Part shown: positions 1 to 64,000 of the stretch, in pieces
Position numbering within the stretch: the first letter of the stretch is position 1
Layout: every line of letters begins with the position of its first letter
Source of the DNA: Ursus arctos
Lineage: Eukaryota; Chordata; Mammalia; Carnivora; Ursidae
NCBI RefSeq assembly: GCF_023065955.2
Contig: NW_026622863.1
Span: 44,002,177 to 44,066,176 of the forward strand
DNA: 64,000 nucleotides
Reading direction: 5' to 3'
The notes under the pieces: generated by a model
Database searches by the model: none
Told to the model about the DNA's origin: nothing
What the model saw: only the letters and a program-made list of their open reading frames with translations
Program-made: the position numbers and the translations under genes

Positions 1-3000
1 GCGCAGCAGCTGCTCACAGGTCCTGAGCCCGATCTCTCCAGGGGTCCGGGCGCGGGCCCTGGCTACAGGAAACAAAAAAACCCCTGGTACTTACTGCGTG
101 CTGGCCGTCACTGTAAGTGCTAGGGACTACACTATCCCCACTGCAGGAACTGAGGCACAGGGAGCCAAGGGACCGCTGGTAACTAGCAGAGCAGGGATCT
201 GAACCCAGCCAAGGGGGTTCCAAGTCCCCTCATGGCAGCTACACTCCCTGTCTGCCTTAGGGGAAGGGGGGGAGCTTATGAGCGGCCGTGGCTGTGGCCT
301 TGGCCACTAGTCCTGACACAGGACCCACATGTGGGAAGAAACTGTCAGGCTGAGTCCAGGGCTCCGAGGCCTGACTCCCAGCAGCATCATGGATTAACAC
401 ACCTAGGGGGCGCCATGGGGTCCACCCCGGCCCCAACTCACCAGGCTCCAAGGCAATGCTTAATAAGGTCTGGAGCTGAGAGGCACTGAGTGCTTCCTCC
501 TGGTCAGGGAGAGAGCCAGTGGTGAGGCCATTCACTTAGGCAGCCATTCAACACAGCTCAGCGCTGGCCCCAAGAGCATGCTGGGCGGTGCTGGGGGCAC
601 AGCAGAGAGAGAGCTTACGGTCCAGGGGGAGAGAGAGACCTGTCCCAGAGCGGTCAGGGCGGCAGGGGGAAGCACTGGGCTGTGGGAGTCCACAGCCGGC
701 ATGCAGCTGACCAGCCTGGGAAAGAAACCGGAGAGCTGCCAGTGAAGGGCACAGGAGAAAGACTCCTTAGCCAGGGCAGGGGACCTGAAGGGACAGAAGG
801 CGGTCCAGGCAGACGTACAGACAGGGCAAAGGCCCTGAGGCAGGGACCAGCTAGCTGTGAGCATTTTGAGAGTAGAGAGTCAGGAGATTTAAGCACAGGG
901 AGAAACTAAAGCAAAAGGAGACCCCCAGGATGAGGAAGGGGTCCCAGGGGAGGGGTGGGCCCCCTTAGCCCTGGTCCCGCCCCCTCACCTCTCCTGCCAG
1001 CTCCTGAAACAGCTGCTCCAGCCCCAGCTCCAGGGGAACGTAGGGCACCTGTGAGGCGGGAGGAGTTCAGCGCTGGCCGAGAGGACCCCCGCCCCGCCGC
1101 GCCCCCTTCCGGTGGCCCCGCACCATGAGGGCGTGCAGGTCGGCGCTGATGACGTCATCGATCTCCCTGCCAAGGACACAACGGAAGCGGGGAAGTCGGG
1201 GTGGTGGGGGCGGGGCCCTGGGCCCCTCCCCGCGTGGGTCCCGGGGAGCGTGGCGGGGGGAGGGGGTCCCGGGGCTCTGGCCGGCCCGGGGAGCCCCGAG
1301 GGGCGGGTCTGGGTGCCCCCGGCTCACACGGCGGTGTGGCGGCGCTCGGAGAAGACGCGCAGCGTGAAGTCGGCCTCGTCGCCGGCGCGGGCGGCGCTGG
1401 GCACCACCAGGTAGTGGCCGGGGCGCAGGCGGCAGCGGCGGCTCACGTCGCGGCGGGCGCAGAAGGGCGAGCGGTCGGCGCGCCGCAGGCCCGGCAGGAA
1501 CTCACGGCTGCGCGGGGAGTCCCACAGGCCCAGCAGCTGCGGGCCAGGGCGGCTGAGCCCCGCCGGCCCCCCCGCAACCGCCGGGCCCCCGCCCGCGTGC
1601 CGGCCCCCCGCCCGCGCCCCTGGGGCAGGCGGCGGCCCGGGTGACCCTGCGATCCGGGGGCCCAGCTGAGACCCACCTCCTCTGGGATCTGTGAGAAGGA
1701 AGAGCAAGGCGAGTCAGAGCCCGCGGGGGCGGCGGCCACCCTTCAGAGCCCCCTCCACACCTTGGCTTTTCTTTGCATTCCACCCCCCACCCCTCGTCAA
1801 GCCCCTGCCCCTCCGGCCCCTGTCCGACCCGCTCCCGTGTGCCCTCAAGGACCTTCCCTGCTCCTCGCGCCTCTCCTCCTTTTCCCTCATTCCCCTCTGC
1901 CCTGCTGACTGACCCCGGCCCTCTGGGCACCCTCCCGACCTCAGTCTTCCCCTGACCGCCGCCATTCCCCCAGCTCTCTCCCCTGTCTCCGACCCCCGGC
2001 CCTCCGTGGCTCCCTGGTCCCTGCGGCTCCTGCTAGGCCGAGGGGTCCCACCTGGAACACGTGGAAGCCCACGGTGAGGTACGTGAGGCCCTGGGCCCTC
2101 AGGCGCCGCCGGTTGCGCTGGATGAGTGACAGAAGGACAGTGCACTTGGGGATGCGCCCCCCCCTCGCAGGGCCCCACGCTCCTGCGGCCCCCCAGCCCC
2201 CCCAGGGCCCCTCCTCATCGTCATCCTCCTCGTCAGGCTCCAGCAGCGTCAGTCGGAACTGGGGGTTGGTCCAGAAGGTTTCTGGCAGAGAAGAAATGGG
2301 GTTACCCGGCCTGCCACAGCCCACCCTCCCTGGCTCCCCTCTGGGGGGGGCGCCCTCCAGGCCTCACCCGCGCCAGGCTGGCTACCGCCGGCGTTGAAGC
2401 CGCGCACCCAGCGGCCTTGGAAGGTGTGGGTGTGCCAGCCGCCTCCGGCCGGGCTGGGGCCCAGCACCTCTGGGCTCAGCGAGCAGATCTGGACCGTGTT
2501 GAAGTGGCGGAGGAAGTCCCTCAGCTCCATCCTGCACAGGGGCCAGTGGTTGGACCCTCCCCGGGGTGCCAGGGACCCCCAAATCACAAACCCCTCCACA
2601 TTCCTTAAACAGCGCCCAGTACCCCTCAGTCCGCCAAATAGTAGTGACCCCCAGATTGCAGAGCCTTCCAGCTCCCCCAGATTTCACCAGATCCCCTGGA
2701 GATCTGGCCTTCAGCCCCCAAATATCAAGACCCTCACCCTCGGACTCTCAATTGCCAACAAACATCCTTCAGCCCCTCAGTGTTACCAAATCTACAGAAA
2801 TGGCCCAGATGGCACCAAGCCCCCCAGTTGTCCTACGTATTACCCATTACCCACCCCCTTCAACCCTCCGAAGCCTCCCAGTTCCCCTAATATTACTAAT
2901 TCTTCTTTGACTCCCCCAAATAGAACACAACCCCAAAGTTACCACCATAGGGACAGTTTCTCGCTATGATCTTGTCCCCTGTCCCTTCAAGCAGGCCTCG

Positions 3001-6000
3001 CCCCCCTCCCCGCTCCCCTTTGGCCTGGCGCCAGTCCAGAGGCAGGGCTGGGACCCTGGGCTACTCACCAGAACTCGCCATCCTCCTTTTTCACCAGCAG
3101 GGCATCTCTCCACTCTGTGGGCAGCGCGTCCCAGCGCGGGCAGCTAGGGAGATGGGGGTGTGAGGGCCGGGCGGTTGGGTCCGAGCGCCCCACCCCCCTC
3201 CCCAGATCCATCCCACCTGTCGCTCCAGGCCCCGGTCCACTCCACACGGCCCCACGGGTTCCGAAGCCGCAGCAGCCGCACCTTGGTGAAGCCCAGGGTC
3301 ACCTGAAGGCGGCATCATCAGTGGGGGCTTGGCGCCGGGACAGCCCTGCAGCCCACTCACGGGGGACCCTCACCTTGTACGTGCCTGTGACGGAGTACGC
3401 GTGTCCCTTCACCAGCCCGTCTTCTGTGCGGTACTCGCCCCGATCACTCTGGGCAGGGGACAGGGGACAGGGAGGCCACGGTGGGGCTCAAGCAAGTGGC
3501 TGCTCCTCCCTGCCCCTCACCCCCCACCCCGGCCTCCTGCCACCAGTGCGCCCGACTGAATGACACAGGGCTCCAAGAGCGCCTAGGATTGGTGAGTGAA
3601 GACGAGAGAGGAAGACGAAGACAAGACAAAAATACATGGAGAGGACAGAGAGAGGTACAGACCAGGCGGACCCACTGAAAGAGACAGAGAAACATGAAGG
3701 ACGGGGAGTAACCGAGCACAGGATTAAGCAAAGAACGAGTGAGGGAATTAGACCAACTCAGTGAATGACCGAGTAGTGCTTAGGTCACTGATGAATGCAT
3801 GACTCAGGTTGAGCCCATGAACATCAATCCTCGGCTTTTTGCTGAAATTCTAAGAGCCTTTGCCATTTTTTTTTAAGACACTGGGGGTGACAGGAGGGAC
3901 CTGCAGCTGTGGGGTCCCCTTTTGTGCCCGTGAAGGGAACGACTGCCTGAGAGCGAAGCTAACCCAGAACCAGAAATAGAAAAACACATTCTCCGCATCT
4001 GCTAAGCACCTGGATTCAGCTGTGCCTGAAGCTTGTGTAGCAAGGAGAGCAAATACGTTGCCTTTTGACTTGCTCGAGTTTGATGGGTAAGGGAGACTAG
4101 CCAACAGTGAACACAGAGAGAAGAATGCAGGCCGCCTCCTCGCTCCAGCCCCGACTGCGCTCTGGCCCTGGCGGGGGTCTCCATGCGCGGCTGACTCTCT
4201 CACCAGGGCGGTGGCGCCCACGAGGGACTCCTTGGCCAGGGCATGGCGCACGGCAGAGAAGAGGCCTGGGGTGTCTTGCCTCAGGTAGAGCACCTCGCCC
4301 ACGCCGCCTGTGAAGTCCACGAAAGCCTCATTCATGTGGCCACCTCGCATCACCTCATAGGAGCCGTGGAGCCTGTGGCCGGTGTGGGGTGGGAATGGCT
4401 GAGGCATGTACAAGCATCTCACACACACACCCTGGGACCTGGGGGCCTCTGTCCCGGGGTCGGGGGAGCCCAGGGACTATCCCGGACCTTTGCAGACTCC
4501 CGAGGTGGGCTGTGGTTCATGCTGGAAGCCCTCGGAAATCAGGCCTGTGGTCCCTGGGCCACTAGGACTGTGGCATTTGGGGGACCATAGGACAGCTCTG
4601 TCAGAATTCCGGGCATCCCGGGGGGCTATGTCTGAACCTCTGAGTCTCTGGGAGATGTCATGTCAGCTTTGGGGGTGATCTCTATGGGGCTTGTCAGGGA
4701 TTTCAGAGCCACAGGATGGAGAAAAGCAAAGATTGAGGGTTCCAGGGATTACATTCAATATCTGGGAGATGGGGGGCGCCTGGCTGGCTCAGTCAGTGAA
4801 GCGTCTGCCTTCAGCTCAGGTCAGGATCTCAGGGTCCTAGGATCGAGCCCCGCTTCGGTCTCTCTGCTCAGCTCAGGGGGAGTCTGCTTCTCCCTCTCCT
4901 CCCCCCCACCACTTGTGCTCTCTCTTCCCCTCGAATAAATAAAATCTTTAAAAATTTTGGGGAGGTGCTTTGGGTTTCTCAATGGATCAGGAGAGATCTT
5001 CTGAGATTACAGGTCCCCCAAGGGGGTAAATCTTAGATTCAGGGGCTCTGGGGCCTGAGAGATGAGATTTCAGGCTCCTTAGGGATTGTAAGTGTTGGTG
5101 GGTCTCTAGGAACGTTTTGTGTGGAATGTCGACAGAGGGAGGTATTTATAATTTGGAGGGAGGCCTTCAGGGGATGGTGTGACATTAGGGTCCTGGGCGC
5201 TGTGACTTGGTTTGGGACCCTTGGCAGGGTGTCTACAGGATCGCAGACGTTGGGGGTCTCTGGGGTTCCCTTGTGGCTGGGGAGGTGTGCCAGGGTCCTT
5301 ACTTGGCATAGGCCTTCTCCAGGAGCGGGGCCCAGAACTCGTTCCGCTGATGTGAGCGCACGAACATCAGCTTCCCCTCACGCACGGGCAGCCTGTCGTC
5401 CACCACGACGTCCACCCAGCGGCCAAACTGCCAGAGCTGGTGGGAGGAGGGCAGGGCCCAGGCTCGGCTTCCAACCCCCAACCGTGCCTGGACCCCATCC
5501 TCTGACCCCCACCCAGCCCTGCCGTACCAGTCCGATAATTACAGCCCCACGGGGACAGTGTCAATTATGAGATCCGTGGCACCATGGGGGAAACTGAGGC
5601 ACGCACGACCCGAGGAACTGAGCTTTACCTGGAAGTGGAAGACACCCGCGTAGCCATCTTGGAAACCCTGTCCAGGCGGGACCACCCGGCACAGGAGTCG
5701 GGGATACAAAGTGAGGGAAGCAGCGGCCGCAAGAAACCAGCAGTTACCTGGGAGGAAAGGTGAGGACAGGGTGAGGATGGAAAGAGGGAGACTGAGCTGT
5801 AGGGAGCCTGAGGGGTGGATCCAGGGGCCGAGCTGCAGGGTCCCAGCCACAGCCTGCCAGATCTGGCCTTACCTAGGCGCCCCTGACACACGTCTGTTCG
5901 GCTCATGTCCTCACAGATGAACTGGGGCTCGGCGCAAAACTCCTGGGGGGCATGGGGGATTGCAGGCCTCAGCCAGGAAAGGGAGGGAAGGAGCGACTGA

Positions 6001-6697
6001 GAGGTCCAATGCCTGGGTCCCCTCCTGCCCTCACTGCTCCAGAGTAATGAGCACCTCCAACCCCAGAAGAGGCTTGTAAAGCCTGTGGGCAGGCATCTGG
6101 GTCTCCCCAGACCCAGCAATCGGAATTCCCAGCCCTCCTCCTCATATCCAGCCACCCCCCCAGCCCCCTCCTCCCTCAGGCCCAGGGGCCCAGCCCCCCC
6201 CAGTCCCCTCCTCCCTCAGACCAGACGCCCAGCCCCCCCAGTTCCCTCCTCCCTCAGACCAGGAGTCCAGCCCCCCCACAGACCCTCCTCCCTCAGACCA
6301 GAAGCCCAGCCCCCCCACAGCCCCCTCCTCCCTTAGACCAGAAGCCCAGCCCCCCCCCACAGCCCCCTCCTCCCTCAGACCAGAAGCCCAGCCCTCCCAC
6401 AGCCCCCTCCTCCCTCATTCCGGGAGTCCAGCACCCCCACAGCCCCCTGCCATACATTACATGGGGTCTCATCCATTCCACCCCTTTCGCCTTCTCGGAG
6501 TCCGGCCCCAGCTCATCATAGCCAAGGGCATCAGGGCCAGCAGGGAAGTAGGGATCTCGGAATAGGATCCCCTCATCCAGGCAGGCTGCTCGGATGGCCT
6601 CATATCTCTGGCCCCGAAAGGGCTTCGGCCCTCTGGTTCCAGGCCCTGCCTCTTCGTCCACCAGCTGGATGGTGACCTGCCTGCTGCCACACGCCAT
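1..6697 (-). CDS. CAPN12: Calpain-12, exons 1-16 (3' end outside window)
   Basis: A cysteine protease of the calpain family. Coding exons read leftwards: 6461-6697, 5873-5942, 5629-5747, 5303-5436, 4204-4372, 3374-3448, 3217-3302, 3069-3143, 2368-2531, 2052-2281, 1677-1688, 1328-1536, 1124-1166, 989-1048, 442-499, 1-62. All junctions are GT/AG and the reading frame stays open for 601 codons of about 720. The catalytic triad is intact: Cys105 in GNCWFLA (exon 3), His259 in KGHAYS (exon 6) and Asn283 in RNPWG (exon 7). Exon lengths 70, 119, 134, 169 and 86 are typical of calpains. Exons 9-12 encode the C2-like domain with an acidic [11 protein letters not shown] stretch; exons 13-16 begin the penta-EF-hand region, which ends outside the window. 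The start [18 protein letters not shown] aligns with human CAPN12. In mammals it is expressed mainly in skin and hair follicle (established knowledge). Confidence 0.96.
85..220 (-). repeat. MIR fragment (antisense), CAPN12 intron 15
   Basis: Contains GAACTGAGGCACAGGGAG and CAGAGCAGGGATCTGAACCC, the reverse complement of the MIR core (GGTTCGAATCC, CTGAGCCTCAGTTTCC). Old and diverged. Confidence 0.6.
2560..3060. repeat. Degenerate ~30 bp repetitive intron, CAPN12 intron 8
   Basis: No exon is present between CAPN12 exons 9 and 8. From about 2570 to 2900 the sequence repeatedly returns to variants of CCCCCAGATTNCAGAGCC with a loose spacing near 25-35 bases, suggesting a decayed minisatellite. 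The rest is unremarkable intron. Confidence 0.4.
3449..4203. other. CAPN12 intron 5, no further feature seen
   Basis: Between CAPN12 exons 6 and 5. I see no SINE and no coding potential; a short stretch around 3590-3800 is rich in GAATGA/GAGAGG words. Confidence 0.5.
4570..5300. repeat. Degenerate repetitive intron, CAPN12 intron 4
   Basis: No gene other than CAPN12 intron. Variants of GGGATTTCAGGNCC and GAGATTNCAGG recur through 4600-5260, interrupted by one SINE. This looks like the same decayed repeat type as in intron 8, on the opposite strand. Confidence 0.35.
4773..4955 (+). mobile_element. CAN-SINE, CAPN12 intron 4
   Basis: Starts with GGGGCGCCTGGCTGGCTCAG, has the CTTCAGCTCAGGTCAGGATC body and ends in AATAAATAAAATCTTTAAAA. 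Antisense to CAPN12. Confidence 0.93.
6148..6446. repeat. 37-38 bp minisatellite (MSR1-like), CAPN12 intron 1
   Basis: About seven tandem units of 37-38 bases, each built on CCCTCCTCCCTCAGACCAGA followed by AGCCCAGCCCCCCCA. The unit length and its sequence resemble the MSR1 minisatellite known from human 19q13 (KLK genes, PRPF31). It lies in CAPN12 intron 1, close to the exon 1 splice donor. A single related unit on the opposite strand is in LGALS4 intron 8 near 36270-36325. Confidence 0.85.
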
Positions 6698-6730
6698 CTG
6701 GACACTCTGGGCTCACAGGCTGGCCCCAGG

Positions 6731-6750
6731 CTCTTTAACCTCCTGACTCA
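6731..6750 (-). promoter_or_regulatory. Possible CAPN12 core promoter with AP-1 site
   Basis: Just upstream of the CAPN12 start codon, the minus strand carries TGAGTCA (6744-6750, a perfect AP-1 site) followed by GGTTAAAGAG, a weak TATA-like element near 6731-6738. AP-1 sites are common in epidermal promoters. The short distance to the start codon would give a very short 5'UTR, so the transcription start may lie further upstream. Confidence 0.3.
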
Positions 6751-6799
6751 CAGGGGTGGGGCTTGCCCTCCATCTGAGCCCCGATGGGGGTCTTTAGGC

Positions 6800-7900
6800 T
6801 GCAAAGAGCCTTACTTGTTAATACTAATTGATGGTTTGGGGTGCCATGGAGCAAGGGACGCCTCTTCGGTGGTTTCCTCCCCAGGGCGTGGGGCCTTCAG
6901 TTGTGGCCAGGGTAGCAGCTTAATGGGCTTGGCCAACAGCAAGAGGGAAGGCGGGCAGAGCTGAGGGAGGACCGGCTGCCCCTGTGAGAGCACCTGGAAG
7001 GAGGTCAGTGTGGGGGTGTGTTTCTGCCATCTTGCCTCTGCTGGTCCCTCTGTGGGGCTGGGGGGGGGCAGTGGGGGACAGGGCGGCACGTTTACCCTGC
7101 ATCTCCATCTCTCTTTGTCTCTCTGTCTGCCAGTTTCTCTCTGCCATCGTGTCTCTCTTCTGTCTTGGCCTCACTCTCTGTCCATCTCTTGAGTCTCCTT
7201 TTGTCTTCCTTGGGTGTGTTTTGGGTTTTGTCGCTCTATGTCCCTCTGTCTCCATCCCTCTCTCTGTATCTGTGTGTCTGTCTCTCCCTGCACCTTCTGT
7301 CTTGTGCGTGCCTCCCTGTCCATCCCTCTGCCCCGTAGCTTCTCAGTGCCCCGCACCAGTCCCCCGGGGCCCGTCCGGCTCACTGCTCCTGAGCCGGGAC
7401 CCTGTCTCCCCCTTCCCCGAGGGGGAGGCAGACAGCATTCTGCTTGCCCCACACAGGGCTGACTGTGGAGAGTCCACTCTGCACCCACCTGCCCTGGGTT
7501 GGGAGCCAGGCCCACCAGTGACCGTGGCCCCCGACCCAACTCCCACGCAGCTCAGGGTCCAGTGGAGCAGTATGTCCCCCAGAGAAAGCCGGAGCCGTTG
7601 GAAAAAAGGTTCTGAGAGGCCAGTAACACACCAGTCTGGGTCCCAGCAGTCTTCCATTCTCAGGGGGGTGTCGCCTGCATGGGCGGAACCTTGTCACCTC
7701 TGTGGCAAGAGAGCCCTTAGTCCTCTGGTGCCCTTCCCTCCAAATGGACGAACAAATATCGTCTGAGCCCCCGGCTGTGTGGCCACCAGAAAGGGGTTAT
7801 AAACCAAGATGTCTTCCTGTACAATTGTCGAAGCCACGCCCTCACCCCCACACCCGCCACGTGAGGCAGGTGACAGGTGACTGTGGTTTGGAGCTCCGAC
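6800..7900. other. Intergenic, pyrimidine-rich, no gene seen
   Basis: Upstream of CAPN12. A long CT-rich stretch (7095-7330, repeated TCTCTGTCTC/CCCTCTGTC words) gives open frames by composition only. No SINE and no recognisable protein. Confidence 0.5.
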
Positions 7901-7914
7901 CACAGTAGGAGCTG

Positions 7915-8122
7915 AAGGGCCAGGGTTCAAATCTAGGCTCTGCCACTTCGCACAGTGTGTCTTGGGCAAGTCACTTAAGCGCTCTGTGCCTCAGTTTCCT
8001 CATCTCTACTGTGGGAGCAATCACAGAACCAACCTCAGCAGGCTGTCGTGCGACTCGGACAAGCTGATGTGTGGGACATGTTCAGAGCAGCACAGGACAC
8101 ATAGTAGGTGCTCAGTAAACAT
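7915..8122 (+). repeat. MIR element
   Basis: Contains CAGGGTTCAAATCTAGGCTC, CTTGGGCAAGTCACTTAAGC and CCTCAGTTTCCTCATCT, then ends in CATAGTAGGTGCTCAGTAAAC. A nearly complete sense MIR. Confidence 0.9.
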
Positions 8123-8664
8123 GAGCTGCTCTTACTATGTCTGAGGCCCCATCCACAGTCACCTGTCACCTCTGGCTGCTGCTTCTGCCATTTTAACAGC
8201 CACTTCTGCCACCCCACTCTTCACGTTTCCCACCTAGCGAGGTCACAGCCCTCTCCCCTGTATCGGGCATTGAATAAAACCTGCCTGACATCTCGCAGTG
8301 GGCAGGAAACAACCACCTGTGATTCCAGACCATTCCACTGCCACCTGCCCGGCCCTTCCTGGCCTTCGTCTGCAGGTCCCTGCCGGCTGCTGCTCGTCCT
8401 AGCTCCCCAGCGCCTGCCTTGTTGCAGGGCTCTGGTCACGCCCCACAAACAAGAGTTCTCTTGATGGTCGCTCCCTGCCTCAGGCCTTACATCCAGGGTC
8501 CCAAATCTGCCTGCCGTCCTGGGCCAACCTAAGAAAAACGCATCGATGCCGCTGTAGTAGAAGTCTGTTGCTTTGTGAGCCCATCGTCCCCTACCTCTCC
8601 TTCTTTATGTTTTGGGGATCCATGGGCCTCTTATTCTCTCTCAAGCCCTGTGGCTCCGGGAGGG

Positions 8665-8785
8665 CTGGCCCCGCCCCCTGGCTCCAGGAACCAGCCAATC
8701 AGAAACACAGTCCTGACCACGCCCCCTCCCCGTTCATCTCCGGGGATGCAGGGCGGGGCCTCTTTACCTGGGACCTTTAAACTGG
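8665..8785 (+). promoter_or_regulatory. Promoter-like cluster of GC boxes and a CCAAT box
   Basis: Within 120 bases there are GGCCCCGCCCCCTGG (8667-8681), AGCCAATCAGA (8693-8703), ACCACGCCCCCTCC (8716-8729), GGGCGGGGCC (8751-8760) and TTTAAA (8776-8781). No coding gene follows on either strand within the gene-free interval. It could be a promoter for a non-coding RNA, an epithelial regulatory element or a remnant LTR. Confidence 0.3.
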
Positions 8786-9282
8786 TGGGATGGAAACTCC
8801 GAGTAGCCAGACTTAACCTTGAACCTGGGCCACCTTGTCGGGAGACCCGGCCTGAGAATGAGGACCGCGCTGAGCGAAGCAGCGCCAGGCCACGCGGAGG
8901 GAAAGATTCCCATGAGCATAAAGTCCTTCAATCCGGATGCGCTTGAAAGCAGACTTTTACATTGAAGGAGCCAACAAATTCTGCTCCTCTCTTTTTCCCA
9001 GTTTTAATTTCCATTTGTCTTTGTCACTAGCAACCAAAAGAAACCTTCCCGATTTGGCTGGCATGACTTCTGCAAGCGTGCACCTGCCGGAATGTCCGGA
9101 CATCAATTCCCTATGGAGTAGGGGAGCCCGCACAGCCCCGGAGTAAGGGATCGGGTGCGAGTTTACTCTGTGTCTACCCCTGCCTCCTCACCTAAGCCGC
9201 AAGCTATAAAGTGTTCCTGCTTCACCAAGTTAAGCCTGCACCCGAGCCATTTAAAAAAATCTTCCTAAAACACTATCACGAG

Positions 9283-9320
9283 GGGGCACCTGGGTGGCTC
9301 AGTCGGCTGAGAAGCAGACT
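9283..9320 (+). mobile_element. CAN-SINE, 5' part of an interrupted copy
   Basis: The 5' head of a sense SINE. It is interrupted at 9320 and resumes at 10148. The outer flanks AAACACTATCACGA (9268-9281) and AAACACTATCATGA (10328-10341) are its target-site duplication. Confidence 0.85.
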
Positions 9321-10147
9321 TTTTTTTATTAAAGATTTTATCCACTTATTTGACAGAGAAAAACAGTGAGAGAGGGAACACAAGCAGGTAGAGTGGGAGA
9401 GGGAGAAGCAGGCTCCCCGCTGAGCAGGGCACCTGATGTGGGCCTCGATCCCAGGACACTGGGATCACGCCCTGAGCCGAAGGCAGACACTTAACCAATC
9501 GAGCCAGCCAGGCGCCCCCTCCCTCAGTAAATATTTCAAAACATTTCTCCATAAGATAAGAACTCTTAGGGGCACCTGGGTGGCTCAGCCGGTGAAGCGT
9601 CTGCCTCCAACTCAGGTCATGATCCCAGGGTCCACGGATCGAGCTCCGCATCAGGCTGTTTGCTAAGGGGGGAGCCTGCCTCTCCCTCTGCCCGCCACTC
9701 CCCCTGCTTGTGTGCTCGCTCACTCTCTCACAAATAAAATCTTGAAGAAAAGACAAAGCAAGCCTCAGAAGGATACCCACAGGATAATACTATTCACTAA
9801 AAAAGTACTTTGTTATGGAAAATTGAAAACATCAACAAAAGTAGACAGAACGGTATGTGAACCCCACATCCCCATCAGCCAGCTTCAGTGATGATGAACT
9901 CCTGGAAATCCAGCTTCACTCATCCCCCACCCCCACGCCCATGCCGCCCCTCTTGTATAGATTTGAAGCAAATCCCAGACTTCCTTTCACTCCCTCAGTA
10001 AATATTTCTTTTTGAGAAGCAGAGGCAGAGGGAGAAGCAAACTCCCCGCTGAGCAGGGAGCCCAACACGAGACTCTATCCCAGGACCCCGGGATCACACC
10101 CTGGGCCGAAGGCAGACGCTCCACGACTGAGCCACCCACGCACCCCT
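9321..10147 (-). mobile_element. 827 bp composite insertion bounded by two antisense SINEs
   Basis: Inserted into the SINE of 9283-10330 with a near-perfect 12-base duplication of the target, GAGAAGCAGACT / GAGCGGCAGACT. Layout left to right: antisense SINE beginning with a T-tract (9321-9518), block X (9519-9568), sense SINE (9569-9750), block Y (9751-10008), antisense SINE (10009-10147). Read on the minus strand it starts at a SINE head and ends in a SINE poly-A, like a retrotransposed unit. Blocks X and Y also occur at 11895-11943 and 11489-11745 but there in the order Y then X. Confidence 0.75.
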
Positions 10148-10330
10148 GAGCGGCAGACTCTTGATTTCAGCTCAGGTCATGATCTCGGGGTTGTGGGATC
10201 GAGCCCCACATCGGGCTACAGGCTCAGCGGGGAGTCTGTTTCTCTGTCTCCCTCTGCCCCTCCCCATCTCCCCTCCTTCACTCTTGCGCATTCTCTCTCT
10301 CTCAAACAAATAAGTTTTTAAAAAATCAAA
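10148..10330 (+). mobile_element. CAN-SINE, 3' part of the interrupted copy
   Basis: Continues the SINE that begins at 9283: GACTCTTGATTTCAGCTCAG, then the pyrimidine-rich body and tail ACAAATAAGTTTTTAAAA. Confidence 0.85.
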
Positions 10331-11039
10331 CACTATCATGAAGATGCAAAGCCCCACCCCCAGCGACAGCAGATATGTCACACAGGTAACAAATAGATGC
10401 TTGCTGTTTACAGGGCGCTTTGCCCCATGCCCCATGCTGGGCGCTTCACAAATACCTGCTTTAGTCTACACGTGAACCGTGAGAAGGACCTCAGTGGCCC
10501 CAGTGGCTGCAGGAAGTGCCCTGGCTGGGGCAGACCTTTCTGTCCAAGTGCTGGGCCCGCACAGTCCCAGGGCAGGGGGTCAGAATGGCTAGGTCCTGGC
10601 GAGGTCCCTTCCAGGCTGGCCAACGGCTGCCTTCGCGCTGCACCTTCCCCGGGTGTTGGGAGCAAGCCAGCTCCGGTTTCTCTTCCTCTTCTTACAGGGC
10701 CACGAATCCCATCTTGAGCGGGAGGAGAGATCCCACCCTCAAGGTCTCATCTGAACCTCCTGACCTCTTTAAAGACCCCACCCCTTAATGCCATCCTATG
10801 GGGGGTTAAAGCTTCAACAGAGGAATTCTGGAGGGGCACAAACATAGTCCACAGCAAGCGGTAAGGTTTACAAAGGAGAAAGCTGAGTGCAGGGAGGAGC
10901 GTGGCGCTTTCCCTGCCCTCTCACGGTTACAGAAGCAGGGCTGGAATCGGATGTCGGGTTAACCGATTAGACTACATTGTCTCTCCGACGATTAGTATTC
11001 AGAATGTGTAAAGAGCTCCGCTAGACAAACCACAGGTGA
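10331..11039. other. Intergenic, unique sequence, no gene seen
   Basis: No SINE and no recognised protein. Words such as GGAGAAAGCTGAG and GCTGGAATCGGATG around 10860-10960 hint at an old decayed MIR. Confidence 0.4.
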
Positions 11040-11322
11040 CTCAGTAGAAAATGGGCAGAGGACACGAATAAGCAATCACCGAATCCGTGTCCGACCACCT
11101 GCCCCTAATCAAGACCACCTGAAATGCCGGCCCGCCCACTACATTAGGAAGAAAGTTCAGAAGCCTGAAGATCAAGTGTCGCAGGGATGGGCCGTACCGG
11201 CCACGCTGATGCAACGCGGTCACTGGGTGCACTTGGGAAGACGCCCTGGCACTCCTCGCTAGACGCCGACCCCGTGACACAGCCATTCCGCTCCCAGTCA
11301 CGTGTGTACTAAAGAAATGCAC
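11040..11322 (+). mobile_element. Diverged L1 3' fragment
   Basis: Begins AAAATGGGCAGAGGACACGA and later reads GACACAGCCATTCCGCTCCC, matching the end of L1 ORF2 and 3'UTR in order. Heavily decayed. Confidence 0.6.
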
Positions 11323-11488
11323 AGGGCGCGTGGGCGGCTCAGGCAGTGAAGCATTGTCTTCGGCTCAGGTCCTGATCCTGGGGTCCTGAGATCGAGTCCC
11401 GCATCGGGCTTCTTGCTCAGAAGGGAGATTGCTTCTCCCTCCGCCTGCCGCTCCCCCTGCTTGTGCTCCCTGACAAATAAAATCTTAA
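11323..11488 (+). mobile_element. CAN-SINE
   Basis: Head GGGCGCGTGGGCGGCTCAGG, tail GACAAATAAAATCTTAAAG. It directly precedes block Y of the locus that resembles the composite insertion at 9321-10147. Confidence 0.9.
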
Positions 11489-11745
11489 AGACAAAGCAAG
11501 CCTCAGAAGGATACCCACAGGATAATACTATTCACTAAAAAAAGTACTTTGTTATGGAAAATTGAAAACATCAACAAAAGTAGACAGACCAGTATGTGAA
11601 CCCCACATCCCCATCAGCCAGCTTCAGTGATGATGAACTCCTGGAAATCCAGCTTCACTCATCCCCCACCCCCACGCCCACACCACCCCCTCTTGTATAG
11701 ATTTGAAGCAAATCCCAGACTTCCTTTCATTCCCTCAGTAACTAT
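11489..11745 (+). repeat. Block Y, direct duplicate of 9751-10008
   Basis: About 255 bases almost identical to 9751-10008 (for example AAGTACTTTGTTATGGAAAA and CATCAACAAAAGTAGACAGA in both). Spacing between copies is about 1,738 bases. Confidence 0.95.
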
Positions 11746-11894
11746 TTTTTTTTTTGAGAGGCAGAGGCATAGGAAGAAGCAGACTTCCTGCTGAGCAGGG
11801 AGCCCCTGAGGGGCTGGGTCAGGACCCAGACACTTAACTGACTTTTTTGAGTCAGGACCCAGACGCTTAACTGACTGAGCCACCCAGGTGCCCC
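11746..11894 (-). mobile_element. CAN-SINE, antisense, internally rearranged
   Basis: Starts TTTTTGAGAGGCAGAGGCAT and ends CTGAGCCACCCAGGTGCCCC, with an internal duplication of GTCAGGACCCAGACNCTTAA. Flanked by CCCTCAGTAACTATT and CCCTCAGTAAATATT, a target-site duplication. Confidence 0.88.
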
Positions 11895-11943
11895 TCCCTC
11901 AGTAAATATTTCAAAACATTTCTCTAAAAGGTAAGAACTCTTA
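11895..11943 (+). repeat. Block X, direct duplicate of 9519-9568
   Basis: Reads CCCTCAGTAAATATTTCAAA through AAGAACTCTTA, shared with 9519-9568 with a few changes. Confidence 0.9.
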
Positions 11944-12139
11944 GGGGCACCTGCGAGGCTCAGTTGGTTAAGTGATGGCCTTTGGCTCAGGTCATGATCA
12001 CAGGGTCCTGGGATCAAGCCCCACATCAGGGTCGCTGCTCTGTGGAGGAGCCTGCTTCTCCCTCTCCTTCTGCCTGCCGCACCCCTTGCTTGTGCTCTCT
12101 TTTCTCTATCAAATAAATAAAATCTTTTTTTAAAAAAGA
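11944..12139 (+). mobile_element. CAN-SINE
   Basis: Head GGGGCACCTGCGAGGCTCAG, tail AATAAATAAAATCTTTTTTT. Flanked by AAGAACTCTTA and AAAAACTCTTA, its target-site duplication. Confidence 0.92.
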
Positions 12140-12766
12140 TAAAAACTCTTAACACTGTAACCCAAATACCATTGTCACATCAAGAAAATTAACAATAATT
12201 CCTTACTATCACCAAATTTCCAGTTGGTATGCACATTTCTGTCTCATGAATGTCATTAAATTGTTAGAAATTTTTTTGAGCCAGGACCCAAATAAGATGG
12301 ATTTACTGCAATTGATTGATGTGTCTCTTAAATCTCTTTTAATCTACAAGTTCCTTCTTTCAACTCTTTTTTTCCCTTACAATTTTTGGCTGAACACCTC
12401 GATTGTCCTGGAGACTTTGCCAAGGTCCGGGTGTGGCTGATGTACCCTCTGGTGGCATTTCCCATGTACTTCTGTCTCCTGTAATCCCTGTAATTGGGCA
12501 TGAAATCTAGATGCTTATCGGTTGCAGGCTCCGTTTTTTTGGCAAATGACACCCTCGGAGGTGTTTGGCTTTTCCATCTGGTTGTCTCTGCATTCGTGAT
12601 GCTTAGCAGCGGGCGTCCGCTGCCTACGAGTGCTGGTGCCAGATGGGGATTGCAAAATGGTGACACTCTACTTCCGTCATTTCATTTTCCTGTGGTAGCT
12701 GGAATATGATATAAAAGACACTTCCCCTTATCTGCTGAGGTACAGTTCCTAAAAGAGAGACAGGGA

Positions 12767-13005
12767 CCGCCTGGGTGGCTCAGTCTTAACCAGCTGCCTT
12801 TGGCTCAGGTCCTGGGATCAAGCCCCTAGTGGAGTCCAGCTCCTTGCTCAGCGGGGAGCCTGCTTCTCCCTCTCCCTCTGCTTCTCCCTTTGCCCCTCCC
12901 CTCCCGCTGCCCGCCCCCAGCTTATGTGCACTCTCTCTAGTGTGCTCTCTGTCTGTCTTTCAAATAAATAAATAAAATCTTTGAAAAAAATTAAAAAAAA
13001 AATAA
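12767..13005 (+). mobile_element. CAN-SINE
   Basis: Head GACCGCCTGGGTGGCTCAGT, long CTCCC-rich body, tail AATAAATAAATAAAATCTTT. A repeat of AAAGAGAGACAGG flanks it. Confidence 0.92.
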
Positions 13006-13724
13006 AAGAGAGACAGGATGCTTCCTTGATTCTTTCTTTTTATTTATCAGTTTTTAGAGCATTTTTAAAAAATATTCTTACAGTTGTCATAATTCCTTTT
13101 GAGAGGTTCTGCTGTAGCGAATTACTGAGTAGTGAGGTTGTGTGAGGGGAAAGCCCCCCTCCGATTCTTGGCAGCCCCCGGTACCTCCCCCAAAGGACTG
13201 CTATGTGAACATGCTCCACCGGCTTCCGTCAGTTAGCACCCAGGTGAGTGTGCTGGGGAACGAAGCCCACACCGAGGGAAGCAGAGCCGAGACTTGCCCG
13301 GCCTAGACTTGCTAGAGACAAAGCCGTCACCGACGTGATTCATAGCAGGCAACGACAAGGATGGCCTCCCAACCTGTCTTGTAAGTCTGACGAAGTCCCA
13401 GCAGGCTATGTCCTTCCAGGTGCTCTGAAGTCACCTTTCATGAAAGGTTCATTTGAGGTGCACCCGACCACATCCTTGAGGAGCCTATTCGATTAGCCTT
13501 ATGGCCGGGGTCAGGCAAGCAGAGCCCTTCTGGAGTCACTGAGTGATCACAGGATCACTTACAACTCATGCTTTGGCCACCATTCCTGAAGGGGAGCAGT
13601 GAGGGTTCACCGATTCTCATACGCTGCTCAAACGACAGTGGGAAGTATCTGAAATATTATAGTCAACATTGCATGTTACCAATTTCACCAGCAACAGCCC
13701 ATTTTTAACACACATTATGTTAAT
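13006..13724. other. Intergenic, no gene seen
   Basis: Unique or highly decayed sequence. No SINE, no recognisable protein and no RNA gene. Confidence 0.4.
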
Positions 13725-13935
13725 TTTTTAAAAGATTTTTGTATTTATTTTGAAGAGAGAGAGAGAACACGCATGCGCTCACATGCTCGAGGGAGGGGGG
13801 AGGAGCAGAGGGAGAGGGAGGAGAATCTCCCGCAGACTCCCTGCTGATGCCCCACACCGGCTGATCTCACAACCCTGAGATCACGTTCTGAGCCAAAACC
13901 AAGACTCAAATCGATTGAGCCACCCAAGCACCCCC
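13725..13935 (-). mobile_element. CAN-SINE, antisense
   Basis: TTTTTTAAAAGATTTTTGTA start, GAGCCACCCAAGCACCCCC end. Confidence 0.92.
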
Positions 13936-13952
13936 ATAATTTTTTTAAAGTA

Positions 13953-14152
13953 GGGGCGCCTGGGTGGCACAGCGGTTAAGTGTCTGCCTTCGGCTCAGGG
14001 CGTGATCCCGGTGTTATGGGATCGAGCCCCACATCAGGCTCCTCTGCTATGAGCCTGCTTCTTCCTCTTGCACTCCCCTGCTTGTGTTCCCTCTCTCACT
14101 GGCTGTCTCTATCTCTGTTAAATAAATAAATAAAATCTTTAAAAAAAAAATA
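13953..14152 (+). mobile_element. CAN-SINE, young subfamily
   Basis: Head GGGGCGCCTGGGTGGCACAG, CGGTTAAGTGTCTGCCTTCG, then GGGCGTGATCCCGGTGTTAT, tail AATAAATAAATAAAATCTTT. Confidence 0.95.
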
Positions 14153-14240
14153 AATAAAGTAAACTCTGTGTCCAACATGGGGCTTGAACTCACGACCCAA
14201 GAGCCGGATGCTCTACTAACTGAGCCAGCAACGCGCCCCC
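14153..14240 (-). mobile_element. Short tRNA-derived carnivore SINE, antisense
   Basis: Contains CAACATGGGGCTTGAACTCA and ends ACTGAGCCAGCAACGCGCCCC. This is the short type lacking the CT-rich body. Confidence 0.8.
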
Positions 14241-14305
14241 ACTAAGCTAATTATAAATGAGCCCTTCAATATACAAGTGAAAACTCACTTCCTTTTATTT
14301 TTTTC

Positions 14306-14435
14306 TTAAGTAGGCTCCACGCCCAGCACGGAGCCCAACGCGGGGCTTGAACTCATGACCCTGAGATCAAGACCTGAGCTGAGATCCAGAATCGGTTAAC
14401 ACACTTACCCAACTGAGCCACCCAGGTGCCCCCCC
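14306..14435 (-). mobile_element. Short carnivore SINE, antisense
   Basis: TTCTTAAGTAGGCTCCACGC start, GGGGCTTGAACTCATGACCC core, CTGAGCCACCCAGGTGCCCC end. Confidence 0.85.
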
Positions 14436-15410
14436 AAACCCATTTCTAACATTCATCATGCTAATGAATGAAGTCGCTCGTGCTTCTCAAAGGTGACTAG
14501 TTGAAGCCCTTCTAGTAATTGCCTGTTCGGCTTTTCATCAGAGGCTGGCAGACTATTCTGGAAGTGTGTCTTCCAGCTTAAGCCGCCTGAGGGGCCCCTG
14601 GACTGCCCCTAATGCCTCACATACTTGTATCATCCTGTGTCTTAGGTTGAGGTCCCTAGAAACAGACCCACAGACAAAGGCCTGCGCGCAGAAGGGCTAT
14701 TGTGGGGTGACCTCAGGCGACATCCCCCCCAAAAGGAAGTGAAGGAGCAGAATTGGGTTGAGGGTAAAGGTGACACACAACGTGGTTGAGACAGGCCTCA
14801 CACAGTGCTATGAGGAGGTTTGAAGCTGGGGTGGCCGCGCAGGTTGTCTCTAGTGCAAGCAAAGCGGTCAGGGCTTTGGACCCCAGTTAGCATCCGGCCA
14901 CTGGCATGGGCCACGCCCTGAGAAGAGCATGACATTAGGTAAGGCTGTTCTCGGTGACACAGGGCATGTCCAGGGAGGGCCACAGCCACGGATGCAGCAG
15001 CTCAAAGCCCAGCATTTCCTAGTTCTGTCCACTGAGGGGGCCCATAGGGGGGACTTCTCCATAGGTTTGTGATTATTTCAAAATCAGAACGAATAGTAAT
15101 GAAACACAATTGCATTGATTATAGATCGGGCTTGTCTTTGTCCTCTCCGTGCTACTTTGGCGGCCTCGTAGAGGCCAAATACTGAGAAAGGAGAGGCAAA
15201 GAATAATAATAAAACCTGAAATTGTATCAACAAAAACTGGAATGAGTTACAGGGGAGAAAGAGTAATTATATCATCCCCCTCGTATTACCTGGGGAGAAT
15301 TAACAGATAACATTTAATTCTTGACATTGTTAATTAAGTAACCACAGGTTCAAGTATGGGCTTTAAAAAAATCTACATATGTCAACTATACTTCAACAAA
15401 AAAGAAAAAG
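14436..15410. other. Intergenic, no gene seen
   Basis: No SINE between the flanking elements. The stretch 14640-15060 looks like an old decayed repeat (CCCTAGAAACAGACCCACAG opening) but I cannot name it. Confidence 0.4.
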
Positions 15411-15512
15411 AGGGGCGCCTGGCTGGCTCAGTCGGTAGAGGGAGCAAGTCTTGATCTCAGGATTGTGGGTTTGAGCCCCATGTTGGGTATAGAGATTATT
15501 TAAAATATTTTT
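15411..15512 (+). mobile_element. Short carnivore SINE
   Basis: GGGGCGCCTGGCTGGCTCAG head, GTGGGTTTGAGCCCCATGTT core, GGGTATAGAGATTATTTAAA end. Confidence 0.88.
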
Positions 15513-15703
15513 TAAATTATTTATTTATGTATTTATTTGACAGAGAAAGAGAGAGCACAGCAGGGGGAACGGCAGAGTGAGAGGGAGAAGCAGGCTCCCC
15601 GCTGAGCAGGGAGCCCCATGCGACACTCGATCCCAGGACCCTGGGATCATGACCCGAGCTGAAGGCAGACGCTTAACAAAATGAGCTGGCCAGATGCCCC
15701 TAA
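15513..15703 (-). mobile_element. CAN-SINE, antisense
   Basis: TTATTTATTTATGTATTTAT start, GAAGGCAGACGCTTAACAAA, ends CCAGATGCCCC. Abuts the preceding short SINE. Confidence 0.92.
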
Positions 15704-16032
15704 AAATAAAATCTTAAAAAAAAAAAGAAAAGAAAAAGAAAGAGTCAAATCTGTAGTTAATCATTGGTGGAATAAGAACAGGGCATGTAACTTACAAATT
15801 AGAATAGTTTGAAAAGAAACAAGAAAACACAATCCATTGGCAAAGGTCAAAAAACAAAGAAAAATACAGGAAAGCATACAAAATAAAAACAGGAAGGATG
15901 AGACAGTGACCAAAGTAAAGCCAAGTCTATCAGTTCTAACAAAGTTACGCAAAAGCGTAAAACTTACCAGAGCAAGTACACGCACCAGGTCAGCTCTATG
16001 ATACTTGCATCAACACAGTCTCCAAAACACAG

Positions 16033-16890
16033 TCTGGTAAAAAACGGACATGGGACCTCAACAGACATTTTTCCAAAGAAGTCATGCAGATGGCCAAGAG
16101 ACACATGCGAAGATGCTCCCCGTCACTCCTCATCGGTATGCAGATCGAAACCACAATGAGATGTCACCTCACCCCTGTCAAAATGGCCGCAATCAGCAAC
16201 ACAAGAAACAACAGGTGTTGGCGAGGATGTGGAGAAAAGAGAACCCTTGTCACTGTCGTTGGGAATGCAGACTGGTGCAGCTACTGTGGAAAACAGTATG
16301 GAGCTTCCCCAAAAAAATTAAAAATAGAAATTCCATTGATCCACCTCTGGGTATTTATCCAAAGATAATGGGGCGCCTGGGTGGCTCAGTTGGTTAAGCG
16401 TCTGCTTCAGCTCAGGTCATGATCCCAGGGCCCCCGCCTCAGGCTCTCTGCTCAGGGGGAGCCTGCCTCTCCCTCCGCCTCTGCCCTTCCCCACTGCTTG
16501 TATGCACTTGCTCTCTCTCTGTCAAATAAATAAATAAATAAATAAATAAATAAAATCTTTTTTAAAATTAAAAAAAAATAAAGATAATGAAAACAGAAAC
16601 TCAAAATGATATCTGCACTCCCATGTTCATTCAGCATTATTTACAACAGCCAAGACATGGAAATAGACTAAGTGTCCGTTGACGAGTGCATGGATAAAGG
16701 AAATGAGGTGTGTACACACAACAGAATATGATTTAGCTACAGAAAAGAAATACATCCTGCCATTTGTCATAACATGGATCACCCTTGAGGGCATTATGCT
16801 AAGGGAAATAAGTCAGACAGAGAAAGACAAATACCATATGATCTCACTCTGATGTGGAGTATAAAACAAACTAAAATCCCAAGCTCCTAG
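16033..16890 (+). mobile_element. L1 3' end, interrupted by a SINE
   Basis: Sense L1: CAACAGACATTTTTCCAAAG, ACCACAATGAGATGTCACCT, GGTGTTGGCGAGGATGTGGA, then the 3' end with ACAACAGCCAAGACATGGAA and ATGATCTCACTCTGATGTGG. The reading frame is broken and it is 5'-truncated, so it is inactive. A SINE sits at 16371-16579. Confidence 0.92.
16371..16579 (+). mobile_element. CAN-SINE inserted in L1
   Basis: Head GGGCGCCTGGGTGGCTCAGT, (AATA)n tail. Target-site duplication AAAGATAATG at 16361-16370 and 16580-16589. Confidence 0.95.
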
Positions 16891-17050
16891 GAACGCCTGG
16901 GTGTCTCAGGTCATAATCCCATAGTCCCGGGATTGATACCGGCATCAGGCTCCCTGCTCAGCGGGGAGTCTGCTTCTGCCTCTGCCCCTCCCCCTGCTCG
17001 TGTTCTCCCTCTCTCTCTCTCTCTCAAATAAATAAATAGAATCTTTATTT
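16891..17050 (+). mobile_element. CAN-SINE, internally deleted
   Basis: GGAACGCCTGGGTGTCTCAG head joined directly to GTCATAATCCCATAGTCCCG; tail AAATAAATAAATAGAATCTT. Confidence 0.9.
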
Positions 17051-17051
17051 T

Positions 17052-17239
17052 TTAAAGACTTTTATTTATTTGACACAGAGAGAAAGAGAAAGCACGAGCA
17101 GGGGGAGCTGCAGAGGCAGAGGGAGAAGCAGGCTCCCCACTGAGCAGGGAGCCCAATGTGGGGCTCGATCCCAGGACCCTGGGATCATGAACTGAGCCAA
17201 AGGCAGATGCTTAACTGACTGAGCCAGCCAGGCGCCCCT
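17052..17239 (-). mobile_element. CAN-SINE, antisense
   Basis: TTTTTTAAAGACTTTTATTT start, CTGAGCCAGCCAGGCGCCCC end. Confidence 0.94.
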
Positions 17240-17790
17240 CAGATACTTTCTTAATATGTAGTAATATTTTGCATAAACATGATTATTTTCCACAATATAT
17301 AAGGTAAGACAGAAGTGAAAATCAGGAAATTAACACAGACGAATCACCATCATCCAACCTAGCTTACCAGTTGTGCCGACACTGTCATACCTCTCATTGT
17401 CCTTTTCCGAATTTGTACGCTATGGGTAGGTACAAGAATTTTTTTTAATGTACAAAAGCTACACGACACAGACAAATGAAATAAATTTTAATTCATTTAA
17501 CAGCCCTGGTGTACCAATGGATGTTAGATTTCTAAGGTCTCCCACTGGAAAAGGAAGACCCCTTATGCCACAGCCCACCCAGGAGTACACAAAGAAGGGC
17601 CCAGAATCCAGGGGCGCCGCTCCAGGTTGAAGCTTGGAAGTGTGGAGAAAGTCCAGTCCTGGAAGGATTCGAACTCGCCCAGATTCGGAGGTCACACAGA
17701 ATGTTGCATCTTCAGAAAAATCCAAGGTAATGCACCATCGCTCCCACACCCACTGCCGAAATTGCAGCGTCTGCAGAGGCCACGGGGAGG
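17240..17790. other. Intergenic, no gene seen
   Basis: No SINE and no recognised coding sequence. The right end grades into the diverged outer flank of the galectin-7 inverted repeat. Confidence 0.4.
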
Positions 17791-18244
17791 CGACGTGTCC
17801 TACATCTCGCACGGATCCCAGGCCAGGAACCCCAGCAAACCCCTCCAAGGGCGTGGCTCCAGACGTTCCCGAGACTCCGGGGCAGGGCCCAACCGCAGTG
17901 AGAGAACTTTGCCAGCCGACCCGGTCCATCTCACAATTAGGGGCCCTGCCATTGCAGAGTGTCGCGCTCACGGAGTCACGACCTCCCTCCAGTCACAGCC
18001 ACTGACAAGCAGCCACCTCCTCCGATCGGAAACGCACGGCCTAGCGGTGGGGGTGACTGGACACTGTGTGTGGGCGCCCACTACCCCAATCCCACCAGTT
18101 GGCACTCGGGCAGGGCCGGGAGCCCAGGTGAAGAAGTGTGGGAATGGGGCTCATGCCCGCACCGGGGACCCAGACGCCTGATCCTCGTGTCCCCCGTCCG
18201 CTCCGCGGGGAGATGCCGCTCTAGTCCGACTCCGGGACAGCTGG
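17790..18244. repeat. Diverged outer flank of the left palindrome arm
   Basis: Colinear but clearly diverged homology with the reverse complement of about 29305-29750. Shared blocks include GGTGGGGGTGACT, ACTGTGTGTGGGCGCCCAC and GGGCGTGGCTCC, with many substitutions and indels between them. Confidence 0.7.
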
Positions 18245-18784
18245 GAGGACGGCGCCGCCCCATCCGCTGCCCAGCCCCACCCCGCGCCAGCCGGCTCCCG
18301 CCACCCACAGGCCCAGCAGCCGCCGCAGAGGGGACAGGAGAGGGGCAGCGGCGCAGGGAGCCCGCACGGGTCCCAGGCCCCGTCTCCCCAGCTCGGGCTC
18401 TCCAGGGCACCAGGCATATGGGGACTCGCTCCCCCGTTGGCAGATGCACCCCTTGGGGCTCCGTCGTTCCGCGCAAAGGGGGCGCCGAGGGGAGCTTGAG
18501 CCCGCTCCGACCCCCAGCAGGTTCCCCCCACCCGCACTACCGCCCGGCTGCCCTGCAAAGTGCGGCTGGAAGACGAGCCAAGACACACCCCTAGCCGATC
18601 GCGACCCTCCAGAGGCCTCCCTAACCTAACACACGCGTCCTCCCAGAGCCGGTCCCGCATCGCGCCTCGGCCGCGGGACCGCTGGGTGACACTTGCTCGG
18701 AGTCGGCACCTCTCTGAACCTGCCTTCCGCGTCTGCACGCAGGAAACACAGACACAGAGGAGGCGCACAGACGTGGGCTGAAAC

Positions 18785-18790
18785 TTTATT
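18785..18790 (-). terminator. Poly(A) signal of LGALS7 (left)
   Basis: AATAAA on the minus strand, 45 bases past the stop codon; mirror image of the signal in the right copy. Confidence 0.93.
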
Positions 18791-18834
18791 TGCCATTCCG
18801 GGGACCCCACTGCCCCGGTCCTCCCGGGGGCGTC

Positions 18835-21039
18835 TCAGAAGATCTTCACGGAATCCAGCCGCAGGTCCCCGCCCACCTCCAGGAGGCGCACGCGCGCCGG
18901 CGGGATGCGGTAGCGGAAGTGGTGGTACTCCGAGTCGCCGACCACCGCCTGCGGGGACAGGGGTCCGCGCTGGAGTGCCGAGGCCGCCCGGGGTGGGGGG
19001 GTTGGGGGGTCCTTCCCGACTCGGCCCGCGCCCTGTGACCTGGGCCCTCCCTCAGCACGCCGGGCCCCGGGCTCCCCGGTGGCAAAATGGGCTCCCGATT
19101 GTTCTACCCGCTTGTCGGGAACGTTCTGTGGGCCGACGGGGTGGCCCAAGACGTGCGTTTTCAGGGTTGGCGGGGGCTGCTCGCTCCGCTTGCGGCGTGC
19201 CCTGCCGCCCTCCTGCCGCTCCCACGGGCAGTGGTGAATGGCCTGGGCGCTGGAGGGTCTGCGGCGCCCCCCGCCCGCTGGCGCGTGTTTCTGGGCCCAT
19301 CTCCCGACCCAGCCTTGCCCTGCCCCAGAGCGTCAGCCTCACACACTGTCAGGGGGAAAACCGGGGCCCCGCTGCCAGGCTAGGGGACACCCACCCTCTG
19401 GGCATTTGGCTCTTGCTCGCTGGTCCTTGCCGCTGCCTCACCCCTGCCTTGTGACACTAGTGGGGATGCACCAGGGGAAGAAGGGGGACTGGGGAAACTC
19501 CAGCCCAGCAGGCCACGCTATGGTTCCCCTCCCCCCAACACAGCCTGCCTGTAGGTGGCAGGGCCCCACCTTGAAGCCTTCTTCCGTGGCGATGAGGAGC
19601 ACATCGAAGGGCTGCCCATGCTGGAAAGGAATGCCTGAGCCACGCTCCTCTCGGCCCCAGGCGCCCTGCTCCAGGGTGTTGAAGACCACAGTGGACTCGT
19701 CCAGGCGGGGGTTGAAATGCAGGGCGGCCTCACTCCCGGGCACCTCACTGCACAGCAGGTTTACGTAGAACCTGGTAGATGGGGGGGGGGCAGATACATG
19801 TCGGAGGCCAAGGACCACCAAGTTAAGATCGAGAACCGATGGACTGCAGCCGCTGGTGGGAAGCCAGCCAAATTTACAGTGACCTCAGACTCACACCACA
19901 GAAGGAGGGCCGTGGACTGGAGGCCAGGACCCAGATTCCAGGGCATCCAAAAACTTCTGGGGACCCTGGACACACCCACCTGCACGAGCGTCGCCCTGCT
20001 ATGGCTTGCGTGCCCCTCAATTTCCCAATCCGCTAAGAGTTGCCATGAGTCATGGTGCCCATGGCCAGGGTGCTCCCCATTCCGAGGGTATCCCCATTCC
20101 TAGAGGGCTAGGAACAGTACCGCGGACCCCATCATTCCAGGCACCGCAGATTCCCAGCAATCCCGCAGTTCCCGGACCCAGGAAGTCTCAGGACTGATTG
20201 CTTGGGTTTCCCAGATGCCCAGGGCACCTCCAGATCACAGGACATATTTCCAGAGTTCCTGGGGATTCGGACTGGGAGTCATAGGATGAGAGGTAGGAAC
20301 CCTGAGATTGCCCTGGAGCCCCCAGATTCCTGGGGACACATAGGCACCCCAACTTGTACCCAGCCATGGGACAAATAAGGGAAGACATGAGATTCCGGAA
20401 AGTCATTGATGGCCTGGGGATTCCAAGACCCTGGTGGACATAGGTGGCTTGAACTCCTTCCCATCTGGGCTGGAAAAAGTCGGGGTCAGCTGAGCCTGGA
20501 CACCTCCCACCATTACCGCTGGGGCCTGGGGGCTCACCTGCCAGCCTTGTCCGGGACCACACCACGAATCCTCATCACAGTGCCGACTCGGATGCCCTCG
20601 GGCAGAGAGGTCTTGTGGGGCACATTCTGCAGGACCAGCGGTGCGGGGACCAAGGCAACCAGCGACGCAGAAGACAGAGACAGATGGGTCAGCCCCAGGC
20701 AGAAAAGGACCAGGACCCAGATCAGCTAAATCGCTGAGAAGAAAGGCCACAGAGAGACAGGAGAGAGAGAGCCAGAGCCAGGCAGAGGTGGGGAGAGAAA
20801 CACACAGAATCAACAGACACACACAGAGAGAGAATCCAAGAGAGGATGGGAGCGTTGGGTTGGGTTGGGTCAACCCAAGAGCCACAGCCCAAGCACTTCT
20901 AGCACACCCTAGCACCCACTTTCTCCTTTCAAACAGGAGATGTCAGGCGGGCCCAGCCCCTCCCCTAGTCCGGTGCAGCCTTGGGTCCAAGCCCCCCAAA
21001 CCCCAAGGCCCCTGAGGCACTCACGGAGCTCCCTGCCAT
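18835..21039 (-). CDS. LGALS7: Galectin-7 (left copy)
   Basis: A prototype galectin binding beta-galactosides, acting in and outside keratinocytes of stratified epithelia in adhesion and apoptosis (family knowledge). Four exons: 21025-21039, 20538-20626, 19570-19771, 18835-18948; total 420 nt, 139 aa. The single carbohydrate-recognition domain shows HFNPR, a V-FN strand and WGREERGSG, the sugar-contacting residues. The N-terminus is MAGSS before NVPHKTSLPEGI, whereas human starts MSN, so exon 1 is two codons longer. The protein is identical to that of the right copy. There is no signal peptide, as usual for galectins. Confidence 0.97.
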
Positions 21040-21089
21040 GGCTGGGACAGTGGGGCCTAAATGGCGCTGGTGGGGATGGCTGCTGGGAC

Positions 21090-21128
21090 CTTAAATAAAA
21101 GCAGGGCGGGGCAGGCCAGGCTGACTCA
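21090..21128 (-). promoter_or_regulatory. LGALS7 (left) core promoter: TATA-like plus AP-1
   Basis: On the minus strand TGAGTCA (21122-21128) is followed by TTTTATTTAAGG, with the TATA-like element at 21090-21097, about 52-58 bases before the start codon. AP-1 suits a keratinocyte gene. Confidence 0.6.
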
Positions 21129-23226
21129 CCCCCCATTTCCACACCCACCGCCCACACCTGGCACAGACCCTGGCCCTGAGGCCACCTGGCCCAGCACCCT
21201 CTTTCTGGGCCCTGTGCCTTCCCTTCACTCCCGAGGGTTCCCAGGGGTGCTGCCCCCCTCCTTTGAGCTAATGACCATAAAGACAGTTCCTAAGGAAATA
21301 CTGGGGACAGAGGGGACCGGGTGAGCCACCATCCATCCAGTCCTGTCTTCCTGCTGCTTGGCAGGGAGAAAAGAGTATTTTGTCTATTTTATCTTGGGAG
21401 ACCTGGGCGTGAGAGGCCGCGCGGGGGGCCACAATCCAGGCCCCCCTCCCAGGCTGGGACCTGCGGCCCAGGGCTGAGGCTGCGCCCCGACTTGCCCGCT
21501 CAGGCCCCGGACCCAGGAGCAGCCGCAGCCCCGGAAGAGGGGCTCCGAGGGCCAGCCGGTTCGCCTGAGGGCCGGCGCTGCGTCCCTGGGGCCGAGAGCA
21601 GGGCCTGGCCCACGGGAAGCCGGAAGCGCGCCTGCAATGCAGGGCAAGAAGGAATGAGAAAGGCCAGCACGTGCCCTTTCTGAGGCCTTGGGCGCGCCTG
21701 CGCACTCCACACCTCCCTGGGCGCTCAGCGGGAGCCCAGCCGCCAAGGGCCTCGGTCACCCCCGTTCTACAGCCAAGGACACGGAGGCTCAGGGAGGGGA
21801 GGCCCTTTGCCCAAAGCACCAGCCTGGGCGCTACCATGTCCGTGTGGCTCTGCCTTTCCTGGACTCGGGCAGTTTCTATCCCTTTTATGTCTTCTGTCCC
21901 TGTGAGTGCCCTGCTCCCTCTCCCGGGCCCTCTGGCTCCCACTCTCTCTCCCGGGTCTCCCTGTGGGCCTCTCTCCTCTAAAGCTCTGTCCCGTTCCACG
22001 TCCCAGAGCCGCGGCCACTCTCCCAGCTAGCTCTCAGGTGTAGGGAGGGCCAGGAGGGGTGTCTAGGACCCACCCACACCCAGACCCTCCTCCACCCAGG
22101 CTCACTGCCAACCCCCATAGCCCAAGACTCCAGGAGAGGAATCCAGGATCCGAAAGGGGCAGGCAGAGGGAGAATGCTGAAAGATGGTTCTGGAAGGCAG
22201 GGAAGAGGCAGGGTGACACAGCTGAGCAGAAACCCCTCGTAGCAGCCCAGCAGCCCTCCCACCCACCTGCACCACCCCACTCCCAGCCCCCACTCCTGCC
22301 CCACCCCACAGGGGGAAGAGGCCTGGGGCAGAGAACAGAATGGAAACTCTGGGTGGAGACAACCAGACTCAACCTGATCCACCACCCGACTGTCCCCCAG
22401 GCCTCCCAGACTCTCCATCCCCCCACCTCACGAGGCACCCAGGTGGGGGCGCCCCTTGGGAGCTAGGGCCTCAGAGAGGGAGGCTGGGCAGTTGGGTTTG
22501 GCCCGGGGAGCGGGGGGAGGTGGCAGAAGCACCCCCATTTTGTAGAGGAGAACACTGAGGCCTGGGGAGGGGCAGCCTCTCAGCCAAGGCCACACAGCAG
22601 GGAAGCAGCCCGGGGCGGGGCGGGGGCCCGGGTGTGGACCAGGGCTGGGCAGCAGGACTTCCAACAGAGGGGCTGGGGGGCCTGAGGCTGGAGCACCAGC
22701 TCCTGAACGGGTCCCAAAATGACGGGTCCGCTACTCCCAGAGCAGGGTGGCCACTGTCTCGGCCTCCTTCTCCCGTGCGATGGATGCGGGCGACTCATGC
22801 TTCTCCTGAGCTCTTCCTTGTGGCTGGATATTTCTTCACACGCTGCCAGCCTGCAAGTCCCAGCTCGCCTTTGGTGTTCGGCCAAACGTTTGCGTTCGAT
22901 CTATTATCCCTTGGATCGCCGGCTCGTTTCTCAGAACTCAGAGATGCGCCACCTCGACGGCTCCTCGTCTCCCGTCTTGATAGTCTTCCTATCAGTTCTG
23001 GAATCATATTTTCTGGAGCATTTTTTTCATTTCCATTTAAGTAGTCAATGTGCTCATTTCTCAATACTCTTCCTTTTCCTGAGCTAGACTCTGCTGCCCT
23101 AAAATCTGCAGGGTGTCACAGGATGAGGATGAGATTTGACAAACGCACAGCTGGGAGCAACCCCCACCCCCAGCAAGATGCCTCGAGCCCCAGAAACAGC
23201 CAGCCCCCTCCACCCGCCCAGGAAGC

Positions 23227-24322
23227 AGTGACATGATCCAAGTCAATTCACCGGCCGCAGGACACGGGGAGGTGGCGGGCAGCTCGACAGAATGCACGCG
23301 GTGTCACTTCTGTGGGTCTTCCGCGAAAAGTGCATAACCCGTGACCAGGATACATCGACCTCCAACCTGCCCAAGTGTCAAGGTCCTGAAAGACAAAGGA
23401 AGACTAGGGAGCCATTCCAGACGGAAGGCAACCGCAACGAAGAAGGCCTGACACCAAAATCAATGCCGGGTTCTGAATTTCTACCCCCACCCCAGGTCCT
23501 GTGGACCAGCTCCCTCTGACACCACCGTGGAGCTGCAGTCCTTGCCCACCACCGTCACCCCAGCTCCCCACCCACCAGAGGCGGCGAGTGCTGCCCCAGC
23601 TGATGGCTGGAGGACCAAACTCCTCAGCTAAGGGAAGGAAGGAAGGAAGGAAGGAAGGAAGGAAGGAAGGAAGGAAGGAAGGAAGGAAGGGAGAAAGGAA
23701 GGGAGGGAGGGAGGAAGGGAGAAGGACAGATGGAAGAAGAGGAGGAGAAAGAAAAAGTCAGTGGATTTCCGCCGCAGGCATGGAAATGTACAACAATGAC
23801 TTCGGACTTGGAAGGATGTATTGGACAATGGAAAGACTGACCACTGAACAAATGGTAAAATCCCAGTGCAGCTTAGAGTATGGAAGAGAGTTCAATGAAC
23901 TCAGTTTATCAGTGGAAGCAAACAGGACAGAAAGGCCTCCCCTCTGCAGGGACAGTTGCTGAAATTCACTAGGGCTAGAAATAGAACCATAAGGCTTGCA
24001 GCAGATTTGGGGCTTAAGAACTAGCCAGAAGATCAAGGTGTCCTTTGCCTCGTTTGAATGTTCCTTTACAAAACCAAAGCAGCCCCTGTGTGATCTTCCC
24101 CATGAACAACAAACAAGCCAAAGTCCCCTACAAGCTGATGCTGGCAGAGCCTGGGATTTTCAATGCCCAGGACCACCGTGGGGACAATGACTTCCTTTTC
24201 ATTCACCTGACTTATTTCCAGAAGGAGGGTGAGGTCAGCCCACCCAGCCTGCTGGCCACCCCTCTTCCTCACGTTGATGCCAAATGAACTCTGTGGCCAT
24301 GAAATGCCGAGGGATGGCGGTG
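23227..24322. other. 1,096 bp palindrome spacer
   Basis: Unique DNA separating the two arms; symmetry axis at 23774/23775. It contains a purine-only tetranucleotide array and otherwise unassigned sequence. Short open frames (for example one of 80 codons at 24045-24287) match no family I know. Confidence 0.85.
23631..23735 (+). repeat. (GGAA)n polypurine tract in the spacer
   Basis: About fifteen near-perfect GGAA units followed by GGGA/GGAGAAGG variants, all purine on the plus strand, ending about 40 bases from the palindrome axis. Confidence 0.97.
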
Positions 24323-26419
24323 GCTTCCTGGGCGGGTGGAGGGGGCTGGCTGTTTCTGGGGCTCGAGGCATCTTGCTGGGGGTGGGGGTTGCTCCCAGCT
24401 GTGCGTTTGTCAAATCTCATCCTCATCCTGTGACACCCTGCAGATTTTAGGGCAGCAGAGTCTAGCTCAGGAAAAGGAAGAGTATTGAGAAATGAGCACA
24501 TTGACTACTTAAATGGAAATGAAAAAAATGCTCCAGAAAATATGATTCCAGAACTGATAGGAAGACTATCAAGACGGGAGACGAGGAGCCGTCGAGGTGG
24601 CGCATCTCTGAGTTCTGAGAAACGAGCCGGCGATCCAAGGGATAATAGATCGAACGCAAACGTTTGGCCGAACACCAAAGGCGAGCTGGGACTTGCAGGC
24701 TGGCAGCGTGTGAAGAAATATCCAGCCACAAGGAAGAGCTCAGGAGAAGCATGAGTCGCCCGCATCCATCGCACGGGAGAAGGAGGCCGAGACAGTGGCC
24801 ACCCTGCTCTGGGAGTAGCGGACCCGTCATTTTGGGACCCGTTCAGGAGCTGGTGCTCCAGCCTCAGGCCCCCCAGCCCCTCTGTTGGAAGTCCTGCTGC
24901 CCAGCCCTGGTCCACACCCGGGCCCCGCCCCGCCCCGGGCTGCTTCCCTGCTGTGTGGCCTTGGCTGAGAGGCTGCCCCTCCCCAGGCCTCAGTGTTCTC
25001 CTCTACAAAATGGGGGTGCTTCTGCCACCTCCCCCCGCCCCCCGGGCCAAACCCAACTGCCCAGCCTCCCTCTCTGAGGCCCTAGCTCCCAAGGGGCGCC
25101 CCCACCTGGGTGCCTCGTGAGGTGGGGGGATGGAGAGTCTGGGAGGCCTGGGGGACAGTCGGGTGGTGGATCAGGTTGAGTCTGGTTGTCTCCACCCAGA
25201 GTTTCCATTCTGTTCTCTGCCCCAGGCCTCTTCCCCCTGTGGGGTGGGGCAGGAGTGGGGGCTGGGAGTGGGGTGGTGCAGGTGGGTGGGAGGGCTGCTG
25301 GGCTGCTACGAGGGGTTTCTGCTCAGCTGTGTCACCCTGCCTCTTCCCTGCCTTCCAGAACCATCTTTCAGCATTCTCCCTCTGCCTGCCCCTTTCGGAT
25401 CCTGGATTCCTCTCCTGGAGTCTTGGGCTATGGGGGTTGGCAGTGAGCCTGGGTGGAGGAGGGTCTGGGTGTGGGTGGGTCCTAGACACCCCTCCTGGCC
25501 CTCCCTACACCTGAGAGCTAGCTGGGAGAGTGGCCGCGGCTCTGGGACGTGGAACGGGACAGAGCTTTAGAGGAGAGAGGCCCACAGGGAGACCCGGGAG
25601 AGAGAGTGGGAGCCAGAGGGCCCGGGAGAGGGAGCAGGGCACTCACAGGGACAGAAGACATAAAAGGGATAGAAACTGCCCGAGTCCAGGAAAGGCAGAG
25701 CCACACGGACATGGTAGCGCCCAGGCTGGTGCTTTGGGCAAAGGGCCTCCCCTCCCTGAGCCTCCGTGTCCTTGGCTGTAGAACGGGGGTGACCGAGGCC
25801 CTTGGCGGCTGGGCTCCCGCTGAGCGCCCAGGGAGGTGTGGAGTGCGCAGGCGCGCCCAAGGCCTCAGAAAGGGCACGTGCTGGCCTTTCTCATTCCTTC
25901 TTGCCCTGCATTGCAGGCGCGCTTCCGGCTTCCCGTGGGCCAGGCCCTGCTCTCGGCCCCAGGGACGCAGCGCCGGCCCTCAGGCGAACCGGCTGGCCCT
26001 CGGAGCCCCTCTTCCGGGGCTGCGGCTGCTCCTGGGTCCGGGGCCTGAGCGGGCAAGTCGGGGCGCAGCCTCAGCCCTGGGCCGCAGGTCCCAGCCTGGG
26101 AGGGGGGCCTGGATTGTGGCCCCCCGCGCGGCCTCTCACGCCCAGGTCTCCCAAGATAAAATAGACAAAATACTCTTTTCTCCCTGCCAAGCAGCAGGAA
26201 GACAGGACTGGATGGATGGTGGCTCACCCGGTCCCCTCTGTCCCCAGTATTTCCTTAGGAACTGTCTTTATGGTCATTAGCTCAAAGGAGGGGGGCAGCA
26301 CCCCTGGGAACCCTCGGGAGTGAAGGGAAGGCACAGGGCCCAGAAAGAGGGTGCTGGGCCAGGTGGCCTCAGGGCCAGGGTCTGTGCCAGGTGTGGGCGG
26401 TGGGTGTGGAAATGGGGGG

Positions 26420-26458
26420 TGAGTCAGCCTGGCCTGCCCCGCCCTGCTTTTATTTAAG
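26420..26458 (+). promoter_or_regulatory. LGALS7B core promoter: AP-1 plus TATA-like
   Basis: TGAGTCA at 26420-26426, a GC-rich stretch CTGCCCCGCCCTGC and TATTTAAG at 26451-26458, then the start codon at 26509. Identical to the left copy, in mirror image. Confidence 0.6.
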
Positions 26459-26508
26459 GTCCCAGCAGCCATCCCCACCAGCGCCATTTAGGCCCCACTG
26501 TCCCAGCC

Positions 26509-28714
26509 ATGGCAGGGAGCTCCGTGAGTGCCTCAGGGGCCTTGGGGTTTGGGGGGCTTGGACCCAAGGCTGCACCGGACTAGGGGAGGGGCTGGGCCCG
26601 CCTGACATCTCCTGTTTGAAAGGAGAAAGTGGGTGCTAGGGTGTGCTAGAAGTGCTTGGGCTGTGGCTCTTGGGTTGACCCAACCCAACCCAACGCTCCC
26701 ATCCTCTCTTGGATTCTCTCTCTGTGTGTGTCTGTTGATTCTGTGTGTTTCTCTCCCCACCTCTGCCTGGCTCTGGCTCTCTCTCTCCTGTCTCTCTGTG
26801 GCCTTTCTTCTCAGCGATTTAGCTGATCTGGGTCCTGGTCCTTTTCTGCCTGGGGCTGACCCATCTGTCTCTGTCTTCTGCGTCGCTGGTTGCCTTGGTC
26901 CCCGCACCGCTGGTCCTGCAGAATGTGCCCCACAAGACCTCTCTGCCCGAGGGCATCCGAGTCGGCACTGTGATGAGGATTCGTGGTGTGGTCCCGGACA
27001 AGGCTGGCAGGTGAGCCCCCAGGCCCCAGCGGTAATGGTGGGAGGTGTCCAGGCTCAGCTGACCCCGACTTTTTCCAGCCCAGATGGGAAGGAGTTCAAG
27101 CCACCTATGTCCACCAGGGTCTTGGAATCCCCAGGCCATCAATGACTTTCCGGAATCTCATGTCTTCCCTTATTTGTCCCATGGCTGGGTACAAGTTGGG
27201 GTGCCTATGTGTCCCCAGGAATCTGGGGGCTCCAGGGCAATCTCAGGGTTCCTACCTCTCATCCTATGACTCCCAGTCCGAATCCCCAGGAACTCTGGAA
27301 ATATGTCCTGTGATCTGGAGGTGCCCTGGGCATCTGGGAAACCCAAGCAATCAGTCCTGAGACTTCCTGGGTCCGGGAACTGCGGGATTGCTGGGAATCT
27401 GCGGTGCCTGGAATGATGGGGTCCGCGGTACTGTTCCTAGCCCTCTAGGAATGGGGATACCCTCGGAATGGGGAGCACCCTGGCCATGGGCACCATGACT
27501 CATGGCAACTCTTAGCGGATTGGGAAATTGAGGGGCACGCAAGCCATAGCAGGGCGACGCTCGTGCAGGTGGGTGTGTCCAGGGTCCCCAGAAGTTTTTG
27601 GATGCCCTGGAATCTGGGTCCTGGCCTCCAGTCCACGGCCCTCCTTCTGTGGTGTGAGTCTGAGGTCACTGTAAATTTGGCTGGCTTCCCACCAGCGGCT
27701 GCAGTCCATCGGTTCTCGATCTTAACTTGGTGGTCCTTGGCCTCCGACATGTATCTGCCCCCCCCCCCATCTACCAGGTTCTACGTAAACCTGCTGTGCA
27801 GTGAGGTGCCCGGGAGTGAGGCCGCCCTGCATTTCAACCCCCGCCTGGACGAGTCCACTGTGGTCTTCAACACCCTGGAGCAGGGCGCCTGGGGCCGAGA
27901 GGAGCGTGGCTCAGGCATTCCTTTCCAGCATGGGCAGCCCTTCGATGTGCTCCTCATCGCCACGGAAGAAGGCTTCAAGGTGGGGCCCTGCCACCTACAG
28001 GCAGGCTGTGTTGGGGGGAGGGGAACCATAGCGTGGCCTGCTGGGCTGGAGTTTCCCCAGTCCCCCTTCTTCCCCTGGTGCATCCCCACTAGTGTCACAA
28101 GGCAGGGGTGAGGCAGCGGCAAGGACCAGCGAGCAAGAGCCAAATGCCCAGAGGGTGGGTGTCCCCTAGCCTGGCAGCGGGGCCCCGGTTTTCCCCCTGA
28201 CAGTGTGTGAGGCTGACGCTCTGGGGCAGGGCAAGGCTGGGTCGGGAGATGGGCCCAGAAACACGCGCCAGCGGGCGGGGGGCGCCGCAGACCCTCCAGC
28301 GCCCAGGCCATTCACCACTGCCCGTGGGAGCGGCAGGAGGGCGGCAGGGCACGCCGCAAGCGGAGCGAGCAGCCCCCGCCAACCCTGAAAACGCACGTCT
28401 TGGGCCACCCCGTCGGCCCACAGAACGTTCCCGACAAGCGGGTAGAACGATCGGGAGCCCATTTTGCCACCGGGGAGCCCGGGGCCCGGCGTGCTGAGGG
28501 AGGGCCCAGGTCACAGGGCGCGGGCCGAGTCGGGAAGGACCCCCCAACCCCCCCACCCCGGGCGGCCTCGGCACTCCAGCGCGGACCCCTGTCCCCGCAG
28601 GCGGTGGTCGGCGACTCGGAGTACCACCACTTCCGCTACCGCATCCCGCCGGCGCGCGTGCGCCTCCTGGAGGTGGGCGGGGACCTGCGGCTGGATTCCG
28701 TGAAGATCTTCTGA
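26509..28714 (+). CDS. LGALS7B: Galectin-7 (right copy)
   Basis: Exons 26509-26523, 26922-27010, 27778-27979 and 28601-28714; 420 nt, 139 aa. The encoded protein is the same as the left copy: NVPHKTSLPEG start, single carbohydrate-recognition domain with HFNPRLD and WGREERGSG, C-terminus LDSVKIF. The gene is divergent from the left copy, with start codons 5.47 kb apart. The human locus has the same inverted pair (LGALS7/LGALS7B), so this arrangement is old. Differences between the copies lie in introns and flanks; I saw none in coding bases. Confidence 0.97.
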
Positions 28715-28758
28715 GACCCCCCCGGGAGGACCGGGGCAGTGGGGTCCCCGGAATGGCA

Positions 28759-28764
28759 AATAAA
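28759..28764 (+). terminator. Poly(A) signal of LGALS7B
   Basis: AATAAA in GGCAAATAAAGTTTCAG, 45 bases past the stop codon, followed by a GT-rich stretch (CTGTGTCTGTGTTTCCTGCG). Confidence 0.94.
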
Positions 28765-29304
28765 GTTTCAGCCCACGTCTGTGCGCCTCCTCTGTGTCTG
28801 TGTTTCCTGCGTGCAGACGCGGAAGGCAGGTTCAGAGAGGTGCCGACTCCGAGCAAGTGTCACCCAGCGGTCCCGCGGCCGAGGCGCGATGCGGGACCGG
28901 CTCTGGGAGGACGCGTGTGTTAGGTTAGGGAGGCCTCTGGAGGGTCGCGATCGGCTAGGGGTGTGTCTTGGCTCGTCTTCCAGCCGCACTTTGCAGGGCA
29001 GCCGGGCGGTAGTGCGGGTGGGGGGAACCTGCTGGGGGTCGGAGCGGGCTCAAGCTCCCCTCGGCGCCCCCTTTGCGCGGAACGACGGAGCCCCAAGGGG
29101 TGCATCTGCCAACGGGGGAGCGAGTCCCCACATGCCTGGTGCCCTGGAGAGCCCGAGCTGGGGAGACGGGGCCTGGGACCCGTGCGGGCTCCCGGCGCCG
29201 CTGCCCCTCTCCTGTCCCCTCTGCGGCGGCTGCTGGGCCTGCGGGTGGCGGGAGCCGGCTGGCGCGGGGTGGGGCTGGGCAGCGGATGGGGCGGCGCCGT
29301 CCTC

Positions 29305-29750
29305 CCCGCTGTCCCGTAGTCGGGACAGGTCCCCGCCCGTGCGCCCCGGGACAGACGCGCACTGGAGCGGCATCTCCCCGCGGAGCGGACGGGGGACACG
29401 AGGATCAGGCGTCTGGGTCCCCGGTGCGGGCATGAGCCCCATTCCCACACTTCTTCACCTGGGCTCCCGGCCCTGCCCGAGTGCCACATGGTGGGATTGG
29501 GGGAGTGGGCGCCCACACACAGTGCTCAGTCACCCCCACCGGTAGGCGGTGATTTTCTGGTCGGAGGGTTGGCTGGCTGTCCCCTCTGCAGCGGCCGTGT
29601 CCCTCAGCCGCGGGGTGGAGCTCCGGGGGGGGGGGGGCGGCTGCGTTCCAGCGCGGGGCGTTGGGCTTGGGTTCCGCTCTCGGGACAGTACGGAGCCACG
29701 CCCCAGGCAGATGCGCCTGGCCCCGAGCCCGCGCCAAGGGTGACACACGT
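29305..29750. repeat. Diverged outer flank of the right palindrome arm
   Basis: Homologous in reverse complement to about 17790-18244 but diverged, including an extra ~20 bases near 29310-29340 and a run of eleven or more G near 29627. Confidence 0.7.
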
Positions 29751-30162
29751 TCCCCTCCCTGGCCTGCTGGGCCCGTGCTGTCTTCACAAGCAGATGTGCA
29801 GTAAGTTCGGACTGCTCTGTGAAGCAGAGCGTAGGGTCTAAGTCTTCAGGACCCATTTTCTGCCCCTTGAGATCCTTTGGGGGAAACCACCTCCCTGCTA
29901 GCTGGTAGTTCAAACTGGTCGATCGTGTCTATGTCTTCTCCATCTTTAATAATTTCTGTCTGGTTGTTCTATCAATTACTGAAAGAGGGTATTGCAACTT
30001 ACAATTTTTCCATGGTCTCTTTGTCATGTATTTTGCGGTCTGTTGTTAATATACGTTTCTACTTGATACATATATTTACTATATTTGTATATGTGTGTGT
30101 GTTTATCTGATGTATTGTCCCTTTTATCACTATGAAACGTCTCTCTTTGTCTCTAGTTCTTT

Positions 30163-30163
30163 C

Positions 30164-30198
<35 letters not shown>
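30163..30198 (+). repeat. (CTTT)n microsatellite
   Basis: About nine TTTC units, lying where a SINE tail would be expected. Confidence 0.95.
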
Positions 30199-30287
30199 GT
30201 AGGCTTCATGCCCAATATGGGGCTTGAACTCATGACCCTGAGGTCAGGAGTCACATGCTCTACTGACTGGGTCATCCAGGCACCCCT
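30199..30287 (-). mobile_element. Short carnivore SINE, antisense
   Basis: GTAGGCTTCATGCCCAATAT start, GGGGCTTGAACTCATGACCC core, GTCATCCAGGCACCCC end. Confidence 0.85.
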
Positions 30288-30316
30288 CTAGTACAATTTA
30301 TTATTTTTATTATTTT

Positions 30317-30541
30317 TTAAAAATATTTTATTTAATTGCTTATTTGAGAGAGAGAGAGTGTGTCCAAGCCCATACTTGAGCCAGGGGAGAGGCAGTGGGG
30401 GAGGGAGAGGGAGAGAGAATCTGAAGCAGACTCTGAGCTGTGGGTAAGCCCTACGCTGGCTGGATCCCTCCGCTGTGACGTCATGACCTGAGCGGAAACC
30501 AAGATATGGATGCTCAGCCACCTGAGCCACCCAGGCGCCCC
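30317..30541 (-). mobile_element. CAN-SINE, antisense
   Basis: TTTTTAAAAATATTTTATTT start, CTGAGCCACCCAGGCGCCCC end. Confidence 0.93.
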
Positions 30542-30624
30542 GTTACAATTTCAACATCTATTGTGTCTGATAGTAATTCTGTCCTTCTTAGTCTCTTATG
30601 GTTATTGTTGGCATGGTATACCTT

Positions 30625-30958
30625 TTTTTAAGTTTATTTATTTATTTAAGTAATGTCTACACCTGACGTGGGGCTCAAACTCATGACCCCAAGATCAAGA
30701 GTCCCACGCTCCTGGGTTGCCTGGGTGGCTCAGTCATTAAGCATTTGCCTTCAGCTCCGGCATGATCCCGGAGTCCTGGGATTGAGCCCCGCACTGGGCT
30801 CCCTGCTCCGCTGGGAGCCTGCTTCTTCCTCTCCCGCTCTCCCTGCTGTGTTCCCTCACTCGCTGGTTGTCTCTCCGTCAAATAAATAAGTAGAATCTTA
30901 AAAAAAAAAAAAAAAAAAGAGTCCCACCCTCCTCGGGTGGGGCCAGACAGATGCCCCC
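30625..30958 (-). mobile_element. Short carnivore SINE, antisense, split by another SINE
   Basis: Parts at 30625-30713 (CTACACCTGACGTGGGGCTC core) and 30920-30958, interrupted by the sense SINE at 30714-30919. AGAGTCCCACGCTCCT and AGAGTCCCACCCTCCT are the duplicated target. Confidence 0.85.
30714..30919 (+). mobile_element. CAN-SINE nested in a short SINE
   Basis: GGGTTGCCTGGGTGGCTCAG head, A-rich tail AATAAATAAGTAGAATCTTA then poly-A. Confidence 0.93.
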
Positions 30959-31347
30959 ATGGTATATCTTTTCTCATCCTTTTACTTTCAACTTATTGGT
31001 TTCTAAGATCTAAAGTGTCTTTTATAGACAGCATTTACTTGGATCTTGCTTTCTAATTCAGTCTGACAGTATGTTACTAATGGATTGCTTCATAATCAAT
31101 TACCCCATAACAGCACCATAACGTTTTTATGATCTTACACAGTTTCTGAAGTTAGGATCCAGGAGTGGCCTACCCAGGTGGTTGTGGCTCTGATTTTCCA
31201 CGGAGTTACGCTCAAACCGTCTGTGGAGTTGCAGTCATCAGAAAGAAGCTTCCAAAAACTCTGGCTGTGGCCAAACCCACTCATTGCCCAATTGAGTATG
31301 GCTCGCAGGCTAAGAATAGGTTGCAGATTTTTAAATAGCTGAAAACA

Positions 31348-31557
31348 GGGGTGCCTGGGTGGCACAGCGGTTGAGCGTCTGCCTTCAGCTCAGGGCGTGA
31401 TCCCGGCGATCCGGGATCGAGCCCCACATCAGGCTCTTCTGCTATGAGCCTGCTTCTTCCTCTCCCACTCCCCCTGCTTGTGTTCCCTCTCTCGCTGGCT
31501 GTCTCTATCTCTGTCGAATAAATAAATAAAATCTTTAAAAAAAAAAAAATAAATAAA
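31348..31557 (+). mobile_element. CAN-SINE, young subfamily
   Basis: GGGGTGCCTGGGTGGCACAG head, GGGCGTGATCCCGGCGATCC, long (AATA)n tail. Target-site duplication AAATAGCTGAAAACA on both sides. Confidence 0.96.
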
Positions 31558-31842
31558 TAAATAGCTGAAAACAATAAAAAGGAGAATATTTCCTAATACT
31601 AAAAATGGTATGGAATTCAAATCTCAGCGTCCACAACTCAGGTTTTCTGGGAACACAGCCCAGGTCTCGCGTTTCCGTCCTGCCTAATGGCTGCTTTGTG
31701 CTTCATCAGTGGAGTTCAGTGGCTATGGCGGAGACTAGATCACCCCCAGCGCCTAACATATTCGCCATGGGGCCGTTACGGAAAAGGTTTGCAACCACCG
31801 TGTTGAAAACTTGACTTGGACAGGAGGAGCCTCTTCTGGGGA

Positions 31843-31882
<40 letters not shown>

Positions 31883-32130
31883 GCTGTTGGTAGCAGTTTT
31901 CAGTCCCTCCTCACATGGGCCATTCCACGCGACCGTTCGAGGAGCGGCTGACTCCTCTGAGAGGTGCGATCCAGGAGTGAGGGAAGCAAAAGTCTCTTAG
32001 AACCTAACTTTCTGCCATATTCTTAGTCACTCACACCGACCCAGGTACAGCTTGGGAGGGGAGTTCGGGAAGGTGTGAACACTGTTGGAGGCCACCTTGG
32101 CGGCTGACAATGACAGCAGTCTCTGCCTTT
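31558..32130. other. Intergenic, no gene seen
   Basis: Unassigned sequence containing a CA microsatellite. No recognised protein. Confidence 0.4.
31847..31880 (+). repeat. (CA)n microsatellite
   Basis: About 17 uninterrupted CA units. Confidence 0.97.
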
Positions 32131-32307
32131 TGATTGGAATGTTTATTTCATTTACACTTGATGTAATCATTAATATAATTGCCTTTCTGGCTACCTTGTT
32201 GGTTATTTGTTTTCACTCTCTGTTAATCCTTCACTACCTTCTTTTGTGTTAAACAATTTTTAAATTTTTTTCTTTAATTTAAATTTTAATTTAATTTTTA
32301 TTTTTCT

Positions 32308-32427
32308 AAGATTTTATTTATTTATTTGAGAGAGAGGGAGAGAGAGAAAGCACAAGCAGGGAACCCTGGGATCATGACCTGAGCTGAAGGCAGATGCTTA
32401 ACCAACTGAGCCACCCAGGCGCCCCAA
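32308..32427 (-). mobile_element. CAN-SINE, antisense, shortened
   Basis: AGATTTTATTTATTTATTTG start, CTGAGCCACCCAGGCGCCCC end, with the CT-rich body mostly deleted. Confidence 0.9.
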
Positions 32428-32431
32428 CACT

Positions 32432-32557
32432 TTTTTTTTTTTAAAGTAGCCTCCATGGGAGCCCAATGTGGGGGTTGAACTCATAACCCCGAGATTAGGA
32501 CCTGAGCTGAGATCAAGAGTTGGATGCTTAACTGACTGAGACACCCAGGTGCCTCTA
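32432..32557 (-). mobile_element. Short carnivore SINE, antisense
   Basis: TTTTAAAGTAGCCTCCATGG start, GGGGGTTGAACTCATAACCC core, GACACCCAGGTGCCTC end. Confidence 0.85.
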
Positions 32558-32760
32558 TGCCTCCCTCTTTGCTATTTGTTTTTACTCTGTTAATCCTTCA
32601 CTACCTTCTTTTGTGTTAAACAAATTTTAATGAATCGTTTAAATTCCTCTACTGATTTTTTTTAGCAGTATTTTTTGAAAACTGTTTTTTAAGGGGTCAC
32701 TCTAGGGATTACATTATACATCTTAACTTATCATAGTCAACCTTATTTATTTTTAAAGAT

Positions 32761-32967
32761 CTATTTTATTATTTTTTAAAGATTTTATTTATTAACTTGA
32801 CAGAGAGAGAGAGAGGGAGAGAACATAAGCAGGGGGAGCAGCAGGCAGAGGGAGAATCAGGCACCCAGCTGAGCAGGGAGCCCAATGAGGGACTCAATCC
32901 CAGGACCCTGGAATCATGACCTGAGCCAAAGGTACACACCCAACCAAATGAACCCCCCAGGCACCCA
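32761..32967 (-). mobile_element. CAN-SINE, antisense
   Basis: TTTTTAAAGATTTTATTTAT start, AATGAACCCCCCAGGCACCC end. Confidence 0.92.
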
Positions 32968-32983
32968 AGATTTTATTTAAAAA

Positions 32984-33097
32984 AAAAATTAAGATTTTAT
33001 TTTTAAGTAATCTCTACACCCAATATGGGGCTCAAACTCACATCCCTGAGATCAAGAGTTGCATGCTCTCCTGACTCAGCCAGCCAGAGGCCCCACT
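32984..33097 (-). mobile_element. Short carnivore SINE, antisense
   Basis: AAGATTTTATTTTTAAGTAA start, CACCCAATATGGGGCTCAAA core, CAGCCAGCCAGAGGCCCC end. Confidence 0.88.
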
Positions 33098-33284
33098 TAC
33101 CACAGTCAAGTTTAAGTTAATACTGATTTAATTCAAGTAAAATGTAGCAGCTTTGCTCAATATATCTCTATTTCCCACTCCATGTGCTATTATTGTCAAA
33201 TATATCACATACAGATATGTTATATACTCTATAACATAGTGTTATAATCTTCTTTATACAATCATATTTTAAAAAATAAGAAGA

Positions 33285-33395
33285 GGGGCACTTGGCTGGC
33301 TCAGTCAGAAGACCACGTAACACTTGGCCTTGGGGTCGTGAGTTTGAGCCCCACGTTGGGTGTAGAGATTATTAAGAAAAACAAAATAAAAACTA
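33285..33395 (+). mobile_element. Short carnivore SINE
   Basis: GGGGCACTTGGCTGGCTCAG head, GTGAGTTTGAGCCCCACGTT core, GGGTGTAGAGATTATTAAGA end. Confidence 0.88.
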
Positions 33396-34000
33396 AAAAC
33401 TAAAAAAATGAAAGAAATCAAAAGAAGTAAACAGAAAAAAGTTATTTATACAATTAAAAAATATTTATCTATATACTTATAATTCCTGGGGCTCTTTTTT
33501 TCTTCCTGTAGATTTGAGTTTCTGCTTGATGTCAGTTTCTTTCATCGTGAAGGACTTCCTTTAGCATTCCCTAGAGGGCAGCTCTGCTAGCGATGAATTC
33601 TCAGCTTTTATTCATCTGGGAATGTCTTTCTTTTACTTTGGTTTTGAAATACAGTTTCGTTGAATATAGAATTATTTGTTGACAGTTTTATGTTTCTTTT
33701 AGCAGCACTTTGACTGAATCATTCAACTGCTTTCTGACCTTCACTGTTTCTATAAAAAGTTAGCTGTTAATTGTAGTGCTGTTCCCCTCTACATGATAAG
33801 CTGTTTTTCACTTCCTACTTTCAAAGTCTTCTCTGTCTTTTATTTTATTTCAGCAGTTTGTCTATGAAGGGTCTAGGTGTGGATCTCTTTGTATTTGTCC
33901 TACTTGCAGTTCATTGAGCTTCTTGGATCTATAAATTAATGCCTTTCATGAGCTGCCATTATTTCTTCAAACATGTTGCAGCAGCAATAGAAAACTAAAC

Positions 34001-34490
34001 ATGACCTCTCCAGCTCTTCCAGGAAGAGCTCAGCCTCTCTCCTTGAGCCTCTCCAGGCTCTGCTACTGATTGGTCTCTTCACCGCCATCCCTGGGACATG
34101 CCACCCTGGTCAGTGACTGCCCAGGGAGAGAGGGGAGCAAAAGGGAGAAGTAGCCTCTGCTCCCATGTGGCCGAGAAGGAGGAAAGGAACATCTCAGACT
34201 GGAGGCTGCCCAGGTCAGCCCTCTTCCATTCCCAACCTCCCCATCATCCACCCAGTTCTGAGGGCTCACAGAACATCCTTGACCAGTGTTTGCCAAAGTG
34301 GTAGAATCATCTGGAGCATTTAAGAAAAATATTGATGCCTAGGACCCACTATTGATTTACTGGGCTAGAACATATGAAATTATTGGCTTTTAGCCTATAG
34401 AAAATGGCATATTTATATGGCTTAACCTAATAATGGTCTGGGTTGGGGTCAGGTATCAATATTTTTTAAAAGCTCCCCAGATGATTGGAA
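34001..34490. other. Intergenic, no gene seen
   Basis: No SINE or recognised coding region. The right end (CCAAAGTGGTAGAATCATCT onward) resembles an old MER-type repeat, unnamed. Confidence 0.35.
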
Positions 34491-34499
34491 TGTACAGCC

Positions 34500-35390
34500 A
34501 AGTTTGAGAACTAGATTAGAAGAATTAATGAGACAATAAACAGAATGAATGAACGAACAAATGAATAGACACTGAGAAATGCCTGAATAATGGATATGTG
34601 AACGAGTAAGTGAGTGAGTGAGCCAATGAATAAAGTAATGAATGAATGGGTGAATGAAAGTGTAAATAAATGAACACATGATTAAATCAACCAAGAGTGA
34701 CTTGGTAAGAAGACAACTAGATGGATGGCAGATGGTTAGTAGACAGATGGAGAACTGAAATGATAAACGAATGAACAGTTGGAAATGGATGGAAGAAGAG
34801 AACCTAAAGAGATGAATAGATGACAGGATAGATAGAGAATGAAGAAATGGACGGCCCAACAGAGGGATGAATGGACTTATGGAGGATGGATGGATGGATG
34901 GATGGATGGTTGGTTGTGATGAAAGGCAGAGAATTGCATGGACAAATGGAGGGATGAAGAGGTGAATGCATGAATGAGAGTTGGATGTAAGGACGGCTGA
35001 ATGGATAGACAGATGGATGAGTAAAGAAATCAATGGTTAGATATTTGGATGGATGGTCAGATGGATGGTTGAAAGGTTGGATGGTGAAATAGCTGGATAG
35101 GTGGAGAACTAGATGGACAGGTGAGTGGATGAATGGTTGGATATTTTTTTTAATTTTATGTTTTAGATTAAAAAAATTTTTTTAAGTAATCTCTACCCCA
35201 AAGTGGGGCTCAAACTCACAACCCTGAGATCAAGGGTTGCACGCACCACCAACCAAGCCAGCCAAGTGCCCCGGTTGGATGTTTAGATGGATGGATGAAC
35301 ATATGCTTGGATGGGTGTTTGGAGAGACGGATGGATGTTGAAATGAATGAATGGAGAGGCAGATGCATGGATGGATAGAAAAACGGGCTG
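34500..35390. repeat. Diverged (GAAT)n/(GGAT)n tetranucleotide array
   Basis: Long array of GAATGAAT, GGATGGAT and GATAGAT words with substitutions, purest at 34888-34912. Its open frames, such as the antisense Ser/Ile/His-rich one, are products of the repeat. Interrupted by a short SINE. Confidence 0.9.
35145..35275 (-). mobile_element. Short carnivore SINE inside the tetranucleotide array
   Basis: TTTTTTTAAGTAATCTCTAC start, GTGGGGCTCAAACTCACAAC core, CCAGCCAAGTGCCCC end. Confidence 0.85.
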
Positions 35391-35392
35391 TA

Positions 35393-35600
35393 TAGCGATT
35401 AAATGTGTAGCCAGACCACCTTGATTTGAATCCTCATTCTGCCATTGATGAGCTGTGTTACCTTGGGCAATTTGCTTTATTTTAATTTACCTGTTTCCTC
35501 ATCTTTTCCAGAGGGACAATAATAATAGTTCCCACTTCCTGGTGTTTTTGTGAGGACTGAATGAGCAGATACACATAAATCCCAAGATCTGTGTCTGGGA
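35393..35600 (+). repeat. MIR element
   Basis: GATTTGAATCCTCATTCTGC, GCTGTGTTACCTTGGGCAA, TTTCCTCATCTTTTCCAGAG and GTGAGGACTGAATGAG in MIR order. Confidence 0.88.
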
Positions 35601-35735
35601 TATTCCTAGGTTTATTGTGTTGGGAGGATGGATGGACAGTTGACTGGATGGCTGAATGGACAGTGATTGAATCAAGGAAGGAACGGTGAGGGAGGTGAAT
35701 GGAGTCATGGACACTCAAAAGACACCCACAGGCAT

Positions 35736-35741
35736 TTTATC
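35736..35741 (-). terminator. Possible poly(A) signal of LGALS4 (GATAAA)
   Basis: GATAAA in CCTGATAAAATGCC on the minus strand, 71 bases past the stop codon. A canonical AATAAA also lies at 35611-35616, so the real site is uncertain. Confidence 0.45.
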
Positions 35742-35811
35742 AGGGGCTTAGAAGGGAGTCCTGTGGGATCTTTTCCTCTGTGTTCCCAAGGGTTATGGGC
35801 CCGGGAATAGA

Positions 35812-38800
35812 TCAGACTTGGACATAGGACAAGGTGATGTCACCATTAATCTCCAGCACGTCCACATTCTGGAAGGCTGAAAGGCGATGGGAAAAGTCGA
35901 AGAGGTGCTGGCCATTGGCGTAAACCTTGAAACGATCTATGCCACAGCGAATGGACAGCTGCAGGGAGAGGGCAGGCTTGAGGCCAGGGCCAGGACAGAG
36001 GCTTTGGAGGGAAGGGGAGTGGGAAGGAGACCCCAGACTCACATCAAAGAATTGCCCAGGACCAAATGGGTTGTAGGAGATCTTCCTGTCCTCGGATCCC
36101 CATGAACCATTCAGATAGCTGTTCCGAATCACGAGACCCTCGGTCAGACGAGGGTTAATGTGCAGAGCCAGGTCCCCCGAGGATCCCACCATGAAGTTGA
36201 TGACAAAGCTGAAGGCCAAGAGGAAGGAGGCGGGAGTCAGATGGGGGCCCGTGCCTGGTTCTCCAAGGGAGAAGGGGGCTGGGGCCCAGACTCCGGGGTC
36301 TGAGGGAGGAAGGGGGCTGAGGATTCCCACCTCAGTCTAGATTGTATACCTCTTGCCCATGGGTGGTATGGAGCCCTTGATTATGATGGTTCTTCGGGCC
36401 GTAAGCCCTCCTTGTAATCTCCTTCTAAATGGCACTGGCTGTGGGAAGAGAACGTGAGCTCCTATCATCTCTCAGGTCAGCAGAGGCCAGCAGGGACCAA
36501 TTTTCAGAGATGGGTGCCCACTCCTAGGAAATGTCCCAAATCCCCATCCCCTCTCCACTCTGGCCACCAGCTCCACCCTCTCCCTACCTCCCAACCCAAC
36601 ACCCTCTGCCCACTCTATTTCCCACCCTCCCGAGGGCCACCAGTGGTCAGGGCCCCCTCCCCACCATCGGTTCCTGCTTCCCCACGAACTGCCCACCACA
36701 GAGCTCTAAACTTCCACAGGACACTTTACCGGGTTGAAGACTGGGGGTCCCTCCATGGTCTGTGAAGTGAGGAAGGAGAGATATTATTCTATAACATTCC
36801 ATAAATATTTACGGCACACTGACTACATGCAGGCATATCTCTGGGTGCCGGAAGGGTACAATTGGGGGCCCAACCTTCTTGACCCCCCCAACTTCTCGAC
36901 ACCCCTCCCCCCCATCAAATGGCCCCACAACCTTCCCACTTACAGGCAGCTGACTTGGCTGTTGGTGGGTGTGTCCATGACCCTACACAGACGGATGGAA
37001 GGCAGGAATGGTGAGGGGGACTGGGGGTCCTTCGGCTGCCCCAAGACCTCCTCATACCCCCAAACCCCCACCACAGGGAGAAACCCACCGCCCATCAGCA
37101 GGTACATACTGGGTGTGCCGGAGTTCCCATGGGTGTCTGTAGACACAAAGGCAATGTGTGAAGGAAGGCAGGCAATGAGGGAGACCCCGAACTAGGGCCC
37201 TGGAGGGCAGCCCCACCACCCCATCCAAGGCAACTCTGGGGTCAAAGAGTGGCACCTGGTGGCTTAGGAACGGAGAGGAACTTGCCATGTGTAGGGACCT
37301 CCAGTGCTCAGTGACACGTACTCCAACCCTCTGGGGGCAAGCCTGGAAAATTCTCTGTACCTCCCTTATCCTTCTCCTGTCCGGGAGCCCTCATCCACCC
37401 CCTCCTCTCCCTCAACCTGGAAGCTTCCATAAAGCGTAGGCTCCTCAGAACATCTTCCCAGCCCACACCACAGATACCCCTGCTCACCTCACCCCCGGTC
37501 AGGATTTGCCCCTCACTCCTGGTGCCCACCGCTGGGGCAGCAAGGAGTCCTGTCTCCTCTCTCCCTGTCTGCCTCAGGCTCTCTGTTCCTGCTTCTCAGT
37601 CTCTGTCTCTCTCTGTCTCTCTCTGTGTGTCTCGTCTGCACCTCTCACAGGTACGAGCTGGAACCCCCCCATAACTTATATCCACTTGGTCTCTCTGTTC
37701 CCTTCTCTTTCCAGTGATCTTTCTGCCTTGACTTCCATTTTAAGCCAGCGATTCTGAAGGCCCTTCCCGAATAGCCTTATTGGCATTTTTCTTGTTCAAA
37801 CGTAGGGATGAAGTAAGATAGTAAAATGAACACCCGTAGGCCCTTGGCCACCTTGTGGATGAAGACATTCCTGTCATTCCCTCATGGGGGGGGGGGCAGA
37901 GGGACCCCCCCCCTCTGAGCACAGAACACCCCTCCCCCGCCGCCTGCATTTGATCCTCTGTGACCTCAGGCAAGTTATTTAAGCTCTCTGTGCCTCAGTT
38001 CCCACATCTGTCCAATGGGCCCGAGATCAACAGAGCGTGGAGGTGGGGGGCCTCTCGGGTTGGGGGAGTGTAGTGCCCTCCACTGAAGCACACGGCGGGA
38101 GTCTGGGGTTTGGGCTTCTCCAAGTGCTGCTGTGGCTGTTCGGTGGCTGTCCACCGTGGCCCTGGGAGTGGGGTTTCCAGGTGGCCGGGTGCGGGTCTGC
38201 TCCCCAGTCATTTCCTGGGGAGTGTGGGCCGGTCCCCAGCCTCGCCAACCATGGGTATTGTGTGCCTCTCTCTGCACAGCTCTTCCCGTGGGTGTGGAGC
38301 GGCCGCTCACGATTCCAAGTGAGTTTCTGGGTGACTAGCCTGCTGTTCCTGTGGCTTTTGTCCCTTCTTATCTTCGCTTCCTGACTCAGCTCATGCACTT
38401 CCTCCTCCTCCGGGAAGCCCTTCCCCTGGACTCCCCAGACCTCCGGCCTGTCTCCCATCCCTGCCCTGACTGAGTGCAGCCCACGCCACCTGCTGAAATG
38501 TCTGTCTTCCCTCCCAGGGGAGGGTGTTGGTGGCCTCTGGGTCTGCGGCCCAGCCAGCGAAGGGGCCGGCACAGAGCAGGTGCTCGGACACAGACGAATG
38601 TGGGACTGGATGAGGGAGGCGGGCGCCTAAGAGAGGGAGACTCCACACACCTGGCCTGGGGGCGGGTTGCCGCCAATGAAGTTGATTGATTGAAGCTCCA
38701 CGTCCCCGTCCACTTGCAGGTGAGTAACCATCTGTAGGGGCAGCCGGTGCCCAAACTCATAGAAGGGATTTCCATTTACCACCACCTGGGGGGCGGGGGT

Positions 38801-41800
38801 AAGGTCAGAGTCAGCGCCCTTGACCTTGGGAAGGCAGACACAGGAAGCAGGGAGCAGCAATCATTTTAACTTGGACGCCAGCCTTGGAGGGGAGCTGGAG
38901 AGCCACAGAGTCAGGAACCTTGGAGTCCAAAGGTCAGAGGCCAAGCCAGGGTCAAAAGTCAGCTCACAGGGGCGCCTGGGTAGCGCCGTCGTTAAGCAGT
39001 CGTTAAGCATCTGCCTTCGGCTCAGGGCGTGATCCCGGCGTTCCAGGATCGAGTCCCACATCGGGCTCCTCGGCTGGGAGCCTGCTTCTTCCTCTCCCAC
39101 TCCCCCTGCTTGTGTTCCCTCTCTCGCTGGCTGTCTCTCTGTCACATAAATAAATAAAATCTTAAAAAAAAAAAAAGTCAGCTCACAGATTGGCAGATGG
39201 AAGAGAACAGAGAATTTCGTCAGGATAGCCATCAGGACAGGATCCAGCCTGAGTCCTGGTTTTGGCACCAAATGAGTTGGGCCGAGTCTAGCCTGACATG
39301 TGGGCTGTCTGACCTCAGGGAAGTCACTTCACCTCCCTGAGCCTCTGTTTCCCCATCTGTAAAATGGAGGCTGGCTCTGGGATGGTTGGGAACATTAAAC
39401 CCCAGCCAGGCATGTCAGAGGCGTTCTGGAAATCCTCTCTAGAGCCTTGCCTTGTTATCACATCTTTTTTTTTTTAAGATTTTATTTATTCATTTGAGAG
39501 AAAGAGAGAGTGTGCACAGACGGGGGGAGGGGCAGAGGGAGAGGGAGAAGCAGACTCCCCACTGAGCAGGGAGCCCGATGACAAGATGACGGGGCTCAGT
39601 CCCAGGACCCTGAGATCATGACCTGAGCCAAAGGCAGACGCTTAACCGATTGAGCCACCCAGGCGCCCCTCATTATCTAAGTGTCCTTAATGTCGTTGCA
39701 GTTCTATTTATAGTGCAAAGCAGTGGGCGTGGGGCTGACCGCCAGCTCTGAAGGACTGGACGCTTCCCACACGCTAAGCACTGCACGGTGATAGCCACAT
39801 GGGGATTCTCTGGTCTGCTTTGTGAGGCGGGACCGGACACTGTCCCCGTTGTTTCAGAAAGCAGAGTCTCCGGGCAGTACAGTGACCAGCCCAAGGCCAC
39901 ACACCCGGGAGTGCCAAAGCCCAGACCCAAATCCTTGTCTGTCCAACCTCAAATAAGGATGCTCGCCTCCCCCGCTGAGGTTAGGAATCTGGTAGGTTCT
40001 CCGTGACTCCTCTCCAGGAGACTCCCTGCATGGGTCCCACGGAAGGGGATGTGCACAGGATGTCGCTGCAGTGTCACTGACGGGCAACCAGAGGCAGGGA
40101 TGCAGTGAGCCCAAAGCGGGGACGCAAGGAGACACAGAGGCGCCTGGGTGGCTCATTCAGTTAAGCGTCTGACTCTTGATCTCAGCTCAGGTCTTTTTTT
40201 TTTTTTAAGATTTTATTTATTTATTTGAGAGAGAGAGAGCGTGAGAGAGAGCATGGGCAGGGGCAGGGGTAGAGGGAGAAGCAGGCTCCCCACTGAGCAG
40301 GGAGCCCGACGTGGGACTCGATCCCAGGACCTTGAGATCATGACCTGAGCCGAAGGCAGATGCTTAACCGACTCTTAACACAATCTCAGGGTTGTGAGTT
40401 CAAGCCCCGCTCTGGGCTCCACCCTGGGTGTGGAGCCTACTTAAAAAAGCAAAATAAAAGAAATAATAATAATAAAAATAATAAAATAAAGACACAGAAA
40501 TAGACCCAAGCTGAGAGAAGTCAGGAAAAAGGCCACCCCTGGGGACAAGGGGACTGGAAGGGACAGGAGGGGGCTTCTGGGGCTGGAGAGCTTTTGTTTC
40601 TGGACCTAGGTGCCGGTTCCACGGGAGTGTCCTCCCTGAGCAGAACCAGTGAGCTGGGTACACGTGGCCTGCACTCTTCTGTACCCCGCTCACACTTCTG
40701 TAACACATTTAAAAAATGCTTGCGTAACAGTATCAATCACAACGTGTGGGCTTTATCCGCAGCCCGATCCCAAGTGTAGAAAACAACACACAGGAAGGTG
40801 TTCAGGACGTGACCCCCCCGCTGACTGCATGTGGGGCGCTGAGGAGGAAGGCCAGTGTTTTCCGTGTGGTAACGGCATCATGACTGTGCTCCTGAAAATC
40901 GAGATATTGATGAATAACGTGATACGATATCTGGGATTGGCTCTTAAATCCTACGAGAGGGGAAGTGTGAGGGGAGGGTGACCGCAGAGGGACCCCGAGC
41001 TCACGACCCCTGGAGCTGGCCAAGGAGACCAGGGGGTGGCTGTACCCTTGCTTCCTTCTGTGTGTGTTCAGAGTTGGCCAGAAGAAATAGCAAAAATAGG
41101 GGCGCCGGGGTGGCTCAGGTCATGATCCCAGGGTCCTGGGATCGAGCCCTGCGCTGGGCTCCTTGCTTAGCGTGGAGCCTCGCTCTGCCCCCCTGCTCGG
41201 AAGTGCGTCTCTCTCTCTCAAATAAAATCTTTATTAAAAAAATAGCAAAAATACGCATTTTGCAAGAACACAGAGGAACAAGGTGAGACACAGGAAACGC
41301 GAGAAGGCTGTCCGTGGTGGAGGAGTGGGAATGAGAAACAAGAGGAAAAAGAATTTTTTTTAGGAGAAAAATGTTTTACTAGGCAGGAAAGAAGGAAAGG
41401 AAAAAAGTGAGGTAGGATGGGGGTTGGGAAAGGGAAGGAGGAGGGGAGAGGGAGAAGGGAAGGGGTGGCAGGAGGAGGGGGAGGGACAGATGGAAGAAAG
41501 GAAGGGGGGCGCCCCCCCCCCAGCTCCGACCTTGTAGTGCTCCGCCAGGACCATGAACACCAGCTCGAAGGCCTTGCCCTTGTGGAAGGGCATGCTCCTT
41601 TTCCTCTCCTCGCTGCCCCACTTGCCGCCCTGCATCGAGTTGAAGACCACCTTGTCCCAGCCATCAAAGCGCGGATTGAAGTGCAAGGCAATGTCTGCTC
41701 CCGAGTGCTGCCCGGCCACGAAGTTCACGGAAAACCTGGCAGGACAGAAAGGGCTGTTCCCCTGGCCCCACCTGCCCGCACCTGGCGCCCTCCTCCGGGA

Positions 41801-43781
41801 AGCGCTCTCTGACCTACCCTGTTCCAAGGTCCCCGCACAGGTCCCTGAACTGGGCGGGAGGGGGTTGGGGGATGAGGACAAAAGGAGACGACACACTTAG
41901 GCACTGTTGACACAAGAGAGGAGGGGGTGGGCAGTGCCCCTGAAGTCCAGGAGGCAGATTCCCACTGCAACGCAGTCCTTCCCTCCCTCTCCTTATCAGG
42001 CCCCTGCCCTCCAGCCTCTCCCAACTCAGCAGCTGGGACTCCTGCATTTCCGCATTCACCACGGGCCAGACCCTGATTTAGGAACCTACACATATCAGGT
42101 CTCTCTGCCGCCACCCTGTCCCACAGGCCAGTCCCCACCTGCAGCCAGGGGGTCCCAATGAACAGCCAAGTCAGAGCACTACCCATGCCTTCCCTCATGC
42201 TGGCATCTTTGACAGTATTCTAACTGGGCAAGCACACACCCGCCTCAGGGCCTTTGCACTGGCTGTTCTTTCAACTGGCCTCTACTCCCAGGCTCCCTCC
42301 AGGCCTACCTTTGGGTCTTTGCTGAAGTGTTTGCTTCCTGGTCTATCCTATTTAAAGGGACAATGCTATGCCCCTCTCTCCCCCACATCCATTTCCCATC
42401 TCCTTTCCCTATTTATTTGTCTCCATAGCACTTAGCACCGCTGGACCCTGCATATTTGATTTTTATCTTTCATCTCTCCTCTCTACTAGGATGTCAGCTC
42501 CAGGTGGGCAGAGATCTTTGTCCTGGTGACTGCTCTGTCCCTAGTGACTAGGCACATGGTGAGCAAAAAAACAATGAATAAAGAAACAGTTGTGCCAGGG
42601 GCACCTGGGTGGCTCAGTCGGTTAAGCATCTGCCTTCAGCTTAGGTCATGATCCTGGGGTCCTGGGATCAAGCCCCACATCGGGCTCCCTGTTCAGTGGG
42701 AAATCTGCTTCTCCCTCTCCCACTGCCCCTCCCTGCTGCTTGTGCTCCCTCGCACTCTTTCTCTCTCTTTCTCTCTCTCTCTCTCAAATAAATAAAAAAA
42801 ATCTTTAAAAAAAGAAACAAAACAAAACCAAACCAACAGTGCATTGAGGTCAGTTCAACTGTCACCACTTTAAGGCCATAAAAAAATGCTAAGACTTATT
42901 TTAATGCTTACTTTCCAGTTCTGCGTGTTTTACACATAGAATCCTCAAAACAATCCCATCTTGCAGATGGGAAATGAAAGCACAGGGAGGCACAATGGCT
43001 TTCCCAGTCACACAGCTGGCAGTCACTGAGCTGGCCAGCTCTGAGCCTGTGATCTGAGTTCCTGCTCCCACACGCATCAGTTCCAATCCAACAAGCCAAC
43101 TCATGGGCTGTGTCTAGCGGTGGGCCTCCCTGACCGCCCCGCCCCCCCACCAGCCCCCAGGCTCCCCACTCCTGGTCACCAAGCCTTGGATGTCCCAGGC
43201 TAGGGCTGGTCTTTGGCCATAGGGTACAGTGGCCCAGAGCCGCCCTCCCAAGCAGGGTGGAGGAAGGGAAGGCTTCCTGCATTAGGGATGGAAGCCCCTC
43301 TTTGTGCCCCCCCAGCCTCGCCTGGCGTGGGAAGAGTGCCTTACCTCTTCATGTGCTCACTGGCCACTCCTTGGATGTACACAGACATTCCCACGCTGAG
43401 ACCGCCCGGGATGGGCTTGTTGTAGGGCAGAGTCTGTGGAAGGGGACTGGTGAGCCTTTACCCCTCATCGAGAAGCCCCCCACTCTCATTAGCGAGGGAG
43501 AGGACACCAGGGGTGAGGGGTCAGCGTGAGGGTGAAGAGAGCCAAGAGTCAGGGATGGCCATAAACAGCTTGAGTGTCAGGGCGGGAGTAAATCAAGCTT
43601 CAGGGTGAGTATCGGCTGTATCAGACTCCAGGGTCGGGCGGGCGCCTCCAAGGATCAGGGCGAGAATAAATTGGTGTGTGCGGGTCAGGGTGGAGCTAAG
43701 CCAGGGCCCGCGTTAGGTCCTGGGTCACTGTCTCACCGGATTGTAGGTGGGCTGGTAGCCAGGTGCAGGGATGAAGGCCAT
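35812..43781 (-). CDS. LGALS4: Galectin-4
   Basis: A tandem-repeat galectin of gut epithelium that binds sulfated and other galactose-bearing glycans and stabilises apical membrane rafts (family knowledge). Ten coding exons: 43737-43781, 43345-43433, 41531-41735, 38651-38785, 37110-37136, 36944-36958, 36730-36759, 36350-36438, 36043-36208, 35812-35958; 948 nt, 315 aa against 323 in human. The first carbohydrate-recognition domain has HFNPRFD and WGSEERK (exons 2-4); the second has HINPRL, VIRNS and WGSEDRK (exons 8-10). Exons 2 and 8 are both 89 nt, reflecting domain duplication. The proline-rich linker is encoded by three very small exons (27, 15 and 30 nt). C-terminus is LSYVQV. Confidence 0.96.
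37945..38035 (+). repeat. MIR fragment, LGALS4 intron 4
   Basis: TGACCTCAGGCAAGTTATTT and TGCCTCAGTTCCCACATCTG match the MIR core. Confidence 0.75.
38970..39178 (+). mobile_element. CAN-SINE, young subfamily
   Basis: GGGGCGCCTGGGTAGCGCCG head with a duplicated GTCGTTAAGC, GGGCGTGATCCCGGCGTTCC body. Flanked by AAAGTCAGCTCACAG on both sides. Confidence 0.96.
39240..39445 (+). repeat. MIR element, LGALS4 intron 3
   Basis: CTCAGGGAAGTCACTTCACC, GTTTCCCCATCTGTAAAATG in order. Confidence 0.85.
39462..39668 (-). mobile_element. CAN-SINE, antisense
   Basis: TTTTTTAAGATTTTATTTAT start, TTGAGCCACCCAGGCGCCCC end. Confidence 0.94.
39770..39965 (-). repeat. MIR, antisense
   Basis: GTGACCAGCCCAAGGCCACA and CCCAGACCCAAATCC match the MIR core in reverse. 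Confidence 0.65.
40138..40460 (+). mobile_element. Short carnivore SINE, split by an antisense CAN-SINE
   Basis: Parts at 40138-40193 (GGCGCCTGGGTGGCTCATTC head) and 40376-40460 (GTTGTGAGTTCAAGCCCCGC, GGGTGTGGAGCCTACTTAAA). Confidence 0.88.
40194..40375 (-). mobile_element. CAN-SINE nested in a short SINE
   Basis: Poly-T then AAGATTTTATTTATTTATTT, ending GGCAGATGCTTAACCGACTC; the usual GGCGCCCC head is missing. Confidence 0.9.
40461..41098. other. LGALS4 intron 3 interior, no exon seen
   Basis: Starts with an AATAAT-rich tail (40466-40490). The stretch 40650-40980 looks like an old decayed element I cannot name. Confidence 0.35.
41099..41240 (+). mobile_element. CAN-SINE, internally deleted
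   Basis: GGGGCGCCGGGGTGGCTCAG head joined directly to GTCATGATCCCAGGGTCCTG; tail AAATAAAATCTTTATTAAAA. Confidence 0.93.
41390..41515. repeat. Polypurine/polypyrimidine tract next to LGALS4 exon 3
   Basis: Over 120 bases of almost only purines on the plus strand, thus CT-rich in the LGALS4 transcript, starting about 15 bases past the exon 3 splice donor. Confidence 0.9.
42240..42570 (+). repeat. L2 3' end, LGALS4 intron 2
   Basis: CTCAGGGCCTTTGCACTGGC, GTCTTTGCTGAAGTGTTTGC, TAGGATGTCAGCTCCAGGTG and AGTGACTAGGCACATGGTGA occur in L2 order. Confidence 0.9.
42599..42815 (+). mobile_element. CAN-SINE
   Basis: GGGGCACCTGGGTGGCTCAG head, CAGTGGGAAATCTGCTTCTC body, AAATAAATAAAAAAAATCTT tail. Confidence 0.95.
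42900..43085 (-). repeat. MIR, antisense
   Basis: CCTCAAAACAATCCCATCTT, CCCAGTCACACAGCTGGCAG; reverse MIR core. Confidence 0.8.
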
Positions 43782-43865
43782 CTTGAGAGGCTGGGCTGGG
43801 GACTCGTCCCGAGAGGAGAGATGCAGGCGCTGGCAATGGTGGCAGGTGGCAGGTGGCTGGTGGCT

Positions 43866-43871
43866 CTTATA
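43866..43871 (-). promoter_or_regulatory. TATA box of LGALS4
   Basis: AGTATAAGAGCC on the minus strand, 85-90 bases upstream of the start codon, which would put the transcription start near 43840. Confidence 0.7.
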
Positions 43872-44329
43872 CTTGAGGAAAAGGGAGTGGCTGGCAGGGC
43901 AGGGTCCATGGGGTCCCTCCCCTCGGTATCCCAGGCTCACATCTTTTTCTAGGGCACCCTCTTGTGTCCTTTCTTTTGCTAGCGTCACTGGTAACCAGCC
44001 AGAGCCAGGGCTGGGGGGATGGGGGTTTCAGATCAGGCTGGAGTGGGGGGCACTTTAGGCCCTTCTGCAAAGAGGAAGTGATGGTGAACTCTGGACCTGC
44101 CAGGATCTTATCAGAGCCCATAAAAACCTGCCTAGACCTTTGTTAGCAGAGGGAGGGTAAGACCAAGAGGGTTGGGCAGGGCAATGCCGCAGGAGTGGCC
44201 CGAGACAGATGGGCAACGGAAGGAAGTGAAAGCAGGGAGGAACTGGGTGCTCTGGACACCCCTATGAACTGGGAAAGGGCCCACATTTATTGTATGCCCC
44301 CTACATGCCTGACCCATGTACACTAGACT

Positions 44330-44580
44330 GTAGCTATGGTGGCTTAGATCATGATTTCTAGAACCAGAGTTTGGGGGTTCAAATCTTGCCTCAGCTACTT
44401 CCTGGCTGTTTTGTCTTGGCTCACTGCCTTAACCTCAATTTCCCTATTTGCCCATCTGTAAAATGGGGATTTTAATAGTATCAACCTCATATAACCCTGG
44501 AAAGGGATCACTAAGATAATAAATGCTCAGAACAGGACTTGGCATAGAGAAGGCACTAAATTAATCATTGGCCTCTTGCA
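44330..44580 (+). repeat. MIR element, LGALS4-ECH1 interval
   Basis: GGGGGTTCAAATCTTGCCTC, TTTCCCTATTTGCCCATCTG and AAATGGGGATTTTAATAGTA in MIR order. Confidence 0.9.
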
Positions 44581-44660
44581 CTCATTCCAAACACAAACCC
44601 AGGAGGCTGGGATTATATGCGGACATGAAAACCTGAAGTTTAAAGAAATGAGGCAGGGAG

Positions 44661-44880
44661 GGGCGCCTGGGTGGCTCAGTCGTTAAATGTCTGCGTTCGG
44701 CCCAGGGCGTGATCCCAGGATCCTGGGATCCGGCCCCGCATCGGGCTCCTCCGCTGGGAGCCGGCTTCTTCCTCTCCCACTCCCCCTGCTTGTGTTCCCT
44801 CTCTTGCTGGCTGTCTCTCTCTCTGTCAAATAAATAAATAAAATCTTAAGATTAAAAAAAAAAAGAGAAAAAAGAAATGA
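44661..44880 (+). mobile_element. CAN-SINE, young subfamily
   Basis: GGGGCGCCTGGGTGGCTCAG, TCGTTAAATGTCTGCGTTCG, GGGCGTGATCCCAGGATCCT. Target-site duplication AAAGAAATGAGG. Confidence 0.95.
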
Positions 44881-44881
44881 G

Positions 44882-44996
44882 GGGGTGTCTGGCAGGCTCA
44901 GTTGGCAGAGCATGTGACCCCTTAACCTCAAGGTGGTGAGTTCAAGCCCCACCTTGAGCCTGAAGCCTACTTAAAATAAAAAATAAAATAAAATAA
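44882..44996 (+). mobile_element. Short carnivore SINE
   Basis: GGGTGTCTGGCAGGCTCAGT head, GTGAGTTCAAGCCCCACCTT core, AAAATAAAA-rich tail. Followed by a further AAGAAATGAGGCAG copy. Confidence 0.88.
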
Positions 44997-45358
44997 AAAG
45001 AAATGAGGCAGTTGGCCCAAGATTGGGTAGCAATGGAACTCTAGCCAGACTCGGGCGTCAGATCCCACTAGGCTGTGCAATGAGTGGGTGCCAGGGAGGG
45101 TGAACACCGCCCTCAAGCCTGGAGCAGGCACGGAGACCATCTGGAGCCTTCCAGCCCAGAGGAAGCCATGTGACTTTTGCTTGCTCCTGCCCGCCAGACT
45201 TTTCATCGGCCCTGGCCCGCCCACCGCCAGCTGCAAACGGCATCGCCTGCACGGCTCCCGTTTCCATGGGTCAAATCTCCATCCCCAACCTTCAGCACAA
45301 CTGATGTCCTGGGAGCCCGCAGGGACATCGTAGCTCCTTCTGCCTCTCCTCTCTTTCC

Positions 45359-45364
45359 AATAAA
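45359..45364 (+). terminator. Plus-strand AATAAA facing the ECH1 poly(A) signal
   Basis: CCAATAAAGACACTGGG on the plus strand, 22 bases before the minus-strand ECH1 signal. No plus-strand gene is recognised upstream, so it may be chance. Confidence 0.25.
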
Positions 45365-45386
45365 GACACTGGGTTCCTTAAGTTGC

Positions 45387-45392
45387 TTTATT
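45387..45392 (-). terminator. Poly(A) signal of ECH1
   Basis: GAACAATAAAGCAACTT on the minus strand, about 170 bases past the stop codon. Confidence 0.85.
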
Positions 45393-45559
45393 GTTCGGGT
45401 GAAAATAAGGCCCTGGGCATGAGGAAAGCAGCGTTATCAAGTTAGAAACCGGGAGACCAAGCGAGAAGGCACCAGGCGACCATCTTCACTAATTCTCCTT
45501 CTCTGGATGAGGAAATGGCCGTGAGGTGGGACAAGGCCAGGTCCGGGGCTCGGCGGCTC

Positions 45560-48500
45560 TCAGAGTTTGGAGAAGGTGACGTCCTTCAGTTCCTGCTTCT
45601 CCATTGCAGCCTGGACAGACTTAACGATGTCCTGCGTTTGCAGCATGCTCATGTTCCAGGTGGCCTGGATAAAGAGGGTGGAGTGTAATGGCAGGGGCGG
45701 GGAAAGATTGGAGTTGGGCCAATGAAAAACACGGAAGAAACAGCAGCGCACCAATCAGAGGACAAGGGCTGCCGAGGGTTGCTGGGACCTGATTGGCCGC
45801 CCTGCCACCAGAGGACGGCTGCGATTTGGCTGGCCGCAGAGCCTTACCGCGTAGTTGAGGCCCTCAGCCACCGAATGGTTGCGGGAGTAGACCAGGTTGA
45901 TCTTGGTGCTTTGCACTGCTACTGGGCTCTTGGTGGAAATCTCGGCCGCCAGGGTGAAGGCCGCATCAAGCATGCCCACCTTGTCGGGGAACACCCGGCT
46001 GCGGATGAAGGGAATCCGTCATGGGGGAGGGCGGGGAGGCCGCGGTGGGAGAAAGAGTCTCGCCCACGGACGAGTAAGTAGCCAATCACAGTAGAAAGCA
46101 AAAAACCGCCAGTGAAACGAACCAATCAGAGCAGGGCACTGGACTGCAGCGTGAAGAACTGACCACCCAGACAACGTAAGCCCCGGTGTAATCCCGTGAG
46201 GATACACCCGGACCCAAAGAGCCCGGTGCAGGTTGTCCCTTAGCTCTTAACCAGCACAGGCCTCGGCTCCTACCTGACCAGCCCACTGCTCAGGGCCTCA
46301 TCAGCCATCATCTTGCGGGAAGTGAAGGCCAGCTCGTTGACCAGGCTGCATGAGGGAAGGGCATATCAGGGGCCCGCCGTCATCCTGGGTCCAGGAGATG
46401 CCCTGCGGTCCCCTCCCCGGCTCCTCCACCCACCTCTGGTTTCCGATGACTTTGGGCAGTCGCTGCAGCGTACCTACATCGGCCGCCAAACCGATGTCCA
46501 CCTCCTGGGGAGGGCCATCATGTCAGTATTTGGTTTGTGCCCAATACTGCCCCCTGCCCCCACCCCCAACCTCAGTGCCAGTGAAATTCAGCATCTGCTG
46601 CAGAGGTCCCACTCCACACCCACCTCAAAGGCTGCCCCCCAGACACCCCATTTCATTGCCATCCACCTGCTTTCGCCCATGTAGGTTCCTTCACCCTAGA
46701 ACACAGCCCACCTTGCAATTCGTCTGCCTTCCCAACTCCTCCAGGCCGGTCACATCTATCTCTAGAGGGAAGCCCTCAAACCCTGCTCATCTGACTCCCT
46801 CACTGCCTCTGTGGGCTCCATCCTGCCTCAAGTCCTCTCCAGCCCTGTCCCAGCAGCAACTCCAGCTTCCGCCCCAGCCCCAGCCCCATACCCTTACCCA
46901 CTCCAAACCCCACGTGGACTGCATGGCCTACCCTTGACTTCCTTCATGGCCAAAGTGTTACTTTTGTTTTTTAAGATTTACTTATTTATTCAAGAGAGAG
47001 AGAGCAAGCAGGGGGAAGGGCAGAGAGAAAGGGAGAATCCCAGGCCGACTCCCCGCTGAACTCGGAGCCGGATGCATGGAGCTCGATCTCATGACCCTGA
47101 TCCGAAATCAAGAGCTGGACGCTTAACCAACTGAGCCCTCCAGGCACCCGCAGCGTTACTTTTTAAGGTTCAAGTCTGACTAACTCTTCCACGAAGCCCT
47201 CCCTTCTCACCCTCACTCTCACCCCCATCCCCCTAACCTGCTCTGCAGCGCCTCTGCCCCTGCCTAGCCACTTGTCGGCCACCTCTAAGCAGGGTCCGAG
47301 GAAGCAGCTCAGGGGCATGGCTCACCTTCACCTGGAAGCAAGCATCCTGGGCACAGTACCGGACGTCACAAGCCGTGATGAGGTCCACGCCTGCAAGGGG
47401 GAGGCCAGGGGCGTTGAACGATCCCAAGGATCGACCCCTCCTCCCAGGTGATGGGTTTGCGCCTCTGGGCAGGGTTCAACTAGCAACTGATCTGACGCTG
47501 GAGGTCACTGGCTGAGGCGGAGAGGCAGCAGCCAGCTGACAGGCGCCAGCCAGAGTGCCCGGAGGGGTGTGGGAGGCTCAGACTCACCTGCACCAATGCA
47601 GGCCCCGTGGATGGCGGCGATCACAGGCTTCGGGCACTGCAAGGGAACGGGAAGGGTGGGGTCAGGGCTGGTCCAGAAGAGAGGGACAGGGTTGGGGGGG
47701 TGCCCTGCCAGCCCCCCGGAGAACCTTCTCGATGACGTTGAAAGTCTCTTGGTATCTGCTGACGAGGCTACGGAGGTACCAGCTGATGCGGGCCACATCA
47801 TCTCCGTGGGGCTGAAGGATTTCCGAAGCCATGTCCGTAAGGTCAATACCTGGTAGGGGAGGCACGAGGAGGCTCATGTAGCCTCCCACGCACCCCCTTC
47901 CCCTGTCCCCTCCCACAGCCCCAACTAGAGGTCAGAACTCAGACTTAGCAGATTCGAACCCCCAAACCACGACAGTGGAGAAAGCTGCTCACACAGGATC
48001 TAGCGAGGGATTGCATATGGGGGGTGAAATAAATAAAAGCTAACACGTATGGGGTCATTACTCCCTTTATCCTCACAATAAGCCCATGAGGTGGGTCCCA
48101 CTACTATCTCCCATTTTGCTGGGGGGTAAACTGAGGCATGTGACATTTAAGTCACTTGCCCAAGGTCACACTGGCTTGTGAGTAGTGTGGCACTGGGATT
48201 TTAAGCCCAGAACCATGCACTGGCTCTAGAGGTCGTGCTTGTCACTATCACGCCAGATGGCGCAGGAGACGGGTTTTGGCATGAGTCAACGGTGGAAACG
48301 TTTCCTCAGGAAGACTCGAGATGGAGAAATTTCTGTGGCCTCCAACCGCAAGACAGTCTCAAATCTAACCTTTCCTCTACTAATCATTCTTGGAAACCAG
48401 AGGACCCGTAGTCTGGCTAAAATAGTTTCCCCTGGTCTCCCTGCTCCCAGTCCTGCCCTGCTGTTCCCCACACGCAGCCAAACAAACTCGTGAGCACGTC

Positions 48501-51500
48501 AGGGCCTTCTTCTCTTCCCTCCCATCTCACTTACTTGGAAGAAAATACAAGGTATGTGGCAAGACCTCACCAGCCCTTACGAACACCGTTTCCTGCCTGT
48601 TCCTTTGAGCAAACAGGCCTCCAACAGCTGTTCCAACACCACCACACAGTCCCTTCCCAGGGCTTTGTTTTTCTATATACAGCTCTCTCTGCCTAGAACA
48701 GTCCCTCCCCAGTGATGGTCAGAAGACTGACTCCAGGGGCATCTGGGGGGGGCTCAGTTGGTTAAGCGTCTGACTTCGGCTCAGATCATGAACCTGGGGT
48801 CCTGGGATCGAGCCCCGCATCAGGCTCCCTGCTCAGCACAGAGTCTGCTTCCCCTTCTCCCTCTGCCCCTCCCCACGTGCTTGTGCACACTCTCTCTCTG
48901 TCAAATAAATAAATAAAACCTCAAAAAAAAAAAAAAAAGACTGATTTTATCATTCTGTTCAGGCCACAGCTCAAAGGTCACCTTCTCGGAGAGGCTCCGG
49001 CTACCCTGGCTAAGTAGCAGCCCCAGCACCCTCTACCTCCCTCTCCAGCTTATCTTGGTCACTGCCCTCTCGTTATCACATAATTGTGCGCTTATCTCAT
49101 TTAGTGCCTGTCTCCCCCTCTAGGATGTGAGCTCCAGGAGTCGAGTTCTGTCTTTCTGTCCACTACTTCATCCCCAGTACCTAAGCAGAGCCTAGCATGC
49201 AGCAGGCGCACAATAAGTGAACAATACAGACAACACTGAGCTGCCTTCCATGGGGAAGACAGACGAGTAAGTCAATACATTTTGTCTGGTGGTGACAAGT
49301 GCTGAAAGAAAATTACAGCAGGGAAGTGGAACAGAGTGTGTTGGGGTGTGTGTGTGTGCAGTGAGGGCTGCTGCGGTATTAAATGGGGTGGTCGGAGGGC
49401 ACCTGAGTGGCTCAGTCAGTTGAGCGACTGACTGTTGGTTTCAGCTCAGGTCATGATCTCAGGGTCATGAGATCCAGCCCTGCACTGGGCTGGACACTGA
49501 GTGCAGAATCTGCTTGGGACTCTCTCTCCCTCTTCCCTTATAAATAAATCTTAAAAAAAAATAAATGGGGTGGTCACTGAAAAAGCAACTTTTTTTTAGA
49601 GGAAGTGTGTGCACGAGCAGGAGTAGGGGTGGAATGGGAGAGGGGCAGAGAGCGAGGGAGAGACAGAATTTTAAGCAGGCTCCATACTTAGCGTCGTGCC
49701 TGATGAAGGGCTTGATCGCACAACCCTGAGATCATGACCTGAGCCAAATTTGAGAGTTGGATGCTTAACTGACTGAAACCACTCAGGTGCTCCTGAAAAA
49801 GTGACTTTTGAGTAAAGATCTGAAGAAGGAGAGGGAAGGAGCTATAGGGATATCTGGGATCAGAGAGTTCCAAATGTCAGGAAGAGCCAGTGCAAAGGCC
49901 CTGTGGTAGGAACGACCCTGCTCTGTGTGAGGAGCATGGACGAGGCGGGGATCTAGGTGACGGGGCAGAATGTACAGGGCCTCACAGGCGAGGGGTGGAC
50001 TTTGACTCTTACTCTGAGGGAGAGCTGGCTATGAGATGGTTCTAAACAGAAACATCCTCACTTTCTTCCTCCTGGGGTTAATCATTCTCATCCTTTTGCC
50101 TCTGAACAATGCTATTTAATAAACCCAAAAAACCATCCCCACATGTGGCCACACCCCCAGCCATCTGGGGCTCTGCGGCCTCCACAGCCTATTTAAATGA
50201 GAGACCCGAGGATTTTGGGTTCAGGGTAGAGCTGAATTTGTGCGAGGTAAATATTGGTAAGACAGGACTCCCCTGTGTGACCAAGTCCGGGCCACTTCAT
50301 CCTATGGGCCTCAGGCTTCTTCTCCGTAAAATGAGGGTAAAACCACCCGGAGAGCTGACGGAGATGCAAGTACTGGAGGAAGCAGAGCCCCAGAAGCCCT
50401 TCAGGCCCTGCCTGTCACGTCCTGGTGGCACAGTTACTATTCTTATGCACCCCATCTCAGTGGAGGCCGCCTTCCACAGCACATCTGCGAGGCCTGTGTG
50501 ACTCCACGGAATGCACACGGGCTCCCAGAACAAGCCCAGCCTGGCACCTTGCGACACCCCCTTTCACCGGCTTTTCTGGTTTATCCACCCCGCCCGGCCC
50601 TGCACACACCGGACTTTTGCAACTCCTTGAGATAAAGGACCAGACCGTGGTGTCCTCCCTCCCACGTAAGAACTGCTCCCTGCAGAGAAGGCCCCCATCT
50701 GGCTCCCCTGGGAACCTCTAAATGCTCCAGACCTCATTCATAATCCCAGCTCTGCTATTCGTTATTCAAAAGAGTAATGGCTACATCAACAAAAGTCCTA
50801 CCCGTTTTAGGGGCACCTGGGGAGGCTCAGCCGGTTAAGCATCTGACTCTTTTTTTTTTTTTTAAGATGTATTTATTTATTTCAGAGAAAGAGAGAGAGA
50901 GCAGGAGCAAGAGCAGGGGGAGGGGCAGAGAGAGAGGGACAAGCAGACTCCGCACTGAGCGCAGAGGCTGATACGGGGCTTGATCCCAGGACCCCGAGAT
51001 CTTGACCTGAGCCGAAACCGAGAGTCGGATGCTCAAATGACTGATCCACCCAGGCGCCCAAGCAGCTGACTCTTGATTTCAGCTCAGGTCATGATCTCAG
51101 CCTTGTGAGATCAAGCCCTGCATGGGGCCCTGTGCTCAGTGGGGAGTCTGCTTGAGATTCTCTCTTGTGCTCCCTCTATCCCCTCTGTCCTGCTCTCACA
51201 TGTGCTCTTGCTCTCCCCCCAGCCCCCAAAAAAATCTCAGCTCTGCCATTTGCCATCTGTGAGAACCGGGCAAGTTTCTTCCTCTCTCTGGGCTGCAGTT
51301 TCATCACACATAAAATGGGGGATGATAATTGCACTTGTCCGGAAGGGCTCCAGGGAGAATTAATTAATATGTGTACAATGTCCAGACACTCTGCAGATAT
51401 TAAGTAAGTGTGGGCTACTTCCCTCTTTTTCCCCCCTTAATTAGTGATTCCATTCTATCGTTGGAGCTACTAATTACATTGAGTTTCTTCTTTCTGGTCT

Positions 51501-54500
51501 TGAGAGTCTCGCTGTTGAAAATGGGACCAGACAGCTATGGTCAGCCGAGAGCTGAAAAGTGAGGGCCCCAGGACTGGTACCCCCACCAATGAAGTCTCAT
51601 CATTTGCTTCTCAGGCACGAAGCTCTATGAGGATGAGGGCCGAGAACTAGGGCTGAGAACCAGGGCCTACCTGCCTGTTTCTAGATCCCTGGCACCCAGG
51701 AAGGGGCTAGCACTGCAGTGTTTGTTGTACAAACAAACAGATCAACAAAAGGAGAACAGAGAGAGGGGTAGAAAGTAAACAAGGGACACAAACATCAAGA
51801 AGTTGACAGGGGAAACAACCAGAAATAGATTGTTTACTGTCTGTCTTCCCCACTGAGCTGGCAACTCTGTGACGCCAGGGCCCAGGGCTGCCTCGGTCAC
51901 CACCGAGTCCCCAGCACCGGGCTGGGCCCTGTGGAGGCAATCAGTGGATGTGATGCTGCCCTTCTGGTACAGACCTGCCCACATATGACAACGACGTGTG
52001 TTCTGGATCGACAAGATATAAACCACCATCTGATGCAACGGGGCAGATTCTGGAGGAAGTTATCACTTAAAAGAAGGGACTGGCACCCGGTGAGTAAGTT
52101 GGAGGTTTTGTTTTGCTTTAAAGATTCATTTATTGGGCGTCCGGGTAGCTCAGTCAGTTAAGTGTCTTCCTTCAACTTGGGTCATGATCCCAGGGTCCTG
52201 GGATTGAGCCCCGTATCAGGCTCCTGCTCAGCAGGGAGCCTGCTTCTCCTTCTCCCTCTGCCTCTCCCCCAGCCTGTGCTTTCTCTCTCTCCCTCTCTCT
52301 CAAATAAATGAATACAATCCTAGAAAAAAAAAAAGATTCATTTATTTATTTGAGAGAGAGAGAGAAAGAGAAAGAAAAAGCGTGAGCACAAGGGGCAGAA
52401 GGAGAGAAAGAATCTCAAGCAGACTCTGCACTGAGCTTGGAGTCCAATGTGGGGCTCGATCTCACAACTCTGACCTGAGATCACGACCTGAGCTGAAACC
52501 AAGAGTCGGACCCTTAACTGACTGCACCACCCAGGAGCCCTCTGAGTTAGCTGTTTTTAAAGTCTCTAGACTGAGGGGAGGCTGGAAGTTGTGCTTGAAG
52601 AACCAAAAAACAGAGACCAGGGTGACCGTCGCTGCTGGAAAGTGAGGCGGAAAATTCCAGAAAAGAGAGAGCCAGAGAGGGGAGCCCTAAATTCTGTGGA
52701 CAACCTCTGCCCAAGTCTCTTGCTGACCCATGAACTATGCATGCAACCCAGCAAGAGATTTAAAAGCTGATTCCAACTGAGCTGCTAAAACAGGCAACTC
52801 AATGCTCTCTGGAGGTAGAGCATAGGACCCAGAGTTTCCACAACATCTTTCCATATCCCAGTATCCCAGGATATAGTCCAAACTTATTCCAAATGCAAAC
52901 AAACAGGAGAATGAGACCGAGTCTTTCAAGAGAAAAGATAATGAACCAAGACTGACCCCAACGTGACCCGGATGCTGGAATCAGGAGACAAGAATTTTAA
53001 AGCAGTGGTTAGAACGATGATCAACAGTGCAAAGGAAAATATGCTTGTGATAATAACAAGCTATGAAACTCCAGGAGAGAAATGGCAAAAATAAAAAAGA
53101 ACCAAATGGAAATTTGAGAACTGAAAACTCCAGTATCAGAAATTTTAAAAATCACTGGATGGGCTTCACAGCAGAATAGAGATGACAAAGGATTCAGTGA
53201 ATGTGGTCAATGGAAATTATCCAGTCTGAAGAACAGGCCTGCGGGAAATCAGAAGTTCTAACAGACATGTAATTGGAAATCAGTTTGTGTGTGTTGACTA
53301 ATTATATGAAAGCATGTTAGTATAATACACCTTAGTTACATTAAACACACACACACACACACAACAAAACTAGGGGCACCTGGGTGGCTCAGCCGGTTAA
53401 GTGTTTGCATTTGGCTCAGGTCATGATCTCAGGGTCCTGGGATCCAGCCCCGCATCGGGCTCTCTGCTCACAGTGGAGTCTGCTTCTCCCTCCCCTCCTC
53501 TCCCTCTGTGCCTTCTCTCTCTTTCTCAAATAAATAAATAAACTCTTAAAAAAAACACACACACACAACAGACTGAGAGTTAAGGGCCTTGGTCAAGGCC
53601 ATGGATCAGACTTCAAAGTCCATCATCCTGTCACTTCTGCTGGACTCATTTTGGTATTTGAATGTTTTAAATTAAAAAAAAAAAAAGATTAAAGTGGAAG
53701 TTAGAAGCTGGTTGAAACCCTAATTAAGAAGCATTGCGCTATTGCCAGGAACACGGGAGACTGGCAGGGGTGGGGGTGGAGAGTAGCCGGTACCTGCACT
53801 GAACATCTTTCCTGCACCAGAGATCACCACAGCCCGACAGTCAGGGTCTTGTGCTATCTTGTTGAAGCACTCCACCATCTCTCTGGGAAGGGCAAGGAGA
53901 GAAAGGCTGTGTCTTGGAAGGGTATCCCTTGCCCTCGTGTCACCTGTCCCCCCACACCCCACCCCTGCCCACTCCCTCAGCCCCTGCCTCCTCTGGCAGG
54001 CAGGCCTCCATGATCTGCAGGCCCTACCTCCAGAAGGCTCTGTTCATGGCATTCCTCTTCTCAGGCCGGTTTAGCTGCACATGCAGGATGTGTTTCTGAG
54101 CAGCTGTCACCCGAAGGGACTCATAGTTGTGGTCTGGCGCTTCTCTGGGGGCTGCAGTGGAGGCCTCATCTTGAGCAATGGAGCTCATGGGGCAAAGGCT
54201 AAGGCTGAGTCCCTGGGGGGTGGGAGCCATCACTCCTGGAGAGACAAAGGAAAGAAGAGCCTTTGATGAGCCCAGGTTGGGAACACAGTGCCTTCAAGAG
54301 CAGAAGGCACACATTTCATCTCAGTAATGTTAGACTGGGGAACACAGGTCCCTAAGAAACCTGTTTAGGGGGATACAAACTTTCAGATTAGGAATGCACT
54401 TATCAGTGGCCTCAGTGTGAAGACTCCTTCAGACCCTTGATCATGGGACTGACCGCACACTGGGAACACTAAGCTGTCAGCCACCCAATTGTAAGACACA

Positions 54501-54696
54501 GGCTTACAGAATTAGGGAGCTCTTTGGTTGGGAGCACCAGGCACCCCTGTGTTTAAGGTGCTCAGACCGGTACCCGGGGCGGGCCTCCCCATCCTAACGG
54601 TGGCACGACAGAGCAATGGACTTCCAGAGGTCGAGGTGACTCACGCCGTATCAGCAGTTTCCGGAGACTGCGAGATGCCGCCATCGCTGCCGCCAT
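45560..54696 (-). CDS. ECH1: Delta(3,5)-delta(2,4)-dienoyl-CoA isomerase
   Basis: A crotonase-fold enzyme that shifts double bases of 3,5-dienoyl-CoA to 2,4-dienoyl-CoA in beta-oxidation of odd-position unsaturated fatty acids, in mitochondria and peroxisomes. Ten exons: 54645-54696, 54028-54235, 53794-53882, 47725-47849, 47588-47636, 47326-47390, 46434-46504, 46274-46345, 45848-45998, 45560-45664; 987 nt, 328 aa, the same length as human. The N-terminus MAAAMAASRSLRKLLIRR is Arg/Leu-rich, fitting a mitochondrial presequence, and the C-terminal SKL is a perfect peroxisomal PTS1. The CoA and oxyanion-hole segments SGAGKMFSAGID and HGACIGAGVD are present, as is EVDIGLAAD with the acidic catalytic residues. 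Intron 3 (about 5.9 kb) holds most of the length. Confidence 0.97.
46968..47152 (-). mobile_element. CAN-SINE, antisense
   Basis: TTTTTTAAGATTTACTTATT start, CTGAGCCCTCCAGGCACCC end; in ECH1 intron 6. Confidence 0.9.
48025..48240 (-). repeat. MIR, antisense, ECH1 intron 3
   Basis: CCTCACAATAAGCCCATGAG, CACTTGCCCAAGGTCACACT; reverse MIR. Confidence 0.9.
48560..49225 (+). repeat. L2 3' end, split by a SINE
   Basis: TCTGCCTAGAACAGTCCCTC before and GTCACCTTCTCGGAGAGGCT, TAGGATGTGAGCTCCAGGAG, CAGCAGGCGCACAATAAGTG after the SINE at 48737-48940. Confidence 0.88.
48737..48940 (+). mobile_element. CAN-SINE inside L2
   Basis: GGGGCATCTGGGGGGGGCTC head, AAATAAATAAATAAAACCTC tail. AAGACTGACT / AAGACTGATT duplicated target. 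Confidence 0.94.
49398..49563 (+). mobile_element. CAN-SINE, short body
   Basis: GGGCACCTGAGTGGCTCAGT head, GACTGTTGGTTTCAGCTCAG, tail TATAAATAAATCTTAAAAAA. AAATGGGGTGGTC flanks both sides. Confidence 0.92.
49588..49794 (-). mobile_element. CAN-SINE, antisense
   Basis: TTTTTTTAGAGGAAGTGTGT start, ACCACTCAGGTGCTCC end. AAAAAGCAACTTTT / AAAAAGTGACTTTT flank it. Confidence 0.88.
49800..50690. other. ECH1 intron 3 interior, no exon seen
   Basis: Unassigned intronic DNA. No SINE until 50809; no splice-bounded coding segment recognised. Confidence 0.4.
50809..51190 (+). mobile_element. CAN-SINE, split by an antisense CAN-SINE
   Basis: Parts at 50809-50848 and 51059-51190. AAGCATCTGACTCTT and AAGCAGCTGACTCTT are the duplicated target. 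Confidence 0.9.
50849..51058 (-). mobile_element. CAN-SINE nested in a SINE
   Basis: Poly-T, AAGATGTATTTATTTATTTC, ending CTGATCCACCCAGGCGCCC. Confidence 0.93.
51235..51420 (+). repeat. MIR element
   Basis: CTCAGCTCTGCCATTTGCCA, CAGTTTCATCACACATAAAA, GGGGGATGATAATTGCAC. Its upstream part (50740-50775) lies before the nested SINEs. Confidence 0.85.
51421..52110. other. ECH1 intron 3 interior, no exon seen
   Basis: Unassigned; 51840-51950 contains L2-like words (GGGCTGGGCCCTGTGGAGGC). Confidence 0.35.
52115..52540 (-). mobile_element. CAN-SINE, antisense, split by a sense CAN-SINE
   Basis: Parts at 52115-52136 and 52335-52540. AAAGATTCATTTAT is the duplicated target on both sides of the nested SINE. 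Confidence 0.9.
52137..52334 (+). mobile_element. CAN-SINE nested in an antisense SINE
   Basis: GGGCGTCCGGGTAGCTCAGT head, CAAATAAATGAATACAATCC tail then poly-A. Confidence 0.94.
52600..53290 (+). mobile_element. Old L1 fragment (ORF1 region), sense
   Basis: GAACCAAATGGAAATTTGAG, TCACTGGATGGGCTTCACAG and GAAATTATCCAGTCTGAAGA match L1 ORF1 region in order. Many stops. Confidence 0.75.
53343..53366 (+). repeat. (AC)n microsatellite
   Basis: About ten AC units just before a SINE; a second short run ends that SINE near 53556-53568. Confidence 0.9.
53373..53560 (+). mobile_element. CAN-SINE
   Basis: GGGGCACCTGGGTGGCTCAG head, CTCACAGTGGAGTCTGCTTC body, AAATAAATAAATAAACTCTT tail. ACACACACACACAACA flanks both ends. 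Confidence 0.95.
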
Positions 54697-54860
54697 CGTA
54701 AACTAGTAGCTGGACGGACTAACCCAACAAACAGGAAGAAGCCAAGGGGGCGGGCACGACACCACCATGTTTGGCGAGGGCACCGACGCCGCAGCCTAAT
54801 AGCGGTGACGCCCGTCTTTCCGCCATCTTTACGAAGGGCAACCGGAAATAGCTTTCTTGG
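54697..54860 (-). promoter_or_regulatory. ECH1 TATA-less CpG promoter
   Basis: GC- and CpG-rich with no TATA. The minus strand holds an AAGATGGCGG YY1-type site (54822-54831); the plus strand holds ACCGGAAATA, an ETS/GABP-type site (54841-54850). Such pairs are typical of housekeeping and mitochondrial genes. Confidence 0.6.
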
Positions 54861-55287
54861 TTCGCCGACCGCCGCTTAGCAATGGGCCCTTTGCCCCAGT
54901 AGGAACCTGGCCCATTATTGCTGCTGCACATTTCATCACAGCGCTGTTTTATAATGGTAGAAAAATTGGAGACAGCGAAATGTTCAAGGACGTAATGGCT
55001 GAATAACTGCAGTCCTGCAATTTCGTTATCATGCGCTTGTACCTTGTTAACTGAAAAGAAAAAAGTTGTCTAGTACTAAGCTTACCCCTGCAAGGGAATG
55101 AAAACATAGAGGAGCCAACATTGCACGCTGTGTAATCTGTTTGAACTCTCACACCACCAAGAGGTCGGACTAATTTTGATTGTACACAGAGGAAACGAGC
55201 TTTGGGGAGGGAAAGTCACTAGCTCAAGGTTATCTGGGCTTCAGGAGTGCTGAAGAGGGGATTTACGTGGCTCTGAAGTTCATGTTC
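54861..55287. other. ECH1-HNRNPL interval, no gene seen
   Basis: Upstream of the ECH1 promoter. TATAATGGTAGAAAAATTGG near 54950 suggests an old L1 3' fragment; 55130-55260 resembles a reverse MIR (AGTCACTAGCTCAAGGTTAT). Confidence 0.4.
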
Positions 55288-55492
55288 TTTTTTTTTTTTT
55301 TTTTTTTAAAGATTTTATTTATTCATTCGACAGAGAGAGAGACAGCCAGCAAGAGACGGAACACAAGCAGGGGGAATGGGAGAGGAAGCAGGCTCTCAGA
55401 GGAGGAGACTGATGCGGGGCTTGATCCCAGAACACGGGATCATGCCCTGAGCCAAAGGCAGACGCTTAACGACTGTGCCACCCAGGCGCCCC
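55288..55492 (-). mobile_element. CAN-SINE, antisense, young subfamily
   Basis: Long poly-T, AAAGATTTTATTTATTCATT, GACAGCCAGCAAGAGACGGA, ends TGCCACCCAGGCGCCCC. Confidence 0.95.
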
Positions 55493-55799
55493 TAAAATAA
55501 TTTCTTTAAAAAATAAAACTATTTTGGAAAAAGCCAGTTAACCCAAGAGCATCAAAAGTGCCATAAAATTGCTTAAGTACGCTCTTTAGGGAGATGTGCA
55601 CCAAGGTGAACAGAGGCCTCCAGACAGATGGGATTCTAGGAAATACCTTGCCTCCTTAATGTGTCATAGACAGGTACGCTCTTTTGGAAAACAGACCCAG
55701 TAACTTCCATCAGCAGAGAACTGTTTATAGTTATCTATACAGTGGGAAGCTCTGAGGCCACTATGCAGACACCAACGTAAGAGAGGAACAACTTTAAAT
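55493..55799. other. Intergenic, no gene seen
   Basis: Unassigned, AT-rich; no SINE. Confidence 0.4.
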
Positions 55800-55902
55800 T
55801 TCTTTAAGATTTTTTCAAGTAATCTCTACACCCAACATGGGGTTCATACAACCCCGAGATCAAAAGTCACACGCTCTACCAATTGAGCCAGCCAGGTGGC
55901 CG
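55800..55902 (-). mobile_element. Short carnivore SINE, antisense
   Basis: AAGATTTTTTCAAGTAATCT start, ACACCCAACATGGGGTTCAT core, CAGCCAGGTGGCC end. Confidence 0.87.
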
Positions 55903-56282
55903 AAGAGAATTTAAGGGCGTACATTTAGCATCATCAGTTGGTGTAAAGAAGATGGTTCTATATGGCTGTTTGTGCGTAGAGCACAGTACATACATAGAGG
56001 ATCTCTGGAAGGAGATTCAAAACTGCTGACAAGGGATGAAAACTGGGTGCTGGCAGGCAAAATGGGAACATTTTCTTACGCCCATGATTGGCTGGACAAC
56101 AAATCCTAGAGGATTTAGAAGTTTGTGGGTGCAAGGCAACGGTAGTTGCTCTTTTCCAGAGGTTGTTCGAAACTTACCCTGGCGAAGCAGTTTCATCATA
56201 AACGCCATGTGGACTGCAGATGTGAATAACCTGAGTTTAAAAACTTCACCGTAAATTCCCCAAGTGGGTTCTTTTTCTTTTC
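55903..56282. other. Intergenic, no gene seen
   Basis: Unassigned sequence between two short SINEs; no recognised protein. Confidence 0.4.
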
Positions 56283-56388
56283 TAAGATCTTATTTTTAAG
56301 AAATCTCTACACCCAACATGGGCATCAAACTCATAACCCTGAGTTCAAGAGTTGCCCACTCCACGGACTGAGGCAGCCAGGCACCCCA
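56283..56388 (-). mobile_element. Short carnivore SINE, antisense
   Basis: AAGATCTTATTTTTAAGAAA start, ACACCCAACATGGGCATCAA core, GCAGCCAGGCACCCC end. Confidence 0.87.
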
Positions 56389-56569
56389 GTGAGTTTCCAG
56401 GTGCACATGCACGAACAAGGCACAGTGAACCGTCCTCACTTGTTCTCCGCAGACTGCCTCTTCCTTCCAGCATGAGTCAAGGTCCTTAGAGTAGGCTCCT
56501 TCCACCTATAGCCCCCCCAGCCATACACACAAGTTCCCATCTACCACAATTGCAGAGTATCACATTGCT

Positions 56570-56710
56570 TTTTTTTTTTAAGTAGATACTGTGCCCAGCA
56601 TGGAACCCAACACGGGGCTTGAACTCACGACCCTGAGACCAAGAGCTGAGCTGAGATCAAGTTATTGACGTCTTAACCACGTGCCCCAAATTGTTATCAG
56701 GCACCCCGAA
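56570..56710 (-). mobile_element. Short carnivore SINE, antisense, rearranged end
   Basis: TTTTTTTTTAAGTAGATACT start, ACACGGGGCTTGAACTCACG core; the head is broken (CACGTGCCCC and CAGGCACCCC both appear). Confidence 0.75.
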
Positions 56711-57315
56711 TTTATCTTTTAACTCATCGATTCCACTGCTAGGAACTGACCTCCAGATCTGTATCAGGGAAGCTGGCTTGAGGCATCTGTATGCATAGCA
56801 GTACGGTTTATGGTAGCCAGAAACTGGATTTTACCTTTAGAACCAGAGAGATCATGACATCCCCGTGAGATACTGGGCAGGGGTAAAGATAAGGAGGAAG
56901 CTGTGTGTGTGATAGGATACAGAACACTGTACAGCATAAAACATTTTGTTAAAACAAAAAAACAGAACTTTATGGGAGTGGGGAAACACACCAAAAATTG
57001 TTAAAAGGACTGGGGAGCAGACCTTCACTTTTATGTTTTATTTTGCACCTTATAAAAAAGAATTTACTTGGCAGGATGAAAGCTCCTTTTTTTTTTTTTT
57101 CCCAGCACCATTTACTTTTTAAGTGACTCTCCAACTAGATTTGGCTTGCTTGGGCAGAGCCCATGAAGAACGCCACCAGCCCTCCCAAATTTTCCTCAAC
57201 ACACTCAATTCCTAGTAGCATTCCCAGGCTGGGCCTGCGTCTGCCCAGCGCCGGCAGCTGTGTCCCAGCCTGCCTGCTCCTCAGCAGACCAGGTGGGAGG
57301 GAAGCGGGCACACCC
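56711..57315. other. Intergenic downstream of HNRNPL, old L1-like remnant
   Basis: TCCACTGCTAGGAACTGACC and GCATAGCAGTACGGTTTATG match the 3' end of old L1s in order. No gene. Confidence 0.4.
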
Positions 57316-57672
57316 TGGAATCCCAGTAAGCACAATGTTTATTTTCCAAACAATTTTATTGAAATGTGCCAAGAGTACACGGGCAGCACAAATGTATGAA
57401 CAGGAAAAAAAAAATCACATGTACAGTAATTTTTTAAAAAGTGAAGGTTAATCTTGGGAGATATCAGGTCCCCTTCCCCTCCCCCTCCAGACTTCCAGCG
57501 TTTCCGTTACGGTTAAGCCCACTAACCTAGCATTTAAAAAAAAGGAATACAGAACTTTTGCCAAAAAAAACCACCAAAAACAAAACAGAAAAAAAAACCC
57601 AGAACAAAAAAAAACAGCATAAAGGAAAGAGAAATGTTTTCCTGCTCAGATGGGACTCTTCCTGGGCACCTA
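57316..57672 (-). other. HNRNPL: HNRNPL 3'UTR
   Basis: From the stop codon to the poly(A) signal. On the minus strand it is rich in T-runs, with TGTTTTTTTTTGTTCTGGG and GTTTTTTTTTCTGTTTTG, which could bind U-rich-binding proteins. Confidence 0.7.
57338..57343 (-). terminator. Poly(A) signal of HNRNPL
   Basis: GGAAAATAAACATTGTGC on the minus strand, about 330 bases past the stop codon. Confidence 0.8.
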
Positions 57673-60600
57673 TTAGGAGGCGTGCTGAGCGGTGGAGAAA
57701 CACAACTTCAGAGTGTAAGGGTATGGACCATCTGCAAAGGAGAACAGAGAGACGTTTGGCTGGGTCCCCCCTCTCTGGAGGCGCCAACTACCCCAGCACC
57801 CTCCATTTCTGCAGTTCGCCTGTGGGGATCTAACTGGTCACTGCCCAACATGAGACTTACAAACAAGCCCAATACTGAAGGCACTTCCTCTCCCCCTGCC
57901 TTCAATTCCATGGAGAATCCCATTCCCAGCTCCTCAGGTGGCACAGGGCCCAAGTGGGCAGATATTCCCCGCTTGGTCAGATCAGCCCCTTTCCTGGGTA
58001 CCATCTGAGCCAGCCCCTGCAACAGAACAGTGCTGGGTGTTTACTGGCAGCTTCTGACGCACAGAACGCCAGCCCCTGGAGAACAAGTCTCAGTAACCCT
58101 CAGGCTGGCAGAGTGGGTGGCGAAAAGCAGCCAGGCTGGCCCTCCCTCCCATGGGGACCATCCGGCTAATCTCCTGGCGACCAGGTCCCGCCTGCCCATG
58201 TCAGCACCAGTGAAGCGATCTCTGGGGCCCTATGCTGATGGCAGGAAGGATGGCTCTGGCCTGAAGCCAGCCCACCATCAGGCCGCAAGGGGCACGACTA
58301 CAGGACACACAGATACTCACTTGGGTTTTTCATCTGGTAATGATTCAGGAAGCCCAAAGTCTCCAGGGCATCGCTCTTGGATTCCCACTCCAGCAGCCCA
58401 GAGGAGCTGCGTTCACCTGATCAGAACGAAAAGTCAGTTTTAGGCTGACCTGAGCAGGAAGCAGGGGGCCACCCACCTACAACCAAGGAATGGGGAAAGA
58501 AGGTGGGGGCAGTTTACTCACTTTTGCCTGAGAATACTTTCACAGAAGATGGCCGTTTCACTCCCAGCTCGTCGCAGATCTGCAAGATAGAAAACAGATT
58601 CAGAAACAGGAGTATCATGTAGCAGGACTCCAGCAGCCTGCGACAGAGTACCTACATTTTTCTGGACTTTCTTTTTTTTTTTTTTAAAGATTTTATTTAT
58701 TTATTTGACAGAGAGAGAGCCAGCAAGACAGGGAACACAAGCAGGGGAGTGGGAGAGGAAGAAGCACGCTCCCAGCGGAGGAGCCTGATGTGGGACTCGA
58801 TCCCATAACGCCGGGATCACGCACTGAGCCGAAGGCAGACGCTTAACGACTGAGCCACCCAGGCGCCCCTGGACTTTCTAAACTTTGATCACACAACATA
58901 CTAAGGTGCCCCTCACCACGACCCAAAAAAGTTTTAGAAACACCGCTCTTACTATGTTTCTACTACAGTTAACTATCACCATTACGGTAGAAACTGCTTT
59001 ATAAAATCCCCATCTGGGGGTACTGGCACTAAACAAATGTTTGCTGAACCAAAGAGAACATCTCAGGCCGAACAATGTCTGAAGTCCAATCCTGCCAGTC
59101 AGCTCTCCTCCCCCACTCAATGCCCCAGTTTCCTCTGACGAGGCCTGAACAGGAGCCTCCCTTCTGATGTTATCTAGGCACAGAAGGGCCTGACTACGTG
59201 AATGCTTTGAGACTGGACTCTGTTCACCACTCTCACCCAGACAGGGAGAAACCCTTTCCAGCAAATAGCAGCCATCTTAGCTTGTCAACAATGCACAGTA
59301 CAACCAACTTCACTGCGCCTAGAGCTTTGGTGCCATTCTCAGCCTGTCTGTCCTGGTCCCTGCTGCATCCCCCGGGACCCAACTCAGGGCCTGGTGGAGC
59401 CAGGGCACAATAGGTACTCGGAAAGACTAAAAATAAATGGTTCATTCAGATGCAGACGACTGTGGTGAGGGACCAACTGCACTGCACCCACCTCGAAGAA
59501 GTTCTCCTCAGTCACCTCCAGAGGGGCATTGAAGAAGTGCAGCACATTGCTAGGGTGCTGGATGCGGTTCTTGGCTGCCTGCTCTGGAGTAGAGAACCGA
59601 TTGTTCCTGGATTCGCTGAAGTCTTTATAGCTGCAGGACCCGTCTTCTAGCCCGTAGGACTGCCCGGGCATGATGGCCGGTTGCTTGGAGACACTGTATG
59701 GGGAAGGGGAGCTCTCTGTCAGACCCCAAGCCCTCCTGTCTGAAGATGGTGTGTGCCTCAGGGGACATTGCTCCACAGATGAGGCGAGGCCAACATACTT
59801 CTTCCCACTGCTTCAGCTGAACGTCGGGGAGCGTTCCCGCCACACCCCACTCCTGCCCCAACAAGCACCCAGCCTTGCCGTGCTCCTCTGCTGGGCCCTT
59901 TCCAGAGTGGCCCCATTCCGCTTCCCTTCTTCCCTCAGCTCTCCTCCGACACTCCTAAGCCTGAGGAGACTAAGTACCTACCAGACGTTCAGCTTCTGCC
60001 CGAACATGAAGTTGTTGTTGAGGTGAGTAATGGCCCGGTCCACAGCATAGCCATCAGCCATCTCCACCATGGCGGCCCCTGGCTTGCTTTTCATGAATTT
60101 CACCTTGAGGAGACCAGTCGTGATCAGTGCTCCTGCCCGGCTGCCAGGGACCTTCTCCCACCCCTTCTGAGTTAGTTAAAAGCGAGGAACTCCTGGCTCT
60201 AGAGCGAGGCTTCCCTATCTCCCTCACTTGTGAATGAGGAATCAGGAGCACAGAGAAGTGCGTGTGACACACCTACAGGAAGGGCTCAGCGCACCAGGCA
60301 GTATTTTTCTCACCTCAGGACACGACCCACGAGTGCATCACTTAATGAAGCACAATAAAAAGTGGGGGGGGGGCACACTGAGAAAACAAAGCAGACACTG
60401 CCACCAACGTCTGTGAACAGATGCACACGGTCTACAGTGCGGCCCGCGATGGGAAACACCGCCGTGGGTGACAGTACTCAAGGCAGTGAACGCGGCTTGA
60501 CAGAGGCGCTGAAGCCAGCTTCTCTAGCACGAAGCCCTGCTTCCACATAAAGGTCTGTGAACCTGGGCAAGCTATTTAGCCTCCATGCCTTCACTGCCCC

Positions 60601-61631
60601 AACTTGTCTCATCAAAGATTCTAGTTAACAAGCAAGTTGCTCCGTGTCAAGTCCTTTCCACAGCGCCTGGCGCACGGAAGGCACGCTTAACCTGCGCTAC
60701 GACTGCCACTGCCGCTGACGCCCGGGCTAAGCCAGGGGCTGCGAGGTTGGAGGCCCCAGGACTCAGCTGGGTTATGGAGAAAAAAGCCACCTGGTCAGAG
60801 GTGAACAGCCACCTGTCCCACAGGCAAGGCAGGAAGGCCCAGTGTTGCCAAATCATCTTTTCTCAAGAAAATCCTCACACGATGATCTCTGGCCACAACA
60901 GACCGAGTTTTGTAAATCACAAACATTCCTGTGACGGTAAGTATTAGTACTTTTATATGAAGAAGTCCTGCTTAATGCCCCCCGATGAAGAAACAACAAA
61001 AAACCCACGGTGAGGACCAAACAAAACGTCTGCAGCCGGTCGCCTGCTTCTTTGAGTCACCCTCTCGGAACCAGCCTGCTGCTAGCCAGGCTCCTTCCCC
61101 CACCGTGACGCACAAGGCTCGGCCCGCTAGGTCTACAAGAGAAGCAACGGACCTAACAGAGGCTCACCTTCTCCACATTGCCATACAAGCAGAAGACATT
61201 GAAGACCCGATCACAGTTCATCTTAGATTGATCCAAGCCATAGACCATGAGCACAGGGCTGTCGGCGTGAGGGCCATACTCGGGTGGTGGGGGAGGGGGT
61301 GGGGGGTGCCCATACTGGGGGCCGTAGCGACTTGGGCCCCGACGGTGACCCCCCACTGGTGGGCCCATCCTTCTCCCTTCGTAGTGAGGTGGGGGGGGCC
61401 CGTAGCCCTCATCATGGTAATGGCTGTGGTACCCACCGTGGGGCCCTCCTGGGGGGTGGGAAGGAAAGAGAGGGAGGACGGGTGAGAATTTGCGCGGCGG
61501 GCGGCGGGCAGGGGCACATGAGCCACGGGAGTCCACGGAGGGGAACCCCCTGCCCTCACCATATTCTGCGGGGTGATCTCCCAGGAGAGGGGGCTGTCTC
61601 TGGCGTTTGTTAGGGTTGCTGCCAGGGTCAC
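57673..61631 (-). CDS. HNRNPL: hnRNP L, last seven coding exons
   Basis: A nuclear RNA-binding protein that recognises CA repeats and CA-rich RNA and regulates alternative splicing. Exons read leftwards: 61560-61631, 61168-61448, 59982-60103, 59492-59693, 58522-58579, 58321-58426, 57673-57731; 900 nt including the TAA stop, about half of the 589-aa human protein. The 281-nt exon encodes the Gly/His/Tyr and proline-rich linker (YGHPPPPPPPPEYGP) and the start of RRM3 (PVLMVYGLD). RRM3 continues in the next exon (GAAMVEMADGYAVDRAI); RRM4 spans the last four (VLHFFNAPLEVTEENFFE, GLLEWESKSDALETL, YTLKLCF). The C-terminus STAQHAS and most residues equal human. The first exons lie past 64000. Confidence 0.97.
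58673..58868 (-). mobile_element. CAN-SINE, antisense, young subfamily, HNRNPL intron
   Basis: Poly-T, AAAGATTTTATTTATTTATT, AGAGCCAGCAAGACAGGGAA, ends TGAGCCACCCAGGCGCCCC. TCTGGACTTTCT flanks both sides. Same orientation as the HNRNPL transcript, between exons 10 and 11. Confidence 0.96.
60104..61167. other. HNRNPL intron between the 281- and 122-nt exons
   Basis: About 1.06 kb of intron with no SINE and no recognised extra exon. Confidence 0.6.
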
Positions 61632-64000
61632 CTGTGGACAGAGCAAACAGTTAGAGGCTAACCTGGAACAAAGGGGGTCACCCTCCTGACTAGGGGCTAA
61701 TCTCAAAGACCTTCAGTTCCTGCAAGCCTAAGGCAAACCCACCCTTCCTCATCGGAGCTGCTGGGGCCTCCTTCCTGTGGCCTGACCCAGGGTGGGCATG
61801 AAGCCCAAGCCTCAAGGCTAGAGCCCACTTCCCGTGCCCTGCCCATGCCAAGTGGCTGGTTTCCTTTCTCTAAGAAGGATGAGGCCAGCTTCTGGGCTCG
61901 CTTTCTATCCTGCCCTGGCCCAAACGGGAAGCCCAGTTCTTGGGCCGTCGGGGAAACCTGCAGAGGCTACGGAAGCTGCTACGTTATGGAGGCCAAGAAC
62001 AGATTTCTGAAACAACTCCCAATAAAGGGAGAGGAATTAAGAGCAGAAAAACCACCAAGGAAAGGCAGGGCACAAAGATAAAATCTGGCCCCCAAAGTCC
62101 CAAGGTTCTAGGAGCTCTAGGCCCCACTCTCTAGGCCTCTTCTTTCTCAACCCTGGTCTTCCCTGCCACTCCCCCTTCCCTCCCCCAAGTCACATCCAAC
62201 CCGAGAAGAGGGACTGTGGGAAAGGATAAGCAGGGCAACATCAGAACCAGTTCAATTGAACAGTCATATACAAGGCATCGACATTCTCAGACCCCGACAA
62301 TGGCGCAGATCCACCCCAGACCCCCGCTGCAATTCATAGTCGCTACATGAATTTAGCGCTTGAGTGGCAGACACTGTGCGAAGCGCTTTACAGACATCAC
62401 CGCTTCGGAAATTCCTCACAACAACCCTATGAGGTAGGTACTATTTTAGCCCCGTTTTACAGATAAGGAACCTGAGCACTCAACTTTTAACTGAGCAGTT
62501 AAAAGACACTTTGGCCCAAGGTCACAAAGCAAAAGTTAGCGGCCGAGCCAGGATCTGAACCCAGGTCTGGCTGACTCCAAAACCCAGGGCTCGAGACCAC
62601 TGCCCTTTCCTGCCACCCGGCCTGTGTTTTGTTTTCAACAATCAGTCATTACAAAGATGGAAAAGGGCTACTTACAGCAGAAGTACAGAGTACAATGTCC
62701 ATTTGTCACAAAAAACAAATCTGTATTTTCTCTTACCATTGGACGCTTCAACAGTGAGTTAGCACAGTTCTGAAAGATGGCGTCCCATCAAACATACACT
62801 GCGACCCTGCATCACATGGTTTTACAGTCATAAATACAAGTTACGGTACACATCCGCTACAATTTTTTTTTTTTAAGAATTGTTTTAAAAGTCAATGTTT
62901 CGATTAAATCAAAAATGGCTCACAGATGTTCTGTCCTCAGAAGATACCAGAAAGTGGAAAATAAAGGTGTATGAAGTGGGTAGTGTCCGTGTTGTCAGCT
63001 CCTCACACTGTGTGCTGCAGTGCGGTGCTTCTGGCTGTGTAGCGCTCCGTGTGCGTGTCTCCTGGGTATGAAGTGTGCCAGTGGCCCCACTATGCCCGCG
63101 CTTTGGCCTTGGGAGCGCGCCCGGTTACCCGCCAGCAGGTAACTGTGTACCTCTGAGCTGTTTGGCTGTCTGGCTTTAGGTCTGTTTTGGTTTTTTGATT
63201 TTTTTTTTGTTGTGGTTTAAGTTTTTTTTTTTTTTTTTTTTGGTTTCTGATCTCCAGTTGGTGCAGATAATGTTGGCAGCCGATGACTGCGGAAAAAAAA
63301 TATCAAAACAGAAAAGAACAAAAAAAAGGCCCTCCCCAAACCAAAGGACTTAAAAAACAAAAAACAAAAAAACAACCCATATGGCGAGGAATGGAGAGAG
63401 GATCCTATTGTCTTGGAGGCCCATGGAATCTACTTCGGTCTATGAACGTTCTCCGAAAAGAGCGCCGCTGGCTGGCTGGGAGAGCTCTGTTCTCTGTGTT
63501 TCCTACTTCTGTGTACATTCTCGGGTTCAAGTTTGCTTGGATTTTGACTTTTTTTTTTAATGTTTAATAAGAAAGCAGTGTCTGCTGCCATGTTGCGTCT
63601 CTTTCTCTCTTTGTCTCTGTCTGCCTCTGTCTCTGTGCTTGTAGCTGTTCCTTGGAGCGCGGTGTGGTGTTCTTGATGTAGTGAGCTCAAGTCTGCGGCT
63701 GTTTCTGGGGACGTGGTGCAGGCTGCGTGTTCTGTTCTCTCCAGGAAGAGCTAGTGCTTTCTACCCTGTGTGTTGGTGAGCAATGTGCAGAGGCAGAGCC
63801 GCTGAAGTATGGTTCCCGAGGGGTGGCGAAGCACCGCCCTCACTCCAGGCCACCTCCTCAGCTCTCGTTTTTGCCCCCCAGTCTTGGGGCGGCCAGAGCT
63901 GAGAGGCATCAAAACCAATGCACAGCCAGCCCCTGCCACTAGCCCCTGCCGGTCTGCACATCTTCTATTTATGTTCCTTGGAGAAGAAATGGTTGGTTGC
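61632..64000. other. HNRNPL upstream intron (SINE-free)
   Basis: At least 2.37 kb of intron that contains no SINE, unusual for this window, apart from one MIR at 62330-62600. It has T- and A-runs (63170-63240) and a CA-rich stretch on the transcribed strand around 62970-63080. In human this intron contains the autoregulatory exon 6A (established knowledge). Confidence 0.65.
62330..62610 (-). repeat. MIR, antisense, HNRNPL intron
   Basis: CCTCACAACAACCCTATGAG, GCCCAAGGTCACAAAGC and GATCTGAACCCAGGTCTG; nearly complete reverse MIR. Confidence 0.92.

Follow-up and report, generated by a model that had tools for sequence, protein, structure and literature searches.

The two galectin-7 genes found in this stretch of Ursus arctos DNA (the window, 64,000 nucleotides in full) lie head to head in a near-perfect palindrome, which we read, with a probability of roughly 0.8, as an old autosomal inverted duplication of the LGALS7/LGALS7B kind whose divergently transcribed copies have been evolving in concert. 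A galectin-7 gene pair has been described before in human, cow, and dog, and the overwriting of one arm by the other is a known kind of behaviour; what is new here is evidence from within one genome that the bear pair is probably much older than its core looks.

Two galectin-7 genes in inverted arms

The window sits at 44.00-44.07 Mb on a contig of 58 Mb. Alignment of the arms gives two inverted repeats of 4,982 bases each (18245-23226 and 24323-29304) that are separated by a spacer of 1,096 bases, and each arm carries one galectin-7 gene. The features of this central part are as follows.

18245..23226, + strand: left palindrome arm, with 6 substitutions and 2 indels relative to the right arm
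24323..29304, - strand: right palindrome arm, reverse complement of the left
23227..24322, no strand: spacer, whose halves have no inverted homology to each other
18835..21039, - strand: left galectin-7 gene, coding exons 21025-21039, 20537-20626, 19570-19770, 18835-18948
26509..28714, + strand: right galectin-7 gene, coding exons 26509-26523, 26922-27011, 27779-27979, 28601-28714
24102..24233, + strand: candidate spacer exon, matching an exon of a U. americanus model and followed by a GT donor; prediction only

The arms are more than 99% identical, differing at six of 4,982 positions (18307, 18355, 18418, 18831, 19100, and 22509) and by two indels of one base each, in homopolymers adjoining 19780 and 22622. 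The initial annotation had counted exactly these eight differences, and the alignment reproduced both the near-perfect inverted repeat and every one of them. None of the eight falls in coding bases, the substitution at 18831 lying 4 bases beyond the stop codon of the left copy, and the coding sequences of the two genes are identical, in keeping with the earlier claim of a single 139-aa protein. When a 1,056-base piece of the arm was searched against the bear's own 2.42-Gb assembly in 362 contigs, it was recovered at both expected places, together with a weak third match (74% over part of its length).

Both copies consist of four coding exons, encode 139 amino acids, and are transcribed divergently. 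Their best PDB matches are human galectin-7 at 228 bits, the next galectins reaching 134 bits at most, and 133 of 134 residues are common to the bear protein and a galectin-7-like model of Ursus americanus. The translation contains HFNPR, VVFN, and WGREER, which fit the galectin carbohydrate-site motifs H-NPR, V-N, and WG-E-R. An AATAAA is present in the 3′ part of the left gene, and Rfam returned no match at gathering scores. The third genomic match (L003 1200-1616; C225, around 35.58 Mb) is an intronless galectin-7 retrocopy with 67% amino acid identity and a poly-A tract, in which AAG replaces the ATG start codon and no internal stop occurs; the exon order and joins of the right gene agree with it.

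The boundary between spacer and arms is sharp, and comparison with shuffled sequences detected no decayed homology on the spacer side, where the inverted homology of the two spacer halves does not exceed chance (29 of 200 shuffles score at least as high). Within the spacer, 24102-24233 matches the predicted first exon of the U. americanus galectin-7 model P0001 (95% over 44 aa), suggesting that it could be an alternative first exon private to the right-hand copy. As a known protein this stretch was rejected, P0001 being its only protein match; it has no PDB match, and the open reading frame that contains it (24018-24287) hits no Pfam family at E 1. Another spacer ORF gave one sub-threshold Pfam match.

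The pair is flanked by a calpain gene (- strand, by Pfam and PDB matches) and by a two-domain galectin (- strand, about 36-42 kb), which its motifs and position suggest to be LGALS4, after which follow ECH1 (- strand, weak in Pfam and clear in PDB) and HNRNPL (- strand). This order of calpain, galectin-7 pair, LGALS4, ECH1, and HNRNPL is presumably that of human 19q13, and the opposite orientation of the copies (left -, right +) beside an LGALS4-like gene is as in the LGALS7/LGALS7B pair.

Divergence along the arms and at their outer ends

An old duplication that has been homogenised should show divergence rising outward, while a single recent duplication or an assembly copy should show it even. 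The arms were originally taken to stop at 18245 and 29304; their sequences and differences were right, but the end of the repeat was not, since inverted homology reaches further out, at high identity to 18004/29581 with a 37-base gap, and in worn form beyond. Four further features describe these ends.

18004..18244, + strand: left decayed outer arm, by global alignment; a 37-base gap lies opposite
29305..29581, - strand: right decayed outer arm, by global alignment
17774..17959, + strand: left fossil arm end, inverted match to 29584-29769
29584..29769, - strand: right fossil arm end, inverted match to 17774-17959

From inside to outside, the differing fraction is 0.02% in the inner core (19101-23226; 1 substitution in about 4,125 bases), 0.58% in the outer core (18245-19100; 5/856), 0.85% at 18111-18227 (1/117), 13% at 18004-18110 (14/106), and about 33% in the fossil ends (57/174, that is, 117 of 174 aligned bases identical). 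The gradient is imperfectly smooth, as 2 of 17 bases differ at 18228-18244, adjoining the 37-base gap in the global alignment; over the whole decayed outer arm 17 of 240 bases differ. With the reservation that the boundaries of the strata were picked after the data had been seen, the steps are marked between outer and inner core (5/856 vs 1/4,125 or so, p 8e-4), between the 13% stretch and its neighbour (14/106 vs 1/117, p 2e-4) or the arm as a whole (vs 6/4,982, p 4e-20), and between the fossil ends and the 13% stretch (57/174 vs 14/106, p 2e-4).

The fossil match, which on the left side is separated from 18004 by 44 unmatched bases, scores 60, a value reached by none of 300 dinucleotide-preserving shuffles (mean 27, SD 4, maximum 40). 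Within the 64-kb window it is also the best of 992 comparisons for the left end and of 988 for the right, the highest scores of unrelated segments being 51 and 47. Its extent depends on the scoring, shrinking to 22 of 26 bases under the strictest scheme tried and growing to 17638-17961 / 29582-29868 (185/272 identical) under the loosest. Beyond 17774/29769, inverted homology did not rise above shuffled sequence, the scores of the three comparisons made there being reached by 27, 33, and 27 of 200 shuffles.

Three readings that dispense with repeated homogenisation can be weighed against this profile. A single inverted duplication in the bear lineage, recent and followed by no gene conversion, would agree with the lone substitution in the inner 4,125 bases and with the sharp inner boundary at the spacer, yet it is most improbable given that divergence along one continuous inverted match runs unevenly from 0.02% to 13% and 33%. 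An assembly artefact, in which the contig contains a duplicated haplotype or fold-back read, would account for the very high identity of the core; the eight core differences, the outer ends at 13% and 33%, and the 37-base gap cannot arise from copying one sequence, and the available parts of PMC5751359 report two genes each for dog, cow, and human, so we give this explanation almost no weight. A two-stage origin, in which the core of an old palindrome was renewed in a single recent large-scale rearrangement and not through repeated conversion, fits the near uniformity of the inner 4 kb (1/4,125) and is somewhat less improbable than the former two, but it remains unlikely, since divergence levels of 0.02, 0.58, 13, and 33% require more than one event. 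The decaying ends favour the reading implied from the outset by the initial annotation, that of an old pair kept alike by homogenisation and not newly born. Counting against it are the shortness of the fossil match, the break in the gradient at 18228-18244, and the lack of decayed homology toward the spacer.

In the mechanism that we propose for this old, homogenised pair, one arm would serve as template for the other during break repair, with conversion being fullest in the inner 4 kb and weaker toward the outer ends, so that the ends would retain the age of the duplication and the core would look newborn. The arms also include about 2.19 kb upstream of each ATG, up to the spacer, with one substitution and one indel between the copies. 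Since this upstream part is homogenised too, the two genes would be expected to function chiefly by doubling the dose of the same protein, and any difference in their regulation would have to arise in the spacer or in flanking sequence.

G+C is 0.641 and 0.642 in the arms, 0.530 in the spacer, and 0.449 and 0.468 in the flanks, and a same-sized piece taken from base 1 of the sequence has 0.638. Likelihood places abrupt change-points at 17739 (support 17722-17778; from 0.447 to 0.696) and at 29779 (support 29773-29792; from 0.716 to 0.456), nearly coinciding with the limits of the fossil match, and G+C falls again at 22793 and 24757, inside the arms and before their inner ends. GC-biased conversion is a possible source of this block. 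At all five core differences between strong and weak bases (18307, 18355, 18418, 19100, and 22509) the left arm has A/T and the right arm G/C.

SINE insertions common to both arms were considered as a clock and had to be abandoned, as none occurs in 18004-29581. The interspersed elements of the window resemble carnivore tRNA-derived SINEs; SINE-like pieces number zero in these 11.6 kb and 38 after merging outside them, where some elements may count twice, and 4.6 would be expected in the interval with the arm counted once (P 0.01). Adjoining the left arm, 16902-17199 is about 76% identical to its own reverse complement and lies in SINE-like sequence.

Galectin-7 copies in other mammals

The protein search covered the best 120 of 161 matches, 70 proteins were aligned, and the tree comprises 61 rows, namely 59 of these 70 together with the window and the retrocopy. 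At residue 132 both bear arms encode arginine (CGG). Among the matches listed, 56 of the 71 rows have Q at this residue, 5 have E, 3 have K, 1 has A, 3 have a gap, and 3 have R, namely the window, the bat Saccopteryx, and a Felis row that is misread; the other carnivore rows listed have Q in 11 of 14, with one gap and two rows misread there. Arginine would by this comparison be the derived state, and the retrocopy, which carries CAG (Q), confirms Q as the presumed ancestral one. The change Q132R is thus present in both bear copies and not in the American black bear model, which begins with the spacer exon and therefore stands for the right-hand copy. At this residue the right bear copy is unlike its likely U. 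americanus orthologue and like its own left neighbour, although this is a comparison of one site, possibly polymorphic, at the protein level and with one U. americanus copy.

Among the matches listed, the tree shows species-level clustering of the copies in Rhinolophus (99/93), Hipposideros (96/81), and Tupaia (100/95), whereas in Equus (100/98) and Moschus (94/72) they cluster at the level of the genus. Within Equus, and for one copy within Moschus, proteins group by copy across species, which points to incomplete homogenisation there. Such a tree alone cannot distinguish conversion from repeated duplication. In two bat families, sites 37, 47, 49, and 60 are common by copy across the families, sites 31, 69, 70, 80, 103, 112, and 114 are common by species, and one site (93) is crossed; this pattern would be expected if the pair is old and conversion has affected part of the gene. 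The two horse copies share 44 of 66 residues over the first half and 60 of 62 over residues 67-128. The whale galectin-7 proteins (P0074, P0080) and the second donkey copy (P0094) carry substitutions at positions that most other rows conserve, looking as if they were under relaxed constraint.

Age of the pair and comparison with known systems

Substitution rates of 2.2e-9 and 1.0e-9 per site per year convert the fossil-end distance of 0.43 into about 98 and 215 My, the 13% stretch into 33-73 My, the outer core into 1.3-2.9 My, and the inner core into about 0.1 My, all of them rough figures from stretches that are short, CpG-rich, and alignment-dependent. On the favoured reading the galectin-7 pair cannot be dated from its core sequence, and the ends suggest that the duplication is tens of millions of years old. 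A pair predating the carnivore-primate split would be compatible with the fossil-end divergence, and the bear and human pairs may plausibly share a common origin. We put at about even odds the fuller scenario, in which a single inverted duplication, no younger than the carnivore-primate split, has persisted on an autosome for some 90-100 My through continual arm-to-arm conversion, the coding sequence and 2 kb upstream being renewed each time and the age being recorded only in the outer few hundred bases. The same homogenised structure could also stem from a bear or carnivore duplication independent of the human one, which we regard as a serious but lesser possibility. The protein tree, in which pairs cluster within species or genus, cannot separate one shared event from repeated ones, and the mouse is regarded as single-copy; against this stand the fossil-end distance of 0.43, equivalent to about 98-215 My at the above rates, and a bear neighbourhood whose gene order is presumably that of human 19q13.

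Long-lived palindromes with continuing conversion are best known from sex chromosomes. An autosomal palindrome whose strata and fossil ends can still be read would make it possible to measure the reach and frequency of conversion off the sex chromosomes, and it would account for the retention in species of two galectin-7 genes without divergence between them. The bear palindrome differs from those of the X and Y in its 5-kb arms next to autosomal genes (given the presumed 19q13 order) and in lacking raised G+C toward the spacer at the inner ends of its arms. Mammalian X/Y palindromes, according to the accessible parts of PMC8981503, have arms kept alike by arm-to-arm gene conversion, and in primate X palindromes the arms are richer in G+C than the flanks; the bear shares with them arms more than 99% identical and genes within the arms. 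Its arm G+C departs from that of the flanks in the same direction, against which stand the fall in G+C before the inner arm ends and the 0.638 at the left end of the window.

In human, LGALS7 and LGALS7B are neighbouring genes in opposite orientation that encode one identical protein (PMC5751359, PMC8715898, in their available parts), so that the inverted human pair invoked by the initial annotation is in print, and cow and dog likewise have two galectin-7 genes (PMC5751359). The bear pair resembles the human one in being adjacent, opposite, and identical in protein, and differs in that the human copies have different putative promoter binding sites (PMC5751359, same parts), whereas in the bear 2.19 kb of upstream sequence lies inside the arms. 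The available text of PMC5751359 and PMC8715898 mentions no arm ends, strata, or conversion at the human pair, and titles and abstract openings in the literature yielded nothing on gene conversion or concerted evolution at LGALS7/LGALS7B. A likeness in gene arrangement comes from C. elegans and its relatives, where long near-perfect inverted repeats carrying divergent homologous gene pairs have been read as actively maintained (PMC1803023, as far as its available part goes). Near-perfect arms with a divergent gene pair are common to both systems, the difference being that the nematode case was compared between species and the bear case is known from one genome.
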